A stretch of DNA of 64,000 nucleotides, taken from assembly GCA_022821645.1 (NCBI GenBank), contig JAJEDE010000002.1, forward strand, positions 1-64,000, given 5' to 3'. The notes beneath the pieces are model-generated. The model saw only the letters and a program-made list of their open reading frames with translations. It ran no database searches and was not told the origin of the DNA. Every line of letters begins with the position of its first letter. Positions within the stretch are counted from its first letter, which is position 1. Below are positions 1 to 64,000 of this stretch, in pieces. A program made the translations under genes and the position numbers. The stretch comes from Chloroflexota bacterium (GTDB taxonomy: Bacteria; Chloroflexota; UBA11872).

Positions 1-217
1 TTCGGGCTCTGCGCCAGCGTCTGGGCCGGGACGACCCTGCTCTCCCACGGTCTCTAACGACCAAGAAGCGATCGGTCTGTCCCGGCCCTTGCTGTGACCT
101 TGGCCAATCCAAGGTTCGAGAGAACGTACAAGAAGTGAGAAGTGAGAGCGGACGCAAATGCGAGGTCGGAGGGTTCGGGGCGTTGTGCAATGGTCTCTCG
201 GGGCGGGGGGCGACGGC
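1..217. other. Left-edge sequence without an assignable gene
   Basis: No supported gene. One forward frame is open from the first base to a TAA at about position 55-57 with a short hydrophobic stretch, so the C-terminal end of a truncated upstream gene is possible, but nothing identifies it. The stretch just before 217 leads into the -10-like box of the first leader RNA. Confidence 0.3.
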
Positions 218-314
218 TATGATGGGGGCAGAATCAAAGGGGCGGCCCCGGTGCGTGCAGCGGGGACGGATGAGATTGGGTCGGCTGGTGAGCCGATACA
301 GCAAAGGGGCGCCC
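218..314 (+). ncRNA. Candidate structured leader RNA, copy 1, with -10 box
   Basis: A TATGAT box (218-223) lies 16 nt before a stem in which GGGCG-G-CCCC (240-249, one bulged G) pairs with GGGGCGCCC (306-314). Inside is hairpin TCGGCT/AGCCGA (281-286/291-296, loop GGTG). The CCCCG at 246-250 can instead pair with CGGGG at 261-265, so the closing stem and an inner hairpin are mutually exclusive, as in a switch. A later hairpin CCGAAC/GTTCGG ends in the GGAG ribosome site (356-359) of the gene at 367. The element recurs at 714-807 and 40826-40922, always before a small coiled-coil/TM gene. I do not recognise it as a named RNA class. Confidence 0.55.
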
Positions 315-366
315 ACGTGCGAGAACAAGTCCGGAGCCGAACAGCAACCGTCGTTCGGAGTATCCG

Positions 367-684
367 ATGACGGCCGATTTGTCCGCGCTCGACATCGAGC
401 GACGCTTGACGGCAATCGAGTCTGCGCTGCCGACGTTTGCGACCAAAGCCGACATTCAGGCGCTGCGAGTCGAGATGCAGGCGATGCGGACTGAGTGGAA
501 GTCTGACCTTGGTGAGTTGCGGTCGGAGTGGAGGGCTGAGTTTGGGGAGTTGAAGGCCGAACTGCACGCGCGTGAGGCGCGGCTGATCAAGTGGGTTGCC
601 GGGCTGGTGGTGGCTGGGGCGGCTGCGGCGGCCGGGGTGGCTATTGCCGTGAACCAAGTTCTTGCGGCCGGCGTGGGGGGCTGA
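367..684 (+). CDS. Small coiled-coil protein with one C-terminal membrane segment, copy 1
   Basis: A 105-aa protein of unknown function. Residues 1-75 are heptad-rich, with the TKADIQALRVE pattern seen in bacterial DUF1640-like and phage XhlA-like coiled-coil proteins. Residues 76-100 (WVAGLVVAGAAAAAGVAIAV) form one hydrophobic helix, so a tail-anchored membrane protein that oligomerises through its coil is likely. The ATG at 367 has a GGAG seven nt upstream. It is a tandem paralogue of the 94-aa gene at 860; the extra 11 residues here are one more heptad block. Both follow the same structured leader. The family assignment is by pattern only. Confidence 0.7.
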   Translation: MTADLSALDIERRLTAIESALPTFATKADIQALRVEMQAMRTEWKSDLGELRSEWRAEFGELKAELHAREARLIKWVAGLVVAGAAAAAGVAIAVNQVLAAGVGG

Positions 685-713
685 TCGAGGCCCACGCAGG
701 ACGCGACATGGGC

Positions 714-807
714 TATGGACGCGGCTTCGAAGGGGCGGCCCCGGTGCGTGCAGCGGGGACGGATGAGATTGGGTCGGCTGATGAGCCGATACAGCAAAGG
801 GGCGCCC
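714..807 (+). ncRNA. Candidate structured leader RNA, copy 2
   Basis: Nearly identical to copy 1. The closing stem is 733-742 with 799-807, and the inner hairpin is TCGGCT (774-779)/AGCCGA (784-789) with loop GATG. A TATGGA box is at 714-719. The alternative CCCCG/CGGGG pairing is kept. A second hairpin, CCGAAC (830-835)/GTTCGG, precedes the start codon at 860 and would partly mask the ribosome site. Confidence 0.55.
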
Positions 808-859
808 AGGTGCGAGAACTGGTACCGAGCCGAACGGAAACCGGCGTTCGGGAAAACCG

Positions 860-1144
860 ATGACGGCCGATCTGTCCGCGCTCGACATCGAGCGACGATT
901 GACGGCGATCGAGGCCACGCTGCCGACGTTCGCGACGAAAGCGGACATTCACTCGCTGCGAACTGACATCCAGGCGATGCGGACTGAGTGGAAATCTGAC
1001 CTTGGCGAGATGAAGGCCGACCTGCACACGCGGGAGGCGCGGATGATCAAGTGGGTTGCAGGGCTGGTGGTGGCAGGTGCGGCCGCGGCGGCCGGGGTGG
1101 CGATTGCCGTGAACCAAATTCTTGCGGCCGGCGTGGGGGGCTGA
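860..1144 (+). CDS. Small coiled-coil protein with one C-terminal membrane segment, copy 2
   Basis: A 94-aa paralogue of the gene at 367, with very similar ends and an 11-residue deletion in the coiled coil. Residues about 65-90 form the single hydrophobic helix. The DNA of the leader and of both coding ends is duplicated together, so the duplicated unit is leader plus gene, about 490 bp. Function unknown; a holin/XhlA-like or DUF1640-like membrane protein is the closest pattern. It is followed by about 130 bp before the ATPase gene and could be co-transcribed with it. Confidence 0.7.
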   Translation: MTADLSALDIERRLTAIEATLPTFATKADIHSLRTDIQAMRTEWKSDLGEMKADLHTREARMIKWVAGLVVAGAAAAAGVAIAVNQILAAGVGG

Positions 1145-1276
1145 TCAGGGCCGTCGGGCGGTGGGGCCGGGTGTCGGCGGTACACTTGATCAGGGTCAGG
1201 AGGGTCACGGCTAGCAGACCCGTGGGATTCGTCCCCCTGGCCACGTTCTTTTCTCAACGCCAGCCCTGAGGTAGCC

Positions 1277-2914
1277 GTGAGTACGGAGAACGCGGGCCGC
1301 GACTTCCCCGGCGAATACCGCCTGGACGTTGAAGACTTCGGGCCGATTGCCAAGGCCAGCGTGGACCTTAGGCCGCTGACGGTTTTTATTGGTCCGAGCA
1401 ATACGGGAAAGTCGTACTTGGCGATTCTGGTGTATGCGCTACATCAATGCTTACAGCAGGTCAATATCTATCCGTATGGACCAAGGCCACGCTATCGATC
1501 TGAACCACTAGCATCCGAAGTGCACGCGTTGCTCGATGCTGATGATAATAGCTACACCATACTGGACAGTTTCCGTAACTGGATTATTGATCGATACGAC
1601 AATAGATTTCAACAGCGTTTGGCCTTTGATATCGACTCCGATTCAGAGTCCGAAAGGAATGAGACCAAAACTGATTCGTGGAATGTTCTTCCCAAGGATT
1701 TGGAGTCCTATCTGCGATCCGCTTTTCAGAAAGCACCCGGCGTTGGTCGATCTGCCCTGCGGGAAATCGGGCGGTGCTTTGGCGTCGATTACACGCGATC
1801 ACTAGTGAGACGATCAGGCTCCGGTTCCTTTGCGAAGGTTGCTTTGTCCATTCCACGGTTATCTGGAGATGAAATAGTCAAGTACGAGTTCCGTCTACAT
1901 GATGATCGCGTCGAACTATTTGGGGAAATTGGGGGTAAGCAATCGCTCTCGAGTGAGATTGATGACCTCGATGAACTGACTGACAGACGGGCTTACGCGA
2001 GAAGGTATCAAGTTCTTCCAGACAGCGGGTATGAGGAACTTAAGTACTCACTTTCCCGTGTAGCCGAGGATATATTCGTTTCGTTACTTAGACCGATATG
2101 CCGTAGCGCCTATTACTTGCCGGCCGATCGTACGGGCGTAATGCACAGCCATCAGGTCGTAGTGAGCACATTAATACAGAATGCTACGACGGCGGGACTC
2201 AACCCATCTTCTGGCATACCGATACTGTCGGGAGTGCTTGCAGACTTTCTGAGTCAGCTCATCGAGATGAGTGCGGAACGTGAGCGCATCCGACTAAGTT
2301 CACCATACGATACATCAGCCGTAAGCGAGAAGTTGGCTAGGCAGCTAGAACAGGATCTCCTCGGTGGGGTCGTTGAGGTGGAGGGCAAAGCGACCGGCTA
2401 TCCAACCTTTGACTATCGCCCGACAGGCTGGGGCGAGTCCTTGCCGTTGATGCGAGCCTCGTCGATGGTCTCAGAGCTTGCGCCGGTCGTGCTCTATTTG
2501 CGACACCTCGTTCGACGAGACGACGTCGTCATAATTGAGGAGCCAGAGTCGCACCTGCACCCCGCAATGCAGGTCGAATTTACGCGGCAGCTTGCGGGCC
2601 TGGTGCGAGCCGGGATTCGAGTGATTGTGACGACGCATAGCGAGTGGGTGCTGCAAGAGTTGGCCAACGTGGTGCGTGCGTCGGCGCTACCGGAAGGGGA
2701 GCGAAAGGGGATCGCCGGGGGCGACGTGGCGCTGGATGCCAGCCAGGTCGGAGCCTGGTTCTTCAAGCCAGACCCGAACGGCGAGGGTTCCACGGTAAGC
2801 GAGATCGGTCTGGACGAGGAGTCCGGCCTTTACCCGACCGACTTCGAAGAGGTGGCCCGCGCGATGCACAACGATTGGGCGGAGATTTTCAGCCGGCTTG
2901 GGGAGGCTGAGTGA
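1277..2914 (+). CDS. AAA/ABC-class ATPase of a probable two-gene defence cassette
   Basis: 545 aa, OLD/RecF-like ATPase (AAA_15/AAA_21 type). Walker A is GPSNTGKS (residues 39-46). Walker B is VVIIEEPESHLHP (about 413-425), carrying the catalytic glutamate typical of ABC-class ATPases, followed by the TTHSEW switch histidine (about 452). The middle, roughly residues 60-390, is unassigned insert. The chosen start is GTG at 1277, because the conserved strand-P-loop follows directly. The stop overlaps the start of the next gene by 4 bp (GTGA), implying translational coupling. Composition is less GC-rich than the neighbours, consistent with transfer. Such ATPases are common partners in anti-phage systems (OLD, Gabija, Septu, PARIS types); the exact system is not identifiable here. 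Confidence 0.85.
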   Translation: MSTENAGRDFPGEYRLDVEDFGPIAKASVDLRPLTVFIGPSNTGKSYLAILVYALHQCLQQVNIYPYGPRPRYRSEPLASEVHALLDADDNSYTILDSFRNWIIDRYDNRFQQRLAFDIDSDSESERNETKTDSWNVLPKDLESYLRSAFQKAPGVGRSALREIGRCFGVDYTRSLVRRSGSGSFAKVALSIPRLSGDEIVKYEFRLHDDRVELFGEIGGKQSLSSEIDDLDELTDRRAYARRYQVLPDSGYEELKYSLSRVAEDIFVSLLRPICRSAYYLPADRTGVMHSHQVVVSTLIQNATTAGLNPSSGIPILSGVLADFLSQLIEMSAERERIRLSSPYDTSAVSEKLARQLEQDLLGGVVEVEGKATGYPTFDYRPTGWGESLPLMRASSMVSELAPVVLYLRHLVRRDDVVIIEEPESHLHPAMQVEFTRQLAGLVRAGIRVIVTTHSEWVLQELANVVRASALPEGERKGIAGGDVALDASQVGAWFFKPDPNGEGSTVSEIGLDEESGLYPTDFEEVARAMHNDWAEIFSRLGEAE

Positions 2915-3384
2915 GCGGACTCGTTCAATCGGTCCGCGCAGAGGTGAAGTGCGAATGCGAGGCCACGCGGATTCAAAAAGAGGGCTGCGGAGTATCCCTA
3001 GATGGAGCACCAACAGACCGCCTGATCGTTGACTTGGATCATCCAAACTCGCCTCTCCCACCACCGAACCAGCGGTGCGACTACCTAGTGGTTGTAGAAG
3101 ACAGTTCGGGTGCTGGATGTCTAGCTCCGATTGAGTTGTCGAGTGGTCGCTTTCAGGTCGGCAAGTTTGTAGAGCAGCTACGAGCAGGATCTAGAGCCGC
3201 AGAGCATATTGTGCCCGCAGGCGTCGCCGTCAGTTTCAGACCAATCGCAGTCTATGGGGGAAGCATCCACAAGAATGAGAGGACGAGGTTGCGGCAGGGC
3301 TATAGCAAGGTGAGCTTTCGTGGCATGCGTGAGACTCCCCGCCTGCTGAAGTGCGGTTCAAGACTGACCCAAGCACTTCGATAG
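2911..3384 (+). CDS. Small PD-(D/E)XK-nuclease-like partner of the ATPase
   Basis: 157 aa, GTG start overlapping the ATPase stop. The core CDYLVVVED...APIELSSGRF...FVEQL resembles a PD-(D/E)XK nuclease: an Asp (57) on one strand, Glu75 on the next in an IEL-x-x-G context where nucleases usually read VELKGG, then a helix with EQL. The canonical Lys after Glu is Ser, so it may be a degenerate or atypical nuclease, or a substrate-recognition subunit. Family is inferred from pattern only; I know no named family. The strict overlap indicates the two proteins are made together. Confidence 0.6.
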   Translation: MSGLVQSVRAEVKCECEATRIQKEGCGVSLDGAPTDRLIVDLDHPNSPLPPPNQRCDYLVVVEDSSGAGCLAPIELSSGRFQVGKFVEQLRAGSRAAEHIVPAGVAVSFRPIAVYGGSIHKNERTRLRQGYSKVSFRGMRETPRLLKCGSRLTQALR

Positions 3385-3505
3385 CGAGGCCATACGTCGG
3401 CCATAGAGCATCTCGGAATATTCCATCATTCGACTGAGCATGGCGTTGAAGTTCGGGCGGTAGATGGCGAACGGCTAGTAGGAACGAATCAGGACGGGCT
3501 CGGTC
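3380..3505 (-). pseudogene. Remnant of an MNT nucleotidyltransferase 3' end
   Basis: The reverse strand reads LIRSY-stop-PFAIYRPNFNAMLSRMMEYSEMLY, which lines up with the C-terminus of the intact MNT antitoxin at 5561-5905 (LIRSADVLARYRQNPNSMLSRMLEDSEVLY). There is an in-frame stop and no N-terminal nucleotidyltransferase motif. It is a leftover of a second HEPN/MNT-type module. Confidence 0.5.
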
Positions 3506-3564
3506 CACGGGAACGGCGGGAGATAGCGCGGCGCGGTGGTTTGGCAGACCGCCCTTCGCGCCGC

Positions 3565-3870
3565 CAAAATACGCGAAACCCCCGTGACGAGGGCTTCACT
3601 GCCAGCCGGCGATTCGGCTGGTGCGGTTATGAGATTGTCGCTGGCCAAGCATTGGTGGTCAAGGTCCGGCTCGGCCTGCACAGGTCTAGTCACCGGTACG
3701 GGCTGTCGCACAACGCGCCCTAGTACAGATTCAGGCCGTCAATGTAAACGTTGACCGCTCGCACGGGCGTCACCCCACAAAGGCCGCCCATGAACCCAAG
3801 AAATATGCGAAGCCCCCGTAAGGGGGCTTCACGTCCGACCGGCGATTCGGCCGGGGCAGTGCATATAAGG
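3565..3870. repeat. Two tandem copies of a two-hairpin element
   Basis: Copy 1 is about 3567-3627 and copy 2 about 3803-3863. Each has hairpin I (copy 2: GAAGCCCCC 3809-3817/GGGGGCTTC 3822-3830, loop GTAA) followed closely by hairpin II with loop GCGATT (copy 1 arms CCAGCCG/CGGCTGG; copy 2 CCGACCG/CGGCCGG). One A-T pair in hairpin II of copy 1 is G-C in copy 2, while the loop is unchanged. No T-run follows, so these are not classic terminators. The DNA between the copies (about 3631-3800) is unrelated and has no supported gene. Confidence 0.5.
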
Positions 3871-4032
3871 TGGCTGATGCAGTGCCGGGTGTCAAGTTTC
3901 AGCACCGGCAAGCGGTGGAATCAAACCGTGGGATGGCTAGATAGATAGATTAGCCACAGAAGCGTCGTGCGATTCCGGTAATGATCTGCGGGCGATATTA
4001 TACGTTAGGCTTCCCGCAGTTTGGCGATCGGA

Positions 4033-5076
4033 CTACTTTAAGGCTGATCTACTGGTCTGGTTGCAGAGTGCCGAGGCCATGTTGATAAACGGGCCAATCG
4101 ACTTACCAAGTATTGCAAAACCAGCATCATGTGGTGGGAGTATGCGTAAGTGGCTAACCGCCATTCCGTTTAGAGCAAAAGCGCAGCCATTTATGTTTAC
4201 GATATAAAAGCGCTTTCGCTGACACTCGACTATGACCTCATCCACTCGGAAAGGCCACTCATCGGAAAACTCCGACTTTGTAACCTTACGTGTTGGCCAC
4301 TTACCGGATAGAATCTCGTCCTCGGATCTCTCAATCAAATTCCAATCGTCTTGTGCATAGGTCGGTACAGAGCGTCGATAATCAATGGTTCCAAGTTCTT
4401 CATCGCGAAGGTTGCGGAAATCCGTATATTCACCTGAAGATTGACTGATCCTTCCGTTTCGATCAGCGTGACCACCAATGGTGAATTGTAGAGAAATGGC
4501 TCTTACGAGACGCTCCAGTCTGCCAATCAATTTGGAGTGAACTCGTGGATAGTAGTCTCGATAAAGAAATTCCAAGTTATTCACATACGGTGTAATGTCC
4601 TCAATGCTGAACTCGAGAGCCTTCCATTCACTTCTCGGGTCAATTGGTCCCAAATTGCTGCCGGCAACAATATCGAGATTGTAGTAGCGACCGGTCTTGC
4701 CAAACAATGAAAGAATTCTAATACATTCCTTCAGCGTGTGATCTGATGTAATGAACTCGAACTCACGCTTGATGAGAGGGCGAGATGTGCCACCGTAATA
4801 GTCTGCACAGATCTTCTCAAGTAGATTTTCCAAGTCATGGCCAAGATTCTTCATATATCTCATATCTGGAAATGATCCACTGTGATCCTCATATATCAGT
4901 GAAATATAACATTTCATTAGTCGCTCTAGCCCACTTGCCATCAGTTGATGGGGCACATGGTAAAGGTCATTGCCGATGTTTATCTCCTGTAAGGAGCCGA
5001 AGCCGTACTTTATCAATTCGTGTGATATCCGCAACTCTTCAAGAAGAGAAGCATATCTTTCAAGTGCTGTGCTCAA
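4033..5076 (-). CDS. Uncharacterised AT-richer protein with HEPN-like N-terminal helices
   Basis: 347 aa, not recognised. Residues about 40-100 (GLERLMKCYISLIYED...LGHDLENLLEKI) resemble the helical HEPN/RES-associated pattern in which a helix pair ends in GHDL-x-x-LL. No clear R-x4-6-H ribonuclease motif is visible. The rest is soluble mixed alpha/beta without membrane segments. Base composition is clearly lower in GC than the chromosome, and it sits between a broken MNT remnant and an intact HEPN/MNT module, so recent acquisition as part of the defence island is likely. Start ATG at 5076. Confidence 0.6.
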   Translation of the reverse strand: MSTALERYASLLEELRISHELIKYGFGSLQEINIGNDLYHVPHQLMASGLERLMKCYISLIYEDHSGSFPDMRYMKNLGHDLENLLEKICADYYGGTSRPLIKREFEFITSDHTLKECIRILSLFGKTGRYYNLDIVAGSNLGPIDPRSEWKALEFSIEDITPYVNNLEFLYRDYYPRVHSKLIGRLERLVRAISLQFTIGGHADRNGRISQSSGEYTDFRNLRDEELGTIDYRRSVPTYAQDDWNLIERSEDEILSGKWPTRKVTKSEFSDEWPFRVDEVIVECQRKRFYIVNINGCAFALNGMAVSHLRILPPHDAGFAILGKSIGPFINMASALCNQTSRSALK

Positions 5077-5193
5077 AACGTCTCCTCAGGCAAGGACCGA
5101 CAGGGCCCAGCTTGGATCAGAGCCGACTGTGTGTGGGTCATTGCTGACGCAAAAGCCCGACTGGTCCTAATGCATGGACGCTCAAGACCAGGT

Positions 5194-5580
5194 CTATTCG
5201 AAAGCCACGACATAAGTGGCAATTTGCTGAGCCAGTTGAATAGCCTCTTGAGCCTTTTCGATGTTGGGTTCCGGGGCGGCCTCGGATGGGTAGCGTACGG
5301 TGGCTACGTAGGGGTTCAGAGTGACGGCGGCGGGCCTGAGGTCGGCAAGGGCTGGATCGAGGTCCGCGCAGAGGTTGATGAGATAACCGAGCTCATGCAC
5401 GAATCGGAACGGGATGTCGTGGGCGACGAGGTAGCCCTTCAGGTACTTCTCCGCGCATTGCTGGGCGTGAAAGCAGGCCATGTCGGAGAGCGGCCGGTCC
5501 GGGCCGAGCGCGCGGCGGGCCAGTTCCAGGTCGGCGTCGGCTTTGGCGAACCAGGCGAGCTCAGGCCGCTTGTCGCTCAT
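5194..5580 (-). CDS. HEPN-domain toxin-like protein of a HEPN/MNT pair
   Basis: 128 aa, HEPN family (COG2250 type). The signature FHAQQCAEKYLKGYL (about residues 37-51) and the following HELGYLINLC match the second and third HEPN helices. It overlaps the upstream MNT gene by 20 bp, the standard arrangement of MNT antitoxin before HEPN toxin. In this class the HEPN protein acts as, or derives from, an RNase neutralised by AMP transfer from the MNT partner. The strict R-x4-6-H motif is not evident, so RNase activity is uncertain. Confidence 0.8.
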   Translation of the reverse strand: MSDKRPELAWFAKADADLELARRALGPDRPLSDMACFHAQQCAEKYLKGYLVAHDIPFRFVHELGYLINLCADLDPALADLRPAAVTLNPYVATVRYPSEAAPEPNIEKAQEAIQLAQQIATYVVAFE

Positions 5581-5905
5581 AGAGCACTTCGGAGTCTTCG
5601 AGCATGCGGCTGAGCATGGAGTTGGGGTTCTGGCGGTATCTGGCGAGCACGTCGGCTGAGCGGATCAGGATGTCGACGGGCAGGACGAAGTTCTCGGCGA
5701 TGGCGAGCCGGATGGCGTAGCCGTCGCGGCCCTCTTCGTCGTTGTGGCGTAGGACGATCATGAGGTCCAAGTCACTGTTTTCGTCGTCTTCGCCGCGGGC
5801 GACGCTGCCGAAGAGGATGATTTGCTCAGGTTGGAAACGCTCGACGATGAGCTCCGTGATGGCCTGGATGGTGTCGCGGTTTAGGGGATCTTCGACGATG
5901 GGCAT
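5561..5905 (-). CDS. MNT-type minimal nucleotidyltransferase antitoxin
   Basis: 114 aa. It has the polymerase-beta-fold motif GSVARG (33-38) followed by SDLDLMIVL, giving the metal-binding Asp pair (45 and 47). Length is typical for minimal nucleotidyltransferases. It begins 5 bp after the stop of the truncated methylase gene and overlaps the HEPN gene downstream. Known members adenylylate the HEPN partner to silence it. A broken paralogue lies at 3380-3505. Confidence 0.85.
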   Translation of the reverse strand: MPIVEDPLNRDTIQAITELIVERFQPEQIILFGSVARGEDDENSDLDLMIVLRHNDEEGRDGYAIRLAIAENFVLPVDILIRSADVLARYRQNPNSMLSRMLEDSEVLYERQAA

Positions 5906-5909
5906 GGGG

Positions 5910-7685
5910 CTAGACCGCCACCTGGGATTCGGTATCGCCGGCTGCCAGGGCGTTCATGTAGGCGAGGATAAGGTCTTTCGTGCGGAAACTGCCGAACTCG
6001 GCTTGGTCCTGGCGTTGGATGATGGGGAAGGTGGAGAGGATGTAGGCGGCGTCGTGGCGGGTGAGGCCGTAGAGGTGGAAGTAGAGAGCGTCGAGGCGGG
6101 CTCGGAGGTGGCGGCGCTCCTCGGGGTCCCAGGGGAAGGGTGGGCCGTGGTGGTTGAGGTCGCGGGCGAAGGGGGCCATGTCGTCGGAGGTGTAGGTGAG
6201 GCGGAGGACGTGGTCGCGGACGAGGTCGGCGGCGGTGCGCTGGCCGAAGGGGCGGTGGTAGGCGTCGGCGGGGAGTACGGGTAACTGCTCAACCACGAAC
6301 CAGTTCAGGTGTTGGCCCTGAACTTTCTGACGGGCAATGAAGTCGAATGCGAAAGAGTTCAGGCAGGCAGCCCAATGCCAAGCGTTTTCCTGGTAAACCG
6401 CAATGTCGTCAGCGTCGGGCATCAGCATCGGCAGTGTGTTTCCGACGCCTGAACGCGGGATGATCGAGGCGATCATGGTTCGGACGTTGGTTGGCGCGGT
6501 GACGTCCTTGAATCCCACCGCCCATTCCAAGCCTTCGGGCCAGTCGGCCTCTTGCTTGTCCACCCAGAATTGAGGGGCAGGAAGCCAAGCAGGGTCGGCG
6601 TGTTCCTCTGGCGTAGATTCGCGGGGCTGGGCGGGTCGGTTCAAGTTGTCGGGATTCACCACCACACTGGCGGCGCGGTGATCAAATGCCTGCACCATCT
6701 TGCCCTCGTACAGGGGTAGATAGAGGACCTGGCCGCGCTTCCAGCGATTGCCCTGGACCGGGTAGAAGCCGTCGTCTTCGAGTTGCGCCGATGTGCGGAA
6801 GAGGTGGGAGTCGTTGGTCATGTCCAGCATGCGGACGTAGCGGACGGGCCAGACTTTGCGTTCGGCGTCGCCGGAGCGGTCCACGAGGACACGGTGGCGC
6901 TGGTAGATGCGGCGGGTAAGGTCGGCGTCGCGGCGGGTGCGGAAGACGGGGGCGGTGCCGGTGTTGGGGTTGACGCGGGCGAAGTCGTCAGGCGACAGGG
7001 TGAAGGCGCGTTCGGGATCGGTGATGGTGTCGGTGTCGTGCAGGAAGAAGGCGCAGGTGGTTTCGGGGAACGTGCGCTCCATGCCGCCGACGATGAGGGC
7101 GCAGAACTTGAATGAGGCGTGGATGTCCTTGAAGAAGATTTTCCGGTTCTCGAAGTCGTAGATGCCGGCGACGCGGCCGGTGGTGGAAACGGACTGGAAG
7201 AAGCGGGCGGCGGTGCGGTCGGCGTAGATGCCGGAGGGGGTGAGGAGGCCGACGAGGCCGCCGGGTTTGACGAGGCGGAGGGAGCGTTCGACGAAGAGGG
7301 AGTAGAGGTTGATGTCGCCGCCGCCGAGCAAGGGGTAGTGGCCGGAGGCGCGGACGACTTTGCCGAGCTGGTCGGCGCGGGCCTTGGCGGCATCGAAGGC
7401 CGCGGCCAGCGGGTCGCCCTGGTCACGCAGGCGCTTGATGCCTTCACGGCGGGCGGCGGCGGTGGAGGCGCGGGCCAAGTCAGGATCGCGGGTGGCGAAC
7501 CACTCGACTTCCTGGAGCTTGATGCGGTCCCAGGGGGGATTGCCGATGACGGCGTCGAAGCCGCCCTGGGGGGTGTGGTTTTGCCAGTGGCGCCAGACGC
7601 CGGGGAAGGCAGCCTCCCAGTGGAGGAAGGACTCGGTTTTGGCTGTGGATTTTGTCTTTTGGAGGAGAGTGGTGAAGGCGGGGTC
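5910..7685 (-). pseudogene. 5'-truncated Eco57I-like DNA methylase/R-M gene
   Basis: The frame is open to 7991, but the first ~100 codons encode translated intergenic repeats (modules A, B, C and D), and the apparent ATG falls inside a C hairpin. Homologous protein begins near 7685. It contains FDAVIGNPPWDRIK with the NPPW catalytic motif of N6-adenine methylases, then the family sequence through to the C-terminus (about 590 aa). The N-terminal part, including the AdoMet motif I region, is missing, so activity is unlikely. Full-length relatives are large Eco57I/PglX-like proteins. Repeat invasion or a deletion at the repeat appears to have removed the 5' half. It is followed directly by the MNT/HEPN pair. 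Confidence 0.7.
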
Positions 7686-8098
7686 TGGTTCTTCCTGCGT
7701 TGGGTGCTGGGGCGCGCAATCACGACCGGAAGACCCCTCACCCCCGGATCGAGTCCGGGGCAGGCTCTGACCCTCTCCCCCGGGAGAGGGAATAGACGGC
7801 GGCTCCAGTTTGGTTGCTGGGGAAGGTGGTTCGACACGGGCCTGCGAGGGACTACGGCCCGGCTCACCACGAACGGTGGGGGTGGGTGGGGTTGGTTGCC
7901 AGGGGTGGCTTGGGTGCCCTTTTGTGGTGGGCTGCTGCTGGGTCCCGGCCGGGGACGCCGGGATGGCGGAGGGAGAAGACGGGTGGGTCACAGACCCACC
8001 CCTACGAAAGATTGGAACCTGGCGGGGTCGGCCGTGACAGGGGGCGGGGTTGGGCGGAAACTAGGGGTTGATTGGGGACCGCAGGGCTGGGATGGCAG
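7686..8098. repeat. Mosaic intergenic repeats D-A-G-B-C
   Basis: In order: D (about 7738-7791, with CTCTCCCCCGGGAGAG), A (7829-7880), a G-like piece (GGTTGCCAGGGGTGGC, about 7895-7912), B (about 7931-7970) and C, a 9-bp perfect hairpin GGGTGGGTC (7981-7989)/GACCCACCC (7993-8001) followed by CCTACG. No gene other than the truncated methylase frame and the start of the reductase. Confidence 0.6.
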
Positions 8099-9055
8099 AT
8101 GAAGTACCGCGAGGTTGGGAATACGGGGATTGAGGTTTCAGAGGTTGGGTTTGGGACGTGGGAACTGGGCGGGATGGAGTGGGGGGACATTTCGGACGAG
8201 GATGCGCTGGCGGTGTTGCGTCATGCGTATGACAGCGGGATCACGTTTTACGACACGGCGAACGTGTATGGGCCGGGGCGCAGCGAAGAACTGCTGGGGC
8301 AGGCGTTTGCGGGGATGGATGACGTGATTATCGCCACGAAGGTGGCGTTTCCGATGGACACGGACGGGCATATCGTGGCGGGCGGGCCCGGTCCGGTGCA
8401 CAACCTGTCGCGCGAAGCGATTTTGATGGAGTGCGACCTGAGCCTGAAGCGCCTGCAGCGGGAGACGATTGACTTCTACCAGATGCACCGGCCGCCGGAT
8501 CACCATGAGTGGGATGAGTCGTTTGGGGCGATGGAGGAGTTGCGGGCGGCGGGGAAGATCCGGCATTACGGCGTGGCGCTGGGGTCGATGGCGGACGGGT
8601 TGAAGGCGGTGCGGGAGAACGACATCGCCTCGATAATGACGACGTTCAATTGCCTGAACCAGGAGCCGGCGGAGGAGTTGCTGCCGGCGATGCTGGCGAA
8701 GGGCGTGAGCCTGTTTGCGCGGGTGCCGCTGGCTTCGGGGTTCCTGACGGGGACGCTGACGGCGGATACAGAGTTTGCGTGGAACGACAAGCGCGGGGTG
8801 ATTCCGCGGGATGAGTACCTGGCGACGCTGGAGCAGGCGGAGCAGATGCGGTTCCTGGAGGATGAGCCGGGCGTCAGCTCGATGGCGGAAGGGGCGCTGA
8901 AGTTTGTGCTGGCGCATGAGGCGGTGGCCTCGGTGGTGGCGGGGATGATGCGTCCGTTTGAGGTGGATCTGAACGTGCAGGCTTCGGGGGAAGGGTTGTC
9001 GGAGGGGGCGGTTGAGAGGGTGCGGGAGGTTTATAGGGAAGGGTTGGGCGTTTAG
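8099..9055 (+). CDS. Aldo/keto reductase
   Basis: 318 aa, AKR superfamily TIM barrel. The catalytic set is visible: Asp52 and Tyr57 in FYDTANVYG, Lys81 in IIATK, His130 in FYQMH. NADPH-dependent reduction of an aldehyde or ketone is expected; the substrate is unknown. The ATG at 8099 is chosen because it starts the usual MKYREVGNTGIEVSEVGFG N-terminus; the frame is open nine codons further upstream only by chance. Flanked on both sides by repeat-filled gaps, so probably monocistronic. Confidence 0.9.
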   Translation: MKYREVGNTGIEVSEVGFGTWELGGMEWGDISDEDALAVLRHAYDSGITFYDTANVYGPGRSEELLGQAFAGMDDVIIATKVAFPMDTDGHIVAGGPGPVHNLSREAILMECDLSLKRLQRETIDFYQMHRPPDHHEWDESFGAMEELRAAGKIRHYGVALGSMADGLKAVRENDIASIMTTFNCLNQEPAEELLPAMLAKGVSLFARVPLASGFLTGTLTADTEFAWNDKRGVIPRDEYLATLEQAEQMRFLEDEPGVSSMAEGALKFVLAHEAVASVVAGMMRPFEVDLNVQASGEGLSEGAVERVREVYREGLGV

Positions 9056-9550
9056 GGAGGGACTGAACAGGGGGTGGACGTGGTGGGTTGCTGGACTCCT
9101 GCGTGGGCGGTGGGGCTGGCAGCCACCCTCTCCCCAGCCCTCTCCCTCAAGGGCGAGGGAGGAAGAGGCGACCGGTGGGTTTGTCGTGGGTTGCTGCTCT
9201 TTGGCTTGGGTGCTTCACCGAGGCTGCCACCCTCACCCCAGCCCTCTCCCTCAAGGGCGAGGGAGGAAGAGGACGGACGGTGGGTTTGTGGTGGGTTGCT
9301 GCACCGGGGGGGTGGTTCGACACGGCTCTACGGGGACTTCGAGCCGGCTCACCACGAACGGGTGGGCGCCTCGAGCGGAAGAGGCCGGTTAGAAACCGGC
9401 CCCTACGCGAGAGGGGACGCGCGTCGCGCGGAAGACGGGGGACTGGATCCCGGCTGAAGACGCCGGGATGACGGATTGGCTCTCGGAGGGTGTGGTTCGA
9501 CACGGCCCTCCTAAGAGCTCCGGGCCGGCTCACCACGAACGGGTGGGGCG
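9056..9550. repeat. Repeat-filled gap with a directly repeated D block
   Basis: Contains two direct ~80-bp copies (about 9117-9198 and 9225-9302) of a CCCTCTCCCTCAAGGGCGAG-centred block followed by GGTGGGTTTGT. Then come A (9310-9362), a C hairpin with a different stem (GCCGGTT/AACCGGC, about 9392-9410), a short B piece (about 9450-9470) and A again (9491-9545). All three frames are open, giving spurious ORFs. No gene supported. Confidence 0.6.
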
Positions 9551-12076
9551 TTAGTGGGGGATGCCGAGGGCGTGCATGCGGTGGTGGATGGCCTGGCGGG
9601 CCTGGTGGAAGGGTTCTTCGAGGTAGGCCTGGTGGTCGTGGTGGCCGTGGTGGTGGGCGGCGTGTCCATCCGGGTATTGGGTGCTGCGGTGGCGGATGTA
9701 TTGGATGCTGCCGTCGATGAGGGTGAGCATGTAGCGGGCGGTTTCGTCGCTCCACATGGACCAGTCGCCTTCGCCGGTGGTGACGTAGACGGGTGAGGTG
9801 TGGCCGAAGCGGTTGCGGTGCCAGCCGTCGTGGTGGGCGGGCGCATCGAAGTAGCTGGGGCCGCCGGTGCGGGCGGCGATCCAGGAGTCGGCGGTGACGC
9901 GCACGTCGGCCGTCAGGTCGAGGCGGCGGGCGCCGGCGACTTCGCGGGTTTCGGCGACGATTTCGCCTTCCTGGACGATCTGAAGGCTGTGGATGGGGAG
10001 GATGGATTCGGCGCAGGCGCGGACGGTGACGGTGCCGCCGCCTTCGGGGAGGCGGATGGTGTCACCGATGTCGTGGCCGTCGACGGTGAGTTCCATGAGC
10101 GGGCCGCCGCTGAGGTAGGTGCGGCCGGCCGCCATGTTGCGGCACCAGGCGTCGTAGTCGAAGTCCTCGCCCTCGGGCAGGCGGACGTAGGTGCGGTAGA
10201 GGCCGACGGGTACGTCGGAGGACATCTTGTCGGTGCCGCCAGCGAGGGGGAGGCGGTAGCCGCCGTTGAGGTAGCGGTAGTACTCCATGTGGGGGAAGTT
10301 CTGCTGTCGGAGCATCTCGACAGCATCGACGCGGCCGGTGGCGATGAGGGTGGCGGGTTCGCCGTTGGGGCTGGGGAGATGCGGGATGACGACGTGGCCG
10401 CCCTGGGCGTGAGTGGCGTCGGCCCAGTGGGAGAGGGCGATTTCGAGGGAGCCGCCGGCTTCGGCTTCGCCGGGTCCATCGGAGCACCAGGGCATGATCG
10501 CTTCCTTGAGGCCGAGCAGGGTGAGGTGGCCGAGGAAGTGCTGCCGGTTTTCCTGGGAGACGTAGACGATGGTGCGGCCGTCATCGGAAACGCGGGGGCG
10601 GCCGATGAAGTCCTCGGTGTTGGTGAAGAGGCTGCCCCACTGAGAAGCGAGGACGTTGACGACGTTGAGGCCTTCGCCGGCGGCTTCGAGGTTGGCGCCG
10701 TCGCCGGAGAGGAAGTGGACGTGGGTGTCGCCGGAGTACCAGCCGCGGGCGTTGGGGTCTGACCAGCGGCGGAGGCGGAGTTCGAGCTCGCGCTGGCCGG
10801 GCTTGATCTCGAGCTCGGTGCGGAGGGGTTGGTATTCGAAGCCGCAGGCGGCGTCGACCTGGACTTTGCCGACGGGGAGCCAGCCCTGGCAGCGGCCGTC
10901 GATGTAGGCGTAGGTGGCCTGATCTAACCGCAGGTCGCCGCCGACGTCGGTGTGCCAGGTGTCGTGGCCGGTGTTGAGGTGGCTGTGGTGGCCGTGGGGC
11001 TGGTAGGGGACGCCTTCGGGCGAGCGGAAGTGGACGCGGCAGGGCAAGGGCTGGCCGGTGGCGTCGTCGACGACGCGGGTGTGGACCCAGTTGCGGCCCT
11101 GTTCGGCGAGGCGGAGGCGGAGGCGGGGGGAAGCGTCGAGTGGTTGGCCGCCTTCGAGGTCGGCGAGGCGGGCGGCGCCTAGTTCGTCTTCGCCGCGGGA
11201 GACGTGGATCTGGGCGGAGGGGACGCCGGCGATTTCGGTGTAGGCGGGGCTGTTGGATTCGTTGCGGGGTTCTCCGAAGCCGGCTGTGTCGGAGGCGAGG
11301 AATTCGGCGGGGTCGCGGGTGATGGGGTGGGGGAAGGTGGCGATGCCGCGTTCGACGTTGACTTCGAGGTCGAAGGGGGCGTCGGCGTCCTGGGGCTCGG
11401 GGAGTTCGATGACGACGGCGCGGCGAGCGGCGCGGCGGAAGGGATCTTCGTCGACGTGGCCGAGGCAGAGACCGCCCAGGAGGATGCGGCGGTCGGTGGG
11501 GCGGAGTTCGACGTGCTGGATGGCGAGGTCGGGGCGGGGGTTGCGCCAGGGCCAGAGGTAGAAGTCCTTGGCGGCGACGCCGCCGTTGACTTCGGTGAGG
11601 GCGCGGCCCATCTGATCTCGGTCGGCGGTGTGGCGGGGGACGAGTTCGTCGTCGACGTCGGGCATGGCGACGAAGGGGGCGCCGGGGGAGCGGACGTCGG
11701 AGATGAGGTCGTGGGTGGAGGTGAGCCAGCCGATTTCAAAGCGTTCGCGGATGGGGAGTTCGGTGTGCTGGCCGTCGGCGTAGTGGACGACGTAGGTGGC
11801 GACGTGGTCGCCGGGGAGGCCGCTGGCGTGGAGCTGGGCGTCGACGAGGACGTGGGCGAAGACGAGGGTGTGGGCGGTTTGGCCGACTTGGATCGTGACC
11901 GGCGCGGTGTGGCCGGTGTGGCCGAGGAGGGGGAGTTGGGCGGCGGCGGGGTGGCCGATGTGGAAGGGGACGCCGCGGTAGGTCTGCGGGCCGAGGGTGG
12001 CGGGGCCGTCGGGGCCGAGGAGGTCGGCGGAGGCGTTGCAGAGGGGGGTCAGGTCCAGGGGCTGGTAGTCGGACAT
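9551..12076 (-). CDS. CehA/McbA-family (PHP-like) metallohydrolase
   Basis: 841 aa from the ATG at 12076 (MSDYQPLDLTPLC). The centre carries WYSGDTHVHF (about residues 445-455), the GD-x-H-x-H metal motif of the CehA/McbA and PHP phosphoesterase superfamily. The N-terminal half is beta-rich, with DIEVNVERG-like carbohydrate-binding character, and the C-terminus is a helical tail containing a His cluster (HGHHDH). Members hydrolyse esters or carbamates or act on phosphates; the substrate is unknown. The frame stays open 128 codons upstream to 12460, but that part is proline-rich and crosses a strong palindrome, so it is probably not translated. Confidence 0.75.
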   Translation of the reverse strand: MSDYQPLDLTPLCNASADLLGPDGPATLGPQTYRGVPFHIGHPAAAQLPLLGHTGHTAPVTIQVGQTAHTLVFAHVLVDAQLHASGLPGDHVATYVVHYADGQHTELPIRERFEIGWLTSTHDLISDVRSPGAPFVAMPDVDDELVPRHTADRDQMGRALTEVNGGVAAKDFYLWPWRNPRPDLAIQHVELRPTDRRILLGGLCLGHVDEDPFRRAARRAVVIELPEPQDADAPFDLEVNVERGIATFPHPITRDPAEFLASDTAGFGEPRNESNSPAYTEIAGVPSAQIHVSRGEDELGAARLADLEGGQPLDASPRLRLRLAEQGRNWVHTRVVDDATGQPLPCRVHFRSPEGVPYQPHGHHSHLNTGHDTWHTDVGGDLRLDQATYAYIDGRCQGWLPVGKVQVDAACGFEYQPLRTELEIKPGQRELELRLRRWSDPNARGWYSGDTHVHFLSGDGANLEAAGEGLNVVNVLASQWGSLFTNTEDFIGRPRVSDDGRTIVYVSQENRQHFLGHLTLLGLKEAIMPWCSDGPGEAEAGGSLEIALSHWADATHAQGGHVVIPHLPSPNGEPATLIATGRVDAVEMLRQQNFPHMEYYRYLNGGYRLPLAGGTDKMSSDVPVGLYRTYVRLPEGEDFDYDAWCRNMAAGRTYLSGGPLMELTVDGHDIGDTIRLPEGGGTVTVRACAESILPIHSLQIVQEGEIVAETREVAGARRLDLTADVRVTADSWIAARTGGPSYFDAPAHHDGWHRNRFGHTSPVYVTTGEGDWSMWSDETARYMLTLIDGSIQYIRHRSTQYPDGHAAHHHGHHDHQAYLEEPFHQARQAIHHRMHALGIPH

Positions 12077-12489
12077 GGCGGGCTCCGCGGGGGTGGGGGG
12101 TGGGCGGCCGGTGGGTGGATGTTGGGGGGAAACGGCGGGGGCGTCAATTTCGGGGGTGAATTTGGGGGCCTCGCGCGCAGTAAGAGTTTTTTCCAAAAAA
12201 CTCTTGAGGTGCGGCGGGGTGCACTTTTGCTGGGTTTCGGAGCGTGGGAGCGGGCAACTTTGGCCTCTGGACGGCGTCTGGGGCTGGGGCGGCGGGGTGG
12301 GGCGCGGGGTAGGTAATCGGGGATGCGGGGGTGGTCGGCTGATTGGGTGCTGCCTGGGCAGGACCAGGAGTGCCGGGGCGACGGGCGGAAGGATGAGCCC
12401 GTGGAGAAGCCGGAGAACGAGAGCCAGGAGGTTGGGTAGAAGGCGGAGGGGCGTGGGCATTTCCGAGGAGTTGCGAGGCTTACCCGGCC
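12077..12489. other. Long upstream region of the metallohydrolase gene
   Basis: Between the minus-strand promoter (12490-12518) and the ATG at 12076 lie ~400 bp with a perfect 11-bp-arm palindrome at 12182-12205 and an open but low-complexity frame beginning MPTPLRLLPNLLALV at 12460. This start resembles those downstream of the same promoter type at 31807 and 39675. It may be a long 5' leader or a short unstable peptide. Confidence 0.35.
12182..12205. promoter_or_regulatory. Perfect palindrome, 11-bp arms, 2-nt centre
   Basis: AAGAGTTTTTT-CC-AAAAAACTCTT. Such an AT-rich inverted repeat stands out in this GC-rich DNA. It is 106 bp upstream of the metallohydrolase ATG, so it could be an operator or a leader hairpin (attenuator). 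A bidirectional terminator is less likely because no gene converges on it. Confidence 0.4.
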
Positions 12490-12518
12490 AGTGTACACTC
12501 GTTGCGGACAGGGAGCAA
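12490..12518 (-). promoter_or_regulatory. Sigma-70-type promoter, minus strand
   Basis: Reverse strand: TTGCTC (12513-12518), a 17-nt spacer, TACACT (12490-12495). The 10-bp palindrome AGTGTACACT overlaps the -10 box. The same arrangement with 17-nt spacing is at 31841-31869, and a variant (TTGACC-18-TAAACT) is at 39706-39735. Confidence 0.5.
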
Positions 12519-12840
12519 GGCGAGGGCGGAAGAGGAGAGAAGTGAGATGAAGAGCAGGAGAGGGGAGGGGATGTGAGGAGAGGCGGAGGTTGGGAGCTCT
12601 GGGTCAGGGTGGGTTGGCAGGGGTGTGGTTCGACAGGCTCACCAGGGACGCCAGGTGCGGTTTGGTGGTTGGTTGCTGCTGCGCAGACGCCGGGATGACG
12701 GTGGGGGCGGAAAGCGATGGCTGGGGGCGCGGATGCGTTATGACGAGGGTTTGGACTAGTCGCCTATCGGGATCGGGATTCTCGTTTCGGGATAGGTGCA
12801 GACTTGGTCCCGAAAGTCGGCGTAAGTTCTCGAGTGAGTG
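12519..12840. repeat. GA-rich, G-like, A-like and B-like repeat debris
   Basis: GA-rich tract (about 12519-12580), G-like piece (GGAGGTTGGGAG, about 12584-12610), shortened A (12624-12655) and a short B piece (about 12666-12700). No gene supported before the hsdR stop. Confidence 0.45.
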
Positions 12841-15800
12841 TCATGCAATGCTCTCGGTCGAGAGTTCGGCTTGTCGGAGTACAAGTTGCGTCGCGTCTTC
12901 CGAGAGATCGGGCGGATACCCGTACCTGGCCAACAGGCGACGAACGTTTCGGCGCAGGGCCGCCCGCACGGATTCCCGCTCGGTCCAATCGAGCTTCGGC
13001 ATCGCCCTCACCATCTCTGCCAGCTTCCGGGCCATCAGCCGGAGAGTGTCGTTCTTCATGACCTCCTTAGCAGATTCGTTTTCTGCCAGAGCATCATAGA
13101 AAGCCGTCTCCTCGCTGCTTAGGCCAAGCTCCTTGCCGCGGCGTTGGGCGTCCCTCAGTTCTTTTGCAAGCTCAATGAGCCGTGTGATCATCTCGGCGGT
13201 GGAGATCGCCTTGTTCGTATAGCGGTGCATGGCGTCTTCCAGCGCTTCGCGGAACTTTCGGCTCTGTACGATGTTCGAGCGTTCGGTAACGCGAATCTGA
13301 TCGTTCAGCAACTTTCGCAGTGTCTCCAGGGCCAAGTTCTTGTGCTCTAGGGCAGCTACCCGACCGAGAAACTCGTCGCCTAGGATTTCCAGCCGGGCTT
13401 CCTCCAGACCAGCGACCGCGAACAGATCGATCACAGTGTCGGCCTCGACCGCACCGCCGATAACTTGGCGCACTGCGTTGTCGATGTCACGCTGCCGGCC
13501 CGTGGAAACAACGTCGACAGCCTCATCCGATAACCGCTTGCCGATCATTACCACTATCCGCTGAAAAAACGCAAGGTGCGGGGCGACCTGTTCAGTCTCC
13601 GGGCGCGGCACTGCAAGCGCGAAAGCCTCGGAGAGCTCCTTAACCAGGGTTCGCAGCCGCTTCCAGCCGTCGTCTTGGCCGAATACGTGATCGATTGTTT
13701 GAAGGTAGATTGGCAACACGCGCTCTGGCTCAACCCGCAACGCTGGCTCGTAGTGGCAGCCATGGAAGAATGAACCCAGCTTCTCGAATGCCTCCAGCAT
13801 GGCCGGGACCGCTTCGTCCTGGACTTGCGCTACGGCTTCACCCGTGCCTCCGGCATCGGTATAAATGGCCAGTGCATCGGCCAAGCGATCGGTCAGGCCA
13901 AGCAGGTCTACTATCAGGCCACCTGGCTTTTCGCCGAACACGCGGTTGACGCGAGCGATTGCTTGCATGAGGTTGTGCGTTGCCAGCGGCTTGTCCAAGT
14001 ACATGGTGTGGGCCGGAGGGCAGTCGAAACCCGTTAACCACATGTCGCAAACGACCACGAGTCGAAGATCGTCATTTGGGTTCTTGAAGCGTTCGGCGAG
14101 GCGCTTGCGAGCTATCTTAGTACGCACGTGGCTGCGCAATGGCTCCCGATCGTCGGTCGTGCCGGTGACGACGAGTTTCATCGCGCCAAGCTCGTCGTCT
14201 GCGTCGTGCCAATCGGGGCGCAATTCTCTGATCTCCTCGTATAGCCGTGCACCGATGTCGCGACTCATCGTCACGACCATAGCCTTGCCCTCCATCGCAA
14301 AACGCCGATTCTCCCAATGCTCGGTAATGAATTCCGCCAGCCGTTCGATGCGCTCCTGCGCACCGGCTAGAGTCTCCAGCGGAACGCGGATTCGCTCGAT
14401 GCTGTCGGCGCCCGAGGCATCCGCGGCTACAACTCTTTCTAGCTCTTCTTCCGCTGTTTTCGCGCCAGCCGCGTCTATCGTGAGCTTGATGACTCGGGAC
14501 TCGTAATACAGAGGCTTGGTGGCCCCGTCCTCAACGGCCTGACGAATGTCGTACACGTCCGCGTAGTCCCCGAAAACATGCCTCGTGTTTCGGTCATCGC
14601 GCTCTAGCGGAGTTCCGGTGAAGCCGGTGAAAGTCGCGTTTGGTAGCGCAGCTCGCATCCAGCGAGCACCGCCCACCACGAATCCGTACTGGCTTCGGTG
14701 CGCCTCGTCAGCCATGACGACGACATTCGCACGTTGTGACACGACGCCGTGTGCATCGGTGAACTTTTGGATGGTGGTAAACACGACGCCCCCCGAGGGA
14801 CGGTCTAGCAGTTCTACTAAATGATCACGGCTCGAAGCTTGGACCGGGAACTCGCCCAACAACGCGCGACCGGCGGAAAAGGTTTCGAAGAGCTGGTCGT
14901 CTAGGTCATTGCGGTCGGTAATCATGACTATAGTTGGGTTTGCCATCTGGGGCTCTCGAATAAGCGCGCCAGCCAGCATCAGCATCGTTAGTGACTTGCC
15001 CGAGCCCTGCGTGTGCCAGATCACTCCGCCGCGCCCGTCGCCCTCGCCAGATGGCGGCTTTAGACGACGCAACACACTCTCTCGCATCTTCCGAACCGCG
15101 CGAAACTGGTGGTACCCCGCAATCTTCTTGGCAATTTCGCCACGTTCATCCTCCTCGAAGAAGACGCAGGACCGTAGATAGTCGACCAGCGTTCGAGGTT
15201 CAAACAACCCACGAATCAGCGCCTCCAACGTTGGTGCCCCACCGTCGGCCGGACGCCATGGCATGAACCGACTGGGGTCACTGGTGATGGAGCCAACACG
15301 CGTTAGAAGTCCGTCCGAAACCACCAGCGCAAGATTCGGAACGAACAAGTCGGGTGCCGTCTCCTTGTAGCGGCCGAGCTGATCGATAGCGACGCCGAGG
15401 TCAGCTCCGACGTCGCTTGGACTCTTGAGTTCGATGACTACGACTGGAAGCCCGTTCAGGAAAACTGTTAGGTCTGGACGGATGTAAGTCTCTGACGGTC
15501 CACTGATGGTTAGCTGGCGCACAACCAGAAGGTCGTTCGCTTCAGGTTGATCGAAATCAACTACGCGGGCACGACCGCCACGCACCTCCCCGATGTCGGC
15601 GTCGAAGTACTCAACATTGACTCCGTCGGTGAGCAGGGCGTGGAGCCAGCGGTTGTTGTGGATAAGCGTCGGGTGCGGTGGGCGAGAGACAACGCGCGCG
15701 ACCTCTTCCCGAGTGTCATACGGGAGTTCCGGGTTGAGACGATTCAGTGCGGCCGCAAGGCGACCCTGGAGGATGCACTGCGTCGGGTCGCCGCGCTCTC

Positions 15801-15906
15801 CGGCATCGTCAATCTCTACACCGCGCTTGGTCTGGAGACCCACGACCCCGAAGTACACAGAGGCGACATCTTCAACGAGTTGCTCGGTAGGCGCGGATAC
15901 CATCAT
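12841..15906 (-). CDS. hsdR: Type I restriction enzyme subunit R (HsdR)
   Basis: 1021 aa, normal length. It has the N-terminal PD-(D/E)XK nuclease (D145...E159-L-K161, in IELKSPSD), then a SF2 translocase with Walker A HTQGSGKS (about residue 300) and DEAH box ADEAHRSQYG (about 395). The C-terminal helical part contacts HsdM. The enzyme cleaves non-self DNA after ATP-driven translocation when assembled as R2M2S. Last gene of hsdM-hsdS-Abi_C-hsdR; its start (ATG 15906, or the second ATG 15903) overlaps the upstream stop by 4 bp or less. No frameshift is evident, so it looks functional. Confidence 0.95.
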   Translation of the reverse strand: MMVSAPTEQLVEDVASVYFGVVGLQTKRGVEIDDAGERGDPTQCILQGRLAAALNRLNPELPYDTREEVARVVSRPPHPTLIHNNRWLHALLTDGVNVEYFDADIGEVRGGRARVVDFDQPEANDLLVVRQLTISGPSETYIRPDLTVFLNGLPVVVIELKSPSDVGADLGVAIDQLGRYKETAPDLFVPNLALVVSDGLLTRVGSITSDPSRFMPWRPADGGAPTLEALIRGLFEPRTLVDYLRSCVFFEEDERGEIAKKIAGYHQFRAVRKMRESVLRRLKPPSGEGDGRGGVIWHTQGSGKSLTMLMLAGALIREPQMANPTIVMITDRNDLDDQLFETFSAGRALLGEFPVQASSRDHLVELLDRPSGGVVFTTIQKFTDAHGVVSQRANVVVMADEAHRSQYGFVVGGARWMRAALPNATFTGFTGTPLERDDRNTRHVFGDYADVYDIRQAVEDGATKPLYYESRVIKLTIDAAGAKTAEEELERVVAADASGADSIERIRVPLETLAGAQERIERLAEFITEHWENRRFAMEGKAMVVTMSRDIGARLYEEIRELRPDWHDADDELGAMKLVVTGTTDDREPLRSHVRTKIARKRLAERFKNPNDDLRLVVVCDMWLTGFDCPPAHTMYLDKPLATHNLMQAIARVNRVFGEKPGGLIVDLLGLTDRLADALAIYTDAGGTGEAVAQVQDEAVPAMLEAFEKLGSFFHGCHYEPALRVEPERVLPIYLQTIDHVFGQDDGWKRLRTLVKELSEAFALAVPRPETEQVAPHLAFFQRIVVMIGKRLSDEAVDVVSTGRQRDIDNAVRQVIGGAVEADTVIDLFAVAGLEEARLEILGDEFLGRVAALEHKNLALETLRKLLNDQIRVTERSNIVQSRKFREALEDAMHRYTNKAISTAEMITRLIELAKELRDAQRRGKELGLSSEETAFYDALAENESAKEVMKNDTLRLMARKLAEMVRAMPKLDWTERESVRAALRRNVRRLLARYGYPPDLSEDATQLVLRQAELSTESIA

Positions 15907-16637
15907 TCGGATTCCTCATTCCGCTCTTCACCCAGTTTGGCGAGACCGTTGCCGCTATCCTCTCGATCTCGTTCAGCAATGAATTCGTTTAGCGCCGTCT
16001 TGTACGCTTCGAGATCGGCACCGAATAGCACTTGGCTTGGCAGCAGTTCCAGTTCTCCTAGCTTTATCACTTCATAGGCGCGGTCGAAAGCCTCATTAAA
16101 GTCGGAGTGGTCCTCGTAGTGGACGCGTTCTCCTGGATCTTGACTTTGTGCATCTCGATGTGTGCGGTAGAGGAACGCAACTATAGTATCCGCTGCTTGC
16201 GCCGCCAGCGTTGCTTGCCGGACGTCAAGCCTAGCGGCGAACACATCGCGACCATGGGAGGCCATACCGAAGTTATTACGAAGTTCGCATAGTCCCTGAA
16301 TTGTTTGGAGCATTCCTCGTATGGTCTTCTGCACTGAATCCCTTGTCTTCGCTGTACTCGGATGATTGCGAGGTAATAGACTGAGGTGCTTGGTCGTCTC
16401 TTTGAGCAGTTTCGGTGCGTCCCAGTTTGGATCGGCAGGCTGGCCTATGTCTGCAAGAACTGTCTTGCACACAGACTCGACCAGCGTCTTTGAAAGATCG
16501 AAAGCAAAGTCGGGCACATTGGCTAAGGCGTTCTCAATAGCAAGGATTTGGAGTTCAATCGGCTCAACTATTGGACCCCCCAGTACAGCAGACCGTGCGC
16601 CAACCATCTGAAACTGCGATGCGTCAGATTGAGCCAT
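15903..16637 (-). CDS. Abortive-infection C-terminal domain (Abi_C) protein inside the hsd operon
   Basis: 244 aa. The C-terminal ~150 residues (LSKTLVESVCKTVLADIG...LRNNFGMASHGRD...ADTIVAFLYR) match the Abi_C pattern of AbiJ-like abortive-infection proteins. The N-terminal ~35 residues are variable. The gene overlaps hsdS by 14 bp and hsdR by 4 bp, so it is translated as part of the R-M operon. A plausible role is back-up cell suicide or guarding of the R-M complex; this is inferred from position. Composition matches the operon, so it has probably travelled with it. Confidence 0.75.
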   Translation of the reverse strand: MAQSDASQFQMVGARSAVLGGPIVEPIELQILAIENALANVPDFAFDLSKTLVESVCKTVLADIGQPADPNWDAPKLLKETTKHLSLLPRNHPSTAKTRDSVQKTIRGMLQTIQGLCELRNNFGMASHGRDVFAARLDVRQATLAAQAADTIVAFLYRTHRDAQSQDPGERVHYEDHSDFNEAFDRAYEVIKLGELELLPSQVLFGADLEAYKTALNEFIAERDREDSGNGLAKLGEERNEESE

Positions 16638-17841
16638 CGGTCATCTTCACGCCGACCTGACCGCTCAGCAGTCTCGGGAGGATATAATCGCGAACACTGG
16701 CTAGGCGTAGGCACTCTTCGACACTGGCTGTGAGTAGATCGAATAGCGGCTCGACTGTCTGACGATAGACGTCAATCAAGTCACCAGTAGGCTTTACAAC
16801 GGGAAGAGGAGCGAAATTCCTCTTGCTGATCTCAGGAAACGTAGTTCCGCTTGCACGAGCCTTGATCGCATCCATCGAGCAGTAGACCCAATTCAAGACA
16901 AACGAAGGCGGCAAAGGTCCGTCGCAGACCAGGGCGATGAATCCCTGATTGATGGCAGTCGGCACGCGTGCGATTGCCACGTAACCGACCGGTGCACGAG
17001 AAGACATCAAGACGGTTCCCACAGGAAGCAGACCAGAGCTAATACGGTCGACTCCCGCGTCTGTGATATAACGCTCTGTGTCAAGCAAGACTGGATTCGA
17101 GAGACGTGACAAGTCTCTTGGAGTTGCCCAACAGTTGTCGCCTCCATCCCAGTAAGCTGGGTTTTTGGTGCTTGGTGTACCACCTCCCTTAACCGTCACC
17201 AACTCGCCAATCTCCGTGACCCCCCACGACTCGGGAATGTTTCCAACTTCAGATTCCATAAAGCGCCTAGGGAGGGCATCAAAGACCTCCTGAGGCATGG
17301 AGGGGAAAGACGTTGCGCCGGCGGATTTGGCCTTCACGGGCTCGAAGTCCACAAACCATGCCCGATAGATTGCCTGCGCCAGCCTCTTCAGTGCCTGTGC
17401 CGTCTGCAGGTTTTGGTCAATCTTGTTGTCGAGAGAACCGAGGGCATCAGTGATAGGGAGCCATGAGTCCTGGGTCGGAAGTGAGAGCTTCCGTGCGTGG
17501 GCAGCATTTCGATTTAGGCCTGGCACTGCACTATCGCTATTCATCTGATCCAAGCCAGCGTTCCTCAGCACGTAATAGACGAATCGTGCTTGGTCTAGAC
17601 CTTCGAAGGCAGTGAAGAATGTCGTGTCAATCGGCCAACATGGAACTGGCGAAAAGTGCACGGCACCAACGGTTCCCTTACGGCCTATTATGACTGTTGG
17701 TCCGGTGGTAAATGACTCGTTGTGGTATCCAATAATTCCGTTTGATCCGTATACAGGAACTGCACCGGGAATCCTCTTGGATACGGGCAATCCTTTGCCA
17801 TACGAAAATGGTGAGAATGCCTCAATAGTTAGTTCATTCAT
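16624..17841 (-). CDS. hsdS: Type I restriction specificity subunit (HsdS)
   Basis: 405 aa, two target-recognition domains joined by conserved helices. TRD1 ends near LDNKIDQNLQTAQALKRLAQ (about 145-165), the first spacer helix; TRD2 begins with SWGVTEIGELVTVKGGGTPS (about 205-225) and ends with a second helix (about 375-395). It determines the DNA sequence methylated and cut by the M and R subunits. Overlaps hsdM by 8 bp (ATGAATGA) and the Abi_C gene by 14 bp. Intact. Confidence 0.93.
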   Translation of the reverse strand: MNELTIEAFSPFSYGKGLPVSKRIPGAVPVYGSNGIIGYHNESFTTGPTVIIGRKGTVGAVHFSPVPCWPIDTTFFTAFEGLDQARFVYYVLRNAGLDQMNSDSAVPGLNRNAAHARKLSLPTQDSWLPITDALGSLDNKIDQNLQTAQALKRLAQAIYRAWFVDFEPVKAKSAGATSFPSMPQEVFDALPRRFMESEVGNIPESWGVTEIGELVTVKGGGTPSTKNPAYWDGGDNCWATPRDLSRLSNPVLLDTERYITDAGVDRISSGLLPVGTVLMSSRAPVGYVAIARVPTAINQGFIALVCDGPLPPSFVLNWVYCSMDAIKARASGTTFPEISKRNFAPLPVVKPTGDLIDVYRQTVEPLFDLLTASVEECLRLASVRDYILPRLLSGQVGVKMTDGSI

Positions 17842-19513
17842 TAGATCGAAGTTCAGATAGGCGAGTTCTTACCTCCGCTGCTAGCCGTTCTCCTCTGGCA
17901 AGAGACTGTTCCAGATCGGCAAGCAGCCGCGGGTACTTCTCCGTGAACGGTTCGTCGTCTTCTTCTTGCACCTCCATACCGACGTAACGACCGGGCGTGA
18001 GCACGAAGTTCTGCTTTTTGATGCTGTCTATTGTCTCTGCTTTACAGAAACCGGGGGTGTCGTTGTAGTCCCATGCGCCGTGCTCAGCTTGATCCCACCA
18101 CTCCGGCGGGGGTTCGCCGCGCCACTGACGGAAGACGTAGATAATCCGGCCGATATCGGAATCGTGATTGGGGTCACCCCACCCGTCAACCGACTGCGTT
18201 TCGCCGTCCTCATTGCCGGTAAGCACGCGCAGAGCGCGAGTCTGCATCGTGCCAAGCCGGCGGGCATCGATGAAGAGCGTCTCTCCAATGCGGTCGCGAT
18301 TGCTGGCCTTTAAGTTGCGGCCTGTCTTGTCACGGGTAAGAAACCAAAGGCAGGCGGGAATGCCAGTAGTGAGAAACAGTTGCGGTGGCAATGCGACGAT
18401 TGCGTCGACCAAGTCGGCCTCGACGATGCGCTGGCGAATTTCACCTTCACCACCAGATTCCGAGGAGAGCGACCCGTTGGCCATTACGAAGCCCGCGACT
18501 CCGCCGCCACGACCGTTGGGCGGTGAAAGATGGTGGATGAAATGCTGGATCCAGGCGTAGTTGGCATTGCCAACAGGTGGCGTACCGTAGCGCCAGCGCA
18601 CGTCGTCCTGGAGCAACTCTCCTGACCAGTCGGAGTCGTTGAAGAAGGGGTTCGCGAGGACGTAGTCGGCCTTGAGGTCCGGGTGGAGATTGCGCAGGAA
18701 GGAGTCGGCGGGCTGTGGGCCAAGGTTTGCCTCGATGCTGCGAATTGCGAGGTTCATGTGAGCGAGGCGCCAAGTTGTGGGATTCGACTCCTGACCGAAT
18801 ATCGAGATGCTGGTCTTATGCCCGCCGTGGGCTTCGACGAAATGTTCTGACTGCACGAACATGCCCGCCGAGCCGCAACACGGGTCGTACACGCGCCCTT
18901 CGTAGGGCTCTAGCATCTCCACGAGCAGGCGGACAATGCAACGCGGCGTGAAGAACTCACCGCCGCGCTTACCCTCGGCCTTGGCAAATTTTTCCAGGAA
19001 GTACTCGTACACGCGGCCGAGCATGTCGCGCGCCCGGGCGCGCTCGGCCTTGAAGCCCACGCCGGCGATCAGGTCGAGCAGCCCCTTCATCTTCTCGGGT
19101 GCGATGCCCCTGCGGGCATAATCGCGCGGGAGCTTTCCTTTCAGGTTTGGATTGACGCCCTCCACGGCGAGGATTGCATCGTCGATGAGGGTGGCGATGT
19201 GCGGGCGCGTCGCCTGGTTCTGGAGGCTGGACCAACGCGCCTCACGCGGAACCCAGAACACGCGTTCGGCGGTGTACTCGTCACGACTCTCGAGTAGGCG
19301 ATCACGCTGCTCGCCGATGATTCCTTCAGCTTCCAGTTCGACTGTGAGTTCGTCGCGTCGCGCTTCGAATGAGTCGGAGATGTATTTCAGGAAAAGAAGA
19401 CCCAGCACAACGTGCTTGTACTCGGCGGCGTCAACTTGCCCGCGCAGCTTGTCCGCGGCCCTCCAGAGCTTGTCCGCATACGCCAGATCAGCGTTGGCCG
19501 CCTCGCTTGCCAT
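17834..19513 (-). CDS. hsdM: Type I restriction enzyme methylase subunit (HsdM)
   Basis: 559 aa N6-adenine methyltransferase. It has an N-terminal helical HsdM_N domain (about 10-150), AdoMet motif I in DPCCGSAGMFVQS (about 210-222) and catalytic NPFF (about 288-291). It modifies the HsdS-defined site to protect host DNA. First gene of the four-gene operon; start ATG 19513. The upstream region is repeat-rich with no obvious promoter. Confidence 0.95.
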   Translation of the reverse strand: MASEAANADLAYADKLWRAADKLRGQVDAAEYKHVVLGLLFLKYISDSFEARRDELTVELEAEGIIGEQRDRLLESRDEYTAERVFWVPREARWSSLQNQATRPHIATLIDDAILAVEGVNPNLKGKLPRDYARRGIAPEKMKGLLDLIAGVGFKAERARARDMLGRVYEYFLEKFAKAEGKRGGEFFTPRCIVRLLVEMLEPYEGRVYDPCCGSAGMFVQSEHFVEAHGGHKTSISIFGQESNPTTWRLAHMNLAIRSIEANLGPQPADSFLRNLHPDLKADYVLANPFFNDSDWSGELLQDDVRWRYGTPPVGNANYAWIQHFIHHLSPPNGRGGGVAGFVMANGSLSSESGGEGEIRQRIVEADLVDAIVALPPQLFLTTGIPACLWFLTRDKTGRNLKASNRDRIGETLFIDARRLGTMQTRALRVLTGNEDGETQSVDGWGDPNHDSDIGRIIYVFRQWRGEPPPEWWDQAEHGAWDYNDTPGFCKAETIDSIKKQNFVLTPGRYVGMEVQEEDDEPFTEKYPRLLADLEQSLARGERLAAEVRTRLSELRSNE

Positions 19514-20198
19514 ACCCGCCCCAGTTTCCTGTGTATGGTGCGGGATTCTGGCACGAATGGGCGAAAACGTGGAAGTGGTGTGTGCTGTGCCTGGGCAAAT
19601 CGGTGGTAGCGGAGTGGTTCGACACGGGCCTCCGAGGGACTCCAGACCGGCTCACCATGAACGGGGGAGCGGAGGGTTGGGAGCACTTGGTCTGGCTGGG
19701 TTGCCAGGGATTCGGAGGCATCAAGCGCGTGGGGTGCTGGAAGCCAGGGGTGGCTTGGATGCGCTGGATTTGCCTGGTTGCTGCTGGATCCCGGCCGCGG
19801 ACGCCGGGATGGCGGAGGGGACGAAGACGGGCGGGTCACAGACCGCGCCCCTACGCAAGAAATGAGGATTCAGAGGCGGAGGGGAAAAGAGAAGTCGAGA
19901 TCCCCATTCGGCAGGCTCAGGGCAGGCTCTCGGAGTACCGTCAGGATGACAAGGGGGAGCGGGGGTGTGGTTCCCTTCGACAGGCTCAGGGCAGGCTCTA
20001 CGGGGGACTTTGGACCGGCTCACCATGAACGGGTAGGGGGAGGTTGGGAGGTTTTGGTCAGGCTGGGTTGCCAGGGGTGGCGTGGGTGCGCTGAGCTAGT
20101 TGGTTGCTGCTGGGTCCCGGCCGAGGACGCCGGGATGTGGTTCGACACGGTCTTGCGCGGACTCCAGACCGGCTCACCATGAACGGGTAGGGGCGGCG
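19514..20198. repeat. Dense mosaic repeats between hsdM and a GNAT fragment
   Basis: In order: A (19611-19664), G (about 19672-19712), B (about 19776-19815), a C hairpin (GGGCGGGTC.../GACCGCGCCC, about 19828-19855), E (about 19911-19933), E (19976-19998), A tail (20010-20036), G (about 20038-20085), B (20100-20136) and A (20138-20186). No gene seen. Confidence 0.6.
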
Positions 20199-20405
20199 AT
20201 GTCTAGCGAGAGGCTTCGTGGCCATGACGTGACGCTGCGGGCGGGGGCGGTGACTCTGCGGCCGTTGACGGAGGGGGATTGGGGGTTGGTGGTGGGGTTG
20301 TGGAATGACCCGGAGGTTGCGTTTTACGCGGATGAGGAGCCGAGGACGTATACGACCGAGCAGGTGCAGGGGATTGATGGAGGAAGGGGAGAGGGGAGAG
20401 GGTAG
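20199..20405 (+). pseudogene. 5' fragment of a GNAT acetyltransferase (truncated duplicate)
   Basis: 68 codons. The first ~45 (MSSERLRGHDVTLRAG..., LRPLTEGDWGLVVGLWNDPEV) closely match the start of the intact GNAT at 20563. Homology stops after about residue 57, where the frame enters a GA-rich tract and terminates. It is a truncated tandem duplicate, probably broken by expansion of or recombination with the GA-rich repeat. Confidence 0.65.
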
Positions 20406-20562
20406 AGGAGTGAGAGAGGACGAAGAGGGATGGGAGTGGTCCACGAAGGACACGAAGAGGCACTAAGGGCGTGACGGCCGGCGAGGGTGGTTGCTTCGGC
20501 CGGGGGTGTGGTTCCCTTCGGCAGGCTCAGGGCAGGCTCACCACGAACGGATGAGGGCGGTA

Positions 20563-21105
20563 ATGGCGAGCGAGAGGGTTCGTAGGCACGAGGTGACGCT
20601 GCGGGCGGGGGCGGTGGGGTTGCGGCCGCTTACCGAAGACGATTGGGGGTTGGTTCTTGGGTTGTGGAATGACCCGGAGGTTGCCTCCTATTCCGACTCG
20701 AACGAGGGAGAGTACAGCCTGGGGCAGGTTCAGAAGATCATGCGCAGCATCTCTCGCAGCGCTTACTGTTTCGTTATCGAGTTTGAGGGAAGGCCGGTGG
20801 GGGAGTGCTGGCTGCAGGAAATGAACGTGGCGCGGGTTCTGCGGCGGTATCCGGGGCTGGATTGCCGGCGGATTGATATCGAGATTCAGAAGGATTTCTG
20901 GGACCGGGGGATCGGGTCGACGGCGATTGGGTTGCTGGTGACGTTTGGGTTTGAATCGGAAGGGGCGGATGGGATTTTTGCGGTGGATGTGGGGGAGGAG
21001 AACGGGCGGAGTTTGCGGGCGTTTGGGAAGAAGGGGTTTGTTCAAGAAGGGGAGAGGGAGGGGAGGTTGGACTTGGTGGTTTGGGCTGAGGAAGGAGAGA
21101 GCTGA
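20563..21105 (+). CDS. GNAT N-acetyltransferase (RimJ/RimL- or AAC(6')-like)
   Basis: 180 aa from ATG 20563. The N-terminus VGLRPLTEDDWGLVLGLWNDPEV is typical of the Acetyltransf_3 subfamily, and the acetyl-CoA segment is near DRGIGSTAIGLLVTFGF (about 125-145), a Q/RxxGxG/A-type motif reading D-R-G-I-G-S. Acceptor unknown: a protein N-terminus, polyamine or aminoglycoside are all possible. It lies between repeat blocks, immediately after its own truncated copy at 20199. Confidence 0.8.
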   Translation: MASERVRRHEVTLRAGAVGLRPLTEDDWGLVLGLWNDPEVASYSDSNEGEYSLGQVQKIMRSISRSAYCFVIEFEGRPVGECWLQEMNVARVLRRYPGLDCRRIDIEIQKDFWDRGIGSTAIGLLVTFGFESEGADGIFAVDVGEENGRSLRAFGKKGFVQEGEREGRLDLVVWAEEGES

Positions 21106-21837
21106 GAGAAGTGAGAAGTGAGAAAAGAAGGGATGGGAGTGGTCCACGAAGGGCACGAAGAGGCACGAAGGGCGTGACGGCTGGTGAGGGTGGCTGCTTC
21201 AACCGGGGGTGTGGTTCGACACGGGCCGCCGGGGACTCTGGCCCGGCTCACCACGAACGGGGGTGAGGAAGGAGTGAGGTGAGGGGAGAGAGCGTTGAGA
21301 GAAGAGGCGGAGGGGGAGGGGAAAGAGCAGCGTCATGAGAGGGCGGGGTGGCTAGCTCAGGGCTTGGTCGGGGCTTCGGGCTTTCGACCCTCACCCTAGC
21401 CCTCTCCCTGCCAGGGAGAGGGAATACGACGGGTGTCTGACCAAATGGTTGCCCCTGGCTCCGCGCGCGTCATGGGCGGGGTGGGTGCGCGGAAGAGGCC
21501 GGTTGGAAACCGGCCGGTACGCAAGACAAGGACGCGGACGGTGGGGCGAGGGTGGTTGCTGCATCCGGGGGTGTGGTTCCCTTCGACAGGCTCAGGGCAG
21601 GCTCTACGGGGGAATCCAGACCGGCTCACCATGAACGGGGAGGCGAGATCTCGACCGGGGGACCCCTCACCGATTTCGGCCGAAGACGCCCGAATCCTTC
21701 GACAAGCTCAGGACAGGTTCTGCCTCTCCCCCAGGCGAGGGTAACGAGCGGGGATGGAGGGGAGAAGAAAAGAGAAGACGGGCGGGTCAGAGACGCCGGC
21801 CCTACGCACGAGGGGCCGGTTGACGTGGAGATGGTGG
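21106..21837. repeat. Repeat-filled gap
   Basis: GA-rich tracts (21106-21135, 21270-21335), A (21210-21262), D (about 21388-21422), a C hairpin with stem GCCGGTT/AACCGGC (about 21500-21520), E (21579-21603), A tail (about 21610-21640), E variant GACAAGCTCAGGACAGG (about 21699-21716) and a degenerate C (21778-21812). No gene. Confidence 0.55.
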
Positions 21838-22179
21838 ATGACCACGGATGAGGAGCCGACGGTGCGTGTGAGTAACGGGATGCGGCCCGTGCATCCGGGT
21901 GAGGTGTTGGGCGAGGAACTGGAAGCGCCTGGTATGTCGGCCAGTGCCCTGGCGCGCGAGCTGGCGGTTCCCACCAATCGCACTACGTTGATTCTGAACG
22001 GGCAGCGGGGTATCAGCGCCGACACGGCGCTGCGCCTTTCGCGCTATTTCGGCACTTCCCCGCAGTTGTGGCTGAATCTTCAGAAGACGTATGCGTTGCG
22101 CGTGGCGCAAACCGCATCCGGGCGGGAGATTGCTGAACGGGTACGGCCGCGAGTGATGGCGCAGCGCGCCCAGATGTGA
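21838..22179 (+). CDS. higA: Orphan HigA-type antitoxin (XRE family)
   Basis: 113 aa from ATG 21838; an internal ATG at 21880 begins the conserved MRPVHPGEVLGEELE. The helix-turn-helix lies in MSASALARELAVPTNRTTLILNG, followed by the HigA signature TALRLSRYFGTSPQLWLNLQ. HigA normally represses its promoter and neutralises the HigB mRNA interferase encoded just upstream. Here upstream DNA is only repeats and no higB is seen, so it is a solitary antitoxin or a repurposed regulator. Confidence 0.85.
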   Translation: MTTDEEPTVRVSNGMRPVHPGEVLGEELEAPGMSASALARELAVPTNRTTLILNGQRGISADTALRLSRYFGTSPQLWLNLQKTYALRVAQTASGREIAERVRPRVMAQRAQM

Positions 22180-22317
22180 GCGGATGGCGCCGGATGCGGA
22201 AGGGGAGCGCGGAGCGTCGTGAGAAAGCGGTGGAGAAGGGAAGGGTAGCGGGAGGAAGCGTGGCGTAGGGGTGGCGGTGGTGTCGTGCCCGCGCTCCTCC
22301 AACTGCCGATTGCGCAG

Positions 22318-23862
22318 TTAGCCCGGCGGCGTCGTGAACCCGACGGCTTGTGACCACTCGGCTGTGGAGCAGTCCTCCTGGTTGGTGCAGGCGCGAATCA
22401 TGACCACGTGCCGCGTGTCCGCCGCAAGCCCGGTGAACGTGTGCTGCCAGGCATTCGGGTCGGTGATCTCGAACGTGATGGTCTTGGACGGATCAGAAGT
22501 CGGCCTGTACCAGTACCGCACCTGGTAGCCGGTTATCGCCAGGTCGCCCGTGGGGGGCGATGCCCACCAGGTCGCCCAGGTCACGGTGGTGGGGCTGCTT
22601 GCGTGGCCCAACAGGCGCGGCGGGAACGGCCGCGGCATCGACCGCACCTGCGCCGCCCGTGCGACGGCATCGCGCACCGACTGCATGGCCTCCTCGGCCG
22701 ACTCCGCAGATTCCCTCCGGACGTAGCCGGGGATTGGCAACACCGTCACCTGCTGGCTGACGCTGGCCGCAGCGCTGTTGGCCCCGGCCGGGCGCACCGC
22801 AATCGTGACCGTGGCGGAGCCCGGCGCGCAGCCGCGCATGAAGAACCACAGGCTGCGAGTCGTCGATCCCGTGATCGTGGTCCATTCCGATGCCCCCAGG
22901 CAATCACCGATCCCCACGATGGACGGGTTGCCGCTGGACAGCAGGACCTCGTAGGTTCGCTCAGCATCAAGGTTGGACAGGTCGATCGTGCCCCGGTCCA
23001 CGATCGAAACTGTGATGCGATCCACGAGGTCGCTGAGGCGGATATCGGGCACGGTCGCCGGAGCCTGGCTCTTGGCGACCTGATCAATCTGGGGAGTTTG
23101 TGAACCAGGCGGCGCCTCAGGCGCCAGGGGACAGGCCGCATTTCGCCGCGGGCAGTTCCAGCGCCCGTATTGCACGCCTGAATCTGTTCCGCGGAGGAAG
23201 CTGTCGATTGCGCCACGGCCTATGACGTCGGAGGCCACAGCATTGGCAAGGTCCGCATCGCCGCTTCGAGCGAAGGCCGCATTCCGAACGCGTTGATAGT
23301 CCGGATGCTCCGTTGGCGGAATCGACTGCGGAGTCGGAGTAGCCTCGGGCACAGGTTCCGGCGTTGGTTCCGGGACATCGGCCGGGATCGCCCAGGCGAA
23401 CGTGGCGCTCACATTGGCGCGATGATCAGACCGACAGGCGCGCTCGGCCTCAGCATCATCAGTGAAGGCTCGCTGGTAAATGCCGACGTTGCCTGAGTCG
23501 CCGCGGGCGGCTTCAGCCAGATCGTTGAGCGCGACGCAGCTGGTTGGCCACGTCCCGACGACCGCTTCGCCCGCGCCTCCCAGGGCCCAGGCGAAGGTTC
23601 GGCGCACATCGTCGCGATGATCGTTCTGACACTGAGCTTCAGCCTGATCACCGAACGCTCGCTGATAGATGCCGACGTTCTGTTGGGCGCCTACCGCCGC
23701 CTCTACAAGGTCGTTGAGTTCAACGCAGGTTGTGGGCCACTGGGCCTGGGCGATCGATACGCCAAGGGTGACGAGAGCGATCGTGGCCATAAGCAGCGAC
23801 GCCGCGCGTCGGACTCCCGCACATTTTCGTGACGACTTCGTTTCGCCGATCGCCGGCTCCAC
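22318..23862 (-). CDS. Secreted protein with two WPT-C repeats and a C-terminal fibronectin III domain
   Basis: 514 aa. Signal peptide: basic start, hydrophobic core about 20-38, AQA cleavage near 40. Two ~52-residue repeats follow (about 42-93 and 103-154), each WPT-x-C...LNDL-x-EAA...NVGIYQRAF...DHR...TFAWA, with paired cysteines. Then comes a Pro/Thr linker (about 155-180), a middle region with conserved Cys, and a C-terminal FN3 domain (about 415-512; ITGYQVRYWY...THTFTGLAADTRHVV-like). Probably an extracellular or wall-associated binding protein. Family of the repeats not recognised; the duplicated Cys-containing unit suggests a small ligand-binding module. Confidence 0.75.
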   Translation of the reverse strand: MEPAIGETKSSRKCAGVRRAASLLMATIALVTLGVSIAQAQWPTTCVELNDLVEAAVGAQQNVGIYQRAFGDQAEAQCQNDHRDDVRRTFAWALGGAGEAVVGTWPTSCVALNDLAEAARGDSGNVGIYQRAFTDDAEAERACRSDHRANVSATFAWAIPADVPEPTPEPVPEATPTPQSIPPTEHPDYQRVRNAAFARSGDADLANAVASDVIGRGAIDSFLRGTDSGVQYGRWNCPRRNAACPLAPEAPPGSQTPQIDQVAKSQAPATVPDIRLSDLVDRITVSIVDRGTIDLSNLDAERTYEVLLSSGNPSIVGIGDCLGASEWTTITGSTTRSLWFFMRGCAPGSATVTIAVRPAGANSAAASVSQQVTVLPIPGYVRRESAESAEEAMQSVRDAVARAAQVRSMPRPFPPRLLGHASSPTTVTWATWWASPPTGDLAITGYQVRYWYRPTSDPSKTITFEITDPNAWQHTFTGLAADTRHVVMIRACTNQEDCSTAEWSQAVGFTTPPG

Positions 23863-24304
23863 TGGACCGCGCTCCAGTGCCCCTCGGCACGCCCGCCCGG
23901 GATACGCAGTTGCTCAGCATCGAGTAGATATGAAGAAGCCTACACAACTGAATAGGGCCAAAGGGATGCTGTCGGAAGCTGCGCTGTGCGTATCGCGACT
24001 GGAACGATGTGACGACGATGGTGCGAATCCACGAGCGGCGCTGACGAGGCCGGGTCTTTGGGATGAATCGGATTGGTGCCTGGATCACCAGGCCTCGAAG
24101 GCTGACGCTGCGAACCTCAAGACGTGGATGGTGGGGCTGTGGCTTGTGGTTGTTATGAATGTGGGTGGGACGGTTGGGCGATGGTGGCGACGGTTCTGAC
24201 CGGGTTGGTCGCGGCTCGGAGCGACGCGGACGATCACGCGATCACGCACGGTGGATTGGCCTGTTTAGGGCTATGATGAGCCAAATGGGTCGGAAAGGGT
24301 TGGT
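23863..24304. other. Gap with one doubtful small ORF
   Basis: No strong gene. A frame from ATG 23930 encodes ~89 aa ending in a hydrophobic segment (WMVGLWLVVVMNVGGTVG) at 24199, but it lacks a clear ribosome site and shows no recognisable homology. The last 60 bp include a direct GATCACGCGATCACGC tract just before the Phd-type gene. Confidence 0.3.
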
Positions 24305-24637
24305 ATGCGCGGGCGTGAGGCGGTGACGGAGCGGGTGGCGGCGTCGCAGGCGAAGCGGGATTGGAGCAAGGTGATTAATCGGGCGTTCAGCGGCGAGGTC
24401 CGGTTTGTGGTGGAGAAGCATGGGACGCCGGTGGCGGGGATCGTGTCGGCGGACGACATCGAACGGCTGGCCCAACTGGATGCGGAGCGAGAGCGAGACT
24501 TCGAGATTCTGGAGCGGTTCGGTCGAGCGTTTCGTGACCAGACGGCCGAGCAGATCGAGGAAGCGGTAGCTCAAGCGGTCGCCGAAGTGCGAGCCGAGAA
24601 CAGACGCGGGGCGGTGCGTCATCCTGTGCCTGAGTGA
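24305..24637 (+). CDS. Phd/YefM-family antitoxin
   Basis: 110 aa. The N-terminal ~60 residues (VAASQAKRDWSKVINRAFSGEVRFVVEKHGTPVAGIVSADD) are the Phd/YefM DNA-binding fold; the acidic, helical C-terminus (about 65-105) would wrap the toxin. It binds its own operator and inhibits the PIN toxin encoded next, with a 4-bp GTGA overlap. A degraded copy is found at 26040-26205. Confidence 0.88.
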   Translation: MRGREAVTERVAASQAKRDWSKVINRAFSGEVRFVVEKHGTPVAGIVSADDIERLAQLDAERERDFEILERFGRAFRDQTAEQIEEAVAQAVAEVRAENRRGAVRHPVPE

Positions 24638-25071
24638 TTCGGGTCGTCGCGGACACGAATGTCCTGGCGTCGGGCCTGGCCGCCTACGACGATGACGAGA
24701 GTCCGTCGGCGCAAATCCTCGACGCGTGGAGATACGGCCCTCTTGAGCTTGTGGCCTCAGCACCGATCGTGGCCGAACTGCGCCGGACGCTTGCCAAACC
24801 GTACTTCGCTCAGCGATTCACCACCGAGGAGATCGAACGAGCCCTTTACCTCGTGCGGCATCGGTCGAGCTTCATGGAAGCACTGGCCGACGTGAGGGGA
24901 GTCGCCACGACGCCAGAAGACGATCTGATCCTGGCGACGGCGGTCGCCGGCGAGGCGCTCTTTCTGGTTACCGGCGACCGGCAGCTTCGTAACCTAGGTG
25001 AGTATCAAGGCGTCAGGATTGCGGGACCGCGTGAGTTCATGGACTGGCTGGCAGCGAAGGAGGGAGTCTGA
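24634..25071 (+). CDS. PIN-domain toxin (VapC-like ribonuclease)
   Basis: 145 aa, GTG start overlapping the antitoxin stop. The four acidic metal-binding positions of PIN nucleases are present: Asp7 (VADTNVLASG), Glu near 47 (IVAELRRTL), Asp near 95 (TPEDDLIL) and Asp near 112 (VTGDRQL). It belongs to the 'PIN family putative toxin component' group; expected to cleave RNA when freed. Looks intact. Confidence 0.88.
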   Translation: MIRVVADTNVLASGLAAYDDDESPSAQILDAWRYGPLELVASAPIVAELRRTLAKPYFAQRFTTEEIERALYLVRHRSSFMEALADVRGVATTPEDDLILATAVAGEALFLVTGDRQLRNLGEYQGVRIAGPREFMDWLAAKEGV

Positions 25072-25148
25072 GGTAATGCCGCGTGGCTTCCACGCACGTA
25101 TGCGGTTGGCGCCTGGTCAGGCGACGCGGGCATGACCACCCGACGTCG

Positions 25149-25625
25149 CTAGCGCAACACGACTGGCTCGGGCTGGGAGAGGTCGAATTCGAGGCGCATG
25201 TGGCCGAACACGTCGCGACCCAGTAATGAGATCGGTTCGCGACCCCGGCGCTCACTCGAGCGCTCGGCTAAATCCTGGACTTCTGAATAGAACGGAACCA
25301 GGACTTGGGACTCCAGATAGACATAGCTTCGGACAGAGACGTCCCAGAACCACAGCCGCATGGGAACTTCCCAATAAGCCTGGGCACCGCCTAGGCCCTC
25401 AAGGGTGACGGATGTTCGGCAGACGGCCTCCCAATCACCACCAATCAGGTGGCGAGCCTTCCGAAGCGATAGGACGGTGCGGTCCGCCCCAGTGTCGACC
25501 ATGAAGGAGACCGTCACGTGATGGCGTCTGTCGGCTCCCGGGTAGCGCGCGTAGACCCAGGTGGGGACGTACGGCGCGGGACTTGCCCCCGGGCTCGGAG
25601 GCCTTGCCGTGCCCAGGATTGCCAC
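25149..25625 (-). CDS. Retropepsin-like aspartic protease
   Basis: 158 aa, GTG start 25625. Catalytic motif FMVDTGADRTVLS (about 41-53) with the DTGA triad, and the downstream SLLGRDVFGHMRLEFD flap/dimer segment typical of single-domain bacterial retropepsins. It would work as a homodimer; substrate unknown. The upstream gene (DUF5678-like) ends 6 bp before this start, and the two form one transcription unit. This pairing recurs in bacteria, so the small protein may be the regulator or substrate-guide of the protease (inference). Confidence 0.85.
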   Translation of the reverse strand: MAILGTARPPSPGASPAPYVPTWVYARYPGADRRHHVTVSFMVDTGADRTVLSLRKARHLIGGDWEAVCRTSVTLEGLGGAQAYWEVPMRLWFWDVSVRSYVYLESQVLVPFYSEVQDLAERSSERRGREPISLLGRDVFGHMRLEFDLSQPEPVVLR

Positions 25626-25631
25626 GGTCGG

Positions 25632-25892
25632 CTAATCCTGGCGGTAGAGCACTTCGATGGAGGCCGATCCAGGGGCAATGTCGCGCTCCCTGAGGTCTTT
25701 AAGGAGCAGGGTGAGTCGGTGTGACGAGCCAATAACCTTGCGGTGACGGACCGCGACTAACTTGATGCCGTACTCCTCCACGAGCGCGGCCATGTTGTCC
25801 TCGATCCAGCGAACGTCGTCTAGCTCGCGTTGCATCTCGGCAAGCATGACTTCGGGGTCATTTGGAGGCACGCCGACCTGGAGCGTGACCAT
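25632..25892 (-). CDS. DUF5678-like small protein paired with the protease
   Basis: 86 aa. The core WIEDNMAALVEEYGIKLVAVRHRKVIGSSH...LLLKDL matches the DUF5678 pattern (W-x2-N...L-x3-Y-x-x-K-x-VAV...KVI). No catalytic residues or membrane segments. Function unknown. It is translated just ahead of the retropepsin-like gene. Confidence 0.75.
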   Translation of the reverse strand: MVTLQVGVPPNDPEVMLAEMQRELDDVRWIEDNMAALVEEYGIKLVAVRHRKVIGSSHRLTLLLKDLRERDIAPGSASIEVLYRQD

Positions 25893-26039
25893 CGCAAGGG
25901 CTCTTCGTTGGGTGGGTTCCTCAGTCTATCCGAAGTGGTCGATCATGCGATGGACGGTGCGGTGGGGGCGCGGGGGGACGGCGGTCGACTCCGTTTCGGA
26001 TTACGTGGTGAGGCGGCGGTCGACGCCCGAAATGGTGGC

Positions 26040-26205
26040 CCGGAGGGATTGAGCGGGCGTCGAGCGGCGAGGTTTGGGCTGTGGTGGAGAAGCAGAAGCA
26101 TGGGATCCTGAGGGCGCGGAATGGTTTGGCGGAGGATGTTGGGCGGCTGGCTGAATTGGATTTGAGACGGGAATGGGCACTTGAGACTCTTCAACTGACT
26201 GCCGA
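26040..26205 (+). pseudogene. Degenerate Phd/YefM antitoxin fragment
   Basis: DNA here (GCGGCGAGGTTTGGGCTGTG, GTGGAGAAGCAGAAGCATGG, CGGCTGGCTGAATTGGAT) tracks the central part of the intact antitoxin gene at about 24393-24495, with substitutions, a small insertion and frame disruption. It has no intact start and is followed by no PIN gene, so it is a module relic. The rest of 25893-26232 holds no gene. Confidence 0.45.
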
Positions 26206-26232
26206 GCCGCTAGCCGCAGCATTGCGCGACGG

Positions 26233-28512
26233 CTACACCGGAACCATGAGTCCATCTCTGAACTTGCGGTCAGCACCACCCTTGGCAGCCGACAACAGCG
26301 ATTCGGCGAGATCCATGCCCTTTACCTTGTCAATATTTGCGTTACTGATATCCCACGACTTCGCTGGCTCAATGCAGTTCTGGCAGCCAGATGAACATCG
26401 ACAATTACGGGCAATATCGAGACCTTTCTCAAGCGCAACATGCCAAACGTTAAAGAGTTTCTTCGCAACGCCAATTCCACCTGGATAGTTTTCGTAGCAG
26501 TATGCTGAGAACTCCGATCCCGTCCTTGAGAAGCTGCTAGTATCAAATCGATCCGACGGGATTACGAACATGGCTCCCACCCGAATCATGTGTTCGACTG
26601 CTCCAATTCCATTGACGGCTGCCGAACTCTGAGGCAGATCAATCCAAAACGAGTGTAGATTATTCTGAAATAGAGCATCTTCATCTCCGCCAGTTCTCAA
26701 TACCTCTCCCGACCTATCATCTATAAGCCTATAGCCGGTGAAATTCATGATGACATTGAGCGCGCCATAATAGACACTTATACCACCATAACTGGCTCCG
26801 TCAAAGAAGTCCGCCTTGGACAATACAGTATAGAAGCCGGCTTCTGTTCGTAGATGCTGTTCAACGTCTTCAAGAACAACTGCCTGTTCCTCGTGTGATC
26901 TGACTCGGTATCGCTGACCGAAGAACGGGAAGATTGCGCCTATATAGGCCTCCCGAAATCGACGCATTGACGCGATTTGCCCAACCTCCTCGCTGCCCCT
27001 CTTTAGAGCAAACGACTGGCCAATTCCGCCGCGCAGATTGAGACGCACCTGTGGCTTGAAGCCGGAAGGAACTGTTCCATGACTCTTCGCGGCTTCATTG
27101 TAGAACGGCGTGCCAAGTATCGACTCTTCATGAGCATGCACTTGCCCGCCAGTCTCCTCAACCAGAGAAGGAAGGTGTCGCCCAATCAACTCCTCGTTGG
27201 CCGGGTCAACCACCAACTCGTCAAAGGGTTTGTTCAAGAAGGCATTCAGGTTTCCCACGAAAAACCGGTCAATTGGGTCACTCATTGCATAGAACAAGAC
27301 AAATGCATCCTTGTCCCAACTTCTACCAGCTCTTCCAATCTGCTGCCAGGCAGACATGATGCTAGCCGGAAATCCGGCCATTATGACGCCATCCAGCCCG
27401 CCAACGTCCAGACCAATCTCCAAGGCGTTGGTTGTAAAGACCACCCGGATCTTTCCAGCCTTGATACTCTCCTGAATCTCTTGGCGTCGCTCCACTTTAA
27501 GGTCAGCATGGAACGCCGACACCTGATCAGTGTTCAGGCCCCTGTCTCCAACCAGGCGCCTGCAATTGCTAAACGCCGCTTCAAGAAATCGTTTCGTCGG
27601 GCAAAACACTAACACTTGGAGGCCTTCAACTAGCGCTGCAAGGGCAGCCTGCTCTATTCGATGTCGAAGGATATCCCAGTACCGGAAGTCTGGGATAGCA
27701 GGATCAACAAAAATGAAGTTGCGCTTAGGACGCAGTACGTCGCGGGCAGACACAACCTCGACTTGACGACCGGTGAGGGACATAGCGTGCTCCGCCGGAT
27801 TTGCACAAGTCGCCGTCGAGAGGAATACCTGAGGATGCGCATCAATACGATTTAGATACAAGAAAAAACGCCGAAGCAGAAGCGCCATATTACTTCCAAA
27901 ATACCCGCGGTACTCGTGCATTTCGTCAATGACGATATACCGGAGATTGCGAAGGAATCTAGCACCCTGCGGCTGTCGGCTCCATGCTTCACGGCTTCCT
28001 AAGAATGACATATTCAAGTACTCGGGATTAGTGAGCAATACGTTACAAGGCTGTTGGCGAAGCATTCTCCTAGCTTCATCTCCAGTGTCGCCATCGTAAG
28101 GCCACGAATCAATCCCGAGAGGCTGACAGATCCGTCTAATTTGTTCTCTCTGATCAAATGCCAACGCTTTCATCGGATAGATCATCAACGCGTGGGATCC
28201 TGGAGTTCGCCTGAGGAAATGAAGCATCGGAGCCGTGAACGCCAGCGTCTTGCCGCTGGCAGTCGGCGACTCCATCACGACATCGGCGCCGCGCAATGCC
28301 TTGACGATGGCCTCGGCCTGATGCTGATATGGCTTGGTGATACCCGCGTTGATGAATTCGTCGCGGACAGCTGAATCGAGTTGTCTAGGCCATTCGTTCG
28401 CGTAGGCAGGCCTGATTCGGTCAGTTGTGCCACGATTGATCGTGTCAGGATCACGAAGGGCGCCTAATTCCTTCAGACGGTGCAGAAAGCTGTCAATGTT
28501 GGCCTTGTTCAT
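26233..28512 (-). CDS. MrfA/YprA-like DEAD/DEAH helicase with C-terminal four-cysteine cluster
   Basis: 759 aa SF2 helicase. Walker A ESPTASGKT (about 81-89), box II IVIDEMHEY (about 190-198), motif III STAT, helicase C domain with ALEIGLDVGG and QQIGRAGRS (about 365-400). The C-terminal DUF1998-like region ends with C-x-C-x3-C-x2-C (CRCSSGCQNC), a zinc or Fe-S site. Relatives act in mitomycin-type DNA repair (MrfA, Hrq1) and as parts of defence systems such as DISARM. GC content is well below that of the neighbours. The upstream 69-aa gene overlaps its ATG by 4 bp. Confidence 0.88.
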   Translation of the reverse strand: MNKANIDSFLHRLKELGALRDPDTINRGTTDRIRPAYANEWPRQLDSAVRDEFINAGITKPYQHQAEAIVKALRGADVVMESPTASGKTLAFTAPMLHFLRRTPGSHALMIYPMKALAFDQREQIRRICQPLGIDSWPYDGDTGDEARRMLRQQPCNVLLTNPEYLNMSFLGSREAWSRQPQGARFLRNLRYIVIDEMHEYRGYFGSNMALLLRRFFLYLNRIDAHPQVFLSTATCANPAEHAMSLTGRQVEVVSARDVLRPKRNFIFVDPAIPDFRYWDILRHRIEQAALAALVEGLQVLVFCPTKRFLEAAFSNCRRLVGDRGLNTDQVSAFHADLKVERRQEIQESIKAGKIRVVFTTNALEIGLDVGGLDGVIMAGFPASIMSAWQQIGRAGRSWDKDAFVLFYAMSDPIDRFFVGNLNAFLNKPFDELVVDPANEELIGRHLPSLVEETGGQVHAHEESILGTPFYNEAAKSHGTVPSGFKPQVRLNLRGGIGQSFALKRGSEEVGQIASMRRFREAYIGAIFPFFGQRYRVRSHEEQAVVLEDVEQHLRTEAGFYTVLSKADFFDGASYGGISVYYGALNVIMNFTGYRLIDDRSGEVLRTGGDEDALFQNNLHSFWIDLPQSSAAVNGIGAVEHMIRVGAMFVIPSDRFDTSSFSRTGSEFSAYCYENYPGGIGVAKKLFNVWHVALEKGLDIARNCRCSSGCQNCIEPAKSWDISNANIDKVKGMDLAESLLSAAKGGADRKFRDGLMVPV

Positions 28513-28718
28513 TCGAGATTCCTAGATAAAGAGGCATGAGCCGTAGGTTGGTTGCCGCCGCCGATTGCCCAGGCTGAGCACCCGGACTTTGTTTCTTGCC
28601 CGTCCACGAACATGACCGGCATGACCCGCCCTTTCGTCTCCGCCATGACGATTTGTGCAGTCGGCTTGGTCAGTAGGCCTTCTGCTGGGGCTGGGATGTT
28701 ATCACACGTGCACGTCAT
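28509..28718 (-). CDS. 69-aa cysteine-containing protein translationally coupled to the helicase
   Basis: ATG 28718 to TGA at 28509; the ATGA overlap with the helicase start argues that it is real. It starts MTCTCDN and has a third Cys near residue 47 (KSGCSAW), with a beta-rich middle (AQIVMAETKGRVMPVMFVDG), suggesting a small zinc-ribbon-like or SH3-like fold. Not recognised. It may be an accessory or regulator of the helicase. Confidence 0.55.
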   Translation of the reverse strand: MTCTCDNIPAPAEGLLTKPTAQIVMAETKGRVMPVMFVDGQETKSGCSAWAIGGGNQPTAHASLSRNLE

Positions 28719-29177
28719 ATGCCGGCTCGTTGGGACTCGTTCATATGCGAGTGGCGGGATGGGCCAGGCGAATCGCGCCGGAAGGAATTGCCTAAAGCGG
28801 TGGTAGCGGCTGGAACCCAGCTGTGAAGGCCAGGATGGGACGGGAACTACCTGGGAGAACTTGGCTGCTGAGTGCTGTGCGGTTCAACGCGGGGCGGTCG
28901 GTAAACGGCCTGGCTAACCGCGAACGGTTGCTCTGCCCTTCACTACGTCAGGAGGCAAACCAGGAACGGGTACTGGACGGGGGAGTGGATGGGAGGCTTC
29001 GTTGCTCGGGGCTTGGTACCTCGGCACGAACGTCCGACGGGCTCCGGCTCGGCAGAGAGCGCGCGGATACTCACCTCGACAGGCTCAGAGCAGGCTCTCC
29101 TTGAAGGCGGGTGGCGAATGGGAGGGTTAGGCCTAGATTTCCTTGTTCTGGGAGGGGATGGGATTGGGTGGGTTTGG
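28719..29177. other. Gap with partial repeats
   Basis: Contains an A-like relic (TTCAACGCGGGGCGGTCGG...CTAACCGCGAACGG, about 28880-28930) and an E variant (CGACAGGCTCAGAGCAGGCTC, 29077-29097). No gene supported. Confidence 0.4.
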
Positions 29178-29684
29178 TTAGGGGGTTGGGGGAGGTGGGT
29201 CGGTGGCGGGGCGGATTTGGAAGCGCGAGAAGAGTTCGCCGCTTTCGGGATCTCGAAGGTGATACATGGCCCTGGTGATTCTCTCGATCTCGCCGCGCCG
29301 ACCATTCTTGTCAACCACGGTCTGCCCGACCACGAACTCGACTTCGTCGTCGTTGCCCGGTGGCGTGACATCTTCTCCGTCGGCCAGGTTGAGCGCGGCA
29401 GCCACCTGATCGAGGGTTACCTGGAAGAATTCGCGGCCCGATGGGACCCGCGATGGTTCAAAGACGGTGTGGAGGGCGGACTCCACCTCGAGGTAGCGGT
29501 CCACGCGTCGTGCAATCTCACAGGTAAATGGGGCGGGCACGCCGGTGGAATAGAGCTCGTCCAGGCGGGCCTGCACGTTGGCGCGACTGGTGCCGCCGAT
29601 TTTGACCAGGCCGGGCATCAGGGGGTTGGTGGCGGCGTAGACGATTCCGGATTCAGTGTCGGCCTGGGTTTCGTCGTTCGTCAT
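29178..29684 (-). CDS. T5orf172/MUG113-type GIY-YIG-related protein
   Basis: 168 aa. Residues 12-100 fit the T5orf172 domain, a divergent GIY-YIG nuclease fold: GIVYAATNPLMPGLVKIGGTSR at the start and RVPSGREFFQV later. The C-terminal ~60 residues (VGQTVVDKNGRRGEIERITRAMYHLR) look like a small beta-barrel, KOW/Tudor-like module. Such domains occur in phage and mobile elements and can be nucleases; the catalytic set was not fully assigned. Isolated between repeat blocks. Confidence 0.78.
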   Translation of the reverse strand: MTNDETQADTESGIVYAATNPLMPGLVKIGGTSRANVQARLDELYSTGVPAPFTCEIARRVDRYLEVESALHTVFEPSRVPSGREFFQVTLDQVAAALNLADGEDVTPPGNDDEVEFVVGQTVVDKNGRRGEIERITRAMYHLRDPESGELFSRFQIRPATDPPPPTP

Positions 29685-30334
29685 GGATTTGCCGGGTTTG
29701 CAGCGGCCAGCAACTCGGGAGTCGGCGCGCGCCAGTAGAGGGATTGTGGACGGTTGGGTTGCTGTGCGGGGATTCCGCGTGGTCCGCGCACTACGAACGG
29801 GTTGGGGGCATCCTTCGACTGGCTCAGAGCGGGCTCACTACGAACTGGGGTGGAATGCCGGAGAGGGATTAAGGCGAGTTCCCTCGGGGGCCCTCGGGAT
29901 GACAGAGAAGACGGAAGGGTCAGAGACGCCGCTCTTGGGGAAGGTGAGAGAGACGAGGGCAGAGGAGTGAGAGAGGACCAGGGAATGAGTCATTTCGGCA
30001 GACGCAGGATGGACTCATGACGAAGGGGTGGGAATGGCGACTGTCGCGGCGGCTTAGGTGGTGAGGGCTTTGTGGTTCGACGCGGGCCGCAGAGGGACTC
30101 CTGGTCGGATCGGCACGAACGGGAGCTGGGGAAGGAGTGAACTGAGAAGAGTGAGCGTTGAGAGAAGAATAGGGACGGGGAGAAGAGGAAGGCGGGAGGG
30201 TCAGGGGCACCGCCGGTACGAGAGATTGAGGAGGGGATGGGGAGGTTGGGAGGATTTGGTCAGGATGGAGCAGATTTCTTCGGGTCGTGGACAAGGTTAT
30301 TGCGCAGGATGGATAGATTGGTCCTTCGATTTGC
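29685..30334. repeat. Repeat-filled gap
   Basis: Two E-like/A-like fragments (about 29790-29850), a degenerate C (29905-29937), GA-rich tracts (29941-29990, 30130-30185), A (30069-30122), a degenerate C (about 30187-30222) and G (30240-30285). No gene seen. Confidence 0.5.
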
Positions 30335-30628
30335 CTAGCCAAACAGCATCGAAACTACTGTAAGAATCGCTGTCAGGGTAATCCCAATTGCCGATAGTGC
30401 GGTTGTGAATACCCATCGACTATGTGACGACATCTTGGTGTCTATCCAGTCTCTCAAGTCGCCAATGGCCTGTTCCATGCTTGCTTTCAGATCGCCGATC
30501 GCTCGTTCCACGTCTGCCGTGGTTGCCCGGTACTTCATTTCGGTTTCCATGCCACCCATCCATCGAGCCATCTCAATCTCGGACGCGATCTTCTGCTTGC
30601 GACCTTGCTTTCCACCCTTCGCGCTCAT
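30335..30628 (-). CDS. Small coiled-coil protein with one C-terminal membrane segment, second gene of a pair
   Basis: 97 aa. Basic N-terminus (SAKGGKQGRKQK), amphipathic heptads about 36-70 (VERAIGDLKASMEQAIGDLRDWI), then one hydrophobic helix (VFTTALSAIGITLTAILTVVS, about 73-93). The architecture matches the leader-associated proteins at 367, 860 and 40975, although the sequence differs. Its ATG overlaps the preceding gene's stop by 4 bp (ATGA), so the two are co-translated. Function unknown; a membrane-anchored effector or anchor for its partner is a reasonable guess. Confidence 0.65.
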   Translation of the reverse strand: MSAKGGKQGRKQKIASEIEMARWMGGMETEMKYRATTADVERAIGDLKASMEQAIGDLRDWIDTKMSSHSRWVFTTALSAIGITLTAILTVVSMLFG

Positions 30629-30942
30629 GCGACGGATAATTCGATCGTTTCGTGGGCGCTCGTAAGCCATTCCCAGAAGTCTCCGTCTACGTATCCGGAA
30701 ATACCGAAAGCGTTCGTGTCGAACACGCCTGCCGACCGTTGATCTTTTTTCCCATACGACATCAGCGACCGTGAGATTTCTGAGGGGAGGTCGGACGTCA
30801 AGACGACAAACGCGTTCTCGCTGAACTGATAGTGGTTCGGGTATTTCGATTTGATCTCGTTCGACAGCGACTCGACGTCCTCGCTGTCGTCCTGAATCAC
30901 GATGATGCGGAGGCGCTGTGTGGTCATTCCCTGAGCGGCCAT
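30625..30942 (-). CDS. Small protein with Cas2/VapD-fold-like pattern
   Basis: 105 aa from ATG 30942, preceded by GGAGG at 5 nt. Sequence: RLRIIVIQDDSED...LSNEIKSKYPNHYQFSENAFVVLTSDLPSEISRSLMSY, later FGISGYVDGDFWEWL. The order beta-strand, helix, 'WxxxxNTWLV-TD'-like strand, helix, strand, then WEWL resembles SinR/Cas2-like ferredoxin-fold proteins, some of which are endonucleases or toxins. This is pattern-level inference. It pairs with the coiled-coil/TM gene downstream by ATGA overlap. Confidence 0.45.
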   Translation of the reverse strand: MAAQGMTTQRLRIIVIQDDSEDVESLSNEIKSKYPNHYQFSENAFVVLTSDLPSEISRSLMSYGKKDQRSAGVFDTNAFGISGYVDGDFWEWLTSAHETIELSVA

Positions 30943-31840
30943 CGGTTCCTCCCCTGGCAAGGGTTCCTGTTTCCTCCCGTAGCCATTCCTGATTGCCGCC
31001 GCCCCGCTCACGCAACCAGTCTGCGGACGATTCTATTGCGCCGTGTATGAGGTGGGCGCCAGCTTCCGGCGCTATGACTCGGACCGCTACACAGACCGGT
31101 ACTGCTCGCGGCTGCGGAAGGATCTCGCTGCAGTTTTGTATAGCAACGGGAACTTCCGCCGAGCATTTCTCGCCGGGGTCGCCTTCTGTCATGCCGGGCT
31201 TCCGGGAAGACGCAATGGATCGGAGTGGGAAGAGCGTCACAAGGGACGGACTGGCACGCGGACTCGCCGCATGGTCGGCAGGCCTGGGACAGGCTCTTGG
31301 CAAGCTCAGGGCGGGCCTCCGACGGGCTCAGTGGCGTTTCGGGGGCTGGGGAGTGAGCTGAGGAGAGTGAGCGTTGGGAGAAGGAGAAGGGGAGGACGGG
31401 TGGGGTGGGGGCGCGGCTGATGGTCAGGCAGGGGTGCGGGTGGGTGTGAGGGGGAGGTGGGCCTGACGAGCCGCTGGGCGGTGAGGGCCAGCGGCTTGCC
31501 AGGGGCGGTGGGCGGGTCAGGGGGAAGGACAGGTGAGCCAGCGGATCCGGACCCTGGGCCGGGGGGAGCGCCGGGCGAGGATCACCACGGCGAGGTAGTT
31601 GGGCGCGAGCCAGATGCGGCGAAGCGCGAGCAGGCGGCGGCGCGTCCTGCGCATTCGCCGACTGGCGGCGAGCGATAGCGGGCGCGCCGCGGCACCGATC
31701 AGGCAACGAGCCCGGCGTCGAAGGCGCCAGACGAGCTGGCGCGGTCTGGTTGTCTCCAGGAGACGGCGCGGCAGCGCGGACATCCAGCGGAACGGGAACG
31801 TGGGCATGCATGAACTCCAACTTGTGAAACGGATACGCCT
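30943..31840. other. Gap: divergent stretch, GA-rich repeat, doubtful Arg-rich ORF
   Basis: 31250-31330 contains E-like repeats (CAGGCCTGGGACAGGCTC), and 31350-31405 a GA-rich tract. A reverse-strand ORF from ATG 31807 (GGAG 7 nt upstream, promoter at 31841-31869) encodes ~97 aa, MPTFPFRWMSALPRRLLETT..., extremely rich in Arg/Leu, ending at 31517. It could be a small basic protein or noncoding; see the matching promoter loci at 12490 and 39706. Confidence 0.35.
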
Positions 31841-31869
31841 AGTGTACACTTGTTGCATACAGTTCGCAA
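31841..31869 (-). promoter_or_regulatory. Sigma-70-type promoter, minus strand
   Basis: Reverse strand: TTGCGA (31864-31869), 17-nt spacer, TACACT (31841-31846), overlapping palindrome AGTGTACACT. The 21 bp GTGTACACT-Y-GTTGC-N2-ACAG is shared almost exactly with 12491-12511. It lies 49 bp from the divergent start of the terminase small-subunit-like gene, so the palindrome could also control that gene. Confidence 0.5.
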
Positions 31870-31917
31870 GCCGGGCGGCGGAGGGTTGGCGCGAACGCAC
31901 GACGAAAGGGTTTTGAG

Positions 31918-32157
31918 GTGAGTAAGCGACGGGGCAGGAAGCGGCCGACGAGCGCGGAGCAGCGGTTTCGGTCGGCGGTGCTGGTGAAGGCGGATGAGTT
32001 GTCGGACCTGGTGCTGACGAAGGCGTTGTCCGGGGAACGGTGGGCGGTGGAGTTGGCATTTAGCTACGCGTTCGGGGATCCGCCACGGGCGGGGAGCGGA
32101 CAGGCGTTTGCGGGGCTATTGGAGGATTTACGTGCGGCTGCCGCCAGAGGTTCGTGA
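31918..32157 (+). CDS. Small terminase-like protein upstream of TerL
   Basis: 79 aa, GTG start. Basic N-terminus (SKRRGRKRPTSAEQRFR), then a helical segment (LVLTKALSGERWAVELAFSYAFGDPP). The position, overlapping the TerL start by 26 bp, and the helical DNA-binding look fit a phage small terminase subunit or DUF5681-type protein, but the length is short and no HTH is certain. Confidence 0.5.
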   Translation: MSKRRGRKRPTSAEQRFRSAVLVKADELSDLVLTKALSGERWAVELAFSYAFGDPPRAGSGQAFAGLLEDLRAAAARGS

Positions 32158-33445
32158 CGAGCTGTGGGCCCGGATTGGGTACCAGCCATACCCGGAGCAG
32201 CGCGCGGCGCATGACTCGGACGCGCGGATTCGTCTGATCGCGGGCGGGGAGCGGGCCGGAAAGAGCCGCAGCGCGGCGATGGAGCTGGCGGGGCGGTTCC
32301 TGGAAGGGGATCTGTATTGGCTGGTGGGGCCGGACTATGACTTGTGCCGGCCGGAGTTCAGCTACCTGGTGGAAGCGCTGGAGTCGCTGGACGCGATTGA
32401 GACGCTGAGCATGCCGAGCGGCCAGTCGAACCGAATGACGCTGCGCAACGGCACGGTGATCGCGACGCGCACGGCGCAACGGGCGCTGCGGCTGGCGGGG
32501 CAGGCGCCGGACGGGATTTTGGGCTGTGAGGCGGCGCAGCTGTCGTATGAGGCGTATCTGCGGCTGAGCGGGCGGCTGTCGGAACGCCGGGGCTGGTTGT
32601 GGTTGAGCGGGACGTTTGAGGGGTCGCGGGGCTGGTACGCGGAGAAGTACCGGGCGTGGCAGAGCGAGAACCCGGACGAGGCGGCCTCGTTTTCGATTCC
32701 CTCCTGGTCGAACCGCACGCTGTTTCCGGGCGGACGGGAGGATCCGGAGATCGAGCGGCTGGCGTCGGCGTACCCATCGGACTTGTTCCAGGAACGGCTG
32801 GGCGGGGTGCCGTGCGCGCCGGTGTCGCTGGTGTTCCGGGAGTTTGAACCGGCGGCGCACGTGCGGTCGATCAGGGAGCCGTTCGCGAGTTTCGACAATA
32901 TCGAGGTGGCGGTGGATCCGGGCTACGCGGGGGCGTACGCGGTGCTGGCGCTGGCGAAGCGGGGCGAGGAGATTTTTGTGCTGGATGAGGTGTATATGCA
33001 GTACGCGATCGCGGCGCAGGTGATTGAGGCGTGTAAGCGGCGGGCGTGGTGGCCGTTTGTGCGGAGCGGGGTGATCGATATCGCGGGGCGGCAGCATCAT
33101 GCGGCGCCGAGCCAGATGGAGATCTGGGCGGCGCACGCGAACCTGCGGCTGCGCTCGCACCGGGTGTGGATCCAGGACGGGATCGACCGGCTGCGGACGT
33201 TTCTACGGGATCCGGGCAGTGGCGAACCGCGAATCACGATCAACCCACGGTGCCAGGCGCTGATCCGGGAGTTTGGGAATTACCGGTATCACGAGCCGCG
33301 GGAGCACCGGCCGATCTCGGAACTTCCGATCGACGCGGACAATCACGCGATCAAGGCGTTGTGTTACTGGCTGTATGACCGGTTTGGGGCGGTGTATCGA
33401 CGGGAGCCCCGGCGGTCGATTCCGTTTCGGATTGTTACGGATTAG
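32132..33445 (+). CDS. Phage terminase large subunit (TerL)
   Basis: 437 aa. The GTG at 32132 is preferred over an in-frame TTG at 32108 because GGAGG lies 6 nt upstream (32121-32125). It has an N-terminal packaging ATPase with Walker A GGERAGKS (38-45), a Walker B region near GILGCEAAQLSYEAY, and a C-terminal RNase H-like nuclease beginning VAVDPGYAGAY (about 263-273), with an acidic residue in DIAGRQHH and ADNHAIKAL near the end. TerL cuts and pumps concatemeric phage DNA. No portal, capsid or other phage gene follows, so it is an orphan: prophage remnant, satellite or gene-transfer-agent relic. Confidence 0.88.
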   Translation: MRLPPEVRDELWARIGYQPYPEQRAAHDSDARIRLIAGGERAGKSRSAAMELAGRFLEGDLYWLVGPDYDLCRPEFSYLVEALESLDAIETLSMPSGQSNRMTLRNGTVIATRTAQRALRLAGQAPDGILGCEAAQLSYEAYLRLSGRLSERRGWLWLSGTFEGSRGWYAEKYRAWQSENPDEAASFSIPSWSNRTLFPGGREDPEIERLASAYPSDLFQERLGGVPCAPVSLVFREFEPAAHVRSIREPFASFDNIEVAVDPGYAGAYAVLALAKRGEEIFVLDEVYMQYAIAAQVIEACKRRAWWPFVRSGVIDIAGRQHHAAPSQMEIWAAHANLRLRSHRVWIQDGIDRLRTFLRDPGSGEPRITINPRCQALIREFGNYRYHEPREHRPISELPIDADNHAIKALCYWLYDRFGAVYRREPRRSIPFRIVTD

Positions 33446-33645
33446 GGAGGACTGGGAGAGCAGGGCGGTTGGGGTTCGTGGGTTGCTTTGGCTGGGCGTG
33501 GATGGGGTGACGAGGTTGTTTGCTCGGACGACCTCTCACCCTGACCCTCTGCCCGAGGAGAGGAAGCACGAGGGGCCGCAGCTTCGAGGGCGAGGGGTGT
33601 TTTGCACAGGTCTCCCAGGAGAGGGATTAAGACGTACGAGAGGGA

Positions 33646-35067
33646 CTAAGGCGAGGACTCGGATAGCCAGGTTTGGAGGTGTTGGGTGTCGGCGGGGGTC
33701 CAGTGGCCCTGGTGGGCGTTGGTCATGGCCTGGTTGAACTCGGTGGGGGTGAGGGGTTGGCGCCAGGATTGGAGGTTTTGGCGGTCGTTGCGTTTGGCGC
33801 GGGCGTCGGCGTCGTCGAAGTCGACGAGGGATTCGAGGCGGGCGTCCAAGCGTTGGACGACCTGGGGGTGGGTTTGGGCGAGGTCATTTATCTCCTCGGG
33901 GTCGTCGTCCAGGTTGAATAGCTGGGGGGCGTAGCCGGCGTAGCGGATGTATTTCCAGGGGCCCTGACGCCACATGGCGATTCCGGTGTTTGAGAAGTTG
34001 CTGTGGTATTCGCTGAAGACGTAGTCGGGGTGGTTGGTGGCTTCGCCGCGGCAGAGGGGGAGGAGGGAGTGGCCGTCGAGGCCTTCAGGATGTTCCAGGC
34101 CGGCGATGTCCATGAGGGTGGGGAAGAGGTCGATGAGGGAGACGAGTTGGTCGGAAATGACGCCCTGCTGGAGGCCGGGGCCGGCGACGATGAGGGGGAC
34201 GCGGGCGGAGGCTTCGTAGAGGGCGTTTTTGAGGGTTTGGCGGTGTTCCATGTTCATTTCGCCGTGGTCGCTGGCGAAGATGATGTAGGTGTTGTCGAGC
34301 TGGCCGGTGGCCTCCAAGGTGTCGAGGACCTGGCCGAGCATGGCGTCGGTTTCGGCAACCATGGCGAAGTAGTGGCGGCGGATGGCGAGGATTTCTTCGT
34401 TGGTGAAGTGGCCGTGGGTGTTCTTGGTGACGCTCATGTAGTCCATGACGGGGTGGAGGTTGGACTCGTAGGGCGGGAGGGTGACGTGGGCGGGGTCGAT
34501 TGTGTCGAGCCAGTGTTGGGTGGCGCGGAAGGGGGGATGGGGGACGTTGGTGCTGGGGTAGAGGAAATAGGGCGGGTCTTCGGGGGAGTGGTTGGTGAGG
34601 AATTGGCAGGCGTTGTCGATCTGGCGCCAGTCGCCTTCGTGGGCGCGTGGGGTGTCAGGCTCCATGACGATGGCCTGGGGGCGGGGGTTATGGGGGCGCT
34701 TGATGTTGGCGGCGCGCATCCAGGCGGTGAGGCGGGCTTTGAGGGAGTGGCCGCCGACGCGGTAGTCGGTTTTGCCGAATACGTGGAGGCCGTAGCCGGC
34801 GTGTTGCAGATGGGTGCCGAAGGTGGGGGCGTCCATGGGGAGGCCGGAGGGGTTGTTCCAGGCCTGGACGCGGTGGACGTATTGGCCGCTCCAGTAGCTG
34901 GCGCGCGAGGGGGCGCACTGGGGGGAATTGCAGTAGGCGTTGCTGAAGGAGGTGCCGCGGGCGGCGAGGCGGTCCAGGTTGGGGGTGTGGGCGGCGGGGT
35001 GGCCAAGGTGGCGCATGACGCGGCCGTCCATGCTGTCGGTCATGAAGACGATGATGTTGGGGGGCAT
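33646..35067 (-). CDS. Sulfatase (alkaline-phosphatase superfamily)
   Basis: 473 aa. The formylglycine motif is C51-A-P-S-R (CAPSRASYWSGQ); metal ligands include Asp11 in FMTDSMDG and the later ASDHGEMNMEH segment. It lacks a signal peptide, so cytoplasmic action or an unusual export route is implied. Substrate not predictable; such sulfatases desulfate polysaccharides or lipids, and a maturase (anaerobic or FGE type) is needed elsewhere in the genome. Start ATG 35067. Downstream is only a short D-repeat gap. Confidence 0.9.
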   Translation of the reverse strand: MPPNIIVFMTDSMDGRVMRHLGHPAAHTPNLDRLAARGTSFSNAYCNSPQCAPSRASYWSGQYVHRVQAWNNPSGLPMDAPTFGTHLQHAGYGLHVFGKTDYRVGGHSLKARLTAWMRAANIKRPHNPRPQAIVMEPDTPRAHEGDWRQIDNACQFLTNHSPEDPPYFLYPSTNVPHPPFRATQHWLDTIDPAHVTLPPYESNLHPVMDYMSVTKNTHGHFTNEEILAIRRHYFAMVAETDAMLGQVLDTLEATGQLDNTYIIFASDHGEMNMEHRQTLKNALYEASARVPLIVAGPGLQQGVISDQLVSLIDLFPTLMDIAGLEHPEGLDGHSLLPLCRGEATNHPDYVFSEYHSNFSNTGIAMWRQGPWKYIRYAGYAPQLFNLDDDPEEINDLAQTHPQVVQRLDARLESLVDFDDADARAKRNDRQNLQSWRQPLTPTEFNQAMTNAHQGHWTPADTQHLQTWLSESSP

Positions 35068-35216
35068 GGGGAGAGGACGTGGCTAGTGGTCTGTGGTTAG
35101 TGGTTAGAGGATAGCGGGGCGTGGGTTGGTGGGGGTGGTGGTTCGACACGGGCCTCCGACGGACTCCGGCCCACCACGAACGGGTGGGGGCCAGGGGCGA
35201 TGGACCGAAGCGGCGG

Positions 35217-35732
35217 TTAGCAGGTGGGTTGGTATTCGGTGGGTTTGAAGATGCCGGCGGTGCGTTGGAGGTGGCGGACGTAGCAGATGACCTGGTCGAC
35301 CTGGGTTTCGGAGACGCCGGGGACGGGGAGCATGTTGCCGAAGGTCCAGTGGTGCTGACGGACGCCGCGTAGAACGGCGATATGGAAGGCGGCATCGCCA
35401 TGGTGGCCAGGGTGGTAGATGCGGTCGATAAAGGTGGGGCCGAGGTTGGTGCCGGAGGCTTCGGGGCCGTGGCATTGGGCGCAGTGGGTATTGAAGACGG
35501 TTTCGCCCTGTCGGGCTGTCTCGTTTAGCTCGGCCGGGGCAGCGGCGGGTTGGGGGGCGGAGTCGTGCGCTCCGTGTGGTTCGGAGGTTTCGCCGCAGGC
35601 GACGAGGGCCAGCAGCGCGGCAAAAATAAAAAGGAGGGACGCCACGGTGGCGGGGTGGCGCCCCTCCGGGGGGGTCCCTGCGTTGGGCGCGCAGGGTGCC
35701 TTCCGGGGTGGCGGAAGGCAACTAGATGTCAT
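35217..35732 (-). CDS. Lipoprotein c-type cytochrome
   Basis: 171 aa from ATG 35732, or 142 aa from GTG 35645, which places the hydrophobic signal at the very N-terminus and may be the real start. Signal LLFIFAALLALVAC gives lipobox Cys46. Heme motif CAQCH (84-88); Met ligand probably in GNMLPVPG. Single heme, membrane-tethered electron carrier. Separated by only 6 bp from the Gfo/Idh stop upstream, so possibly the same transcript. Confidence 0.85.
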   Translation of the reverse strand: MTSSCLPPPRKAPCAPNAGTPPEGRHPATVASLLFIFAALLALVACGETSEPHGAHDSAPQPAAAPAELNETARQGETVFNTHCAQCHGPEASGTNLGPTFIDRIYHPGHHGDAAFHIAVLRGVRQHHWTFGNMLPVPGVSETQVDQVICYVRHLQRTAGIFKPTEYQPTC

Positions 35733-35738
35733 GTGAGG

Positions 35739-36803
35739 TTACATGTCGACGATGGGCATGGTAACGCGTACGTTGCCGCCCGCGGAGGATTGGAGGGCGC
35801 CGAGCAGGATTTCCATGACCTGGCGGGCTTCCTTGGGTCCACATGAGGGGGTGCCGCCGTTGTTGATGAGGTCGATGAGCTCGACGACGGCGCCGGCGAT
35901 GTGGCCCTGGGTGTACTGGGTGTGGGGGATGTCGGAGGTGACCAGGGTGCGAGATTCGTTCACGGTGGTGAGGGTGGCTCGTTCCTGGGTGACGCGCAGG
36001 ATTCCGTCGGAACCGAAGACGTCGACATCAAAGACGCCGGGCATGGGCTTGCACATGTTCCAGAAGGCTCGGACGTCGTTGTCGTATTCGATGAGGATGC
36101 TGACGGCAGGGTCGGTGTCGGGGTCGTGGCCGCCGTCGCTGGCGTAGCGGGGGCCGTAGTCCTCGAAGTTGATTTCGTTGACGGCGTAGACGGCGGAGGG
36201 GTTGCCCTGGGCGTACCAGTTGATGGTGTCGCACATGTGGGTGCCGTTGCGGAAGAGCATGGCGCGGGGACCGCCCTGGTTGGCGACGACGCGCTTGACG
36301 TCACCAATGGCGCCGTCTTCGATGAGCTGGCCGGCCTGGACCCAGGGGAACATCCAACGTCGGGTGTGGTCGACGAGGAGCGGGATGCCGGCGTTGTTGA
36401 CGGCTTCGATGATGCGGTCAGCATCGGCGAGGGAGGAGGCGATGGGCTTTTCGCAGAGGATGCCCTTGACGCCGGCTTCGGCGCCATCGATGCAGATCTG
36501 GGCGTGGACGTTATCGCCGGTGACGACGCTGAGGATGTCGAGGTTTTCCTTCTCGAGCATCTCGACGTGGCTGGTGTAGGTGTTGACCTCGGGGAGGGTG
36601 TCGTTCCAGTCGGCGTTGAAGTTGGCGATGGCGCTCTCGTCGAGGTCGCAGACGGCGACGACTTCGGTGTCGGCCACGTGGTGGTAGGCGGACACGTGGG
36701 AGTGGGGCATGGCGGTGCCCCAGCCGGACTGTTCTCCGGTGGATGCCGGCCGCTGGCCGATTCCGGTAAGTCCCACAACGCCGGCGCGCAATTGATCGCT
36801 CAT
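35739..36803 (-). CDS. Gfo/Idh/MocA-family oxidoreductase
   Basis: 354 aa from ATG 36803 (MSDQLRAGVVGLTGIG). N-terminal Rossmann fold with GLTGIGQR in place of the common GxGxxG, catalytic-loop CEKPIASSLADAD (about 117-129), HTRRWMFPW in the active-site region (about 145-153), and a C-terminal alpha/beta dimer domain. NAD(P)-dependent oxidation or reduction of a sugar or polyol is expected. It resembles the plus-strand Gfo/Idh at 38113 in the G-TGIG and HTRRW features, suggesting a common subfamily. Confidence 0.9.
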   Translation of the reverse strand: MSDQLRAGVVGLTGIGQRPASTGEQSGWGTAMPHSHVSAYHHVADTEVVAVCDLDESAIANFNADWNDTLPEVNTYTSHVEMLEKENLDILSVVTGDNVHAQICIDGAEAGVKGILCEKPIASSLADADRIIEAVNNAGIPLLVDHTRRWMFPWVQAGQLIEDGAIGDVKRVVANQGGPRAMLFRNGTHMCDTINWYAQGNPSAVYAVNEINFEDYGPRYASDGGHDPDTDPAVSILIEYDNDVRAFWNMCKPMPGVFDVDVFGSDGILRVTQERATLTTVNESRTLVTSDIPHTQYTQGHIAGAVVELIDLINNGGTPSCGPKEARQVMEILLGALQSSAGGNVRVTMPIVDM

Positions 36804-36919
36804 GACTGCCTCCGTGGCAACCCGCACGCCGGGCCGAGCCGGCGCCTGGGAGTGGATTGTACGGCGCGGGGGATGGAGGCGTGGCCCGGAAGACCGCTGA
36901 CCCGGCGCTGGGGACAGCT

Positions 36920-36996
36920 CCGGCCCATAGCCTCACGGCTCTCCAAGGTGTTCACCATGTCTCGGAACGGGTGTTCACGATGTGTCCGGTCTGGAC
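36920..36996. mobile_element. Solo right end of an IS481-like element
   Basis: 77 bp almost identical to 50161-50238, beginning CCGGCCCATA and ending GTCCGGTCTGGACA. It contains the tandem GTTCACCATGTCTC-GAACGG and GTTCACGATGTGTCCGG blocks of the terminal inverted repeat. No transposase sequence adjoins, so this is a deletion scar or footprint of the element. Confidence 0.6.
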
Positions 36997-37048
36997 ATCC
37001 CCACGGGGAGAGGGAGCAAGAAGGGGCGTTTCTTCGGGGGTAGGGGGG

Positions 37049-37990
37049 TTAGAGGGCTTTTAGGGCGTCGACGATGGCGTTGGCGGTTACCAGGTCGTGG
37101 ATGCCGGAGTAGATCTGGGACCAGCGGACGATGCCGTTGGTGTCGATGATGAAGGCGGAGCCGGTGGCGAGGTTGTCGCCGTAGAGGTTCCAGACGTCGT
37201 AGGCCTTGGGGACGTCGGTGGAAAGGTCGTAGACGACCTGGAAAGGGACGCCGAGGCTATCGATGGCCCACTTGGCGCCTTCGAGGTTGTCGGTGCTGAG
37301 GGCGACGACTTCAGCGTTCTGCGCGGCGATCTGCTGGTAGTTGTTTTGCAACTCCACGAGTTGCGTGCGACAGGTCCCTCACCAGAAGGCGCGGTAGAAG
37401 ACGAGGACGACGTTCTTCTGGCCCTGGAAGCTGGCGAGGCTGACTTCGCCGCCGCGGGCGCTGGGGAGGGTGAAGAGGGGGGCCACGGGACCGGCGGCGA
37501 CCTGGGGCGCGGGGGCCTCGGTGGCGGCGGGCGGGGCCTCGGTGACCACGGGCGTGGGTTCGGCGGTGGCCTGGGGGGCGGCGGTTGCGGGCGCGGCGGT
37601 TGGCTGGGGGGCGGCCGTGGTTGGGGCTGCGGTTGCGGCGGGTGCCGGAGCGGCGGTGGCCGGGGCCTGGGTGGCGGGCGGCTGGGTGGCCGGGGCCTGC
37701 GTTGCGGGGGCTTGCGTGGCGGGAGGCTGGGTGGCCGCAGGCGGCGGTTGGGTGGCTGGAGCGGGGGGCTGGGTTGCCGGGGCGGCGGCCACGGCGGTGG
37801 CCGGAGCGGCCGTTGGCGGGGGAGCGGCTGGTTGCGCGGCGGGCGTGGACGCGACGGCAGGCGGGGGCGGGGCCGGTTGAGGGTCTTCGCCGCAGGCGGC
37901 GAGGCCGACGGCGGCTATGCCGGCGACGGCGGCCGCGACGAGCCAGCGGACCCGTCCGGGTCTCTGTCTGAACGCGTTGGTGATTTGCAT
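37049..37990 (-). CDS. Probable selenocysteine-containing redoxin/peroxiredoxin-like lipoprotein
   Basis: Read through an in-frame UGA (37381-37379), the gene encodes 313 aa. Lipoprotein signal (LVAAAVAGIAAVGLAAC, lipobox Cys33), a Pro/Ala/Thr-rich linker about 34-165, then an AhpC/TSA-Redoxin domain: PLFTLPSARGGEVSLASFQG, VVLVFYRAFW-U204-GTC207-RTQLVELQ, and VALSTDNLEGAKW to DALKAL. UGA occupies exactly the CxxC (peroxidatic) cysteine position of FYRG-W-C-P-x-C homologues, giving UxxC. The frame continues without another stop for 109 codons. A SECIS-like hairpin follows (37348-37364). A recent TGC to TGA nonsense mutation is the alternative. Expected role: thiol peroxidase or reductase on the outer face of the membrane. 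Confidence 0.82.
37348..37364 (-). promoter_or_regulatory. SECIS-like stem-loop downstream of the in-frame UGA
   Basis: On the minus strand GCAACTC-GTG-GAGTTGC forms a perfect 7-bp stem with apical loop GUG, or loop CGUGG if the top pair opens. It begins 14 nt, and its loop 21 nt, after the UGA. Bacterial SECIS elements are hairpins immediately 3' of the UGA inside the coding region with a G/GU in the apical loop, bound by SelB; position and loop fit. Confidence 0.7.
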
Positions 37991-38112
37991 GGGTTTCGCT
38001 AAGTCTGACAGAACGGGCGGGCGTTGGCTGGCATACGTTCGGCCATCCGTCGCGTCGTCCTATGACCTAAGGTTAGCGCGTTGGGTGGTGCTGTGTGCGA
38101 GGACGGTGGGAC

Positions 38113-39141
38113 ATGGCGCAGAAGGATCGGTATCGAGCGGCGGTGGTGGGTCTGCGGGGGATTGGCGCGGGGGCTGAGAAGGAGTCGTTCAGCGGGAACC
38201 GGCGGGCGGCGCCGCATACGCATGCCTCGGCCCATAGCGCGCATGAGCGGATTGACCTGGTTGCGGGGTGCGACCTGGATGGGTCGTTGCTGGACAAGTT
38301 CCGGGAGACGTGGGGCGACGGGCCGGCGCTGTATGACGACCTGGACGCGATGCTGGCGGCGGAGAATATCGACATCCTGAGCATTGCGACCTCGGATCAC
38401 ACACACGCGGCGCTGGGAATCACCGCGATCGAGGCGGGCGTGCCGATGGTGTTTTGCGAGAAGCCGATGACGACGACGCTGGAGGACGCGGACGCGCTGG
38501 TTGGGGCGGTGGAGGACGCGGGGACTGCGTTCAGCGTGGATCACACGCGGCGCTGGGACCCGTTTTTCCGGCAGGCGTATGACTTCATCCAGTCGGGGCG
38601 GATCGGGCGCGTGGTGCGAGTTGTGGGGACGTGGGGCGGCAAGCGGGCGTTGGAGTACCGGAACGGGTCGCACACCGTAGACGCAGTGAACATGTACGCG
38701 GGCGGATCGCCGGCGTGGGTGGTGGGGGTGCATGAGCCGCCTGGCGAGTGGGCCGAACCGGCGCCGAGCGCGCTGGTGCAGTACGACAACGGGGTGCTGG
38801 CGTTTATCAACCAGACGAAGTCCATGCCGAAGTTCACGGAGTGGCAGGTGTTCTGCGAGCAGGGGCGGGTGCGGATTGGCGGGGTGCACTCGACGGTGGA
38901 GTTCGAGGCGACGACGCCGAGCGGGCAGAAGGAGTGGCTGGAACGACAGTTGCCGACGCAGAAGGTGTATCGCTCGGCCATGTTGAGCAGCATCGACAAC
39001 CTGATCCAACGGCATGAGGGCGGGCCGGAGACGTTTGCGAACGTGCGGACAGGGTTGATGGCGGTGGAGGTGATTGAGGCGATGCGGCGGTCGCACGCGG
39101 CGGGGCAGGCGAAGGTGGAGTTTCCGCTGGCGCGGGGGTAG
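38113..39141 (+). CDS. Gfo/Idh/MocA-family oxidoreductase
   Basis: 342 aa from ATG 38113, preceded by GGTGGGA. N-terminal Rossmann domain (AAVVGLRGIGAGAE), catalytic segment CEKPMTTTLEDAD (about 116-128), active-site HTRRWDPFFRQ (about 143-153), then the C-terminal dimerisation domain. NAD(P)-linked sugar/polyol dehydrogenase or reductase, substrate unknown. It is divergent from the selenoprotein gene with a 122-bp shared upstream region. The closest relative in the window by motifs is the protein at 35739. Confidence 0.9.
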   Translation: MAQKDRYRAAVVGLRGIGAGAEKESFSGNRRAAPHTHASAHSAHERIDLVAGCDLDGSLLDKFRETWGDGPALYDDLDAMLAAENIDILSIATSDHTHAALGITAIEAGVPMVFCEKPMTTTLEDADALVGAVEDAGTAFSVDHTRRWDPFFRQAYDFIQSGRIGRVVRVVGTWGGKRALEYRNGSHTVDAVNMYAGGSPAWVVGVHEPPGEWAEPAPSALVQYDNGVLAFINQTKSMPKFTEWQVFCEQGRVRIGGVHSTVEFEATTPSGQKEWLERQLPTQKVYRSAMLSSIDNLIQRHEGGPETFANVRTGLMAVEVIEAMRRSHAAGQAKVEFPLARG

Positions 39142-39746
39142 GCGGGTAACGGCGGAAGGGGAGCGGGCGGGCGCGCAGGGGCGGATTTTGGCGGGGGGTG
39201 AAGGGGGGAGCTGTCTCTCGCCCGCCCCACCCCGAGAGGGGGTCGGGCTGGAGAGAGTCCGCTTGGGCGGGTTTTTTGGCTGGTTGGCCACCGTGGTCCG
39301 GGCGGGGCGGGGACGGCCGGGGTGAAGGACGGGCGCGGATTCGGAGGCATCAAGCGCCTGGGGTGCTGGGAGCCAGGGGCGACAGGGTGCGCAGTGGTTG
39401 ATCGGGGTGCTGGGCGCCGGCTGAAGACGCCGGAGTGACGGGTGGAGGAAGGGGAGAGGGGTAGGAAGGGGAGAGGTGCGAGGGTAGAGAAGTGAGAGGA
39501 AGAAGGGGAGAGGCGAGAGGGCAGAGGAGTGAGATGAAGAAGGTAAGTGGGGAGAGGGGAAAAGAGGGAGAGGGTAAAAGAGTGGGACGAGACGGGGGAG
39601 CGGGTGAGAGGAGAGGCGGGGACGCCGGGGGAGCGCGGAAGCGGCAAGTCGTCGGATTAGGCGGCGGAGGGGCATGGGGGATGGGGTTGCGAGGCTTACT
39701 CGGATAGTTTACATTCTGAGTACGGATGTGGTCAAGTGGGTGGAAG
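39142..39746. repeat. D/B/GA-rich repeat gap plus minus-strand promoter
   Basis: D-like (CTCTCGCCCGCCCCACCCCGAGAGGG, interrupted, about 39211-39245), a short B piece (GCCGGCTGAAGACGCCGG, 39416-39433) and long GA-rich tracts (39440-39625). The leader GGTTGCGAGGCTTACTCGG (39685-39703) is shared with 12467-12485. No gene is supported; the long open reverse frame here is low-complexity. Confidence 0.5.
39706..39735 (-). promoter_or_regulatory. Sigma-70-type promoter, minus strand
   Basis: Reverse strand: TTGACC (39730-39735), 18-nt spacer, TAAACT (39706-39711), followed by the shared leader and an ATG at 39675 opening MPLRRLIRRLAASALPRR. Third member of the set at 12490 and 31841, though the palindrome is degenerate. 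Confidence 0.4.
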
Positions 39747-40290
39747 TGTCCAGACCGGACACATGGTGAACAGGTGTTCGGAGACATGGTGAACACTCTT
39801 GAGCGGGCTCCCGGGGGTCGAGGGTCCTCAGGTCGTCGGTCAGAAAGCGGATCGCCCAGGAGCCATCGGTGGCGGTGGGGCGAAAGGCCACGGCCTGGCC
39901 GCGCAACGCCTTGGGCACCCGCAGGTGGCGGCCCTGGAAGGACACCCAGCCGCCGGCCTGGACCTTGCGGACCTGATCGTCGGGGCCGTAGGGCAGGGCC
40001 AGCGGCGCCCGCAGGGCGTGCATTGATGGCAGTGCGCGCAGGGCCACCACTGCGGGCTCGTCCTCGCCCGTGGCTGCCAGCACGATGTGCGGGGGGAGGG
40101 CCTGGACCTGGGCCTGCCAGCGTCGCCGGCCGCAGCGGGCGTGGGGGATCTGCCTGGTTTGGACCTCCACGTGCAAGACGTCCTTCGCCTCATCGGGCTC
40201 GACCGCCAGGTCGGTTGGAGCGTCGTTTGGTAGCCGAGGGATTGGGGTGGGGAGTCTCGCCTTGATTCGTTGGTTAAGTGAGTACGACAA
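39709..40290 (-). pseudogene. Chimeric ORF: unknown N-terminus plus IS481-like transposase C-terminus
   Basis: 193 codons. From about 40030 downward the protein reads DDQVRKVQAGGWVSFQGRHLRVPKALRGQAVAFRPT, the C-terminal beta domain of IS481-family transposases, ending near the element's inverted repeat. The N-terminal part (PTDLAVEPDEAKDVLHVEVQTRQIPHA) is not transposase and is repeated, diverged and frame-broken, at about 40470-40640. The catalytic DDE core is absent, so this is a fusion or decay product. Confidence 0.55.
39747..40030. mobile_element. IS481-like element, left-end fragment
   Basis: Starts TGTCCAGACCGGACACATGG, then TGTTCGGAGACATGGTGAAC; this is the inverted counterpart of the right ends at 36920-36996 and 50161-50238 (TGTGCAGACCGGAGACAT on the reverse strand), giving terminal inverted repeats of about 50 bp. 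Only the 3' part of the transposase gene follows. Confidence 0.6.
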
Positions 40291-40645
40291 GTAATCGAAG
40301 TGACTGTGTGGGGGCGGAGTGGGACAGGAGGTAGTGCGGGGGTGGGGGTGGTGCTGGGGTGCTCGGCAGCCAGGCGCTGGGGGGCGCTGGGGGAGCGCCG
40401 GGGGGATCCGCCGGCAGGGTGGCCGGCAGCACGCGGTTCAGTTCGCGGAGGTCGGCGCGCCACACGGCCGGGTGGGCGTGGGGCACCGGCCAAGTGTCGA
40501 CCTCTACGTCGAGGTCGTCCTTCGCCCCATTGAGCCCGACCTCTATGTCGGTTCGGGGCGCCGGCCTCGGCGTCGTGAGATAGCCGAGGGATGGAGGTGG
40601 AGCCTTCGCGTGGTTCGTTGGTTAAGTGAGTACGGAATGTAATCG
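40140..40645 (-). repeat. Diverged tandem duplication of a coding-like segment
   Basis: Unit 1 (about 40140-40300) and unit 2 (about 40470-40645) share GTTGGTTAAGTGAGTACG plus ATCGAAGTG and, on the reverse strand, aligned protein: TDLAVEPDEAKDVLHVEV-x-T-x-x-IPHA versus TDIEVGLNGAKDDLDVEV-x-T-x-PVPHA. Unit 2 is frame-disrupted. The product is unknown. Confidence 0.4.
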
Positions 40646-40825
40646 AAGTGGGTGGTGTGGGGGCGGGACGGGGGTTGGTGGCCGGTGGATGGCGGCTCGG
40701 GGAGTGCTGGCCGCGTGGGGCTGGGCGAGCGGTCGTCGTTGGTGGGCCGGGGCGAGGGTAGGGGGTGGTGGTTGGTGGCTCGTGACGGGCCAGACGGATC
40801 GGGCGGTGTGGGGCCGGCTGACGGC

Positions 40826-40922
40826 TACAATGGAGGCAGCATCAAAGGGGCGGCCCCGGTGCGCGCAGCGGGGACGATTGAGGTTCAGTCGGCGAATTCG
40901 CCGTCAATCGAGAGGGGCGCCC
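40826..40922 (+). ncRNA. Candidate structured leader RNA, copy 3
   Basis: TACAAT (40826-40831) lies 16 nt before the closing stem 40848-40857/40914-40922, exactly as in copy 1. The inner hairpin is CGGCG (40890-40894)/CGCCG (40899-40903), loop AATT; relative to copies 1 and 2 the terminal T-A pair has become G-C, a compensatory change. About 37 of the first 40 nt (40843-40882) match copy 1, while the downstream proteins differ greatly, so selection acts on the RNA. A start-proximal AGCC/GGCT hairpin (40943-40946/40958-40961) and a GGGG ribosome site precede the ATG at 40975. Confidence 0.55.
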
Positions 40923-40974
40923 AGTTGCGATACCCAGTCTACAGCCAAAAAAGCAGCGGCTTTCGGGGTAACCG

Positions 40975-41172
40975 ATGACGTCCGACCCTGAGCGGCTGGC
41001 GCGGTTGGAAGGCGCCTATGAGCACCTGGCGACGAAGGCGGACCTGAAGGACCTGGAGTTGCGTCTGACGAGCGATCTCCGAAGCCTGGAAACCCGGTTG
41101 ACGGTACGGCTGATGCTGGTGGTGAGCCTTGCCACGGGTGTTGTCGTGGCCGTTGACCGGCTGTGGAGTTGA
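40975..41172 (+). CDS. Small coiled-coil protein with one C-terminal membrane segment, third leader-linked copy
   Basis: 65 aa. Heptad segment LATKADLKDLELRLTSDL (about 18-35) with the TKADL signature shared with copies at 367 and 860, then LETRLTVRLMLVVSLATGVVVAV, a single membrane helix to the C-terminus. Shorter by one coil block and strongly diverged from the other two. The conserved leader is 53 bp upstream. Function unknown. Confidence 0.68.
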   Translation: MTSDPERLARLEGAYEHLATKADLKDLELRLTSDLRSLETRLTVRLMLVVSLATGVVVAVDRLWS

Positions 41173-41560
41173 GGCGGGCCATAGCAGGAGACGCTGTGCG
41201 GTTCAGAGTGTTCAAGAAGTACATGTGCGGTGAGGATTTGACGAAGTTCCAATTGGAGGGCGGGGCGGCCCGGGGATGGCGAGTGCTGGCAAGGTAGGTA
41301 GGGATGCGGCGGCGTGGGTGTGATGGGTGGGAAGCGGTGGCCCCTGGTCAGCGGCGCTGCCGGGCGCCAACCGCCGTCGCTGGCCCGGCCGCAGCGTGTC
41401 CAGGCGCTGGAGAAAGCGCTCCCGCCGCTTCTGGCGCGGCTGCCCGTCATACTCCACATTGGCACATGTGCGTAGCGGCGGCATCCTGACCCTCACCCAG
41501 TGCCCGTCCCGTGTGCGCATAGGCGCCGACCCGGCCGCCTCGCCTTTTTTCAGAGGTTTC
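41173..41560. other. Gap with a doubtful reverse ORF
   Basis: A reverse frame from ATG 41520 (MRTRDGHWVRVRMPPLRTC...) carries NVEYDGQPRQKRRERFLQRL and could be a remnant of a transposase or DNA-binding protein, but it becomes proline-rich and has no recognisable domain. Nothing else supported. Confidence 0.25.
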
Positions 41561-42013
41561 CTAGAGCTGTTGGTTGGAGATGGTGGGTTCGGTGGCTAGG
41601 AGGTGGCGGAGGGTGGTTAGGGTGGGGAGGTTGAGGATTTTGGCGAGGGTGTCGTCGAGGTGTTGGCGGGTCGGGCAGTGGTGCATGGCGGTGAGGCGTT
41701 GGAACTCGGCTTCGGACATCTGGTCGACGAGGTTGGAAAGGTCTTGGCGCTGGCGCCAGGCCAGACCAGCGCCGAGGGCAAGCACCACCATCCATCCCGC
41801 CAAAGCTCCGGCAAGTCCGGGCAGCACGTGTAGAACGAAGTTGACAATCAGCCCCCACAGCGCCAGCCCAATCACCAGCCCCTAGGCCAGAGCCAGCCGG
41901 TCGTCGTCTTGCCGCAGCGCAACGCGCGCGACGACATAGCCAACCATCGAAAGGGCCAAGAGTTCGGCGACAAGAATCAGCAGCCCGGGGACGACACCGG
42001 GATCGACTGTCAT
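41561..42013 (-). pseudogene. Truncated duplicate of the polytopic membrane protein N-terminus
   Basis: From ATG 42013, MTVDPGVVPGLLILVAELLALS...RLALA-stop-GLVIGLALWGLIVNFVLHVLPG matches the start of the gene at 44991 (MTLDPTVLPGLLLLAAQLFALS...RLALAQGLVIGLALWGL). The TAG at 41884-41882 replaces a CAG (Gln). After ~75 codons the frame becomes unrelated. A duplicated, decayed 5' end. Confidence 0.75.
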
Positions 42014-42156
42014 CAAGCGCAGCTCAACTTGAAGGTGTGCGCTGGGCCAGCCGGCCGTCGGGATCGTCAGCTTCGAGCGGATGGCGACCGGCCGGCGCTC
42101 TCGTTGTGAGATCCGCCCGGGGATCGGCGGCTGGCACGCGGGGTTGCGGTGCTGGC

Positions 42157-44991
42157 TCAAAACCTGCCCCGAGGCGAAGCTATGGGACCTGAGGTTGGAC
42201 GGACGCCAAGCTCTCCCTGGTAGACCTCGTACGATGCGTCGCCACCTTCCGAAATTGAGATCTTGGCAACTGGAACCAGGGCCACGAGGCGATAGTCGTC
42301 CCGCAGGCGGACGCTCAGCAGCCAGACGCCCGGGCCGAGCCCGTCGCCAGCCGACGGAAGGGCGACCAGGCTCGACTCATGATCTCGTAGCGCCAACTGA
42401 CCCGCCTTTGGGTCGTACTCGTAGCGATGCACCAGCGTCCCTGATTGTGGTGCAATCTGCCCGGCGAACCACTGGGGGCTTCGGTCGATCGGCCAGCTGT
42501 CAGGAAATGCCCAGGGCGACGAATCCGCCCGCGTCACCACCCAGTCCTGACCTGTCCATCCCTCAGCATTCAGATTGGCGAGAGTTGCGGTGAATGCCAG
42601 CCGGCCATTGGTCGTTCGCCAGTCGGAAACTTCCACCCGGAACGGGCGAGGCGGTGGTTCCATGACCGACCCAGCCGTGCCGTTCAACGAGTAGACGGCG
42701 ATCTCGCTGTTCCGGAAAATCGGATGCCGCCATTCGGGCGGCAGCATGGCAGGCGCCAGGCGAGCCGAAACTACGGCAAAGTCAGGCACGGTGCGGCCGA
42801 GCGGTTCCGGTCGAATGTCCGAACTCAGCGGCAGGTCCCGAACGCGCAAGCTGGACCGGCTGCCTTGATCTACGAACTCGGCTTCTGGCATCGCTGCCGC
42901 GGCGCGTGCGATGTTCAAAGGGTCAGTCGCTGGGGACAGGTAGACCGTTGACCCTTCCGGTATTGCCATCCGCAGCGTCTCGTACGACTCTTGGTCTGGC
43001 CGTGCTTCAAGCCCCTGGAACGCGGCGCGCACCCGGTAAATCGAGTCCGTGCCGACGCGGATCAGCGGTTCAAACAGACCGGGATCGGCCAGCCAGCGTC
43101 GTGCTCGTTCTGGAAGCGTAGCGACCCACGAGTCGGGCGCGTGAACGTGCTCGATTTGCAGTCTTGCGATGGCCGCAGGTTCGAGGTAGCGGATCGAGTC
43201 CAGGTACTCCGGGCCGTAGGTTGCCCGTCCGTGTGGGAATCGGGTGAATCCTGCGGCGTTGGGCCGGCCGGTCGCCATCGTCAGTGCAAGTGGTGTTGGT
43301 GAGAGGATGCGCGCTTCGGCAGAAGTGTGTTCGCGAATCCAGGCGATGACTTCGTCGGCTAGCTGGTCTTGGGGGGAGTAGCGCCCCATGTACCAGTACC
43401 AATCGCGAAACTCGGACTGCACCGAGCCTGCGTTTGCAATTTGCACACCGTGACCGACTGCCAGGCCAAGACTCCGCGCCGGCGCGGCTACCGTTGGCCA
43501 GGTCACCAGTCCAATCACCACAGCTGCAACGCCAAGGCTCCGCAGGCGAGGTAACGCCGCGAGACGAAGAGCCAGCGCCAGCACGAACGCCAGCAGCGCA
43601 AAGTTCCTGGCATGCCCGTCGAATCGAGCTACGTCATGCGGCGCCGCCTCGTATCGAAGCGTCAGTGCGCCAATCAAGAACACCAGGCTTGCGCCTGCCA
43701 GCACGAGCACAAGCCGATTGCGATAAGCAAGCACGCAGGCAACGCTGGCCACCACCGCCGTGCCAATGTTCAGGAGGCCAAGTCCACCTGGCTGCGTGGC
43801 AATCGAGACGAGTGCGCCGCGGTCACGTGGATCGAGCAGCCAGCCGAGGGTCAGGTCGCCACCGCCCCCAGACCCGGTCAGGACACCCGTTAGGACGCCA
43901 CCGCTTCCAGCTAGGAGCCCCGCTGCAAGTGCCGGCCCAGCGGCAGCGCGAAGTGTCGCGGGGGGTACGTTAGAGCCGACGCCTCGATCTCGCACGAGTC
44001 GCCCGACCTCAATCGCCGCCCAGAGGGCCAGGGCAACTGGTGCAACTGTTTCGTCCACAAGTCCCAGAAATCCAATGAGCACTGCAAGAACGACCGCGCG
44101 CGGCCACGGTCTGCTTTTCGAAGCGGCAACCCGTTCCAGGACCACGATGGCCAGCGCGTACCCAAATGGAAACAGAGGCTTCCAGATGTTTGGGGGAACG
44201 CCGTGCTGCTCGGAGGGCCAGGGAAGTTCGACACTTGGCCAGAAGGCATCGGTCAACGCGGCGCGCAATCCGGCCGCTGGTATGCCTGCCGGAATGGGCA
44301 CGCGCAAGAGCGAAGGCTACTCGCCAAACACGAGTGTCCAGGCCCCGGGTGCAAGCAGCAGCGGCGTTAGGGTCAGGATCCCGGCCCAGGAACCGACTCT
44401 CATGAGCAGCGCCATTACGAGTATGACGAACGCAGTCCAGGAGTAGGCGCCGAGCAACTCGGTGGTGAATCCCAAGTCTGGACCAAGTGGCGGTCGTAGC
44501 AACCCGATCAATAGGTCCATGCCGTAGTGATACGCCAGGTCAAGGTCTGGATTCCACGACCACCTGAGAGGCCATCCGCCGGCACGGATGGTGGCGGCCA
44601 GCGTGCCGTGGGCAATTTCGTCCGGAATGATCAGCAGTTGCCGGCTGGCCAGCGCCATGCAGAAGATCACGGCCATGGCGAGGCCGAAACCCATCAGCGT
44701 GCGAGCCGGCAGCCGAAGGTCACGTCGCCGCTGCCAGGCTATCCCGGCGCCGATGGCCAGAACGACGATCCAGCCCGCCAGCGCGCCCGACATCCCGGGC
44801 AGCACATGCAGGACAAAGTTGACGATCAGCCCCCACAGCGCCAGCCCAATCACCAGCCCCTGCGCCAGCGCCAGCCGATCGTCCGTCTGCCGCAGCGCGA
44901 CCCGGGCCACGACAAAACCGACGGCGGAGAGAGCAAACAATTGAGCTGCGAGCAGCAGGAGGCCGGGGAGCACCGTGGGGTCGAGAGTCAT
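42157..44991 (-). pseudogene. Large polytopic membrane protein (GT-C-like) interrupted by an in-frame TAG
   Basis: ORFs 44991-44317 (224 aa) and 44307-42157 (716 aa) lie in the same frame, separated only by TAG at 44319-44317 (LVFGE-stop-PSLLRVPIPAG), so one ~940-aa gene is interrupted. The first ~500 residues contain many membrane helices, with a large-loop motif IPDEIAHGTLAATIRAGGW and HYGMDLL after the third or fourth helix, as in GT-C glycosyltransferase-like proteins; the C-terminal ~350 residues are soluble, beta-rich and extracytoplasmic. Function unassigned. Either nonsense mutated or read through. Confidence 0.65.
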
Positions 44992-45089
44992 TCGGCGGTC
45001 GGGTGCGAATCCGACAAGACGTCAGGCTGAGGTGGCTCGCGTAAGAAACCATCGGCAGCGATACGTTGGCAGTCGTCGGTGGTCTCGAG

Positions 45090-45311
45090 GCACCGAGGGC
45101 CCAGGGTGATCACAGCTCCTGGGCCCACTTGGCCGCAAGCGCAAGCTGCCCGCCGCGCCGCCGGGCTTTGGGGGACGGGCACGAAGTAGGAACTTGGTCG
45201 CCGACCCTGGACAATTTCGCTGGTGATGCCCTGGTCGTCGAAGCGGAAGTGGCGGCGCGGTTCCTGGAAGGGGGAATTGAGCACGGGGTTCTCAATAGTG
45301 CGCGCGGTCAT
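45090..45311 (-). pseudogene. 5' fragment of a type III-like restriction endonuclease
   Basis: From ATG 45311: RTIENPVLNSPFQEPRRHFRFDDQGITSEIVQGRRPSSYFVPVPQS, matching the very N-terminus of BPTD_3080-type restriction endonucleases (NPILNSPYEEPxRHFRFD). After ~55 residues homology ends and the frame runs on without a helicase domain. The rest of the gene is missing. Confidence 0.65.
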
Positions 45312-45779
45312 GCGGAGCCGGTCTTCACTCGCGAACCGCGGCGCGGGCTGGCCAGGCTGGCAGGACGTCTGCGGAACGGTCGGATGCCGGTAGCGGTGGT
45401 GGGGACGCGTTGGACGGCGCGCAAACGATGGCGCGCATCCGCAGACGTGACCGACATGATCCGCTCTTTCGTCGCCGCCCTCGACGATTCATGCAGTCGG
45501 GAGGGGATGCCTTCCCGGTGCTTGAAGGGGCGATGTTCGGGAATCTCCACGAGCCCTACTATGTCATTGCTTCATCTTCAATGGGTTTCGGGTGCGAGGG
45601 GTGGCGGGGTGGGGAAGGAGTGAGCTGAGAGTAGTGAGAGGCGGAGGGGGAGGTTGGGAGTTCCTGGTCTGGGTGGGTTGGCAGGGGTGGCGCGTTGCCG
45701 TGGAATTGCTTGGTTGCTGCTGGGTCCCGGCCGGGGACGCCGGGATGGCGGACGGGAGGAAGACGGGCGGGGTGGAGGC
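45312..45779. other. Gap with GA/G/B/C repeats and a doubtful ORF
   Basis: A reverse ORF at 45550-45308 (VEIPEHRPFKHREGIPSRL..., 80 aa) has no recognisable domain. Then GA-rich tract (45612-45650), G (45648-45690), B (about 45707-45750) and a degraded C. The repeat block fuses in frame with the btuF remnant. Confidence 0.35.
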
Positions 45780-46194
45780 GCAGCCCCGGGTGCTGGCCCT
45801 GACGCCGTACGGGGACAGGATTTGGACGGCGGGCAAGGACTGGACGGCAGGGGGCGTGATTTCGGCGGCGGGCGGCCTGAATGTGGCGGCGGGGGCGGGT
45901 ATTGAGGGTAAGCAGACGAGGAGCCTGGAAGGCGTGATTGCGATGAATCCCGAGGTGATGGTGATTGCGTAGCCGCTGGAGTTTGGCGCGGAGGAATTAA
46001 GGCAGCGCCTGTTGGACCATGAGGGGCTGGCTGAACTACCGGCCGTGAAGCACGAGGCCATTTCCCTGGTTGAAGGCACGCACTTCACCACGCTGTTCTC
46101 CTGGAACATGCGTGGCGCCGAGGACCTGGCTCGTGTTCTCTGGCCAGAGGCGTTGGGCGATTCCGGACGCCCGGCCTTTGGCCTGGCAGGGTAG
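45780..46194 (+). pseudogene. btuF: Vitamin B12-type periplasmic binding protein remnant (btuF-like)
   Basis: PRVLALTPYGDRIWTAGKDWTAGGVISAAGGLNVAAGAGIEG is the mid/C-terminal half of a BtuF-type cobalamin/iron-siderophore binding protein. The N-terminal lobe and signal are replaced by intergenic repeats, and TAG (45970-45972) interrupts MVIA-stop-PLEFGAEEL. The same frame continues to the TAG at 46192. Confidence 0.65.
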
Positions 46195-46200
46195 GCGATA

Positions 46201-46446
46201 ATGCAGACTGAGCGGTCAGCGTCTATCCGGGCGGACGTTCTCGGCTTCCGGGTCGAGGCGAAGGCGCTGCTCGAGCGCGTGCGGCTGCACGCGGACCAGA
46301 GTTAGCTGGTCGGTCTGATTGGCCCGAATGGCGCGGGGAAGTCAACGCTTCTCCGCGCCATCGCGGGCGTATTGCGGCCGCAGGAAGGCGCGGTGTGGCT
46401 GGGATCGAGCTTGCGGGGTCCGCCGCGGAGCGGGGCGCGCAGGTGA
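46201..46446 (+). pseudogene. btuD: ABC transporter ATPase remnant (btuD-like)
   Basis: ATG 46201, with [24 protein letters not shown] (Walker A) after an in-frame TAG at 46303-46305 that replaces the usual Glu of '[11 protein letters not shown]'. It is cut off after ~80 codons, before the signature and Walker B motifs. It follows the btuF remnant by 6 bp; the permease gene is missing. Confidence 0.65.
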
Positions 46447-46615
46447 TTGCGACGGGGGTGGCGTTAGGGCTGGGACTCTGGTTCAGGCGACTGCTCGGCG
46501 GTATGACGGGCGACACGTTCGGCGCGACCAACGAGGCTGCGAGGTGACAGTCCTGGTGGCCAGATTAGCCCTGATTCAGCTGACGCCGGCGTTTGCCGGC
46601 GCACCGTTCTGGTAA
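46425..46615 (+). pseudogene. cobS: 3' fragment of cobS-like adenosylcobinamide-GDP ribazoletransferase
   Basis: [34 protein letters not shown] matches the C-terminal GGxTGDxxGAxNE signature of CobS. Frame then shifts near 46540, after which EVTVLVARLALIQL restores the family's last helix to the TAA at 46613. It abuts the btuD fragment with no cobS 5' part, so a deletion fused the two. Confidence 0.7.
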
Positions 46616-46624
46616 GGGACCGAC

Positions 46625-47263
46625 ATGAGCACCTGGTATCTCGTGCGGCACGGCGAGACCGAGTGGAATCGAACGGGCCGGATGCAGGGGCATACGGGCG
46701 TGCCGCTGAGCGCGGAGGGCCGGCGCCAGGCATCCCTGCTGGGCGAGCGGCTGCGGAGTGTGGAGTTTGCGGCGGTGTATTGCAGCGACCTTCCGCGCGC
46801 GGCGGAGACCGCTCGGATCATCGCGGCCGGCCGCGATCTTGCGATCAGGGACGAATCGGACCTTCGCGAATTCTCGTACGGCGAGTGGGAAGGGTTGACG
46901 CTGGAGGAGGTCGAGACGCGATACCCGGGCGCGCTCGCCGAGCGGATCGAGGCCGGCGGCAACCTGGGATGGACCGCGCCCGGCGGCGAGAGCGCAGTCG
47001 ATGCTATTCGCCGGGTTCGCCGCTTCACTATGCGCGCGAGTGAGAGTCTCGCGGCTGGAGAGAACATCCTGGTCGTGGCGCACGGCGGATCGTTACGCGC
47101 GCTTGCGGTCTGCCTGCTGGACCTGGCGGACTCCGACTTCTGGAAGTTCCGCGTGGACAACACCGCGGTGGCGATTGTGGCCGATCACGGCGGCAGCCGC
47201 GTGCTGGAGTCCTGGAACGACACGAGCCACCTCGCGGACGCCGATTCGGCCGATGCCTCGTGA
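46625..47263 (+). CDS. cobC: Histidine phosphatase, probable alpha-ribazole phosphatase (CobC)
   Basis: 212 aa. Phosphohistidine motif LVRHGETEWN (R8-H9-G10), second His in VVAHGGSLRAL (about 158), Arg/Glu partners in the middle (EFSYGEWEGLT). Length and sequence are those of the phosphoglycerate-mutase-like branch. The assignment to CobC rests on context: cobS remnant upstream, cobU overlapping downstream by 4 bp. In the nucleotide-loop pathway CobC removes the phosphate from the lower-ligand precursor. Intact. Confidence 0.82.
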   Translation: MSTWYLVRHGETEWNRTGRMQGHTGVPLSAEGRRQASLLGERLRSVEFAAVYCSDLPRAAETARIIAAGRDLAIRDESDLREFSYGEWEGLTLEEVETRYPGALAERIEAGGNLGWTAPGGESAVDAIRRVRRFTMRASESLAAGENILVVAHGGSLRALAVCLLDLADSDFWKFRVDNTAVAIVADHGGSRVLESWNDTSHLADADSADAS

Positions 47264-47811
47264 GCCGGCGCCTGACGCTGGTGCTGGGTGGGGTTCGGGC
47301 CGGAAAGAGTCGCTACGCGCAGGAGCTGGCGCGCGAGGGCGACCGGGTGCTGTTCGTGGCCACGGCCGAGGCCGGCGACGAGGAGATGTCCAGTCGAATC
47401 GCGGCGCACCGGGCGGAGCGGCCCAGGGGCTGGGCAACGTTGGAAGAACCGGTCGACCTCGTCACCGCTCTTGCTCCGCGTCTGCCGGACTTCGACACCG
47501 TGCTGATCGACTGTCTGACGCTGTGGGTCAGCAACCTGCTGCTTCAGGACCCGGACGATGGCGAGACGCCGGCACACATCCGGTCGCAGGCCAGTCAGCT
47601 GATCGACTTGTACGAGCGAAGCAAAGCCTCCTGGATTGTCGTCAGTAACGAGGTCGGGCTTGGCGTCATACCGGCAAGCAAACTTGGACGCGACTATGCG
47701 GATGCGCTGGGGCGGGTCAACCAACTCTTCGCGGCGGCGGCGGATGAGGCGATCGTGATGTTTGCGGGGTTGCCGGTGAGCCTAAAGGCGCGCGGCCTCG
47801 AGAACCGATGA
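47260..47811 (+). CDS. cobU: Adenosylcobinamide kinase/guanylyltransferase (CobU)
   Basis: 183 aa, GTG start overlapping the cobC stop. P-loop GGVRAGKS (10-17), the guanylylated His50 in SRIAAHRAERP, VDCLTLWVSNLL-type segment (reading IDCLTLWVSNLL) and the VSNEVGLGVIP motif. It phosphorylates adenosylcobinamide and forms adenosylcobinamide-GDP, the substrate of CobS. Its partners cobS and cbiB are broken nearby, so the local pathway is incomplete unless functional copies lie elsewhere. Confidence 0.93.
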   Translation: MSRRLTLVLGGVRAGKSRYAQELAREGDRVLFVATAEAGDEEMSSRIAAHRAERPRGWATLEEPVDLVTALAPRLPDFDTVLIDCLTLWVSNLLLQDPDDGETPAHIRSQASQLIDLYERSKASWIVVSNEVGLGVIPASKLGRDYADALGRVNQLFAAAADEAIVMFAGLPVSLKARGLENR

Positions 47812-47861
47812 AACGCCGACGGGTGGCCGCGCGGAGCCGGTGCGAATCGGGCGGACCTCGG

Positions 47862-49331
47862 CTACGCAGCCGCGAATTGCAGGGCGCATAACCGCGCACC
47901 GCGCATGGCAATCCGCAGGCGCACGGGCCGGCCGCCGGTTGCGGGCAGCCGTTCGTTGCCAGCCCAGGTCACAACGTGCCGTATGTGATTGCCCAGCACG
48001 CGGTCGCACCTGTCCAGCGTGTATCCCTCGATGCCTCGCCCCTCGGAGTCCTGCAGCTCAATCCGCACGTCGCCGCTGGCGGATGCATCGACATTGAGCT
48101 CCAGGCGAGTGCCCGAGAAAACCAGCGGCTTCGTGATCAACTGTCCGCCGCCGTAGGCCGCCTCGGCGCTGACGAATCCGTCCAGGCGCTGCTGGGTCCA
48201 AATGACCTGGCCGGCCGGGTTGTTCCTGCGTTTGAGCCCATGCGACTGGTCGTACGCGGTCGCGTACTGGTAGATCGAGCGGTCCCGAATGAGCATGCCG
48301 AGCGCCGAATAGAGCATCCTGGATCGCGGTCCGTCGGGATCAATACGGACATAGGGTCGACGGTCCGGGCGGTCCCAGGTGATCCCGTCGCGGCTGACGG
48401 CAAGTTGAATCTCCATCAGGCCGTCGTTCCGGCGCGTCTCCGCGTCGAGGATTTCGGCCTCGGTGAAGTGCCGGTAGACCGAGAAGGTCGAGATGTAGAC
48501 GTCATCGGCCCCCGGGTACTTGACGACCGAGGGCGTGTAGATGTCCATGTCAGGTGGGTCCTGCTCGTCGAGCGCGAGCACCGTGGGAAGCTCGCTGGTG
48601 AGTCGCGGGCCACGAATATCAACCGGCGAATCGGTGAGCTGCCACCCATCCCGCGACGTGAGGTCGTCGGTTTCCCAGCGCGCGATCGCACGCCGCCAGG
48701 GCCCGTTGGCGCTCAGCGATTGCCCGTCGCGCCCGGCAGGGACCCAACTGCGGAAATACGCCACGTAACGTCCGATCCGCTCATCCCAGAAGACCTGGTT
48801 CTGCGAGTCGCCGTGCAGCGCGACGCCGTTTCCGCCCTTCCAGGCGAACCGAAGGCCATCGGGCGACACGGAATAGCCGAACCCGAGTGGACCGAGGTCC
48901 GGATCCCAGTTAAGCCAATACCCCTTGTAGCGCTCCTCCGGAGGCGCCGTGGGGTCCATCAAGACGCTCCCCGGCACCCCGGGAAGGAGGTTGTTTGAGC
49001 GGACGCCGTTGAGTTCAACGAGTCCGAGGTCCGGCTTTCGCCAATGGACGCCATCCAGCGACTCCGCATATCCCCAGCGATACGAGTGGAGATTGCCGGC
49101 ACCCATGTTGCTGGACGCGTACCACATTCGGGCCAAACCGTTGTCGTCAATCACGGAATTCATGAAGTGGATGTGGTGCTCCCAGGCCCGATCCCGGTGA
49201 ATGGCCACCCCACCGACAATCGGCGGATTCACTCGCAGCGACACATCGTCCGCTTGATCGATAAGCGAGAAGTCGATAAAGAGATGCTTTCGAGTGCCGA
49301 GATCGATTGGCTCGCTCGCGTGGCCTGTCAC
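47862..49331 (-). CDS. Five-bladed beta-propeller glycosidase-like protein (GH32/GH43-type fold)
   Basis: 489 aa from GTG 49331; the open frame reaches 49427, but the extra residues are basic and unlike the family. Repeated propeller signatures: ARMWYASSN, RWGYAESLDGVHWRKPDLG, GFGYSVSPDGLRFAWKG, VYISTFSVYRHF and LAVSRDGITWDRP, followed by a C-terminal beta-sandwich (about 400-489; RIELQDSEGRGIEGY). Such proteins are annotated as glycosyl-hydrolase-like. No clear signal peptide. Catalytic carboxylates not assigned; substrate unknown. Confidence 0.75.
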   Translation of the reverse strand: MTGHASEPIDLGTRKHLFIDFSLIDQADDVSLRVNPPIVGGVAIHRDRAWEHHIHFMNSVIDDNGLARMWYASSNMGAGNLHSYRWGYAESLDGVHWRKPDLGLVELNGVRSNNLLPGVPGSVLMDPTAPPEERYKGYWLNWDPDLGPLGFGYSVSPDGLRFAWKGGNGVALHGDSQNQVFWDERIGRYVAYFRSWVPAGRDGQSLSANGPWRRAIARWETDDLTSRDGWQLTDSPVDIRGPRLTSELPTVLALDEQDPPDMDIYTPSVVKYPGADDVYISTFSVYRHFTEAEILDAETRRNDGLMEIQLAVSRDGITWDRPDRRPYVRIDPDGPRSRMLYSALGMLIRDRSIYQYATAYDQSHGLKRRNNPAGQVIWTQQRLDGFVSAEAAYGGGQLITKPLVFSGTRLELNVDASASGDVRIELQDSEGRGIEGYTLDRCDRVLGNHIRHVVTWAGNERLPATGGRPVRLRIAMRGARLCALQFAAA

Positions 49332-49574
49332 ATTCCTGCCTCGACTTTTATTGCCGTCTGGGTCCTGGCCTGTGCGCCGCGGTGATCCGGAGACGCGCAC
49401 TGCCAGCCAGATCGTGCCGCGAGCCAAACCCTAATACAAGGTTCGAGGCCGAAGCCGCGGCTCGACGGTTCCGGGTGTCTGAACGCTTCCCCGAGGTCAT
49501 GTTCGCGCGAAGCGAGCGGCGGCACACCCGCCAATCCCCGGTGGCTGAATCGAATCCGCAATGCCGGGCTGCGG

Positions 49575-49847
49575 TCAGGCGGTGGGAACCACCGTCCGTC
49601 GCCTGCCTCGATACACAACGGCGCCACCGCCAATTATTCGGCAGTCGTGAATCGCCACGATTTCCGGCAGCCGCTGTCGTGCCGAATGTGCGGCCCATGT
49701 GATTCGCTCGGCGTCGGCATCGAAGAGCATGCCGATGACGGTGCCGCTGTGGGCGACATTCACCCCGACCGCTCCGGCCGCGCGGCCGAGTTCCAGTGCG
49801 GCCGGCAACTGCGGCTTGGGCAGGACCGCCTGGATGGCGAGCCCGCC
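49575..49847 (-). pseudogene. pduX: 3' fragment of a PduX-like L-threonine kinase
   Basis: Reverse frame: AIQAVLPKPQLPAALELGRAAGAVGVNVAHSGTVIGMLFDAD, the C-terminal GHMP-kinase segment of PduX-type L-threonine kinases used in cobalamin side-chain synthesis. Its 5' part is replaced by an IS481-like transposase fragment at about 49848. The rest of 49332-49574 has no gene. Confidence 0.6.
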
Positions 49848-50238
49848 GGCAGCGGCTGGACGCCATGGCGGGCCATCTGCACGCGCAGCTTGCGGCCGCC
49901 CCAGGTGGGGTGCCGCGCGCGCAGCGCCAGCACGGCTCGCTCGATGGCCGGGGCGGTCCGCGCCGGACTGCGGTGCGGCCGCCGCGAGCGGTCCTGCAAG
50001 CGCGCCGGCCCTTCAGCCGCGTAGCGCCACAGCCACTTGTCGCCGGTCATCGGGGCGATCCCAACGTGGCGGCACAACGCCCGCCGGTTTGCGCCGGGCT
50101 GTTGCGCCAGCGCCACGAACTCCGCCCGGTGCTCCGTCATCGATCGATCCTCGAACGGCACCGGCCCATAACCTCATGGCTCCCCAATGTGTCCACCATG
50201 TCTCCGAACGGGTGTTCACGATGTCTCCGGTCTGCACA
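49848..50238 (-). mobile_element. IS481-like element, right-end fragment with transposase N-terminus
   Basis: ATG 50140: MTEHRAEFVALAQQPGANRRALCRHVGIAPMTGDKWLWRY, the N-terminal HTH of IS481 transposases, continuing to RHPTWGGRKLRV and stopping where the pduX remnant begins. The terminal repeat at 50161-50238 matches 36920-36996 and, inverted, 39747. The DDE domain is missing; the complementary C-terminal piece lies at 39747-40030. Confidence 0.65.
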
Positions 50239-50339
50239 GGGAGAGGGTTGGGGCGAGGGTCTTTCGCGCACCCAACCTTGGGTAATGCAACGGTCTCTCC
50301 TCGGGGAGATGCCGCGAAAGAGCGGTTCTCCGCGCCCGG

Positions 50340-50890
50340 TACGCCGAAGAACGCAAAGGCCAAACAGGGCGCAATACCACTATCGGTAGAGTATTCGGCA
50401 ACGAACTCAATAGCCGCGGCGGCCACCAAGGTTGGACTAAGCGACGATGCGTAGCGGCATACCAGGTTTCGAAGGCTCGAATGCGCGGCATTTGGCTGTC
50501 CGCGTGAAAGTTCTTGCCCGGCTGCGAGCGCCGCAGATTGAAGCCCAGTGACTTTGAACGTGGTTCGCAGCAACGCGGCACCACCAAGGATGTAAGCAAG
50601 AGGATGAATCGATTCCAGTGCGGTCATTGCATTTCACGCCAATATCGTGGCGGATCCGACAACGGCCAGGCGGGATTGCGATTATGGCTTTCTCTACCGA
50701 ATCCAAGCCGCCATGCGGCGTTCGCCGGTCCGACGACCACACGTGTCCGGCTATGACGCCAAAGATCCTCCGCAGCACCCAACGCCGGCGCTTCCACCGG
50801 TGAGTCACCAGCGCTGATGGAGATCAAGGCTGCCGACGGCGGGACGTGATCCAGTGGATCAAGGTGTCGAAAGTTCAATTCAACTCCGAA
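50340..50890 (-). pseudogene. cbiB: Degenerate cbiB/cobD-like adenosylcobinamide-phosphate synthase
   Basis: Reverse strand from 50627: LLRTTFKVTGLQSAALAAGQELSRGQPNAAHSSLRNLVCRYASSL, then AAAIEFVAEYSTDSGIAPCLAFAFFGVPGAE, matching the CbiB core (LKTTF..., AAIES-x-AEN-x-x-D...APL). A different frame further upstream (about 50750-50850) has SAGDSPVEAP, like the N-terminal GDPP-x-x-HP. Frame breaks and the missing 3' end show decay. Confidence 0.55.
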
Positions 50891-51094
50891 ACCTCGCCTT
50901 TCCGTTTCAGTATCAGACTGGGACAGACGACCCGTGCCGATTTTTCGGTCTGCTAGGATGCGCCCGGACTCCGCGTACCCACTCCGATGTAGCCCATAGA
51001 TCCTGCGGTCGCGCTCTCCGGTCCGGCATCCACCGGGACCGCACGGAGCGATGTCACCGCCACCTTCAGATCGCTCTTGAAGCAGACCGCTCTC
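50891..51094. other. Upstream region of the channel gene
   Basis: No supported gene. An in-frame TTG at 51077 could extend the channel by six residues, but the ATG at 51095 is preferred. Confidence 0.3.
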
Positions 51095-51907
51095 ATGCAC
51101 ACCGCCTTGAATTTGATACGTCGCACTACCGAGGCGACAGCGTTTGATGCTGCGATCATCGCGATCATCATCATCAACGCGCTATTGCTGGGACTTGAAA
51201 CATCACCTGAGATAGATCGTAATTTCGGACAGTGGATTGATATTGGACACCAGATCACGCTTATTATATTCATCGTCGAAGCGATTCTGAAGATGACGGT
51301 ATCGGCTCCTCGTATTCTCGGTTATTTTCGCGATGGTTGGAACGTATTCGACTTTCTGATAATCGTCTTTGCCCTGGTACCGGCAACGGGGCAGTTCGCG
51401 ATGATCGCGCGGCTGGTGCGCTTGCTGCGGGTGCTGCGATTGATTTCGGCCATCAGGGATCTGCGACTGATAGTAACGGCGCTCGTTCGATCGATTCCGA
51501 GTGTCGGACACGTCATGCTCCTGATGGGCATCGTCGTTTATATTTACGCCATTATCGGCTACCATCTATTCGGCGAGCATGACCCGGAGAATTGGCGCGA
51601 TCTTGGCATTTCATTGCTCACGTTGTTCAATATCGTGACGCTCGAAGGATGGACTGAGGTTATGTATCGCGCGATGGCATTGAACGAGCTTTCCTGGATC
51701 TATTTCGTGAGCTTTGTTGTGATTGGAACTTTTGTCGTATTCAATCTGTTTATTGCAATTATTATCAACAATTTAGACGAAGCCAAGCTTGAGCGACTGC
51801 GGGAGTTGGAGTCGCCGCCGTCGAGAGAAGAGTTGCTGCGAGAGATTCGCGCCACACAGGACGCGCTGGAGCGACTGGAGCGTCGAATGCGAAACGATCA
51901 GGGATAG
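51095..51907 (+). CDS. Prokaryotic voltage-gated cation channel (NaChBac-like)
   Basis: 270 aa, single 6-TM domain (tetramer). S1 (AIIAIIIINALLLGLET), S2-S3 (IIFIVEAILKM...WNVFDFLIIVFAL), S4 with Arg every third residue (ARLVRLLRVLRLISAIRDLR, four regular positions), S5 (VMLLMGIVVYIYAIIGYHLFG), pore helix and filter TLEGWTEVMY, S6 (FVVIGTFVVFNLFIAIIINN) and a C-terminal coiled coil. The filter reads LEGW-T-E rather than the LESW of NaChBac-type sodium channels, resembling EGWTD of eukaryotic calcium-channel domain I. AT-richer than its neighbours. Confidence 0.9.
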   Translation: MHTALNLIRRTTEATAFDAAIIAIIIINALLLGLETSPEIDRNFGQWIDIGHQITLIIFIVEAILKMTVSAPRILGYFRDGWNVFDFLIIVFALVPATGQFAMIARLVRLLRVLRLISAIRDLRLIVTALVRSIPSVGHVMLLMGIVVYIYAIIGYHLFGEHDPENWRDLGISLLTLFNIVTLEGWTEVMYRAMALNELSWIYFVSFVVIGTFVVFNLFIAIIINNLDEAKLERLRELESPPSREELLREIRATQDALERLERRMRNDQG

Positions 51908-52022
51908 AGGCGAGGTACCAACGCGCGCTGTTGGCATGGCTGCGCGACGCGGCTACGGTGAGGGGCAGGCTCAGAGCGACGGCGACCCGGCGCGTCGTTC
52001 CGATGGGTAAAGGCGGCCTGAG

Positions 52023-53390
52023 GTGAAGGACCCCCAAACGCATGACGTGGCGAGTTCCTACGCCCTGTGGGAGCGCGCGAACCAGATTATTCCCGGCGGC
52101 TCGCAGCTGATCAGCCGACGGCCGTATGCCTTTGCCAATGGCGTGGCGCCGGTTTATGCCGAGCGCGGCAAGGGATCGCGGATCTGGGACGACCGGGGCG
52201 TGGAATACCTGGACTACGGGATGTCGGTGACCTCGGCGATCCTGGGATATGCCGATGACGTGGTGGACGCGGCCGTAGTCGAGCAGATCGGCAAGGGCAC
52301 GACGTACTCGCTGAACAGCGAGCGCGAGATCGAACTGGCGGAGTTGCTAATCGAGCGGATTCCGTGCGCGGAGATGGTGCGGTTCTCGAAGGGCGGCGGC
52401 GAGTCGTGCGGGATCGCCGTGCGCATCGCGCGCGGCGCCACGGGCCGGGATGTGGTGCTCTTCAGTGGCTATCACGGGTGGCACGACTGGTACCTGGCGG
52501 CGGGTCATTTGCAGGAGGGCGCGTTCGATCCGTTCGCGGTGCCGAATATCCAGCCGACCGGAGTGCCGAAAGCGCTGCGGGGCACCTCCATTCCGTTTGC
52601 GTGGGGGGACCTCGGGGCGCTTGAGCAACTCCTCGAACAGCACCGGGGCCAAGTCGCCGCGATCATGATGGAGCCGATTCTGCTGGGGGAACCGCCGCCG
52701 GAGGGCTACCTGGCCGGGGTGCGCGAGCTGGCGACGCGCGAGAATGTGGTGCTGATCTTTGACGAGGTCACAACCAATTTCCGGTATGGCGCGACGGGAA
52801 TCCAGGAGTTCGTGGGCGTGGTTCCGGACCTTGCGTGCTTTGCGAAGGCGATCTCGAACGGGTACGCCATGGGCGCGGTGGTGGGCCAGCGCTGGGTGAT
52901 GGAGCCGGCCTCGAACATGTTCGTCAGCAGCACCTACTGGAGCGACCTGGTGGGGATTGTGGCCGCAATTACGACGCTCACGGAGATCGAGCGGCGTGAC
53001 GTGCCGGCTGCTCTGGCGGCGTACGGCGAGCGCCTGCAGTCGGGCATGCGCGAGGTACTGGACGAGATGGACCTGCCGGTCGAGATTTCGGGTCTGCCGG
53101 CAACGCCAGGTTTCACGTTTACCGAGTCGTCCGACGCGGAGGCGACGAAAAAGCTGAACGTGCTGGTGGCACAGGAAACCGCCAAGCGGGGCGTTCTGTT
53201 CAATACGCATCCGCGCCATAGCTCGGCGCACAACGACCGCGACCTGGGTATCACGCTGGAGGCGTTCCGTGACGCGCTGGGGGTGGTGAAGGACGCCCTG
53301 GCGCGTAACTCCCTGGACGACGCGCTGGAGGCCAGCCTAGCGCCGGCGCTGATTCCGAGGCCTTCAGTGGAGCGACGCGGCTCGGAGTGA
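52023..53390 (+). CDS. Class III aminotransferase (glutamate-1-semialdehyde aminomutase-like)
   Basis: 455 aa, PLP fold type I. Conserved GGSQLISRRPYAF N-terminus, GYHGWHDWY (PLP ring stacking, about 149-157), Asp in LIFDEVTTNFRYG (about 246-258), Lys in CFAKAISNGYAMG (about 279). Related to HemL, but the substrate is probably another amino sugar or amino acid, as the gene overlaps a GNAT (4 bp) and is not near heme genes. GTG start at 52023 with GGAG-like sequence upstream. Confidence 0.88.
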   Translation: MKDPQTHDVASSYALWERANQIIPGGSQLISRRPYAFANGVAPVYAERGKGSRIWDDRGVEYLDYGMSVTSAILGYADDVVDAAVVEQIGKGTTYSLNSEREIELAELLIERIPCAEMVRFSKGGGESCGIAVRIARGATGRDVVLFSGYHGWHDWYLAAGHLQEGAFDPFAVPNIQPTGVPKALRGTSIPFAWGDLGALEQLLEQHRGQVAAIMMEPILLGEPPPEGYLAGVRELATRENVVLIFDEVTTNFRYGATGIQEFVGVVPDLACFAKAISNGYAMGAVVGQRWVMEPASNMFVSSTYWSDLVGIVAAITTLTEIERRDVPAALAAYGERLQSGMREVLDEMDLPVEISGLPATPGFTFTESSDAEATKKLNVLVAQETAKRGVLFNTHPRHSSAHNDRDLGITLEAFRDALGVVKDALARNSLDDALEASLAPALIPRPSVERRGSE

Positions 53391-53959
53391 TCGAGGACTG
53401 GCCGCCGCTGCCGGAGTGCATCCAGACGGCGCGCTGTCTGCTGCGGCCGTTCAGTACGGCGGACGCGGACGATGTGTTTGCCTATCGGCGTGATGCGGAG
53501 GTCCTGCGAAACATGCAGGTCGCACTGCCGTTCCGACGAGAGGACGCAGACGTCTTTGTCGCCACGCAGGTCTTGTCTGATTGGCACGAGCGGTGCGTGT
53601 GGGCCATGGAGCAGGACGGCCGCGTGGTTGGCGGGGTGAGTTTGCGGATTGCCCGTGGGAAACGGCGGGCGGAGGTTGGCTACGAACTGGCTCGATGGCT
53701 GTGGGGCGGCGGACTCATGACCGAGGCGGTGTCGGCCGTGATTGACGAAGCGTTCCGACGGCTGCCAATCATCAAGATCACGGCCACGGCAACTGCCGCT
53801 AATGTCCGGTCAATCCGGCTGCTGAAGAAACTTGGTATGCAGCGCGAGGCGCTGCTGCGACAGCACTGGGTGCACGGGGGACGAGTGCTGGACGAGGTGC
53901 GGTACGGACTCCTGCGTGACGAGTGGCAACCGCACGCCGCCGCCCGATTCGAGCAATAG
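53387..53959 (+). CDS. GNAT N-acetyltransferase
   Basis: 190 aa, GTG start overlapping the aminotransferase stop. RimJ/RimL-type: ARCLLRPFSTADADDVFAYRRD, VGYELARWLWGGGLMTEAV (acetyl-CoA motif, G-x-G-x-x-T-E; about 96-114), NVRSIRLLKKLGMQREALLRQHW at the C-terminus. Co-translation with the aminotransferase suggests it N-acetylates the amine made by that enzyme (inference). Confidence 0.88.
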   Translation: MIEDWPPLPECIQTARCLLRPFSTADADDVFAYRRDAEVLRNMQVALPFRREDADVFVATQVLSDWHERCVWAMEQDGRVVGGVSLRIARGKRRAEVGYELARWLWGGGLMTEAVSAVIDEAFRRLPIIKITATATAANVRSIRLLKKLGMQREALLRQHWVHGGRVLDEVRYGLLRDEWQPHAAARFEQ

Positions 53960-54210
53960 CCAAACCAAATCTCGTAACGCCGCAGGCGGTGACGCAGGGA
54001 ATCCATCGGCGCCTGGGCACGTTCATTGATCCCGGTGCGGACTCGTGACGAAGGAGACGCTTTGGGGCATATGGGCGCTTGCTGCTGATTCAGTCTCGGG
54101 CTCTTCCAGAGCCCTCCCAACCGCGGACCCGTGGTCGCCGCAGGGCGTGTTCGCGACGCGAAGACTCATGTGGTTCGACAGCGACCCGCAACATCCAGCA
54201 TGATCCGGGC
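53960..54210. other. Gap before the Gfo/Idh gene
   Basis: No gene recognised. The frame of the downstream gene is open from 54079, but its family N-terminus starts at 54211. Confidence 0.3.
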
Positions 54211-55251
54211 ATGCGAATGGCGCAGTATGGAATCGCTCACGATCACGCGCACGATAAGGCGCGCGTGCTGGGTGAGACCGAGGAAGTCGAATTCGTCGGC
54301 GTCTATGAGCCTGACAAAGAAAAAATCGAGCGTTTAGGCGGTCAGAAGGAGTACGAAGGCGTTCACTGGTTCGCAGCCAAGGAAGAGATGCTTGAAGACG
54401 AGAGCATTGTTGGAATTGCCGTCGAAGGTGAGATCTTCGACAACCTGCGTTTCGCTCGCGAGGCGCTGGAGCATGACAAACACGTCTGGCTGGACAAGCC
54501 GGCGGGTAACGACCTGGCCGAGTGGCGGGACGTGCTGGACATTGCGCGTGCACGCAAGCTGAATGTTCAGTTGAGCTATATGTATCGCTACGACCCAGGC
54601 TTTCAGTTTGTCCTGGACTGGGCAACGTCTGGCCGGCTGGGCGAGATTTTCTCCATTCGCGGTCGCCTGTCCGCCGCGCCGGGAAGCGCGGACCGGTGGA
54701 AGTTGTGGGAGTCGCCCGGCGTTCGCGCCGGCGGCATCGTCTTCATCATGGGCGGCCACCTGGTCGACATTTTCGTGTCAATCCTGGGCCGGCCGGATCG
54801 AGTGACCCGGTTTCAGCGGCACGATGCCGAGAGCTTCTCGTCCTTCGCGGAGGGCGAGTGGACGACCGATCCGCCGTGGTATTTCAACAACACGGCCGCC
54901 ATCTTCGAGTATCCGGAGGCCATGGTGACCCTTGAGTCCACCAACATGGAACTTGACTCGTGGGAGTCGCGGCGGTTCGAGGTCTACGGAACGCGCGGGA
55001 GCGTGATCCTGGAGCCGTTCGAGACGCGGCGCGGCAGCAGTGTCCGACCCGAGATACGGCTATGCCTGGACGAAGCTCGGGACGGATACGCCAAGGGCTG
55101 GCAGACGGTGCCGGTACCGCCAGCCCAGCGCTACTTCCCCGGCCTGGCGGCGCTGCTGGCGACGATCCGAGGGGAACAGCCGCCGGATCGCACGCTGGAG
55201 CACGAATTCCTGGTCCAAGAGACGCTGTTGCGGGCTATCGGGCTAGCCTGA
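54211..55251 (+). CDS. Gfo/Idh/MocA-family oxidoreductase
   Basis: 346 aa from ATG 54211 (MRMAQYGIAHDHAHDKARVL). The N-terminus reads GIAHDHA where a glycine-rich loop is expected, as in the branch with weak GxGxxG. Catalytic segment WLDKPAGNDLAEW (about 96-108), active-site SYMYRYDPGFQF (about 122-133), and GGIVFIMGGHLVDIF with the conserved His (about 172-186). Predicted NAD(P)-dependent sugar dehydrogenase. Convergent with the PhyH gene downstream. Confidence 0.88.
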   Translation: MRMAQYGIAHDHAHDKARVLGETEEVEFVGVYEPDKEKIERLGGQKEYEGVHWFAAKEEMLEDESIVGIAVEGEIFDNLRFAREALEHDKHVWLDKPAGNDLAEWRDVLDIARARKLNVQLSYMYRYDPGFQFVLDWATSGRLGEIFSIRGRLSAAPGSADRWKLWESPGVRAGGIVFIMGGHLVDIFVSILGRPDRVTRFQRHDAESFSSFAEGEWTTDPPWYFNNTAAIFEYPEAMVTLESTNMELDSWESRRFEVYGTRGSVILEPFETRRGSSVRPEIRLCLDEARDGYAKGWQTVPVPPAQRYFPGLAALLATIRGEQPPDRTLEHEFLVQETLLRAIGLA

Positions 55252-55293
55252 ACCGCAGCGCCGTCGTATTGGGCCGCATGTTGACCGCGTTGT

Positions 55294-56289
55294 CTATGCG
55301 CAGACGGGTTCGTCCCCCAGCCAGCGAAAGACGAAGTTCTCACCTTTGGCGGCAAGCCGCGTGCGGGCGTCGTACCAGAGCTGGGCCCACGCCTGCGGAT
55401 CCCGAAGCTCGCTAGAAGGATCGCGGCGGCTCCGCGCGACGAAATCCGGGAACGCGGGTCGGCCGGTTGGCTGACCGGTGGGGTTGTAGCGCAGGTCAAG
55501 GCTGACGCGGAAGTGGTCGCTGACATTGGGGCCAGAGCCGTGACAGGTGTACTTGTTGAAGATGATCACGTCGCCAGGCTCGGTTGGCACCGGCCTGACC
55601 CGATCAAGCTCCAGAAGCGCGTCGGGGATTGCGACCGGGTTCAGGCAGTGGGTTCGCAAGGCTCCCCGATGACTCTCCGGGATGACACGCAGACACCCAT
55701 TTTCGGGCGTTGCCGCCGAGAGCGAGATCCACACGGTGAGCATGTGCGTCTCGTCGGCAATCGGGTCGACCACACCGTTGTCCTGATGCCAGGGGTTCGC
55801 CCTCACCAGGACGTCGGTCGCGCCGTCCGGGAGCGCTTTCTCGGGTGGCTTGATGCGCACGTGCTGCACCGGGTTGGACGTTATCTCGGGGCCGATGACC
55901 GACTCGACAACGTCCAGGACCCCCGCATGCGTGAGGAGGTGAAAGACCGATGGGCCCAGCCACATGTGGGTATCCGGCTTGACATCCCGGTTGGGCAGGC
56001 TGCAGTCGAAGTACCTCGCGTGGTCGCGCCCGGAATCCTGGTAGACACGAATCATGCGGTCGCCGAATGGCAAATCGTCGTAGGTGGAGTCAATCTCGCC
56101 GCGCTCGTACAGCTCGTTCGCCAGTCGATCGAGCACCCGTGCGTAGTCGGCAAAGAGCGGGTCAATGAATGTTTCCGGGTCGATGACACCTTCGACCCGG
56201 AGGTATCCGTCATGCTCAAACTGCTGTAGCTGCTCGGCAGTGAGGAAGTGGTTCCGTGTCTCGGTACTCGGGGTCATGACCTGGTTCAT
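55294..56289 (-). CDS. Phytanoyl-CoA dioxygenase-family (PhyH) protein
   Basis: 331 aa from ATG 56289. Fe(II)/2-oxoglutarate dioxygenase jelly roll: HxD in NPWHQDNG (about 166-168), distal His in KYTCHGSGPN (about 248), Arg for 2-oxoglutarate in VSLDLRYNPTGQP. The N-terminus ETRNHFLTAEQLQQFEHDGYL is the usual PhyH start. A paralogue at 61032 is alike along its whole length. Hydroxylation of an unknown substrate is expected. Confidence 0.9.
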   Translation of the reverse strand: MNQVMTPSTETRNHFLTAEQLQQFEHDGYLRVEGVIDPETFIDPLFADYARVLDRLANELYERGEIDSTYDDLPFGDRMIRVYQDSGRDHARYFDCSLPNRDVKPDTHMWLGPSVFHLLTHAGVLDVVESVIGPEITSNPVQHVRIKPPEKALPDGATDVLVRANPWHQDNGVVDPIADETHMLTVWISLSAATPENGCLRVIPESHRGALRTHCLNPVAIPDALLELDRVRPVPTEPGDVIIFNKYTCHGSGPNVSDHFRVSLDLRYNPTGQPTGRPAFPDFVARSRRDPSSELRDPQAWAQLWYDARTRLAAKGENFVFRWLGDEPVCA

Positions 56290-56560
56290 GGCCGACTTCT
56301 CCTCGTTAAGCGGGACCCGGCCGAACTCCCCAAAAAGCCCAGCGTGGCCCTGCGGAAATATAGCACGGGGCAGTTCAGGCCCGAATGATCCAGGCGTTGC
56401 CGGATGGCGGCGATGTGGCCCGCGCTCCGCGTGCGGGGCCGAGTCAAGTCGCCGCAGACTCGGCGCACTCAAGCAAGCCGCCTCGACACTCAATCCAGGG
56501 ACGGCTCCCTTCTTCCGGCTACAATTGCTACGAAGGGCAGATAATTCAGGGGCAAAGCTC
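56290..56560. promoter_or_regulatory. Divergent intergenic region with TACAAT box
   Basis: Between the divergent PhyH and lipoprotein genes. A TACAAT -10-like box at 56520-56525 precedes the small lipoprotein gene by 35 bp; the same GCTACAATT context occurs at 60347-60355 before the second copy. No -35 of good quality was found, and no gene is seen. Confidence 0.35.
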
Positions 56561-56809
56561 ATGGCCAGCAGGAGTACTGAGCCACCATCGGTTCATGATT
56601 CGAAAGCCTGGCGGCGTCGGCAGTTCCTGGTTTTGCTTGGCTTGTCCCTGACTTCCGCGGGGCTGGCGGCATGCGGTGGCGATGGCAGCGGGGATGGTGG
56701 TGGTGCGGCGATCGACACGCAGCAGCTTCCAACGCCCTACTCGTTTCCCGGCACTTCCGACAAGGACAGCGTCCACGATTCGTGCATACCGGGACATCCC
56801 GGCTGCTAG
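56561..56809 (+). CDS. Tiny lipoprotein, copy 1
   Basis: 82 aa. N-terminus WRRRQFLVLLGLSLTSAGLAAC (RR-x-F and lipobox Cys near residue 37), then a short Gly/Asp linker and the C-terminal tail PTPYSFPGTSDKDSVHDSC. No folded domain: essentially a lipid-anchored peptide of about 45 residues. It shares the signal, ATG context and PTP-x-x-FPGT tail with copies at 60390 and 60680. Function unknown; a lipid-anchored scaffold, decoy or processed peptide are possibilities. Confidence 0.7.
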   Translation: MASRSTEPPSVHDSKAWRRRQFLVLLGLSLTSAGLAACGGDGSGDGGGAAIDTQQLPTPYSFPGTSDKDSVHDSCIPGHPGC

Positions 56810-56888
56810 GTCCGGTTGCCGAGAGCCTGATTGACACCAACAATGGCCCATTCGTTGCCTATTCGGGATTGTTGCGGTGCCGGCACAC

Positions 56889-58022
56889 ATGCGTGAACGG
56901 CCGCTTCCAGTGACGCGGGCCGCCGTGATTGGTCTTGGGCGTGTCGCCAGCACGTGGGACGAAGAACGGCACAAGTACGACGGCTGGCCATTGCCGCACG
57001 CACACATCGGGTGCATGGCTGAAGTACCTGAAATCGAGATCGTTGGTCTGTGTGACACGTGGCCCGAGCAGCGAGAGGCCGCCCGGATCAAATGGGGGAT
57101 CGACGCGCTATTCAGTGACTATCGCGAGATGCTGGAGAGAACTCGTCCGCAGATCGTCAGCGTGTGCACATCAATGAAGCCGCGCAAGGACATCATCCTC
57201 GAGATTGCCAACGGTGACTATGGGGTAAAGGCGATCTGGGCGGAGAAACCGCTCACATACTCGCTCGCGGATGCCGACGAGATCATTGAAGCCGTCCGAG
57301 GAAACAACATCACTTTGGCCGTGAACTGCACGCATCGCTGGCGGGATAGCTTCATGCAGGCTCGCGAAATGATCGATGCGGGCTATATCGGCGACGTAGT
57401 GCACGTATCGGGGAACCTCGCCTGCGACCTTTCGCAGAACGGCAGCCACCTGATTACCCGCCTGACGATGTTTACCGACGCCCCGGTTGCCTGGGTGGCC
57501 GGCGAAGCGGTGTCAGACGAAGCGGTTCGCGGCGACGACGACTTTGCCGGCAACGGCTACTTCGTGTGCCAAAACGGCGTACGCGGAGAATTCCGGGGCA
57601 TGCGCACCGGTGGACTGGAGATGACCTACGACATCACCGGCACCGAGGGCATGTTCCGGTTCACCGAAGACGGCCTGGTAGGTGACCTATGGGTGCTCGA
57701 CAAAGCCATCCCGGGTCAGCGGCGCGCCGCACCGGTGCGGCACATGTTCCGACCTGCCCAAAAGCCGCGAGCCACCGGAGTGCATGCCCTGTATGACCTG
57801 TTGCACTGCATCGAGACAGGCGAAGACTCGCGGTGTCCGGGGGAGGATGCGCGCGAGGCTCTTGAAATAGCGATTGCCGTCCGAGAGTCGCACCGACAAG
57901 GGGGAGGCCGAGTCGACCTTCCGATCGAGGATCGCAGTCTCGGAATTGTTTCTCGTGAGGTCTTGAATCATCCGCTGCCCCGAGCCATCGAGACTGCTCG
58001 TGAAGCAGCAGGCAGCGGATAA
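56889..58022 (+). CDS. Gfo/Idh/MocA-family oxidoreductase, tandem copy A
   Basis: About 377 aa from ATG 56889; GTG 56910 (VTRAAVIGLGRVAS) may be the true start. GLGRVAS Rossmann loop, AIWAEKPLTYSLADADE (about 118-134), NCTHRWRDSFMQ (about 145-156) and NGSHLITRLTMF (about 188-199). Clearly paralogous to the next gene (same DEE..KYDG, NGSHLIT and PGEDAREALEIAIA-x-RES features), suggesting duplication with divergence of substrate or a hetero-oligomer. Confidence 0.88.
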   Translation: MRERPLPVTRAAVIGLGRVASTWDEERHKYDGWPLPHAHIGCMAEVPEIEIVGLCDTWPEQREAARIKWGIDALFSDYREMLERTRPQIVSVCTSMKPRKDIILEIANGDYGVKAIWAEKPLTYSLADADEIIEAVRGNNITLAVNCTHRWRDSFMQAREMIDAGYIGDVVHVSGNLACDLSQNGSHLITRLTMFTDAPVAWVAGEAVSDEAVRGDDDFAGNGYFVCQNGVRGEFRGMRTGGLEMTYDITGTEGMFRFTEDGLVGDLWVLDKAIPGQRRAAPVRHMFRPAQKPRATGVHALYDLLHCIETGEDSRCPGEDAREALEIAIAVRESHRQGGGRVDLPIEDRSLGIVSREVLNHPLPRAIETAREAAGSG

Positions 58023-58038
58023 AACGTGGGAATGACAA

Positions 58039-59196
58039 ATGGCTAAGCTGAAAGTTGCTGTCATTGGCCTTGGCCGTATAGCAAGCACCATTGATGATGA
58101 AATCGAGAAATACGACGGAAATCAACTGCCCTATTCGCACATCGCGTGCTACCGGGCGGTCCCGGAAGTCGAGATCGTTGGCATGGCCGACACGTGGGAA
58201 GAACAACGTGAGTCCGCGCGGCAACGCTGGGGTTTCGACGCGCTCTATGCCGACTATCGGCAGATGCTTGAGGAAACACGGCCGGACATCGTTAGCGTTT
58301 GCACCTCGGCCAAACCGCGAGGAGAAATCCTTACCGCGATTGCCAAGGGTGGCTACGGCGTTAGAGCCATCTGGGCTGATAAACCAATCACCTTGTCGCT
58401 AGCCGAAGCCGACGAGGCAATCGATGCTTGCGCAAGGGCCGGCATTGTGCTCGCAGTCAACTGCACCCGTCGCTGGCGCGACGACTATCGGCAGGCTCTC
58501 GAGTTGCTCAACGACGGGGTCATTGGTGACCTGCTCTTCGTCCAGTCGAGGTCCCAGTCCGGTCTTTCGCACAACGGCAGCCATCTGATTACCACCCTCA
58601 CCATGTACATGCCCGGTCGGGCAACATCGCTTGTGGGAGAGGCCGTTCTTGACCCTGAGCATCCGGACAATGACTTCTCCGGCAGCGCCGTCATTTCATT
58701 TCCGGGCAACGTCCGAGGACACGTGCGGGCATTCGCGAACGGGCCTGCCGAAAACTCCCATGACATTGTGGGTACAAACGGAGCCATCCGGATCCTGCAC
58801 GACGGCCGCGAGATCGAACTGTGGACCCAGGAACCAGGGGCCGAGAATTACGCGAGCCAGAAGGGGCTGGGAGCGTTTGGTCGCCGGTTTTTCCCACCTC
58901 CTCGCCAGCGTCGGAGCGGCGGTGTGAACGCGATCTACGACCTTCTCGACTGCATTGAGACCGGCGATGCACCCCATTGCAGCGGCGAAGACGCCAGGGA
59001 AGCACTGGAGATCGCCATTGCCATCCGGGAATCCGAACGCCGGCGAAACCTCCCTGTCGAGCTTCCACTGCCAGACCGCAGTCTCAAGATCATTTCCACC
59101 GAAGTTGTACGCAGTGAGTTGCCGCGCGCGATTCTCCGCCAGCGTGAGGGAATGTCAGCCGCGGACTGGAAGAGGTGGCAGGCCCGGCGCGCCTGA
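58039..59196 (+). CDS. Gfo/Idh/MocA-family oxidoreductase, tandem copy B
   Basis: 385 aa, ATG 58039, 16 bp after the previous stop. Rossmann motif VIGLGRIAS (8-16), AIWADKPITLSLAEADE (about 113-129), NCTRRWRDDYRQ (about 140-151), NGSHLITTLTMY. Paralogue of copy A and in the same operon. Substrate unknown, most likely a sugar or inositol-like compound. Confidence 0.9.
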   Translation: MAKLKVAVIGLGRIASTIDDEIEKYDGNQLPYSHIACYRAVPEVEIVGMADTWEEQRESARQRWGFDALYADYRQMLEETRPDIVSVCTSAKPRGEILTAIAKGGYGVRAIWADKPITLSLAEADEAIDACARAGIVLAVNCTRRWRDDYRQALELLNDGVIGDLLFVQSRSQSGLSHNGSHLITTLTMYMPGRATSLVGEAVLDPEHPDNDFSGSAVISFPGNVRGHVRAFANGPAENSHDIVGTNGAIRILHDGREIELWTQEPGAENYASQKGLGAFGRRFFPPPRQRRSGGVNAIYDLLDCIETGDAPHCSGEDAREALEIAIAIRESERRRNLPVELPLPDRSLKIISTEVVRSELPRAILRQREGMSAADWKRWQARRA

Positions 59197-59310
59197 CGGC
59201 CGAGCTTCATCGAAGGGCCACGGGAGGAATCCACAGACGGAGGACGCAGCTCACCGTCCACGATCCGAATCGGTCAGATGCGCGGGGTCGGAGACGTAGT
59301 ACTTAGCTCT

Positions 59311-60123
59311 CTACTCGTCATACTCCGAGTAGTTGAAGACATCGGATGAACTGGTCGGAATCCATCCGAGTTCTTGCTTTGCCGGTGCTGTGTCCCGCCA
59401 TCGCCAGCGATTTTCAGAAATCGCATCGAAGACGCGGTACCGCATGTCGTCGGGGGCACCGAGGCACTTGTCGATCATCTGCGTTGTGTCAATGTGGCTC
59501 AAGTACCCCGAGAACTGCCGACGCGTTACGGGGCGATCGGAAGCCGAGACGTTTCCGAGACGGATAACAATGACGGACATATCGTAGTTGTCAGCGAAGT
59601 AGCGCGCGCAGGCTTCGCCAAACAGTTTTCCGACGTGATACGGGCTCGTCGGACGAGCAGCCCAGTCTGATGTCACCATGGGCCACACCTTGGGAACGTC
59701 CTCAAATCGTCCTTCCGATATCAGCGCATAGGGTGAATTCTCGTCCCGTTCGTATCCGTTCATCGTGCCCCCGGTGCTCATGAACACGACTCGCGACACA
59801 CCGGCTTCCTGTGCCGCTCGAAAGACGTTGACGGTGCCGTTTACCGTGATTGACATCGTTTGGCCCCAGCAGTCATCACAAGCGCGGGTTCCGCATGGAC
59901 AGTTGATATCGTCCGTATAGGCCGCAAGGTGAAGCACCTTTTCCACATTTGCAAATGCAGGTCGGATTGAGTTCAAGTCCGAGATGTCGGCCTGGATACA
60001 CGGGATTTCCGAAACAGGGCGTCGGTTAATTGCGCTGAAGACGTATCGGTCACTAAGGGCTTCGATCGTGATCCCACCAACCAAGCCACTCGCACCGGTG
60101 ATCAGGACTCTCTCTTTAGCCAT
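59311..60123 (-). CDS. NAD(P)-dependent sugar epimerase/reductase (SDR) with a Cys4 insertion
   Basis: 270 aa extended SDR. Cofactor motif TGASGLVGG (9-17), LHLAAY, catalytic Y162-x3-K166 in SPYHVGKLFGE, then RLGNVSASD. Between the NAD-binding strand and the next helix is CPCGTRACDDC (Cys75, 77, 82, 85), a C-x-C-x4-C-x2-C cluster that could bind Zn or an Fe-S centre and is not usual in this family. It is convergent with the Gfo/Idh pair. Confidence 0.85.
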   Translation of the reverse strand: MAKERVLITGASGLVGGITIEALSDRYVFSAINRRPVSEIPCIQADISDLNSIRPAFANVEKVLHLAAYTDDINCPCGTRACDDCWGQTMSITVNGTVNVFRAAQEAGVSRVVFMSTGGTMNGYERDENSPYALISEGRFEDVPKVWPMVTSDWAARPTSPYHVGKLFGEACARYFADNYDMSVIVIRLGNVSASDRPVTRRQFSGYLSHIDTTQMIDKCLGAPDDMRYRVFDAISENRWRWRDTAPAKQELGWIPTSSSDVFNYSEYDE

Positions 60124-60389
60124 CTCCTGGTCTCCCGACTCTAATCGCAGTCATTCTAACCTGTAGGCCGTGATTTCGTCGGGCTACATACTCCTCGACT
60201 TGACCTGGGACCCTGGGAGAGACGTGCTCGCTGCCCACCATTTCAATTGGCGCTGTGTCCCCACCCATGACCAGTCTGCTCGGCCTGATCGGCACCGCCG
60301 TTCCTACCAACGATCCGAGTCAGGCGCGTGGTCGACGAGCGCCCTCGCTACAATTACTGCGACAGCCGGATAGTTCAGAGACGAATCTC
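60124..60389. promoter_or_regulatory. Intergenic region with TACAAT box before lipoprotein copy 2
   Basis: TACAAT at 60349-60354, about 36 bp before the ATG at 60390, in the same GCTACAATT setting as upstream of copy 1. A GGATAGTTCAGAGACGAATC leader matches the equivalent GATAATTCAGGGGCAAAGC at 56540-56558. No gene. Confidence 0.35.
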
Positions 60390-60605
60390 ATGGACAGCAG
60401 GCAACGTGACTCACGATCGGTCGTTGCGTCGAACGTCTTGCGAAGGCGGCGGTTTCTGGTGTTGCTGGGGGTGTCCCTGGGCTCGGTGGGGTCAGTCGCG
60501 TGCGGCGGCGGCGGCGGCGCATTGGCAACCCCAACGCCCTTTGCATTTCCCGGCACCAAGGAGGGCCACGACGCCTGCGTAGCGAACTGTTCCGGAGGAC
60601 GCTAG
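60390..60605 (+). CDS. Tiny lipoprotein, copy 2
   Basis: 71 aa. MDSRQRDSRSVV start, RRRRFLVLLGVSLGSVGSVAC signal with lipobox-like VAC (Cys38), Gly-rich spacer, tail TPTPFAFPGTKEGHDAC ending NCSGGR. Shorter than copy 1 but of the same build, with one extra Cys pair at the end. Start fixed by the ATGGACAGCAGGCAACG context shared with copy 3. Confidence 0.7.
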   Translation: MDSRQRDSRSVVASNVLRRRRFLVLLGVSLGSVGSVACGGGGGALATPTPFAFPGTKEGHDACVANCSGGR

Positions 60606-60679
60606 CCACACCGTTCATCTCTGAACGATCGACGGTCGAGCCGATAGGCCGCCTCGCATTCCCGAGAGAACCTGATCTC

Positions 60680-60883
60680 ATGGACAGCAGGCAACGCGAC
60701 TCGCGACGGGTCCCTGCCTGGAATCGCTGGAAGCGTCGTCGATTCCTCCTTCTCCTTGGGGTCTCCCTGGCTTCCATCGGGCCGGGCGGCTGCGGTGGCG
60801 CTGGGAAGGCAGATGCAACGCCAACACCGTTCGCGTTTCCCGCGACCCGGCCGGGTCACGACTCCGAATCTGGTCGGCGCTAG
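60680..60883 (+). CDS. Tiny lipoprotein, copy 3
   Basis: 67 aa. MDSRQRDSRRVP start, KRRRFLLLLGVSLASIGPGGC signal (Cys38 in GGC), tail ATPTPFAFPATRPGHDSE. It lies 74 bp after copy 2, and its first ~30 bp are nearly identical to those of copy 2, so a recent tandem duplication. The lipobox is less canonical (G at -1 and -2). Confidence 0.65.
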   Translation: MDSRQRDSRRVPAWNRWKRRRFLLLLGVSLASIGPGGCGGAGKADATPTPFAFPATRPGHDSESGRR

Positions 60884-61031
60884 CCGCGCCGTTCAACTCG
60901 AACGATCGATAGTGGAGCCGGTCAGCAAGCGGCTGGTCCAAAGGTCGCCGACGCCCACCGTGCCGGGCCGCGACGAATGAAGTCGCAGGCGACGCAACTG
61001 CGCTCACCCGAGAGTTTCCTGACGAAGCGGT
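60884..61031. other. Short gap between convergent genes
   Basis: 148 bp between lipoprotein copy 3 and the PhyH stop. No hairpin with a T-run and no gene were seen. Confidence 0.3.
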
Positions 61032-62039
61032 CTACGCGCACACGGGCTCGTCACCGCGCCAGCGGATGATGAAGTCGTCCGGATGGGCGGCCAGACGCGC
61101 CCGTGCGTCGTACCAGAGCTGGGCCCAGGCCTCCGGATCGCGGAGCTCGCTGGTGGGATCGCGGCGGCTCCGTGCCACGAAATCGGGGAACGCCGGACGA
61201 CCGCTCGGCTGACCCGTGGGGTTGTATCGAAGGTCCAGACTCCAGCGACAGTGGTCGCTGACGTTGGGGAGCGAGTCGTGGCAGGTGTACCTGGTCATGA
61301 GGATCACGTCGCCGGGCTGCGTTGGCACGGGGGTTATCCGGTCCACTTCCAGGAGCACATCGGGGATAGCAACGTGCGGGGGTGCGCAGTGGATTCGCAA
61401 TGCATCGCGATGGCTCCCCGGGATTACGCGCAGACAGCCGTTCTCGACCGTTGCCTCTGACAGCGAGATCCATACGGTGAGCATGTCGGTTTCGTCGGCA
61501 ACGGGATCAACCGCGGCATTGTCCTGGTGCCAATTGGTCGCTCGCACAAGGACGTGATCCGCGCCCTCTGGAAGCGCATGTTCCGGGGGCTTAATGCGCA
61601 CATGTTGAACCGGATTGGATGTGATCTCGGGGCCGATTATGGACTCGACCAGATCGAGAACGCGGTCGTGCCGGAGAACGTCGAAGACTGCCGGTCCGAG
61701 CCACATGGGCGTATCGTGCGTCGTTCCCCTGCTGGGCAGGCAGCAGTCGAAATTGCTTGCGAAGTCTCGCCCGGTCTCCTGGTAGATGCGAACCATGCGG
61801 TCGCTGAAGTTCAGTTCGTCGTACGTCGAGGCGATCTCGCCCGCCTGGTGCAGGTCGTGCGCCAAGCGGTCGAGCACACCTTCGTACTCGGCAATCAGGG
61901 GATCGATCGATACGGCCGGGTCAAGGACGCCTTTGACCAGGAGATAGCCGTCACTTCTGAATTGATGAAGCTGTTCGGCCGTGAGGAAGTGGTGCTCGGT
62001 CTCGATCTGTTGAGTGATGACCTGGTTCACGACGGACAT
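61032..62039 (-). CDS. Phytanoyl-CoA dioxygenase-family (PhyH) protein, second copy
   Basis: 335 aa from ATG 62039, preceded by GAGGAG. HxD in NWHQDNA (about 168-170), distal His in TCHDSLPN (about 252), Arg in SLDLRYNPTGQPSG. Highly similar to the protein at 55294, including FLTAEQLHQFRSDGYL, PAFPDFVARSRRDPTSELR and the C-terminal GDEPVCA. Both copies stand next to tiny lipoproteins and Gfo/Idh genes, suggesting duplication of a catabolic unit. Confidence 0.9.
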   Translation of the reverse strand: MSVVNQVITQQIETEHHFLTAEQLHQFRSDGYLLVKGVLDPAVSIDPLIAEYEGVLDRLAHDLHQAGEIASTYDELNFSDRMVRIYQETGRDFASNFDCCLPSRGTTHDTPMWLGPAVFDVLRHDRVLDLVESIIGPEITSNPVQHVRIKPPEHALPEGADHVLVRATNWHQDNAAVDPVADETDMLTVWISLSEATVENGCLRVIPGSHRDALRIHCAPPHVAIPDVLLEVDRITPVPTQPGDVILMTRYTCHDSLPNVSDHCRWSLDLRYNPTGQPSGRPAFPDFVARSRRDPTSELRDPEAWAQLWYDARARLAAHPDDFIIRWRGDEPVCA

Positions 62040-62214
62040 CTCCTCATGTCGTGGAACCCGTCCAGACCCGCCGGCGTACCGGGCGTCGCCGCAGGGAAAA
62101 CGTAGCACGACGCGGCACCAGGCAGCGCAAGCGCTGCTTCCGAAACGCCGACCGGCCGAAGCCCGAAGGCGTCGGCCGGTCGAGGCGTGGCACGCACAAC
62201 GCGCCTCTTCGCAT

Positions 62215-63774
62215 CTAGCTGGGCAGCGTCTTTATGTAGGCCTCGTATGCGTCGTAGTCCTCCTTGGTCGCCTGCAGGACCTTGTCGGACGTCGTGACCA
62301 TCCGCTCGATGCTCTGTTCGGCGGTCTCCTCGCCGGCGAACCCAGGATCGGCCGAGCCCCACCAGGCCGCCCACTCCCACCAGTGCGGGTGCGCGCCCTG
62401 CCAGTTGCGCTGATCGTCACGCTCACGCATGAGCTTGATATGCAACGTGCCGTAGTTGTCCGGCGGCGGCGCGTTGATCACGTCGCCGTCATAGATCTCC
62501 TTGAGCACAGGAGTGCTGCCCTTATCGATGGCGATGCGCTCCTGGACGACGGGTCCCGCCATGAAGAGCAACCACTCGATAGCTTGCTCGGTGCTGCCGG
62601 CATTGCCCGCCGCATTCGTCACCGCGTGCGGTTGACCGATATACGAGCCCGGAATCTGCCCTCGCGGTCCTTCAGGGGGCACGATGAGCCCCCAGTGGAA
62701 CCGGTCTTTGATGCGGGCCACATTTCCGCCGACGCCGCCGTTGTGCCACCCGTAGAGGACTTTCCCGGCCGAGAATGGGTCGCCGAACTCACCAGAGAAC
62801 TCGCCGGCATCCGAAGGCGGGAATGCGTATTTGTCCTTGTGAATGGAATCAATGGCCAGCTGATAGCCCTTGTCGCCGCCTTCGTCGAAGCACTCGAGGT
62901 GCAACCCGTCGGCGCTTCGGAAATGCCTGGTCCCGGTGTCGCTCAGGCCGAAGACCCAGCCACCCCAGGTGAGGGCGGGATGCACGTGCATCCACTTGCC
63001 CCACTCGCCGGCTTCGGCGTCGGTCGCTTTCATCGCGGTTTCGACGAAGTCGGTGGTCAGACCGAAGCTGCCCTCAGAGGGCTCGGGGATGCCTTTCGCT
63101 TCAGCCATGTTGTAGTTGAAGATCAGGCCGGTGCAGGCCCCCTGATAGGTCATGCCGAACTGCGGACCTTCAATGGGCTTGTTGGTTGGGGCCGGGATGG
63201 TGTTGAAGAAGTTGACCGTGTATTCATCGGCCGAGAACCACCAGCGCGTGGGATCCCAGTCCGAGTGCTTGCGCATTTCTTCGTTGATCTGCGTGAATCC
63301 ACCGGGCTGAATCCACTGATTAACGAAGCCTGCGTCGAGCAGCGCAATTTCGGCTTGCGTTCCGGCCGTCATCTGGATTCCGAAAGCTTCCTGATAATCC
63401 CCACCCTGAGGCTCGAACTTGATGGGAATGTGCGGGTATGCCTTGGCGAACTGCTCGAGCGCCCACTTCATCGCCGTACCCCGCGGACCGGAGGTGTGGT
63501 CATGGGCTACGCGGATGATGGCGGTCACGGCCTGCGGCCCGGCCTGAACCTCTACGACTTTCTCGACTTCCTTCACGACTTCCTTTGTGACGATCTTCTC
63601 AACTTCCTTGACAACCTCCTGCGTGACGACCTTTTCGACCTCAACTTCCTTTATGACTTCAACGACCTGAGTCTCACCGCAGGCGGCCAGGGCCACGGCG
63701 GCGCTCGCACCTAAGGCGCCGGAGCCAACCAGTTTCAGTATTGACCGTCTGCTCATGTGCCTCTTGCGGTCCAT
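62215..63774 (-). CDS. ABC transporter extracellular solute-binding lipoprotein
   Basis: 519 aa from ATG 63774, or 513 aa from ATG 63756. Tat-like SRRSILKLVG and lipobox ALAAC (Cys32) anchor it outside the membrane. Residues 37-78 are repeated EVEKVVT/KEVVKEVEK heptads forming a charged stalk, a hallmark of Chloroflexota binding proteins. The rest is a family-1-type solute-binding fold (about 85-519) with many aromatics (WWEWAAWW near the end). Ligand unknown, probably carbohydrate. The cognate permease/ATPase genes would lie beyond 64 kb on the left-reading strand's upstream side, or elsewhere. Confidence 0.9.
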   Translation of the reverse strand: MDRKRHMSRRSILKLVGSGALGASAAVALAACGETQVVEVIKEVEVEKVVTQEVVKEVEKIVTKEVVKEVEKVVEVQAGPQAVTAIIRVAHDHTSGPRGTAMKWALEQFAKAYPHIPIKFEPQGGDYQEAFGIQMTAGTQAEIALLDAGFVNQWIQPGGFTQINEEMRKHSDWDPTRWWFSADEYTVNFFNTIPAPTNKPIEGPQFGMTYQGACTGLIFNYNMAEAKGIPEPSEGSFGLTTDFVETAMKATDAEAGEWGKWMHVHPALTWGGWVFGLSDTGTRHFRSADGLHLECFDEGGDKGYQLAIDSIHKDKYAFPPSDAGEFSGEFGDPFSAGKVLYGWHNGGVGGNVARIKDRFHWGLIVPPEGPRGQIPGSYIGQPHAVTNAAGNAGSTEQAIEWLLFMAGPVVQERIAIDKGSTPVLKEIYDGDVINAPPPDNYGTLHIKLMRERDDQRNWQGAHPHWWEWAAWWGSADPGFAGEETAEQSIERMVTTSDKVLQATKEDYDAYEAYIKTLPS

Positions 63775-64000
63775 TGGCCCCTCCCACTGCGAATACACGA
63801 CACCCGGCCACGCCTCGTGGCCGCATATCGCCACTCCAGACTCCGAAGAGATGATGCGGCACCGAAACTCTCGGCGTCAAGAATCTCGATACCGAATCCC
63901 TTCTGACCGAAGGCGGTCGAAAGGAGTCAAACCTCAGGTGCATCCTCGAGCGGCAAGCAGCAACTGTCGCCACCGCTGCGCCCAGAGGGCCCGGCCAGCG
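63775..64000. other. Right-edge sequence upstream of the solute-binding protein gene
   Basis: Promoter region of the minus-strand gene is expected here; no confident box and no gene were identified. Confidence 0.3.

Follow-up and report, generated by a model that had tools for sequence, protein, structure and literature searches.

A TGA codon interrupts a redoxin gene in the 64-kb (64,000-nucleotide) stretch of a Chloroflexota contig analyzed here, called the window below, and the question is whether this codon is read as selenocysteine (Sec) in a protein that leaves the cytoplasm and, if so, what such a protein would do there. The gene (37049-37990) lies on the minus strand, as do all of its features given below, and runs from an ATG at 37990 to a TAA at 37049. 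It would encode 313 residues if the TGA is Sec, comprising a lipoprotein signal peptide, a Pro/Ala/Thr stalk and an AhpC/TSA-type redoxin domain. The single in-frame TGA (37379-37381) is codon 204, stands in the context FYRAFW-U-GTCRTQL and is predicted to encode the selenocysteine that forms the first residue of a U-G-T-C motif. The first-pass annotation of this DNA had described the frame as intact before the UGA and for 109 codons after it, and this was confirmed. The domain (residues 168-290; 37121-37489) was matched by Pfam across the UGA, with 96.9 bits for AhpC-TSA (cut-off 26) and 75.2 bits for Redoxin (cut-off 26.6). Because a mechanical ORF list, taking the UGA as a stop, shows the gene as separate ORFs of 203 and 102 residues, the family is easily missed.

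The part of the protein ahead of the domain carries the features of an exported lipoprotein. The signal peptide (37892-37990) ends in a lipobox, L-A-A-C, at codons 30-33, with Cys33 (37894-37892) as the predicted lipidated residue, and a permissive lipobox pattern was found in each of the 26 class-level copies whose N-terminus is complete, three more copies being cut by contig ends. Two Lgt proteins and one LspA are encoded in the genome. The low-complexity stalk that follows (37496-37891) is about 130-140 residues long and 80% Pro/Ala/Thr. Stalks in the window genus span 128-178 residues with 77-81% Pro/Ala/Thr, except in L039 (46 residues, 22%), while the long-stalk copies of the sister genus (g2) range from 64 to 250 residues, and the two g2 stalked copies given to Pfam both contain an Excalibur calcium-binding domain. 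Copies with FYRGFFU at the site are short-stalked (16-17 residues), and two members of the sister set in the tree (L104 and L105) gave no lipobox match and have a hydrophobic segment. In the window protein, the lipid and the long flexible stalk are predicted to hold the redoxin domain outside the cell.

Selenocysteine machinery and conservation of the TGA

The absence of sel genes had been named by the first-pass annotation as a ground for rejecting a selenoprotein, and such an absence was not found. The source assembly (28 contigs, 95.44% complete, 7.13% contaminated) holds a tRNA-Sec with anticodon UCA (71.2 bits, contig C12), SelB (345.6 bits, C10), SelA (514.7 bits, C1) and SelD (369.4 bits; L018, C12:9971-10897), all above their cut-offs. 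The SelD gene has an in-frame TGA of its own (YAHGAG-U-ACK), at the usual Sec/Cys position of SelD, and is a second selenoprotein gene in the genome. Another match over the tRNA-Sec cut-off (G000:C11:140910-140995, 50 bits) also occurs in several sister genomes.

We then consider the codon in relatives. A class-wide search of 41 genomes, our own included, gave matches at E ≤ 1e-12 in 28 genomes, and 40 matches were listed. The same TGA codon was present in 29 of the 29 site-spanning matches with E ≤ 6.5e-21, own copy included. The 30th match at this threshold (G008) is a contig fragment beginning past the site, and the other 10 on the list are weaker, one having the TGA (L050, in G022) and nine having no stop; L050 stands outside the 29-copy counts and the alignment A5 used below, and inside the counts of 30. 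Close strains with TGC or TGT at the site, the other observation held in advance to speak against recoding, did not appear: among the 13 genomes of the window genus, own included, TGA was found in 10 and a Cys codon in none, G008 offered only its fragment, and G009 and G016 gave no redoxin match in the class-wide search. Six public MAG records (L021-L026; Chloroflexi/Chloroflexota, in three isolate-name series) carry the TGA and are six of the 29 rather than additional copies; the isolate names suggest that the relatives come from sponge metagenomes. When the pattern was opened to any stop, a TAG was matched in L072, but this lies in an unrelated frame and was left out.

dN/dS ratios were computed for nine pairs. 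Past the UGA they were 0.12-0.29 in six close relatives (L021-L025 and L036), 0.59 in L038, 0.51 in L040 and saturated in L039. Over the 30 codons before the UGA, three of the nine pairs gave 0.9-1.24, on one synonymous and three to four other changes, which are too few differences for use. Judged by the downstream ratios, purifying selection is acting past the UGA in the close copies.

TGA serves as an ordinary stop elsewhere in the genome (it ends selA, for example) and the data come from MAGs, which could point to a plain stop, to an error in sequencing or to a mutation in a pseudogene, with the downstream frame left untranslated. We regard this as very improbable in view of the same TGA in 29 of 29 site-spanning close copies, the purifying selection downstream of it and the Sec machinery present in the genome. 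An in-frame TGA that is seemingly read through could also reflect reassignment of the codon in this lineage, for example to Trp or Gly, instead of recoding as Sec. The chance of this is practically negligible, since selA ends with TGA, so that the codon is still an ordinary stop in this genome, the selA and selB frames contain none, the Trp directly before the site is encoded by TGG, relatives have Cys at the TGA column and a tRNA-Sec with a UCA anticodon is present. Pseudogene formation, sequencing error and codon reassignment were all rejected on the conservation, the selection, the Cys homologs and the use of TGA as a stop.

Both tRNA-Sec and SelB were found in 17 of the 17 genomes holding the 29 TGA copies. 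In G018 the UGA redoxin, the tRNA-Sec and SelB all lie on one 3.0-Mb contig, so a binning error is not the source of their co-occurrence, and contamination of the MAG was rejected on this contig together with the genus-wide pattern. One MAG (G022, 89% complete) yielded neither tRNA-Sec nor SelB; its weaker UGA relative, L050 (G022:C73), is a redoxin with an in-frame TGA and no visible signal peptide, and we attribute the case to an incomplete bin or a contaminant contig. The in-frame UGA of the window gene is almost certainly read as selenocysteine, and we are highly confident that this takes place in an exported lipoprotein.

The hairpin downstream of the TGA

Bacterial SECIS elements are hairpins located after the UGA, with a small apical loop that begins with G. 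A perfect 7-bp hairpin of this SECIS type with a GUG loop, said earlier to begin 14 nt downstream of the UGA, is indeed present at 37348-37364 (GCAACUC-GUG-GAGUUGC, read from 37364 to 37348), with its loop 21 nt past the UGA; the inner six of its seven pairs are conserved. Its folding energy was ordinary when compared with shuffles (z = +0.42 and -0.86), and an Rfam scan of the 64-kb window returned no family at gathering score, a result that was not counted as evidence either way. As folding energy alone is no evidence, the support for this hairpin comes from its conservation.

All six inner pairs are formed in 28 of the 30 class-level UGA copies, the two others having five (L039) and four (L050). 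None of the 16 Cys-encoding rows forms all six, and the maximum among them is four, seven of the 16 being TlpA-like domains; in one Cys relative (L100) the peptide QLVEL is kept and the hairpin is lost (4/6). Eight more distant exported-type UGA relatives have six pairs (L098, L105, L111, L118 and L144), five (L104 and L112) or four (L101). Other UGA groups (FYRGDWU, RGFxU and similar) show two to five pairs in the same register, and their hairpins, if any, lie elsewhere.

An alignment (A5) was built from 26 distinct sequences, namely the 18 class-level copies, out of 29, that differ from one another over 36 nt, and the eight more distant relatives, the cytosolic-looking UGA groups being left out. 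In A5, 93.4% of the 182 cells pair, a value as high being reached by 0 of 500 shuffles, as was the case for the double-changed cells and for the covariation score, although these shuffle counts overstate independence because the copies are related. Two of the five covariation measures did not exceed the shuffles: double-changed pairs were as numerous in 303 of the 500, and pair types in 295. Slid versions of the stem gave 18-48% paired cells. Seven of the 26 sequences lack the outermost pair, and the inner pair at columns 21-31 is GC in 17, AU in five, GU in two and another combination in two; in L040 this pair is AU within an otherwise GC genus, which looks like a separate compensatory event.

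The peptide by itself also predisposes to a stem. With random codon choice under local codon usage, taken from 11 reading frames, QLVEL alone would give a perfect 6-bp stem in about 11.5% of cases (0.115 per independent sequence) and five or six pairs in 48%. Comparison of the copies indicates that the hairpin is kept with compensatory changes and is lost in the Cys relatives. The residues Q-L-V-E-L-Q, U, C and R are invariant in 28 aligned sequences, and the RNA hairpin may be what holds the protein fixed at Q-L-V-E-L-Q.

Active site and Sec/Cys exchange among relatives

The UGA had been placed by the first-pass annotation at the position of the peroxidatic Cys, and here the alignment led to a different assignment. 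The U204 column is occupied by Thr/Ser in peroxiredoxin-type relatives and by Cys in CxxC relatives, and it is C207 (37370-37372), the second residue of the UxxC, that aligns with the conserved Cys of the peroxiredoxin-type relatives, which is presumably their peroxidatic Cys. Since the peroxiredoxin relatives have Thr/Ser at its column, U204 is the first residue of a thioredoxin-type UxxC and does not stand at the peroxidatic position; typical peroxiredoxins have Thr/Ser three residues before the peroxidatic Cys, and in the window protein that column is U. The active site is therefore best described, from sequence comparison, as a thioredoxin-type U-x-x-C (U204-G-T-C207) on a peroxiredoxin scaffold. 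Structure prediction gave a poor model (mean pLDDT 54, pTM 0.46, from an input alignment of six near-identical rows); in this low-confidence model, read for helix and strand order only, residue 43 (the U) would directly precede a helix at 44-61.

A phylum search gave matches at E ≤ 1e-20 in at least 132 of 400 genomes, and 40 stretches were fetched from the matches listed, besides the loci returned directly. Homologs with Cys at the UGA position, which it had been proposed to look for, were found among these more distant relatives (L132, L149, L121, L100, L102, L103 and L106). In a tree of 73 rows (57 U and 16 C), the Sec/Cys label changes at least six times. Exchanges are seen between L144 (U) and L132 (C) with support of 100/100, between L131 and L134 (both U) and L149 (C) with 100/100, and where L121 (C) stands beside eight U rows (99/80). 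The window protein falls in a clade of 26 fetched rows (support 100/99), all U, that is, a clade of exported, lipid-anchored Sec redoxins without a Cys member among these rows; together with nine FYRGFFU-type rows it makes up a set of 35 rows, again all U, whose support is weak (83/74).

Several relatives depart from the UxxC layout or from its setting. L130 (G149:C43) has TSG-U, which is the TxxU arrangement known in Sec peroxiredoxins, and its genome encodes the UxxC lipoprotein L098 as well. In L118 (G210:C94; codon at L118:1388-1390, minus strand) the site reads RCG-U-GPDR: the second motif Cys is Asp, a Cys stands two residues before the U so that the motif is now CxU, and the hairpin is kept. 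Four of the Cys versions (L100, L102, L103 and L106) carry the domain at the C-terminal end of longer proteins, preceded by a TlpA-like redoxin domain, and in family f26 the Cys form is joined in one protein with a second domain of AhpC-TSA/thioredoxin type.

Gene neighborhood and possible role

Two neighbors on the minus strand recur beside the redoxin gene. An ortholog of the Gfo/Idh/MocA oxidoreductase at 35739-36827 is the redoxin's neighbor in 12 of the 14 loci, the window among them, the exceptions being L078, which meets a contig end, and L082. A c-type cytochrome lipoprotein with a CxxCH motif (35217-35732) has counterparts near the redoxin in 10 of the 13 loci of the window's clade that were scanned, L078 being left out (window, L064-L069 and L079-L081; not L075, L076 or L082), and near none of the FYRGFFU-type redoxins in six loci (L070-L074 and L077). 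In a small control, the cytochrome pattern occurred once in the 64-kb window, at this site, and 96 kb of other loci, partly overlapping, had no instance of it. Three of the six g2 loci (L064, L067 and L068) show the order cytochrome, redoxin, cytochrome, redoxin, Gfo/Idh; two cytochromes accompany three redoxins in L066, and L065 and L069 each have one cytochrome and two redoxins. Pfam confirmed three of the cytochromes, the window copy and the two in L066.

The genes at hand suggest how the protein could be made and could work. SelB, acting on the hairpin after the UGA, would deliver Sec-tRNA(Sec) and codon 204 would become selenocysteine; the signal peptide would direct export of the chain, Lgt would attach the lipid to Cys33 and LspA would make the cut, the genes for insertion and processing being present in the genome. 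The redoxin domain would then sit beyond the membrane at the end of its flexible Pro/Ala/Thr stalk, where the Sec selenolate of U204 would attack a substrate disulfide and C207 would resolve the mixed selenenylsulfide. Electrons might arrive via the one DsbD_TM/CcdA-type protein of the genome (32.1 bits, cut-off 27.1), and the best candidate for a partner of the redoxin is the c-type cytochrome lipoprotein encoded nearby. On the motif, we consider it reasonably probable that the protein acts as an extracytoplasmic thiol-disulfide oxidoreductase, a role favored over that of a peroxidase because of the UxxC layout.

The same selenolipoprotein could be a peroxidase, its Sec reducing lipid or hydrogen peroxide on the membrane's outer face and C207 resolving, as might be expected of an AhpC-TSA/Redoxin domain that scores above cut-off and for which mycobacterial Rv2238c-type peroxiredoxins rank first among PDB sequences (E 3.5e-11). 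The scaffold is indeed shared with Rv2238c/AhpE- and BCP-type peroxiredoxins, but these have Thr/Ser where the window protein has U and a thioredoxin-like UxxC. The peroxidase role is rather doubtful, as the peroxiredoxin Cys position is C207 and not U204, the relative L130 has TxxU as in a Sec peroxiredoxin, and UxxC is the layout given for Prx-like thiol:disulfide oxidoreductases in the available portions of PMC1794560, PMC9312934 and PMC13188914.

The cytochrome lipoproteins beside or between redoxin copies in 10 of the 13 clade loci, with their absence elsewhere in the window and in the control sequence, raise a third role, compatible with the oxidoreductase reading, in which the Sec redoxin would serve cytochrome c biogenesis or electron transfer as a ResA/CcmG-like reductant or partner. 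The match to the ResA profile (NF002854, E 6.4e-12), the f26 fusion of the Cys form to a second AhpC-TSA/thioredoxin-type domain and the presence of the DsbD_TM protein agree with it. ResA is an extracytoplasmic thiol-disulfide oxidoreductase, and it shares with the window protein export, a CxxC-type site and a possible cytochrome c context, although the window protein has Sec for the first Cys and a long stalk and scores 45.7 bits against a cut-off of 170. With three of 13 loci lacking a nearby cytochrome, the FYRGFFU sister group lacking it in six of six and a background control that is small, we give this role a rather low probability. More tentatively still, the stalked Sec redoxins, arranged two or three per array and interleaved with cytochrome lipoproteins, might form a Sec-cytochrome redox relay or a cytochrome maturation unit on the outer face of these Chloroflexota cells.

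An extracytoplasmic oxidoreductase of this type has relatives among described systems. Prx-like thiol:disulfide oxidoreductase selenoproteins with a PF00578 domain and UxxC/UxxU sites are described in the available portions of PMC1088965, PMC2398784, PMC1794560, PMC9312934 and PMC13188914, with WP_010940744.1 as the named exemplar in the last two. The window protein resembles them in its PF00578 domain, its UxxC site and its Cys homologs, a likeness of descriptions rather than of exemplar sequences, and its clade differs from the class as described there by the lipid anchor, the stalk, the tandem arrays and the cytochrome neighbors. The window protein scores below the cut-off of every NCBIfam model. 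The best match is NF040769 (SelL-related redox protein; 51.3 bits, E 1e-13, cut-off 120), a model that each of the 28 aligned members hits at E ≤ 0.001. NF041057 (Rcas_1661 family thioredoxin-like (seleno)lipoprotein) is by name the same kind of protein, a selenolipoprotein with a thioredoxin-like domain, but it gave 12.4 bits against a cut-off of 190 and is a different family.

Exported-type selenoproteins are already listed in the portions available of PMC9312934 (a PioB-family outer membrane protein) and PMC2398784 (secreted-protease-type proteins). Bacterial Prx-like UxxC selenoproteins are thus known and exported ones have precedents, and as NF041057 is on record as well, the clade is a variation on a known selenoprotein kind. 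The lipid-anchored redoxin put forward in the first-pass annotation stands as a lipoprotein by pattern, with Lgt and LspA present, but for the same reasons its novelty is smaller than had been claimed. What appears to be new is a lipid-anchored, stalked, sometimes tandem Sec-redoxin clade in Chloroflexota MAGs, mostly beside cytochrome lipoproteins; no description of a lipid-anchored Sec redoxin family was found in the titles and abstract openings listed from the open-licence PMC literature. Selenocysteine is sensitive to oxidation, and it is a puzzle that a lineage keeps it outside the cell, in several copies beside cytochromes.

The remaining neighbors of the redoxin gene are given for context only: a sulfatase lies downstream on the same strand (33646-35067, minus strand), and a second Gfo/Idh/MocA oxidoreductase is the divergent neighbor (38095-39141, plus strand). 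An ORF at 39709-40290 was considered as IS481-type and was rejected, as it has no Pfam match. It lies beside the second copy of a short repeat made of GTTCAC[CG]ATGT units, which is found in the window at 36950-37000, 39761-39795 and 50214, one copy standing between the redoxin and Gfo/Idh genes. This repeat may be the end of a mobile element.
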